Position numbers and translations under genes: made by a program
In this document: positions 1 to 39,066 of the stretch, piece by piece
Layout: each line of letters opens with the position of its first letter
How positions within the stretch are numbered: the stretch's first letter is position 1
The notes under the pieces: generated by a model
What the model saw: only the letters and a program-made list of their open reading frames with translations
Told to the model about the DNA's origin: nothing
Database searches by the model: none
Assembly: GCF_000485595.1 (NCBI RefSeq)
Contig: NW_014578241.1
Coordinates: forward strand, 1 to 39,066
Direction: 5' to 3'
DNA: 39,066 nucleotides
DNA from: Priapulus caudatus
Taxonomy: Eukaryota > Priapulida > Priapulimorpha > Priapulimorphida > Priapulidae

Positions 1-32
1 TCTCTCTCTCTCTCTCTCTCTCTCTCTATACT

Positions 33-64
<32 letters not shown>
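1..64. repeat. Microsatellite (TC)n then (AT)n
   Basis: A run of TC dinucleotides (1-27) passes into an AT-dinucleotide run (about 39-64), ending just before the splice acceptor of the first visible transporter exon. It is intronic simple sequence. Confidence 0.95.
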
Positions 65-68
<4 letters not shown>

Positions 69-83
69 TAATACGTTTTGCAG

Positions 84-214
84 GGCGCTGGCACTGTTGG
101 CCATGTCAACGACCTTTGGTGTCTGTGTTATGATCGTCATCTCTGTATCCGGCAGCATGCCAGCCGCGGACAGCACTGCGCATGCGCCACCATCATTCCA
201 CTCGTTCACTCTCG
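84..214 (+). CDS. Transporter exon: membrane helix plus linker
   Basis: Follows a TTTTGCAG acceptor. The open frame gives ALALLAMSTTFGVCVMIV-type hydrophobic sequence, then a linker ending SFHSFTL. A donor GTACAG starts at 215, leaving one base (G) of a split codon. The reading frame runs on past the donor, so the boundary is inferred from family alignment. Confidence 0.7.
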
Positions 215-2496
215 GTACAGTCGATATGATGCGTGCAACTATACGCATAATCAGGAGTGAATAATAATAGATAATATCTATTTTGATTCACTCCTGATAT
301 AATTATACTAAAATGCTAGTTCTAAGAGTCTGAGATGGTACTAAGATCTATCAAATATAAGTCTACTGTAATATAGACAACACAACCTCCAAACACACGG
401 TTTTTGCTTTGGACAGTGAACCATGGGCAGTATTCACCAAAGATCGTATAGTATAGAAGGCCTCCGGCACTATACGATCTTTGGTATTCACTGATCTCTA
501 TAATATAATATAATATATATTATAGAGATCAGTGGCAGTATTCCGTTAGCCAATGACCCTGTAGTCAAAGTAGATCATCTACATTGGTCTGGGGACAACT
601 GTCTACCTTGCCCCCCCCCCATGTATGTATTGTGAGTGTATTGTATGATGTATTGTATGTATGTATGTATGGTAACTGTATCCGTATGTATGTAGTATGT
701 ATGTATGCCAGTATGTAGTGGTAGTGTATGTAGTGTATGTATGTGATTTATGTATGCTATGCTATGTATGTATGTGTGCGTGGACGAATGACGTGTGCGG
801 GTGACGTGTGCAGAGGATTGGAGTGAGGCGATAGTGCGTCGTGGAACGGATAGAGTGGACGGACGGAGGAAAGCGCTCCGCGAGAAAATACCCCATGTGC
901 GGCGTGGGGCGCCGAGTGTGGCGCTGTTGGTGGGTTTTGTGGGGTGTGCGTCACGTCGTGTGTGTTTTGTGTTGGGTCGTGTGCTGACAGTCGTCGTCTG
1001 CGTGTGCGTGTGCGTCGTGCGTCGCTGCGTGTGCGATCGTGCGTTCGTTGCTGTGTTGTGTGGTGCTGTTGTGTTTGTGTGTGGTGTGGTCACCGGTGAA
1101 TGAAGAGAAGAACGTGAGGGGCTTGGGGTTGTTTGTGCTGTGCGCGGTGTGTGGTGGTGTGTGGTGGTTTGTGTTGCTGCGTGTGCGTGTGCGTGTGCCG
1201 TGCTGGCGTGTGCGTGTGCGCTGGTTTGCCGCTGTGACCTTCGTCACGCCAGTCACGTTGTGCGTTGTGCGTGGCGTGTGCCGTGGGCTGTCGTTGCGCG
1301 TGTGCGCGCCCGTGTATGTATGTAGTGTAGGGTGTATGTATGTATGTATGTAGCCTTGATGTATAAATGACGTATGACGTATGTGGTATAAAACGTCGTT
1401 CTATCACTATGATTTAGCACTGGGGAGTCTTCGCCTGGTCTTTCACGGGACATCCCATATTTCCGCGCACCTCTCAGAATGACATGGCAGAACCCAACAA
1501 GTTCAAATACTCCATCGTTCTCGCCTTTGCTGTCGTGCGCGTAAGTGTGTCGGTAGAAGCAGTTTTTAAACTCCTACCTATATATTTATTCTCTATTATG
1601 AAGTGGTAAGACTACAAGATGCTGTGCAAATATGCTTTCCCAGCATCGACTGACACGAGGAGAAACGAGAACGGCCAACAGCAAGCACGCAAAAGCACTG
1701 TAGCACACGCCACGCCACGCACGCACAGAAACACACAACACACAACACCACACACACACACACACACACGACACGACACACACACACACACACATGTATG
1801 GGCGTGATTACTTTTCGATGGTTCTTGTGCTCGTGGGTGTGGTTGTTTAGTGCAATCAAAGTAATTATCCCTTACTGACGCTACACCTACAGACAGTTCG
1901 AAAACGTGCATAGGCCTACACTTAGTATTATTATAAATGATAGTCGCTAGTGACGGTTGTGTTGGAACTAGCTAGCATGAACAGGTCGGAGCTCCGGATA
2001 TCCTAGAGATTGAGGTGGTGGCTTTCAGTTGATAGCATCCCTTTAGCCGACTTACTCTTATCCCATCAGTGTTCGTATATCAACTATGACCCTATAAGCT
2101 ACTGGAGGCAGTCAATGTAGACGAGTTCCAAGACCACATAGCTTATCAACAGAGCAATGCACAGACCTACAAACTTTTTGGTAGAGGCTGGAAACAGGTA
2201 GAATATCATTTCTAGGATACCTGGGGGAGGTTTCACTGGGTATGTTCCAGGGCTGAATTGGCGTATTGTGTTGGGCCATCTTGACACTCCAAATGACGCC
2301 AAGGAAAAATGATTTTCTAAATATCTGGACTCCCCGAGCGTCGTATGAGAGTAATGTGGGCTGGGCTATACCCACATTGTTTCGGATTTAGTGAGAAAAC
2401 ATTATGTCCTTAAAAACATAGGAAATGCGCCCATATTGGATTTTTCAAGATTACCGCCGCCCCGAGGTTGAAATTTGGTTATNCACGACACGCAAC

Positions 2497-2566
<70 letters not shown>

Positions 2567-5500
2567 AGGCGTATTACTTTTCAGTTCGGTGTGTCGATAG
2601 TTGGTGTGATCGTATAGTTAGGCTCATTATACTTTACCACTGATCATTTGTAATTACCTACTCTACATATTAACGGAGCCCTGTTACACACACACACCAC
2701 ATGTGCGCACGCATGCACGCATCGTTGGAAATGATACGCGCCAACTATTCCAGTTATTGTAGAGTTTTTACTATTGCACTTTTTTCCGCTATTGCAGCTA
2801 TAATAAAACGAGATGGCGTACGGCATGTATCATGCGGTGAGATCTCCGCATAAAAAACCTCCAGTACGTCTTTACTTGGGCTGTTTCAGTTATTCTCCTC
2901 ATGTACATGCCTGTCGCGACGATCTCCTACCTAGCCTACGGCAGTGACTTGGTCGACAACGTACTCTTGAATCTGCCGCCAGGTGTCGTGCGCAGCGTGG
3001 CGCAGATTCTCATCACGGTGCATCTGCTCTCAGCCTTTGTCATCGTCGTCAACCCGCTCTGCCAGGAGGTGGAGGAGCTCATGAAGATACCGAAACGTTC
3101 GTCAGGCGCTTTCTTACTTTTTTACGTTTCGTTTTCATTATCGCGGTCGTCATTTTTATTTGCTCCATGGTCATTTCATTTTTATTTTTTTCATTTTTAG
3201 TTGGTCGTCATGTGCTCCACTAATTCATAATTCATAAGAAATATATTACGGATTCAATGTGGTCAAATATGACAACGCAGCGCCATCTAACGGGAGAAAT
3301 AATTCGCAAGCGCATTTTCAGCATTATATTGTATGTTTCCGTAATATATTTCTCTAACTTATATCTCTGCAATCCTATAATATTGGGGTGCATATGACAG
3401 CGAAATATATTGAGGAAGCTTATTCCAATACGCTAAACCGCCTATGTTACGCCAGGGTATGGCTATTACTACTACTGCTGCTATTACCAATGAAATGAAT
3501 GAATACTACTACTGGTGATAGATGATAGATAATAGATTCTATAATATAAAATAATAGAATCGATTATTATTCACTCCTGATACCATGGATATCAATGACA
3601 ACTAAACCTAATAATAGCAGCATCACCACCAACAATAACAATAATAATACTAATTAGGTTTAGTTATAGGTATAGGTTTAGGTTATTAGGTTTAGCTGTC
3701 ATTGATATCCATGGTAATATCAGGAGTGAGTAATAATAGATTCTATTATTTTATTTTATATGATCTATTATTATTAACTCCTGGTAATATCTGTATGTCA
3801 TTGCTATATAGATTTCAACCCGTTTCGCTGTCTGATGCGAACTTTGATCATGCTCCTCGTGCTGCTACTGGCAGAGAGCGTCCCTCACTTCGGTTCGATC
3901 CTGTCGCTCGTCGGAAGCTCTACACTGATGCTGCTCACCTTCATCCTGCCCTGCATCTTCTACGAGAGACTCGTTACCATGACGAGCAGCGACTGGGAAA
4001 CCAGGTAAGCAGCAGTTACCCAGGTAAAGAGAACTACTGGTAAAGTGATGTTTACAGTATCAGGTAGAGAGAGAGCGAATTACGCAGGAAGCAAGACGTA
4101 CAGGTATAGTGATGTAGACAGGATCAGGTATAGTGATGTAGACAGGATCAGGTAGAGAGATGTAGACAGGATCAGGTAGAGAGATGTAGACAGGATCAGG
4201 TAGAGAGATGTAGACAGGATCAGGTAGAGAGATGTAGACAGGACAGGATCAGGTAGAGAGATGTAGAACAGGGTCAGGTTAGAGAGATGTAAGACCGGCA
4301 TCAGGTAGGAGAGATGTAGACAGGAATCAGGTAGAGAGATCGTCGACAGGATCATAAGAGAGATGTAGACAGGATCAGTATGAGAGATGTAGACAGATCA
4401 GGTAGAGAGATGTGACAGGATCAGGTATAGTGATGTAGACAGGATCGGTAGAGAGATGTATATCAGGATTCAGGTAGAGAGATGTAGACAGGATCCAGTA
4501 AAGAGATGTAGACGTGAATCAGGTAGAGAGATGTAACAGGATCAGGTGAGAGATGTAGTACCAGGATCAAGTCAGAGCAGATGTAGACATGATCAGGGTA
4601 GAGAGAATGTAGACAGGAATCAGGTAGATGAGATGTAGACAGGATCCGGTAGAGGAGATGTAGACAGATCAGGTCAGAGAGAGTGTAGAACAGGATCAGG
4701 TAAAGAGATGTAGACAGGATCAGGTAGAGAGATGTAGATCAGGATCAGTAGAATGAGATGTAGACAGGGATCATGTAGAGAAGATGTAGATCAGGATCAG
4801 GTAGAGAGATGTAACAAGGATCAGGTAGCAGAGATGTAGAAGCAGGATCGAAGTAGACGAGATGTAGACAGGATCAGGTAAGAGAGATGTAGACAGGATC
4901 AGTAGAGAGATGTAGACAGGGTCAGAGACGAGTATGTAGACCAGGATCAGGTAGAGAGATGTAGACAGGATCAGGTAGAGAGATGTAGACGGATCAGGTG
5001 AGAGAGAATGTAGATCAGGATCAGGTAGAGAGACTGTAGAAGGATCAGGTAGAGAGATTGTAGACAGGATCATGGTAGAAGAGATGTATGACAGGATCAG
5101 GTATAGTCGATGTACGACAGGATGAGGTAGAGAGATGTAGACAGGATCCAGGTAGAGAGATGTAGAGCAGGAATCAAGGTAGAGAGAGTAGACAGGATCA
5201 GGTATAGTGATGTAGCACGGATCAAGGTAGAGAGATGTATGACAGGACTCAGAGTAGAGAGATTGTAGACAGTATCAGTAAGAGAGATGAGAAGGACAGG
5301 TATACGTGATGTAGACAGGCATCAGGTGAGAGATGTAGACAGGATCAGGTTTTAGAGAGATGTAGACAGGATCAGGTAAAGAGATGTAACGACAGGATCA
5401 CGGTAGAGAGATGTAGACAGGATCAGGTAAGAGATGTAGACAGGATCAGGTAGAGAGATGTAACAGGATCAGGTAGAGAGATTAACCGGATCCAAGGTAG

Positions 5501-8500
5501 AGCAGATTGTAGACAGGATCAGGTAGAGAATGTCGACAGGATCATGGTAGAGAGATTGTTGACAGGATCAGGTTAGAGAGATGTAGAAGGATCAGGTAGA
5601 GAGATGTATGACAGGATCAGGTAGAGCGATGTTAGACAGGATTCAGGTAGAGAGATGTAGACAGATCAGGTAGAGAGATGTAGACATTGGATCAGGTATA
5701 GTGACTGTAGACAGGATACAGGTAGAAGAGAATGTAGACAGGATCAGGTAGAGAGATGTAGATCAGGATGCAGGTAGAGAGATGTAGACAGGATAGGTAG
5801 AGAGATGTAGCAGGATCACGTAGCGAGATGTAGACAGGATCAGTAGAGAGATGTAGACAGATCAGGTATAGTGATGTGACAGGATCAACGCGTAGAGTAT
5901 GTCGAAGGATCAAGTAGAGATGATGTAGACAGGTCAGGTAGAGAGATGTAGACAGACTAACAGGATCAGGTAATGTGATGTAGACAGTCAGGTAGAGAGA
6001 TGTATGACAGGATCAGGTAGAAGATGTAGACAGGTCAAGTAGAGAGATGTAGACAGGATCAGGTAGGAGAGATGTAGACAGGAATCAGGTATAAGTGATG
6101 TAGACAGGATCAGGTAGAGCGACTTAACAAGGACAGGTAGAGAGATGTAGACAGATCAGGTATATGTGATGTAGCCAGGATCAGGGTAGAGAGAGATGTA
6201 GACCAGAATCAGCCGTATAGTGAATGTAGAAGGTCAGGTAGAGAGATGTAGACAGGTATCGGTAGAGAGATGTATGACAGATACAGGAAAGAAGATTGAG
6301 ACAGGACTCAGGTATAAGTGATGTATGACAGGATCAGGTAGAGAGTGTAGAAGGATCAGGTAGTATGAGATGTAGACAGGACTCAGGTAAAGAGATGTAG
6401 ACAGGATTCAGGTAGAGAGATGTAGACAGGATCAGGTAGAGCGAATGTAGATCAGGATCAGGTAGGAGATGTAGAACAGGATCAGATAAGAGAGATAGAG
6501 GGGTAGTGATGATCGAAGGTAGGAAGGATACAAGTCAACTGCCTATGCAATACGCATATAGATAGTGGAAATGATCGACAGCCAATACGCCAACATGTAC
6601 ACGTGAATCATTAATTGCTACTGCCAACCAACAAGCAACTTTCAACTTTCACCCTATAACATTCATTCCGTGTAAGTATGCAAAAGACAATGCAATTGCA
6701 CATGTATCACTTGTTCACCAGCTTTTCACATTTACTTTCTGTATCTATCGTTGTACGAGTTTTTACACAGGTACCCACAATTACTCGCCTAATTTATATT
6801 TTTGAATTTGTTACAGATTATAATCCACTTCACACTTAGGGGGCATTAATACGAGGTAATTGACTAGGTGCTATCCGCAATGATAATGGAACATATTCTG
6901 CAATGAGGCCTATATGGTTGGTGCGCACACATTCACAGTACCCTGTACTTCAACGTGACGGCTGCGAGTGGATAGCAACAACAACACCAGTGGAAGTCGA
7001 ATATGTTTTACGATTAATGTACTAAAGAATTCTGATTAGATTGCCTTGTAATAGTAATGTTAACGTGACGAGCAGCTTCTAAACTTGTTGTGGTGAAACG
7101 AAAGTTGAAATAAAGCCAAGGTTTTTATGCAACAAGTAATTGCGACTTAACAAACACAACACCACGATTCTTCGTTCACAACAATTTATTTCCACCAACT
7201 ATCCGTGCACAGACAGCGTACACGGTGCGTACAGTAAATAATACATTCGCTGGTGAGGTCCATCGTGCTCTTAATGTACCTGAGCGGATGTTCTGCCAGT
7301 TCTTCTCAGTAGGACACGAAGGAAGTTGATAGGCTAGCGATATGTTCTTGCCACCAGCCTCGCCTCATTCATTCCCTAACGTGTTCCGACAGCGCAAATT
7401 AAGCCAAGCATCAGCACGCTGTAAGACAACAATGAATCACAGATGTTAGCGATTGAATCACGATTACACTTGCAACGCACAAGAAAGAGATGTTAAACGT
7501 TTGTATCACCAGCCCTCAGGGTAATCCTAGAGTCAACACTTGTTTCTGAGTACAATAGGTGCAATAATGTTCTGTTCATCAACGAACTGGTGACCGTTTT
7601 TAGATTCTCGCAGCTGCGACGTAGAAATCAACAAACCGCGCAACCCATTACAACTCTCCTCGTTGTCCATAGACGCAAACAACGAGGCCGCAGGTGAAGG
7701 CATAGCCAATCACGTATTTTCCATCTGGCTCTGTTGTAACTCTTTGATTTTGTGACGCGTCGATTCTCTTGTTACGTCAGTCCACAACGCAGCATTCTCA
7801 CGATGATATCGCTTTCTCCGTGGGTGAGCCGGCGCTACGGCAGGAGAACTTTGCGGCGGCCTTGTTCAGACGCGCGGACCGAGGAATACGAGGAATGCTG
7901 CTGATGAAGAAATCGGACGCAAGAAAGGCATCGTACTTCTTCGGCTGCAAAGACAGTAATAAACAAGTGCGGAACGCAATTTTCACACGTAGATAATAAT
8001 ACCTGACTAGGTCGGGCCCATATTCCTCTAGTACTGAAGATTTCACTTTTTTTCCACCCCAAAACTCATGTTAAAAAGTCAACTCCAGTCATTTCCTTAG
8101 ATGCGCAATACTTAAAACATACTCCCACTTTCCACTTTGTTTTAAAGTCGATAACTGCGACAAACAGCGATGTTCCTGCCGCATGTCCGCACAGACACTC
8201 GACTCTGTACAAACCCCCCCCCATGCACCGACGTGCGCAATACATGCGAACTAGCAATTAAGACGAAGAGCCTTACCGAGTTTCTTCACCAACTTCTTGG
8301 CTCTTGTTGAGGCTTCTGAGGGCATCAGCGTCCATGCACTCGACACTTGTTGGCCTGCGCCTCGTCGGGCAATGCTGCTGGTCGCCCAGAACAGCACCAC
8401 TCTGTACTTCGGTTTGGGAATGTACTTACCTAGACAGCGAGAGGTAAAGGTAATGTGTGCACAATGATTCCAGTCTACCACGTAACATTTACATCTGTTA

Positions 8501-11500
8501 GCCTGTCGTCCACATTAACAGCGTTCACTTAACACCCACCCGTTCAATTACATTAACGAAGTCACTCCCATGCTGCAGGAAAATAAATCAATTTAAATTA
8601 TACTAGGGGTGCACGAATGATCCGGATCCCAAAGTTTTGCGCAGAGTTTCGCGATTCGGCCGGAACCCTTCACGAAACCGCGGCCGGAACGGAACTTTTT
8701 CCTAATTCAGTTTCTGGTACAAGCGTTATCAAAATCAAAAGATTAGTCGCCCGTCTCCGGAGGCGGCCGGTAACCCCACAGTTCCCCTGGAGAGTCAATA
8801 AAGTCAAGCTTGCTAAACAATATAGTGTTGCTAAACGATTTGCCCCTTGAACATTGGCTAACTCAATGAACTGAACTTAAAGTTGATTACGTCACCGTAA
8901 ATAATAACAAGAGCCGAGAGCGCGGAGCTCATCTGGGTCTGTTGCTCCGGTTATAAACTCAGTCGTGCGTATGTGACACAGTTTGTTAGGCGGGCAGATA
9001 TGCAGATACGGCAGTTGCGTACACATCGATTGGTTAGGACACGCTCACTATCTCCCCGCCCATGGATTTGGTTTGATTTTATTAATGATACTTGCCTTTC
9101 ACTTCGAATTTGTTTGTCATAAATCACAGCTATCTATTTTTTATCTATTCTATAAAAGATTTCAACATATGAGCATGGATCTGGCCGAAGTTTAATTAGA
9201 GGGGGCGGGGAGTCCTTCTCTCCCACTCCGCTCCCACTGCGTCCACCCTCCCTCCCTGCTCCCACTTCACTCCTCTTGCCTCTCACTCACTCCCCTTACC
9301 TCCATCTCCTCCCCCTACCTCGACCTCCTCCCCTGCCTCCACCTCCCATCGCCTTGCACAACATCTGCGCACGACCTAATTGTATCCCGTTTTTCGGGCT
9401 GCATACACACCGGTATCAGCCGTTTCGCCTGTCCCCCGTCTCAATTTTACTACCTCTTCTCTCTCTTTATCTCTAGACTTTCTCTCTGCTCTCTAATTAT
9501 ATTAAAAAAATAACCCAGGCGATGATGCTTTTACTGCCCCCTTAAAATGCTTTCTTCCTATCGCCTGAGTGTAAAGTCATAGAAATCATAATATATATGT
9601 GTCTCTAATATTCTATGGTAACAGCTTATGTTCGCACAACTGGTAAACTGGATACGCAGCGCATACTACATGATATATGTTAAGATTCAAGATGAAAGTA
9701 AATATTATATATTATAATATTGGTACCTAGTTTATTATTCTATTCGTTTAAGCAAAGTACATGAGAATAAAATCTAATTTAAACTAGGCCTATAGTTGCT
9801 GCGAGATGGGCCGCGTGCAAGTGTAATCAATAATCAAAGATGGCATCGTTCCCTGAAATCGTACAGTAGGTACAGGCTCAAAATCCAACGTAAGTATATT
9901 CAGGCAGTTGCTGCAGGCTGTTGCAGTTAACAGGTGGCATTGCAGGTTTGGCAGGCACAATTATGATAAGAAAGCGTGCCAAGCCATGGCTGCCTGTGGT
10001 TTTGGCCTCGTGAAGCTATTCTGATTCCATCATTCAGCTTCAGGGCCTAATGCAGGGTGCATAGACAGACTGCTTTAGAAAATCATATGATTTAAGGAGC
10101 GTAAACCTTTGTTGCAACAAACATTTGCCTTTGCAATTAAAACTGTGCATGTACCTCCACAATTGACCAGGTATGGGCCTCAAAATAATAGCGCAAAGCA
10201 GTTCAGTCGCTTTGTTGACAGTACAAATCCATGTTTAACGCCTCCTCTTTGAGGTCAAAAGGTATCCGACATAATTCTTCGGCATGTCAGCAGAAGGGAC
10301 ATTTCATGGTCCGCTTTCAATAAACCATAAAAATGCTAGGTCACCGCTGCAACAAAAAAGTTTTTCCAATCGCTCCGTCAGACCATGTTCCTCAAGAAAA
10401 TGTCTAAAATCTGCCCTGTGCCCACTGCACTTTGACCTGGTTGACCTCCCTTTCGGCACAGTGATGGCTTTATCCTACCATGATGCTAATATCACGACTA
10501 TCACGAGCTAAGGTCGAGCCGTTTAGATTTGTGCCGCAATTCTGCATCTTCCTCCGCTATACCTTAAGTTTAAGGAGTGAATGTTCCCTTCTTTTACACC
10601 TCTTACCTTGACCTTTGACCCCGCAGCTTCGACCATCCAATCGTTTTGACGATCCCCCCGGACGTCCAATATGCGTGACGGCGTACGTTCGAGCGGTTAA
10701 GATTTGTGCCCAACTGTTGACGGCCGGACTGACGGCCGGGACGGATCGCACGGACGGACGATCAGCGATTCTACAAGCTGCATCTGACTATGTCAGATGA
10801 GCTAAAAACAAAACAATCCCCTTTTACAAAATATAGAGTGATTCTTGTTGCACTTATTTAATGGTTAATTGCTGCAATTATACTTCTTAATTTTTACTAA
10901 TATATTGTTCGATGTGAACATACACTTGTGATCTCAGTACATAGCCCATAGCAAGCAATTATGTTATGAACCTAATTATCAAATCGTCCAGGTTTTTTGG
11001 ATTTTTAGCCTAGTTTGAGAAACAAATCTTATAGGTAAGAATTTGACGATAGTTAGTCACGTTAGTTTCTTGCTTTAATGTCAAAAAATGGCAACAAAAT
11101 TTTTACAATTTTACCACTAGAAAATTCGTGACGTAGTCACTTTAACTGATGTTAGGCAATTCAATAAGATTTTCTCTTCAAAATCAAATACTTTTAGAGC
11201 CACAGCAATTCGCATCCTGTCTGCTTAGTTACCAAATAAATAGATTAAAACCGAGGGATAGCTTGCAACATGCGGTCTTGCCACGAAATTTCGCTGCAAT
11301 TGAATAAGATGCCAAATTAAGTGCACTGTATGCAGCTTGATTGCATACACCTAACAGTAACAACCATCTGTAATTGAACTTTGAGCATTGTCCTACTCGC
11401 CATGTGATGTGCCTCATAATGATATTTCGTTCAGGCCGGTGAGGCCAAAACTGTCGTTTATTCAGCTAAAAGTTCCGGTTCCGGCCGGAACTTTAAAAGT

Positions 11501-14158
11501 TGGATCCGTGCACCCTAGTTTATACATCAATTAAAATGAAGAATCCCATGAAACTATCACTCGGAAAAGGTAGGTTACCCGCAACAACCTTTGCACGTTA
11601 TCGCAAGGGGAACACGTTGCTAGCCGCGCCTTCGCCCGGTAGTTTCAGACGTGGGCGGCGCACGCGTTAACTAAGTTTTTCGGTCAGCGCGAAAGGCTGA
11701 ACGCTCCCCAGTTGTTTTTAAGACCCTGGTAGAGTCCGCCAGCCAAGCACGCGTACGAGCGAGCAGACTCGACTTTCCTGTCAAACGCGAACGATGCGGC
11801 AAAACCTTCTGCCGTTTCCATGACAACATAAATACATAATTGTGTACAAAACGTTCTTAAGTAGTTCAATCAGTTATATGTTTTTTACTTGGACTTGACG
11901 GAGTGACAAGCGCTGAGATCAAAATTAATTGACGAGGTTAGCGAGAATTGCTCATTGCTGCTTCCAGGCCGGGCAGTTACTTGATGGTGCCAAGATGAAC
12001 GCTTGTCCTTCTGCGGATGCAAGTTCTTTCAGGTTGATCTGTACGTTCAACGGTCTCNNNNNNNNNNNNNNNNNNNNNNNNNCCCATCACCAGTGCGAAA
12101 TTGGCGGTCACAGGTCAAAGGGCAGGGGGGGAAAGGAGATATCAGACATTTTCTGACGACATGGCCTAATGGACAGAGTGAAAAACTTTTTTGTTTCAGC
12201 GCTGACCTACCATTTTTATCACTTTATTGAAAGGACCATGAAATGTGCTTTCCACTGACGTGCGAAGAATAAGTGTCTGATAACCTTTTGACCCTCAAGA
12301 GGAGGGTTAAACATGGATTTGTTGACGTCACAGTGTTGTCATATTCATGGCACATCCATAATCTATAAACCCAATAAGCCTGAATAGCCGAACGCGTACA
12401 GCATGGGCGTCACGGCTGAAAGGTCGTTGGATCGAATCCCATCTGTTTTTTAATTATTTTCCTGTTTTCTGTATTTTTCTATCTTTATCCATTTAACTAT
12501 TTTTTTTCCAATTAACACAAATATTTACATGATTTATTTACAACAATTTAATAACAACAATTACAATTTCTTTTTTTTTAATCGTTTCTCTCATAACCAT
12601 TACCAAACCAAACCATAAACCATAACATAAACTGATAAACCATAACCAAACGTCAACCATACGTGTTGATGAGTTTCTCTCGCCCCCCTCTCTCTCTTCC
12701 TCTCGCTCACTCTTTCTGCAATAAAAAAATGTTTGCTGAAATGATGTGTACGCAACTGCGTATCTGCATATCTGCGCCTAACAAAGGTGTCACTACGCAC
12801 GTCTGAAATCTTACGTTTATAACCGTAGAAACAGACCTCAGATGAGCCCAGTCGCTCTGCGGCACTTGTTATCATTATGTAGGCACTGTTTTATAATAAA
12901 ATGCTCATATAAGATCTATAATCTATTATCTGAATAAAATGTGTCGTCCAAATGCCCAATTTAATGTGATAGATAAGTATATATATATATAATTTTTTAG
13001 GCTCGCTACGCTCGCCACGGTTGTCCATATTAAGCAGCTAGATTAGCCCCTGATTACCTTATGCCATATCTCGCAATATTCTAAAAAGTATGCTTCCAAA
13101 CTCATTCAGAATGCTGTAGTTTCATTCAGTGAAGTAAGAGTAAATTCTTTGTACTGTTCTTTCTGCATTTCAATAAACCTTTTGGTTAATTTATCGATCT
13201 GTCGTTAGATCGCACGTAGAAACAGACAGGAACAGCTGCTGTCTCCAGATACATGAAGGTCTGCTTCGGTGCTTAGGCGAATCCATCTAAAAACTCTTAA
13301 CAACCTAAACGGATGTAAATCAGTTTTTAATCAGATTCTACCAATGATGCAACTTTTATTCATCTGCCAATCATGCTACATAGCAATGCAGCAGATTTGT
13401 CAGGAAAGATTAAGCACTAGTTGCATGATGTAGTTTCCTATGAAAGCATGCTTAGTTAGCCTATGTGATATCTAGACAGTTATTTGAGGGGATCATTTGT
13501 CCAGGGGTAGAAATTAACTTTTGAACACGGGGGTCCAACAGCAACGGGGGTCCCTACCCTCAAAAAGACGGAGTTCGCAGCGAAATGAGGGAGTCTGCAG
13601 TCGTGAGGTACAAAATTAAAGACATGTATATAATAAGATATTAAGATGTAGACAGGATCAGGTAGAGAGATGTAGACAGGATCAGATAGAGAGATAGAGG
13701 GGTAGTGATACGAAGGTAGCAAGGGATACAAGTCCACTGCCATGCATACGCATATAGATAGTGAATGATCGACAGCCAATACAGCCAAATGTACACGTGA
13801 ATCATTAATGCTACCTGCCAACCAACAAGCAACTTTCAACTTTCACCCTATACATTATTCGTGTAATGTATGCAAAAGACAATGCCATTGCACATGTATC
13901 ACTTGTTCACCAGTTTTCACATTTACTTTCTGATCATGTGTAGCAGTTTAGCACAGGTAACCCCACAACTACTCGCTAATTTATATTTTGGATTTTTACA
14001 GATATATCCCACTTCACATTAGGGCAATTAACTACGAGGTAATTGGACTAGGTGCTATCGCAATGATAATGGGAACATATTCTGCAATGAGCTATATGGT
14101 TGGTGCGCACACATTCACAGTACCCTGTTACTTCAACGTGACGGCTGCGAGTGGATAG
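84..14158 (+). CDS. Amino acid/auxin permease family transporter (SLC32/36/38-like), 3' half; exons 84-214, 1428-1540, 2890-3096, 3812-4004, 14002-14158
   Basis: This is the C-terminal half of a multi-pass amino acid transporter of the AAAP family (Aa_trans), which moves small amino acids across plasma or vesicle membranes, usually coupled to protons or sodium. Family hallmarks seen: a GHPIFP...QNDM segment with nearby F-A-W-S-F-T, then K-F-K-Y-S-I-V-L-A-F, MYMPVATISYLAYG, a helix ending HLLSAFVIVVNPLCQ, ESVPHFGSILSLVGSS followed by LLTFILPCIFY, and a last exon with GTYSAMSYMV and TVPCYFNVT before TAG. Several hydrophobic stretches of about 20 residues are visible. Exons 3 to 4 (C|AT) and 4 to 5 (AG|A) join in perfect phase. 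The exon 2 to 3 junction does not (see findings) and the exon 2 acceptor is uncertain (1417 or 1427). The 5' half lies before the window. Substrate cannot be told. The intron from 4005 to 14001 holds a minisatellite and a duplicated segment. Confidence 0.85.
250..298. repeat. Palindromic element 1 (terminus ATCAGGAGTGA)
   Basis: Starts ATCAGGAGTGA and ends TCACTCCTGAT. The core (ATAATAGATAATATCTATT) is also nearly self-complementary, so the 49 bp can fold into one hairpin. The same termini recur at 3510-3583, 3719-3787 and 27303-27354 with different cores. Confidence 0.85.
426..543. repeat. Two adjacent perfect hairpins flanked by a 10-bp direct repeat
   Basis: Arms 436-452 and 469-485 are perfect 17-bp complements (ACCAAAGATCGTATAGT). 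Immediately after, arms 489-507 and 516-534 are perfect 19-bp complements (start CACTGATCTC). The pair is bracketed by GGCAGTATTC at 426-435 and 534-543, which looks like a target-site duplication. Confidence 0.85.
600..1350. repeat. Low-complexity TATG / TG-rich intronic sequence
   Basis: From about 620 to 775 the sequence is dominated by GTAT/TATG units, and from about 780 to 1345 by TG- and TGCG-rich runs. Long open frames occur on both strands only because stops are rare in such runs. No splice-supported exon is visible. Confidence 0.85.
1428..1540 (+). CDS. Transporter exon: GHPIFP...QNDM core
   Basis: Frame reads VFAWSFTGHPIFP, then QNDMAEPNKF and KYSIVLAFAV, the best conserved block of the family. 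The donor at 1541 is GTAAGT, a strong site. The acceptor could be after GATTTAG (1417) or GGGGAG (1427); only the latter keeps phase with the preceding exon. Confidence 0.8.
1745..1795. repeat. (CA)n microsatellite
   Basis: CA dinucleotide run with occasional CG interruptions, in the intron between transporter exons. Confidence 0.95.
1800..2889 (+). other. Transporter intron, no gene seen
   Basis: Unique-looking sequence with a second (CA)n tract at about 2493-2561 and an ambiguous base at 2483. No other splice-consistent exon was found. The stretches after both CA tracts resemble each other (GGCGTGATTACTTTTC and GGCGTATTACTTTTC), suggesting a repeat carries the microsatellite. Confidence 0.6.
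2890..3096 (+). CDS. Transporter exon: two membrane helices
   Basis: Acceptor TGTTTCAG. The frame gives ILLMYMPVATISYLAYG, a short loop (DLVDNVLLNLPPG), then QILITVHLLSAFVIVV and NPLCQEVEELMKIPK. The donor GTTCGT is weak, but the one-base overhang (C) joins the next exon's AT to give the expected K-H-F. Confidence 0.88.
3237..3353. repeat. Short inverted-repeat (MITE-like) element
   Basis: AGAAATATATTACGGA at 3237-3252 is matched by its exact reverse complement at 3338-3353. The 85-bp interior contains CAGCGCCATCTAACGGG. The size and 16-bp perfect termini fit a miniature DNA element. Confidence 0.7.
3510..3787. repeat. Compound inverted repeat with two ATCAGGAGT palindromes
   Basis: A 30-bp segment at 3581-3610 recurs inverted at 3687-3716 with one mismatch. 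Outside each arm lies a palindrome of the ATCAGGAGT family (about 3510-3583 and 3719-3787). The interior is AT-rich with AATAATA and TTAGGTTTAG runs. The whole block can fold as a cruciform with side hairpins. Confidence 0.8.
3812..4004 (+). CDS. Transporter exon: two helices, ESVPHFG motif
   Basis: Acceptor TATATAG. Frame: HFNPFRCLMRTLIMLLV, then LLLAESVPHFGSILSLV, GSSTLMLLTFILPCIFY and ERLVTMTSSDWETR. The E-S-V-P-x-F-G motif and the following glycine-rich turn are typical of this family. Donor GTAAGC at 4005 leaves AG, completed by A from the exon at 14002. Confidence 0.93.
4080..6490. repeat. 24-bp minisatellite array, about 100 units
   Basis: Unit GATGTAGACAGGATCAGGTAGAGA repeated (shown as 24 bp in two parts: GATGTAGACAGG + ATCAGGTAGAGA). 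The first units are near perfect. From about 4240 on, nearly every unit carries one- or two-base insertions or deletions rather than substitutions. A short remnant of the same array sits at about 13646-13700. It lies in the last intron of the transporter. Confidence 0.93.
6817..6975 (+). pseudogene. Second, frame-broken copy of the transporter's last exon
   Basis: Follows TTACAG and matches 14002-14158 almost base for base, ending with the same TGGATAG. Single-base insertions and losses (for example GACTAGG for GGACTAGG, CCGCAAT for CGCAAT) break the frame several times. It could be a decayed duplicate or unpolished sequence of the other allele. Confidence 0.75.
7509..7590 (-). ncRNA. Copy of the intron 4 box C/D snoRNA in the broken RPL10A copy
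   Basis: Reverse complement keeps CCAGTTC, TTGATGA, the guide CTCTAGGATTACC, CTGA and GGGCTGG of the snoRNA at 14674-14752, with a few indels between the boxes. All functional boxes are intact here although the surrounding exons are frame-broken. Confidence 0.55.
10228..10465 (-). repeat. Dispersed repeat family R1, inverted copy
   Basis: Reverse complement matches 12083-12330 and 22728-22952, including the block GTGCTTTCCACTGACGTG-like, ACCTTTTGACCTC and GAGGGTTAAAC. More diverged than the other two copies. Confidence 0.6.
10510..10800 (-). repeat. Dispersed repeat family R3, inverted copy
   Basis: Reverse complement aligns over its whole length with 20868-21135: AGATGCAGCTTGTAGAATCG, CAACAGTTGGG, ACAAATCTTAACCGCTC, GGGTCAAAGGTCAAG, ACTTAAGGTATAG and AATTGCGGCACAAATCT. 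No protein frame is conserved between copies, so it looks like a non-coding mobile repeat. Confidence 0.7.
12058..12082. other. Assembly gap (25 N)
   Basis: Run of 25 N placed exactly where the broken RPL10A copy stops inside exon 2. Sequence to its right is unrelated repeat DNA, so the join is a scaffolding decision rather than observed continuity. Confidence 0.99.
12083..12330 (+). repeat. Dispersed repeat family R1
   Basis: Near identical to 22728-22952 (starting CCCATCACCA, ending AGGAGGGTTAAAC). The left flank is cut off by the gap. Its right neighbour (12310-12420) recurs inverted at 23205-23310, so pieces of one larger element are scattered in this window. Confidence 0.75.
12383..12445 (+). 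repeat. tRNA-like (SINE head) sequence
   Basis: TAGCCGAACGCG fits a Pol III A box and GGATCGAATCC differs from the B-box consensus GGTTCGANTCC at one base. They are about 38 bases apart as in tRNA genes, followed by a T run (TGTTTTTTAATT). The inverted partial copy at about 23205-23260 keeps the A box but has lost the B box. No full tRNA cloverleaf is evident, so a tRNA-derived SINE is more likely than a tRNA gene. Confidence 0.45.
12446..13635. other. Repeat-rich intergenic/intronic stretch, no gene seen
   Basis: AT-rich tail, an AACCAAACC/ATAAACC low-complexity run (12590-12660), a CT-rich tract (12680-12715), a block (12745-12870) inverted relative to 8908-9030, and at about 13503-13620 a block starting CAGGGGTAGAAATTAAC that resembles the TE end at 23010. 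No splice-supported exon. Confidence 0.6.
13646..13700. repeat. Short remnant of the 24-bp minisatellite
   Basis: Two to three units of the array seen at 4080-6490, followed by the same flank (GATAGAGGGGTAGTGAT). This marks the left edge of the duplicated segment's second copy. Confidence 0.9.
14002..14158 (+). CDS. Transporter last exon (intact copy)
   Basis: Acceptor TTTTTACAG. A completes the AGA codon from exon 4; frame YIPLHIRAINYEVIGLGA, then IAMIMGTYSAMSYMV, GAHTFTVPCYFNVT and AASG with stop TAG at 14156-14158. The G-T-Y-S-A...PCYF pattern is a typical family C-terminus. Confidence 0.9.
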
Positions 14159-14290
14159 CAACACCAACACCAGTGGAAGTCGAAATGTTTTACGATTAAT
14201 GTACTACAGGAATTTGATTAGATTGCCTTGTATAGTAATGTTAACGTGACGACAGCTTCTAAACTTGTTGTGGTGAAACGGCAAAGTTGA

Positions 14291-14296
14291 AATAAA
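14291..14296 (+). terminator. Poly(A) signal AATAAA of the transporter
   Basis: AATAAA 133 bases after the transporter stop, facing the RPL10A poly(A) signal about 70 bases away. Confidence 0.6.
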
Positions 14297-14362
14297 GCCA
14301 AGGTTTTATCAACAAGTAATTGCGACTTACAAACACAACACCACGATTCTTGTTCACAACAA

Positions 14363-14368
14363 TTTATT
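14363..14368 (-). terminator. RPL10A: Poly(A) signal AATAAA of RPL10A
   Basis: TTTATT on the plus strand, that is AATAAA about 47 bases after the RPL10A stop. A short 3' UTR is normal for ribosomal protein genes. The two convergent 3' ends nearly touch. Confidence 0.7.
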
Positions 14369-14414
14369 TCCACCACTATCCGTCGCCACACAGCCGTACA
14401 CTCGTACAGTAACA

Positions 14415-14585
14415 TTAATACATTCGCTGGGGAGGTCCCATCGTGCTCTTAATGTACAAGGAGCGGATGTTCTGCCAGTTCTTCTTCAGTAGCGACACGA
14501 GGAAGTTGATAGCTAGCGATATGTTTGCCACCAGCTCGTCCTCATTCATTCCCACGTGTCCGACAGCAATAGCCAAGCACAGCAC
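14415..14585 (-). CDS. RPL10A: RPL10A exon 5
   Basis: Phase 0 start after [53 protein letters not shown], ending at TAA (14415-14417). Confidence 0.97.
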
Positions 14586-17500
14586 CTGTAAGACAAACAT
14601 GAATCACAGAGTTAGCGATTGAATCACGATACACTTGCAACGCACAAGAAAGAGATGTTAAACGTTTGTATCACCAGCCCTCAGGGTAATCCTAGAGTCA
14701 ACACTATGTTTCTGAGTACATGTGCAATAATGTTCTTTCATCAACGAACTGGTGACCGTTTCCACTTCTCGCGCGCGACGTACGAGAATCACAAACGTGC
14801 AACCATTACAACTCTCCGCTGTCAAGACGCAAACAACAGCCGCACGTGAACCTCTCACCTTTTTCATCTGGAATTTGATGGTTGCCTTGACGTCGTCCAC
14901 CTTTCCAACGATGCTCTCCGTGTGAGTCAGCAGCGTGGGGAACTTTCCGGCCTTGTTCAGACCCGGACCGAGGATACGAGGAATCTGCTTGATGAGAGAA
15001 TCGGACGCAAGAAAGGCATCGTACTTCTTCGCTGCAAGACAGTAATAAACAAGTGGGAACGCCAATTTTCACACGTAGTATAATACAGACTAGGTCGGGC
15101 ACATATTCCTCTAGTACTGAAGATTTCACTTTTTTTCCACCCCAAAACCATTTAAAAAGTCACTCCAGTCATTTCCTTAGATGCGCAATACTTAAAACAT
15201 ACTCCCAACTTTCCAATTTGTTTAAATCGATAACTCGCGACAAACAGCGATGTTCCTGCCATGTCCGCACAGACACTCGACTCTGTACAAAACCCCCCCC
15301 CCATGCAACCGACGTGCAATACATGCGAACTAGCAATTAGGACGAAGAGCCTTACCGAGTTTCTTCACCAACTTCTTGCTCTTGTTGAGCTTCTTGAGGG
15401 CATCAGCGTCCATGCACTCGACATTGTTGGCCTGCGCCTCGTCGCAATGCTGCTGGTCGCCCAGAACGCACACTCTGTACTTCGGTTTGGGAATGTACTT
15501 CAGCCTAGACAGCGAGAGGTAAAGGTACTGTGTGGCACAATGATCCAGTCTACACGTAACATTTACATCTGTTAGCTCGTCGTCCGACATTAACAGCGTT
15601 CACTTAACACCCCACACGTTCAATTACTCTTAACGAAGTCACTCCCATGCTGCCAGAAATAAATCAATTAAATTATACTAGGGGTGCACCGGATCCCAAA
15701 TTTTCCAGAGTTCCGATTCCGGCCGGAACCCTTCAGAAACAGTCGGCCGGAACCGGAACTTTTTCCTAATTTCATTTCTGGTACAAGCGTTATCAAAATC
15801 AAAAGATTAGTCACTGGAGAGTCAATAAAGTCAACTTGCTAACAATATAGTGTTGCCTAAACGATTGCCACTTGAACATTGGCTAACTAACTGAACTGAA
15901 CTTAAAGTGATTATGTCACCGTAAATAATAAAAAAAAAAAAAAAATCCACTTTTTCACAAAATATGTGATTCTGTTCACTTTTTATGGTTAAACTGCTGC
16001 ATTATACTTCTTATTTTACTATATTATTGTTCGATGTGAACATACACTTGTGACTCATACATAGCCCATAGCAAGCAATTAATGTTATGAACGCTAATAT
16101 CAAATCGTCCAGGTTTTTTGGATTTTTAGCTAGTTGAGAAACAATCTTATCAGGTAAGAATTTGACGATACGTTTAGTCACGTTAGTTCTTGCCTTTAAT
16201 GTCAAAAAATGGCAACAAAATTTTTACAAATTTTACCATAGAAAATTCGTGACGTAGTCACTTTAACTGATGTTAGGCAATTCATAAGATTTTCTTTCAA
16301 AATCAAATACTCTTAGAGCCACAGCAATCGCATCTGTCCGTTAGTTAAAAATAATAGATTAAAACCAGGGATACTGCAACATGCAGGTCTTGCCACAAAA
16401 TTTCGCTCATGAATAAGATGCCAGAATTATGCACTGTAAGCAGCTGATTCATACACCTAACAGTAACAACCATCCTGTAATTAGAACTTTGAGCATTGTC
16501 CTACTCGCCCAAGTGATGTGCCTCCTAATGATATTTCGTTCAGGCCGAGTGAGCCAAAACTGTCAAGTTTATTCCCAGCTAAAGTTCCGGTTCCGGCCGG
16601 AACTTAAAAAGTTGGATCCGGTGCACCCCTAGTTTATACATCAATTAAAATGAAGAAATCCATGAAACTATCAACTCGGAAAAGGTAGGTTCCCGCAACA
16701 AACCTTTGCACGTTATCGCAAGGGCGAAACGTTGCTAGCGCGCCTTCCCCGGTAGTTTCCAGACGTGGGCGGGCGCACGCGTTACTAAGTTTTCGGGTCA
16801 GCGCGAAGCTGAACCTCCCCAGTTGTTTTAAGACCCTGGGTAGAGGTCCGCCGAGCCAACGCACGCGTACGAGCGAGCAGACCTCGACTTCCTGTCACGC
16901 AACGATGAGCAAAACCTTCTCCTTTCCATGACAACATAACATAATTGTACCAAAACGTTCTTAAAGGTAGTTCAATCAGTAATGTTTTTTACTTGGACTT
17001 GACGGGTGACAAGCCGAGATAAAAATTAATTGGACGAGGTTAGCGAGAATTGCTCATTGCTGCTTCCAGGCGGGCAGTTACTTGATGGTGCCAGAGAAAC
17101 GCTTGTCCTTCTGCGGATCATAGTTCTTCAGGTTGATCTGTAGTTCAACGGTCTCGTTAAACTTCCTCTTCCTCTTACTAGTAGAATGCTCCAGGACAGC
17201 CTGGACGGACTCGTACAGGGTGTCACGAGATACTTTGCTGGAATAAATTAGCATCGTAATTTTTAGTTTTATCATAGAAATATCATTATGGGATTTATAC
17301 TATAGACTATATAGTTATACGACACGTGTCGATTAGGTGGGAAGGATATCATTGAAACGGGTGGCTATAGCTGCACTTGTTCTCAGAAGATAGAGGTCAA
17401 CATATTGTTTCAGGTAATACATGCAATCTTTCGTTTATTCATCACTGGACAAGTGTACAGCTTTCATAATAACTAAGACTTTGCTAAAATGCACGACAAA

Positions 17501-17709
17501 ATACGTGGCTATGTTATAGTATTGGTAGAAGGTACGCCGCTAAACCCGTTTTACTGGAAATATAAATGAAGTAAGAAATGTTATTGAGACGCCATCTACG
17601 ACAATAACAATTTACTGCAACTTTCCCTCAAATAAAAGGGTAAGATGACAAACGATACAGTACAATAAAGTACGATTTAATATTAGGCTGTTCACACTTA
17701 CGAACTCAT
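14415..17709 (-). CDS. RPL10A: Ribosomal protein uL1 (L10a), complete; exons 17702-17709, 17082-17237, 15356-15504, 14859-15031, 14415-14585
   Basis: Large-subunit protein uL1, forming the mobile L1 stalk that guides deacylated tRNA from the E site. The five coding exons sum to 657 nt, 218 codons plus stop counted as 219; human L10a has 217 residues. Frame: [141 protein letters not shown], ending PPQRMY. All junction phases agree (TC|C, AA|G, G|CG, 0). Exon 1 holds only ATGAGTTC before GTAAGT, common in ribosomal protein genes. Introns 1 and 4 carry snoRNA candidates; intron 2 carries nested transposons. Convergent with the transporter, divergent from USP47. Confidence 0.97.
14674..14752 (-). 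ncRNA. Box C/D snoRNA candidate in RPL10A intron 4, guide for 18S A159
   Basis: Reading the minus strand: stem CCAGTTC (14752-14746), box C TTGATGA (one mismatch to RUGAUGA; 14744-14738), box D CTGA (14684-14681), closing stem GGGCTGG (14680-14674). The 7-bp terminal stem pairs completely with two G-U pairs. The 13 bases before box D (CTCTAGGATTACC) pair with the conserved 18S segment GGTAATTCTAGAG with a single G-U. The fifth base from box D falls on A159 (human numbering), a known SNORD45 target. It lies 88 nt from the 3' splice site, typical for intronic snoRNAs. Expression is not known. Confidence 0.82.
14859..15031 (-). CDS. RPL10A: RPL10A exon 4
   Basis: Acceptor CTTGCAG; CG completes GCG (Ala). 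Frame [57 protein letters not shown], donor GTGAGA. Confidence 0.97.
15356..15504 (-). CDS. RPL10A: RPL10A exon 3
   Basis: Acceptor CTGTCTAG; frame [49 protein letters not shown], donor GTAAGG. Confidence 0.97.
15680..16631. mobile_element. hAT-like non-autonomous element in RPL10A intron 2 (intact copy)
   Basis: Termini TAGGGGTGCACCGGATCC and its inverted counterpart GGATCCGGTGCACCCCTA are perfect for 18 bp, and internal GTTCCGGCCGGAAC motifs occur near both ends. Flanking octamers AATTATAC (15672-15679) and GTTTATAC (16632-16639) match at six of eight bases, as expected of an aged 8-bp hAT target duplication. A TTAA-type MITE is nested inside. Confidence 0.8.
15902..16266. mobile_element. 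TTAA-flanked MITE nested in the hAT-like element
   Basis: Starts TTAAAGTGATTATGTCACC and ends GTGACGTAGTCACTTTAA. The same element stands alone and inverted at 33757-34115 in a USP47 intron, and at 8877-11145 interrupted by the 1.9 kb insertion. An A run (15929-15945) lies near its left end. TTAA at both ends suggests a piggyBac- or Kolobok-type target site. Confidence 0.8.
17082..17237 (-). CDS. RPL10A: RPL10A exon 2
   Basis: Acceptor TTTATTCCAG; C completes the Ser codon. Frame [52 protein letters not shown] with AA|G split; donor GTAACT. Confidence 0.97.
17370..17461 (-). ncRNA. Box C/D snoRNA candidate in RPL10A intron 1, guide for 18S U172
   Basis: Minus strand: stem GCTG + TA + CACTTGT (17461-17449), box C GTGATGA exact (17445-17439), D' CTGA (17413-17410), C'-like TGTTGAC, box D CTGA (17386-17383), closing stem ACAAGTG + CAGC (17380-17370). 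The stem has 11 pairs with a 2-nt bulge. Before D' is TTGCATGTATTA (then C); this 12-mer is perfectly complementary to conserved 18S TAATACATGCAA, placing the fifth base on U172 (human numbering), a SNORD45 target. It shares the middle block (ATTGCA...GAAACA...GTTGAC) with the intron 4 snoRNA, so the two appear paralogous. Confidence 0.85.
17702..17709 (-). CDS. RPL10A: RPL10A exon 1 (coding part, 8 nt)
   Basis: ATGAGTTC followed by donor GTAAGTG. A at -3 gives a good start context (AACATGA). Joins exon 2 to give M-S-S-K-V-S, the universal uL1 start in animals. Confidence 0.93.
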
Positions 17710-17726
17710 GTTGTCGGTTCCACTTC

Positions 17727-17735
17727 AAGAGGAAG
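17727..17735 (-). promoter_or_regulatory. RPL10A: 5' TOP motif / probable RPL10A transcription start
   Basis: On the minus strand CTTCCTCTT begins 26 nt before the ATG. A C followed by a run of pyrimidines at the cap is the terminal oligopyrimidine signature of animal ribosomal protein mRNAs, which puts translation under mTOR/LARP1 control. The exact start site is inferred. Confidence 0.7.
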
Positions 17736-18173
17736 CCTCGTTTTCGTGTACAGATTTATATAGGGCTGGGTAACACCATTTTCAGAAACGAGAGTAAACG
17801 ACACAGCTATCGACATTATTTTCATTTGAGTATACATCGCAGTTCTGCGTACATTTCTAGAAAAAAGACGTCAACAATTTTGTATATATATGTTTAATGA
17901 TTTGAAAAAAGTTGGTAGCACTTTAAGTGTCTTTAATAGCAGGATTCCGATCGTTATTTATTTTGGAAATAATTTCCTTCCTCCTCATCTTGTTTCGGAA
18001 TTTTATGCATCTAACGCCCGCCATCTATTGGCGAGTTGCGTAAGATGCTATATTTGGGTATCGCCATTTGTACTTTCCTTCACCTCAGTCTTATTTCGAG
18101 CTTTTTCTTCGCTTATAGTGTCGATGAATTTTCACGAGAGCAGCTCACAATATCAGCATAACATATAGTCATC
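17736..18173. promoter_or_regulatory. Bidirectional promoter interval between RPL10A and USP47
   Basis: The inferred RPL10A start and the USP47 ATG are only about 440 bp apart and diverge. The interval also holds the USP47 5' UTR. At 18019-18031 the minus strand reads CCAATAGATGGCG, which fits 12 of 13 positions of the CTCF core CCASYAGRKGGCR. No clear TATA box near either start. Confidence 0.65.

Positions 18174-39066
<20,893 letters not shown>

Follow-up and report, generated by a model that had tools for sequence, protein, structure and literature searches.

Two predicted box C/D snoRNAs in introns of Priapulus caudatus RPL10A each carry one of the two 18S rRNA guides associated with U45-type RNAs

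The closest described systems are the SNORD45/U45 RNAs. The chicken U45 homologue GGgCD5, located in introns 1 and 2 of RABGGTB, is predicted to be a double guide that targets 18S-U-171 from its D' side and 18S-A-158 from its D side (PMC2653536). Human SNORD45B is likewise listed for A159 and U172 (PMC3766210). Human SNORD45C is predicted for positions 159 and 174 (PMC12218551; PMC11426995), and experiment shows guidance of 174 only (PMC12218551). Xenopus laevis is reported to be without Am159, Um172, and Cm174 (PMC8797249), and one northern study detected SNORD45 in mouse and monkey only (PMC2832892). The original prediction for the locus described below assumed that vertebrate SNORD45 RNAs serve both sites; this is too broad given the Xenopus laevis, northern, and SNORD45C data. 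One table places U45a beside Am512 and RF00279 beside U44 (PMC3511168), which conflicts with the other sources. Recombination and separation of guide functions have been described between chicken and human RNAs; the splitting and merging of double guides is therefore already published (PMC2653536), and the pair reported here is a new instance of it. A literature search, conducted mostly outside subscription papers, found no published account of this pair.

The window, i.e., the whole 39,066-nucleotide stretch of DNA analyzed, is from Priapulus caudatus and is part of contig C1178 in a 385 Mb assembly. It contains the ribosomal protein gene RPL10A (uL1) with two candidate snoRNAs, here termed I1 and I4 after the introns in which they lie:

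14415..17709, minus strand: RPL10A coding region, with five exons and four introns, from the spliced translation
17709-17702, 17237-17082, 15504-15356, 15031-14859, and 14585-14415, minus strand: RPL10A exons
17374..17455, minus strand: I1, box C/D snoRNA of RPL10A intron 1, from its boxes and a terminal stem (17455-17449 with 17380-17374)
Minus strand, I1 boxes: C TGATGA from 17444; D' CTGA at 17413-17410; C' TGTTGA; D CTGA at 17386-17383
14671..14755, minus strand: I4, box C/D snoRNA of RPL10A intron 4, from its boxes and a terminal stem (14755-14749 with 14677-14671)
Minus strand, I4 boxes: C TGATGA from 14743; C' TGTTGA; D CTGA at 14684-14681
14711..14714, minus strand: I4 D' box CAGA, in register with the D' box of I1 and, as there, 7 nt before C'

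The spliced product of 218 amino acids is 100% identical to the Priapulus caudatus protein 60S L10a-2-like, and introns 1 to 4 measure 464, 1577, 324, and 273 nt. Intron 2 additionally holds an element at 15678-16632, bounded by inverted CTAGGGGTGCACCGGATCC ends, which we take to be hAT-like; its inner part (15902-16266) is matched at 87-94% in at least 38 other places in the assembly, with 40 of 1549 candidates scored. The spliced translation and protein match bear out the claim that the host differs from the vertebrate host RABGGTB. Such a difference is not surprising because movement of snoRNAs between hosts is already in print (PMC3511168).

Both introns contain the expected box C/D architecture, as the original prediction had proposed. 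C and D boxes, a terminal stem, and internal D' and C' boxes are present in I1 and I4 alike, with the variant CAGA as the D' box of I4. This box is indeed not CTGA on either possible reading, the alternative being CTCA two bases ahead of CAGA. The terminal stems comprise 7 Watson-Crick base pairs in both RNAs when judged by eye, and 7 (I1) and 11 (I4) when a script allowed G-U pairs. The distance from the end of the D box to the 3' splice site is 145 nt in I1 and 95 nt in I4. Free folding was unsupportive for I1, where 123 of 200 shuffles were equally stable, and gave little for I4 (24 of 200). The I4 terminal stem appears in the minimum-energy fold. When both strands of the window were scanned for exact TGATGA and CTGA boxes with a stem of at least 5, four stretches were returned: I1, I4, a duplicate of I4 with its C box at 7581, and a stretch at 12667 on the plus strand, where the D guide reached 18 when scored on a foreign 18S.

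The duplicate of I4 lies in a second, incomplete copy of RPL10A (12057-7239) that starts at a gap of 25 Ns (12058-12082). Across three aligned stretches, this copy differs from the clean one by 44 substitutions and 185 indel events (59+35, 37+18, and 26+10). Many indels with few substitutions is the pattern of uncorrected long reads, and the second copy is most likely an artefact, arising from a gap fill with such reads or from a haplotype join. We therefore did not count the I4 duplicate at 7596-7500 as a gene.

The guides were evaluated against two partial Priapulus 18S copies from the same assembly, L030 (contig C572) and L031 (contig C574), which may be rDNA fragments and need not be identical to the functional rRNA. 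Both copies read GGTAATTCTAGAGCTAATACATGCAATC; they had been retrieved with its first 23 bases, and the CAATC flank was unselected. Since these two copies and nine further 18S loci were chosen through the target pattern, their agreement there is by construction and only the flanks are informative. The 18S match of L030 is interrupted, with 1936 nt covering model positions 4-1116, and the 10-kb stretches read around L030 and L031 gave no 5.8S or LSU Rfam matches. The loci L001-L009 are eukaryotic rRNA within contigs filed as bacterial genomes, i.e., contaminated assemblies; one of them, L008, provided a full-length 18S from another organism. The fifth position upstream of a D or D' box faces the nucleotide to be methylated. 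The site names A159 and U172 follow published usage (PMC8797249; PMC12218551). On this basis, each RNA has one intact predicted guide:

17415..17428, minus strand: I1 D' guide GATTGCATGTATTA for 18S U172, from pairing to both Priapulus 18S fragments
14685..14697, minus strand: I4 D guide CTCTAGGATTACC for 18S A159, from pairing to both Priapulus 18S fragments

The I1 guide forms 14 of 14 Watson-Crick pairs with TAATACATGCAATC from positions -2 to -15, with a mismatch at -1, and its fifth position faces a U located 13 nt after A159. The I4 guide forms 13 consecutive pairs, one of them G-U, and places its fifth position on A159. The two targeted nucleotides are 13 nt apart, as expected of A159 and U172. 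On the Priapulus fragments, neither score was reached by any of 300 shuffles. Against L008, the I4 guide scored 24.5 (0/300 shuffles) and the I1 guide 20 (8/300), the latter being lower because the flank differs there. For both registers, pairing of about 10 bp or more with the fifth position at a known methylated nucleotide was found on the two partial copies, in keeping with the claims that I1 retains the U172 guide and I4 the A159 guide. Moreover, the 14-bp U172 guide reaches into the variable CAATC flank common to both Priapulus copies, so this guide and its target seem matched.

Neither RNA is a member of the SNORD45 family by Rfam score. No RNA was detected in the window at Rfam gathering scores, and relaxed E-values yielded sub-threshold families only. 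I1 scored 16.4 bits against SNORD45 (RF00279; gathering score 42), placing it ninth by bits of the 20 families listed and below the plant snoR64 (22.5) and snoU83B (22.3), whereas I4 had no SNORD45 match at E-values up to 10. The Rfam SNORD45 consensus contains GGCAUGUAUUAgCUGA.

The original prediction further held that each RNA retains a damaged version of the guide it lacks. The two arms concerned are as follows:

14717..14728, minus strand: I4 5' arm ATTG-CA-CA-TGTA, a U172 guide interrupted by a duplicated CA
17387..17396, minus strand: I1 D-side arm CCTCTATCTT, with no significant target in the Priapulus 18S fragment

For I4, a gapped local alignment of this arm to the ideal U172 guide was matched by 245 of 20,000 shuffles, and the arm is likely a relic of that guide with a duplicated CA, in line with the predicted disruption of the D' side. 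For I1, the possible A159 relic comprises CTCTA only (5 nt), and 1,943 of 20,000 shuffles did as well. In the control comparisons, crossed pairings were equaled by 10,627 and 13,594 of 20,000 shuffles, and the two intact guides by 0 of 20,000 each. The A159 relic in I1 is not established.

We also considered whether these spare arms match other targets, and none was significant in the partial Priapulus 18S. The best score of the I1 D-side arm on the L030 fragment was 14, a value that 258 of 300 shuffles also attained; for the I4 D'-side arm, the best score was equaled by 274 of 300 (D' = CAGA) or 104 of 300 (D' = CTCA). On full-length L008, the corresponding counts were 171 (I1 D), 192 (I4, CAGA), and 233 (I4, CTCA) of 300. 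Beyond 18S, the contaminant scan covered small LSU and 5.8S pieces of the contaminant loci; a search for LSU in viral contigs found eight loci, none with an Rfam match. The I1 arm did form 10 consecutive pairs, including one G-U, with AGGATAGAGG in four of the nine contaminant 18S loci (L003 to L006), as might be expected if the arm were functional, with a target of its own, and not the remains of an A159 guide. However, both Priapulus 18S copies read GGTAGATTATGTGCC at this place and 41 of 400 shuffles on full-length 18S were as good; we rejected this target and, given that the Priapulus fragment offers nothing significant either, regard a working I1 D-side guide as improbable.

A comparable alternative for I4 is that its D' arm is alive but has moved its register 2 nt onto C174, which human SNORD45C guides, such that the pair would cover three sites. 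With CAGA as the D' box, position -5 faces C174, two bases past U172, and positions -3 to -8 are paired. SNORD45C itself has the same predicted pairing to 159 and 174 and guides 174 (PMC12218551; PMC11426995), and a search of the assembly for the exact core TTGCATGTATT, followed by CTGA directly or after one base, found no separate C174 guide. Nevertheless, the I4 pairing extends over these six contiguous pairs only, with mismatches at -2 and from -9 to -14, and shuffled arms usually reach its best 18S score anywhere (the 274 of 300 above). We consider a live, shifted arm very unlikely.

Evidence that I1 and I4 descend from one RNA depends on how much of their shared structure is held constant. 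Full shuffling equaled the interior alignment score in only 3 of 10,000 trials; holding the D' and C' boxes fixed raised the count to 532 of 10,000, and holding everything from D' to C' fixed raised it to 1,102 of 10,000. Among the 55 pairs formed by I1, I4, and nine Rfam consensus C/D RNAs, I1/I4 ranked first by a single point, scoring 36 compared to 35 for the unrelated pair snoZ196/snR56; these nine controls were drawn from the Rfam lists for I1 and I4, making the comparison somewhat strict. The shared blocks ATTGCA, GAAACA, and GTTGAC-CTCTA do occur in the order originally described. Under the main scoring, single blocks were matched by 305, 1702, and 667 of 5000 shuffles, and the joint block score by 328 of 20,000. 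The claimed similarity is nevertheless partly structural because GTTGAC comes from the C' box (TGTTGA) of both RNAs and GAAACA shares two bases with the end of D'. The ATTGCA block belongs to the U172 guide, the Priapulus 18S copies reading ...ACATGCAATC. The paralogy claimed at the outset is thus backed by the full shuffles and weak once boxes are fixed; common ancestry of I1 and I4 is probable, judging from their sequences, but not proven.

These results must be weighed against independent origins, i.e., two unrelated single-guide C/D snoRNAs that came to lie in one host and resemble each other through their boxes and chance. The shuffles with boxes kept and the non-significant A159 relic of I1 are compatible with this explanation, as is the mobility of snoRNAs among hosts (PMC3511168). 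It accounts less readily for the U172 relic in I4, for the identical C' box (TGTTGA) and 7-nt D'-C' spacing of the two RNAs, and for the correspondence of the guide-bearing sides with those of the predicted chicken double guide (PMC2653536). We judge independent origins to be unlikely, though deserving of serious weight.

A single RNA bearing both guides was sought across the 385 Mb assembly using exact-core patterns, a search that is blind to guide cores that have diverged and to loci missing from the assembly. The U172 core occurred in five places, i.e., I1 and four others, compared to two for a backward-pattern control; by eye, none of the four had an exact TGATGA within 70 bases upstream. 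One of them, L033, shares 17 bases with I1 and was rejected on the same ground. The A159 core occurred in nine places (I4, its duplicate, and seven others), again with two for the control. In six of the seven, the region 25 to 100 nt upstream held nothing within one mismatch of a C box; the seventh, L043, has a TGATGA 75 nt upstream, but was rejected since three extra bases before CTGA put it out of register. Hence, these patterns revealed no dual-guide RNA and, besides I1, I4, and the I4 duplicate, no other credible C/D RNA with either core in the assembly. DNA searches of the assembly gave no further copy of I1 at E-values up to 0.001 and one other copy of I4, at 7596-7500 in the RPL10A duplicate.

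We favor the explanation, with a probability of about 0.6, that I1 and I4 arose from one dual-guide U45-type RNA that was duplicated between introns, after which each copy lost one guide. The ancestor would have carried the U172 guide at D' and the A159 guide at D, an arrangement that the predicted chicken double guide still shows. Following an intron-to-intron duplication within RPL10A, the I4 copy may have lost its U172 guide through the CA duplication and the I1 copy its A159 guide. Today, both RNAs would be released from spliced RPL10A introns as box C/D snoRNAs, and each resulting RNP would bring fibrillarin to a single ribose, the two riboses lying in one 18S segment, i.e., U172 from the D' side of I1 and A159 from the D side of I4. 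For this pair, we infer that both RNAs are expressed and direct methylation, that they share an ancestor, and that the change went from dual to split guides. The original prediction of subfunctionalisation is accordingly plausible and partly supported: one guide per RNA, the chicken-like sides, the lack of an exact-core dual guide elsewhere in the assembly, and the I4 relic speak for it, whereas paralogy and the I1 relic are not established.

The opposite direction would make the pair ancestral and the double guide derived, with vertebrate U45 formed by merging or by a single-guide RNA gaining a second guide. Between chicken and human RNAs, guides are reported to have been recombined as well as separated (PMC2653536), and Xenopus laevis is reported to be without either methylation (PMC8797249). 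The interrupted U172 guide in I4, however, suggests a past U172 role for the A159 RNA, and we hold an ancestral pair to be decidedly improbable. More speculatively, duplication and guide loss could have gone further: RPL10A may be a long-standing ecdysozoan host of the U45 function, in which the double guide split and the D' arm of the A159 RNA slid two bases toward C174, repeating the change of SNORD45C in vertebrates within the intron pair of another host. This is a long shot.

The locus provides a small, testable case of the splitting of guide-RNA function, in which the two target sites lie 13 nt from each other, the RNAs occupy introns of a single gene, and one copy shows a relic. It also suggests that A159 and U172 have guides beyond the RABGGTB RNAs of vertebrates. 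Compared to SNORD45 and GGgCD5, the Priapulus RNAs are predicted to address the same 18S sites from the same sides, i.e., U172 from D' in I1 and A159 from D in I4 (PMC2653536), and, as with SNORD45, more than one copy lies within introns of one host gene. Unlike SNORD45, they carry one guide each and reside in RPL10A rather than RABGGTB. I4 resembles human SNORD45C in having an A159 guide on one side and a C174 register on the other, but its pairing at C174 is weak whereas SNORD45C guides 174 experimentally (PMC12218551). Two further cases, as described in the available parts of PMC2653536, offer parallels. The jobs of the human U32A/B double guide are held by separate single guides in chicken, and the gas5 U80/U77 pair includes a copy presumed to be missing a guide that it once had. 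Both cases differ from I1 and I4 in their sites and hosts, and the chicken single guides are not described there as a pair within one gene.
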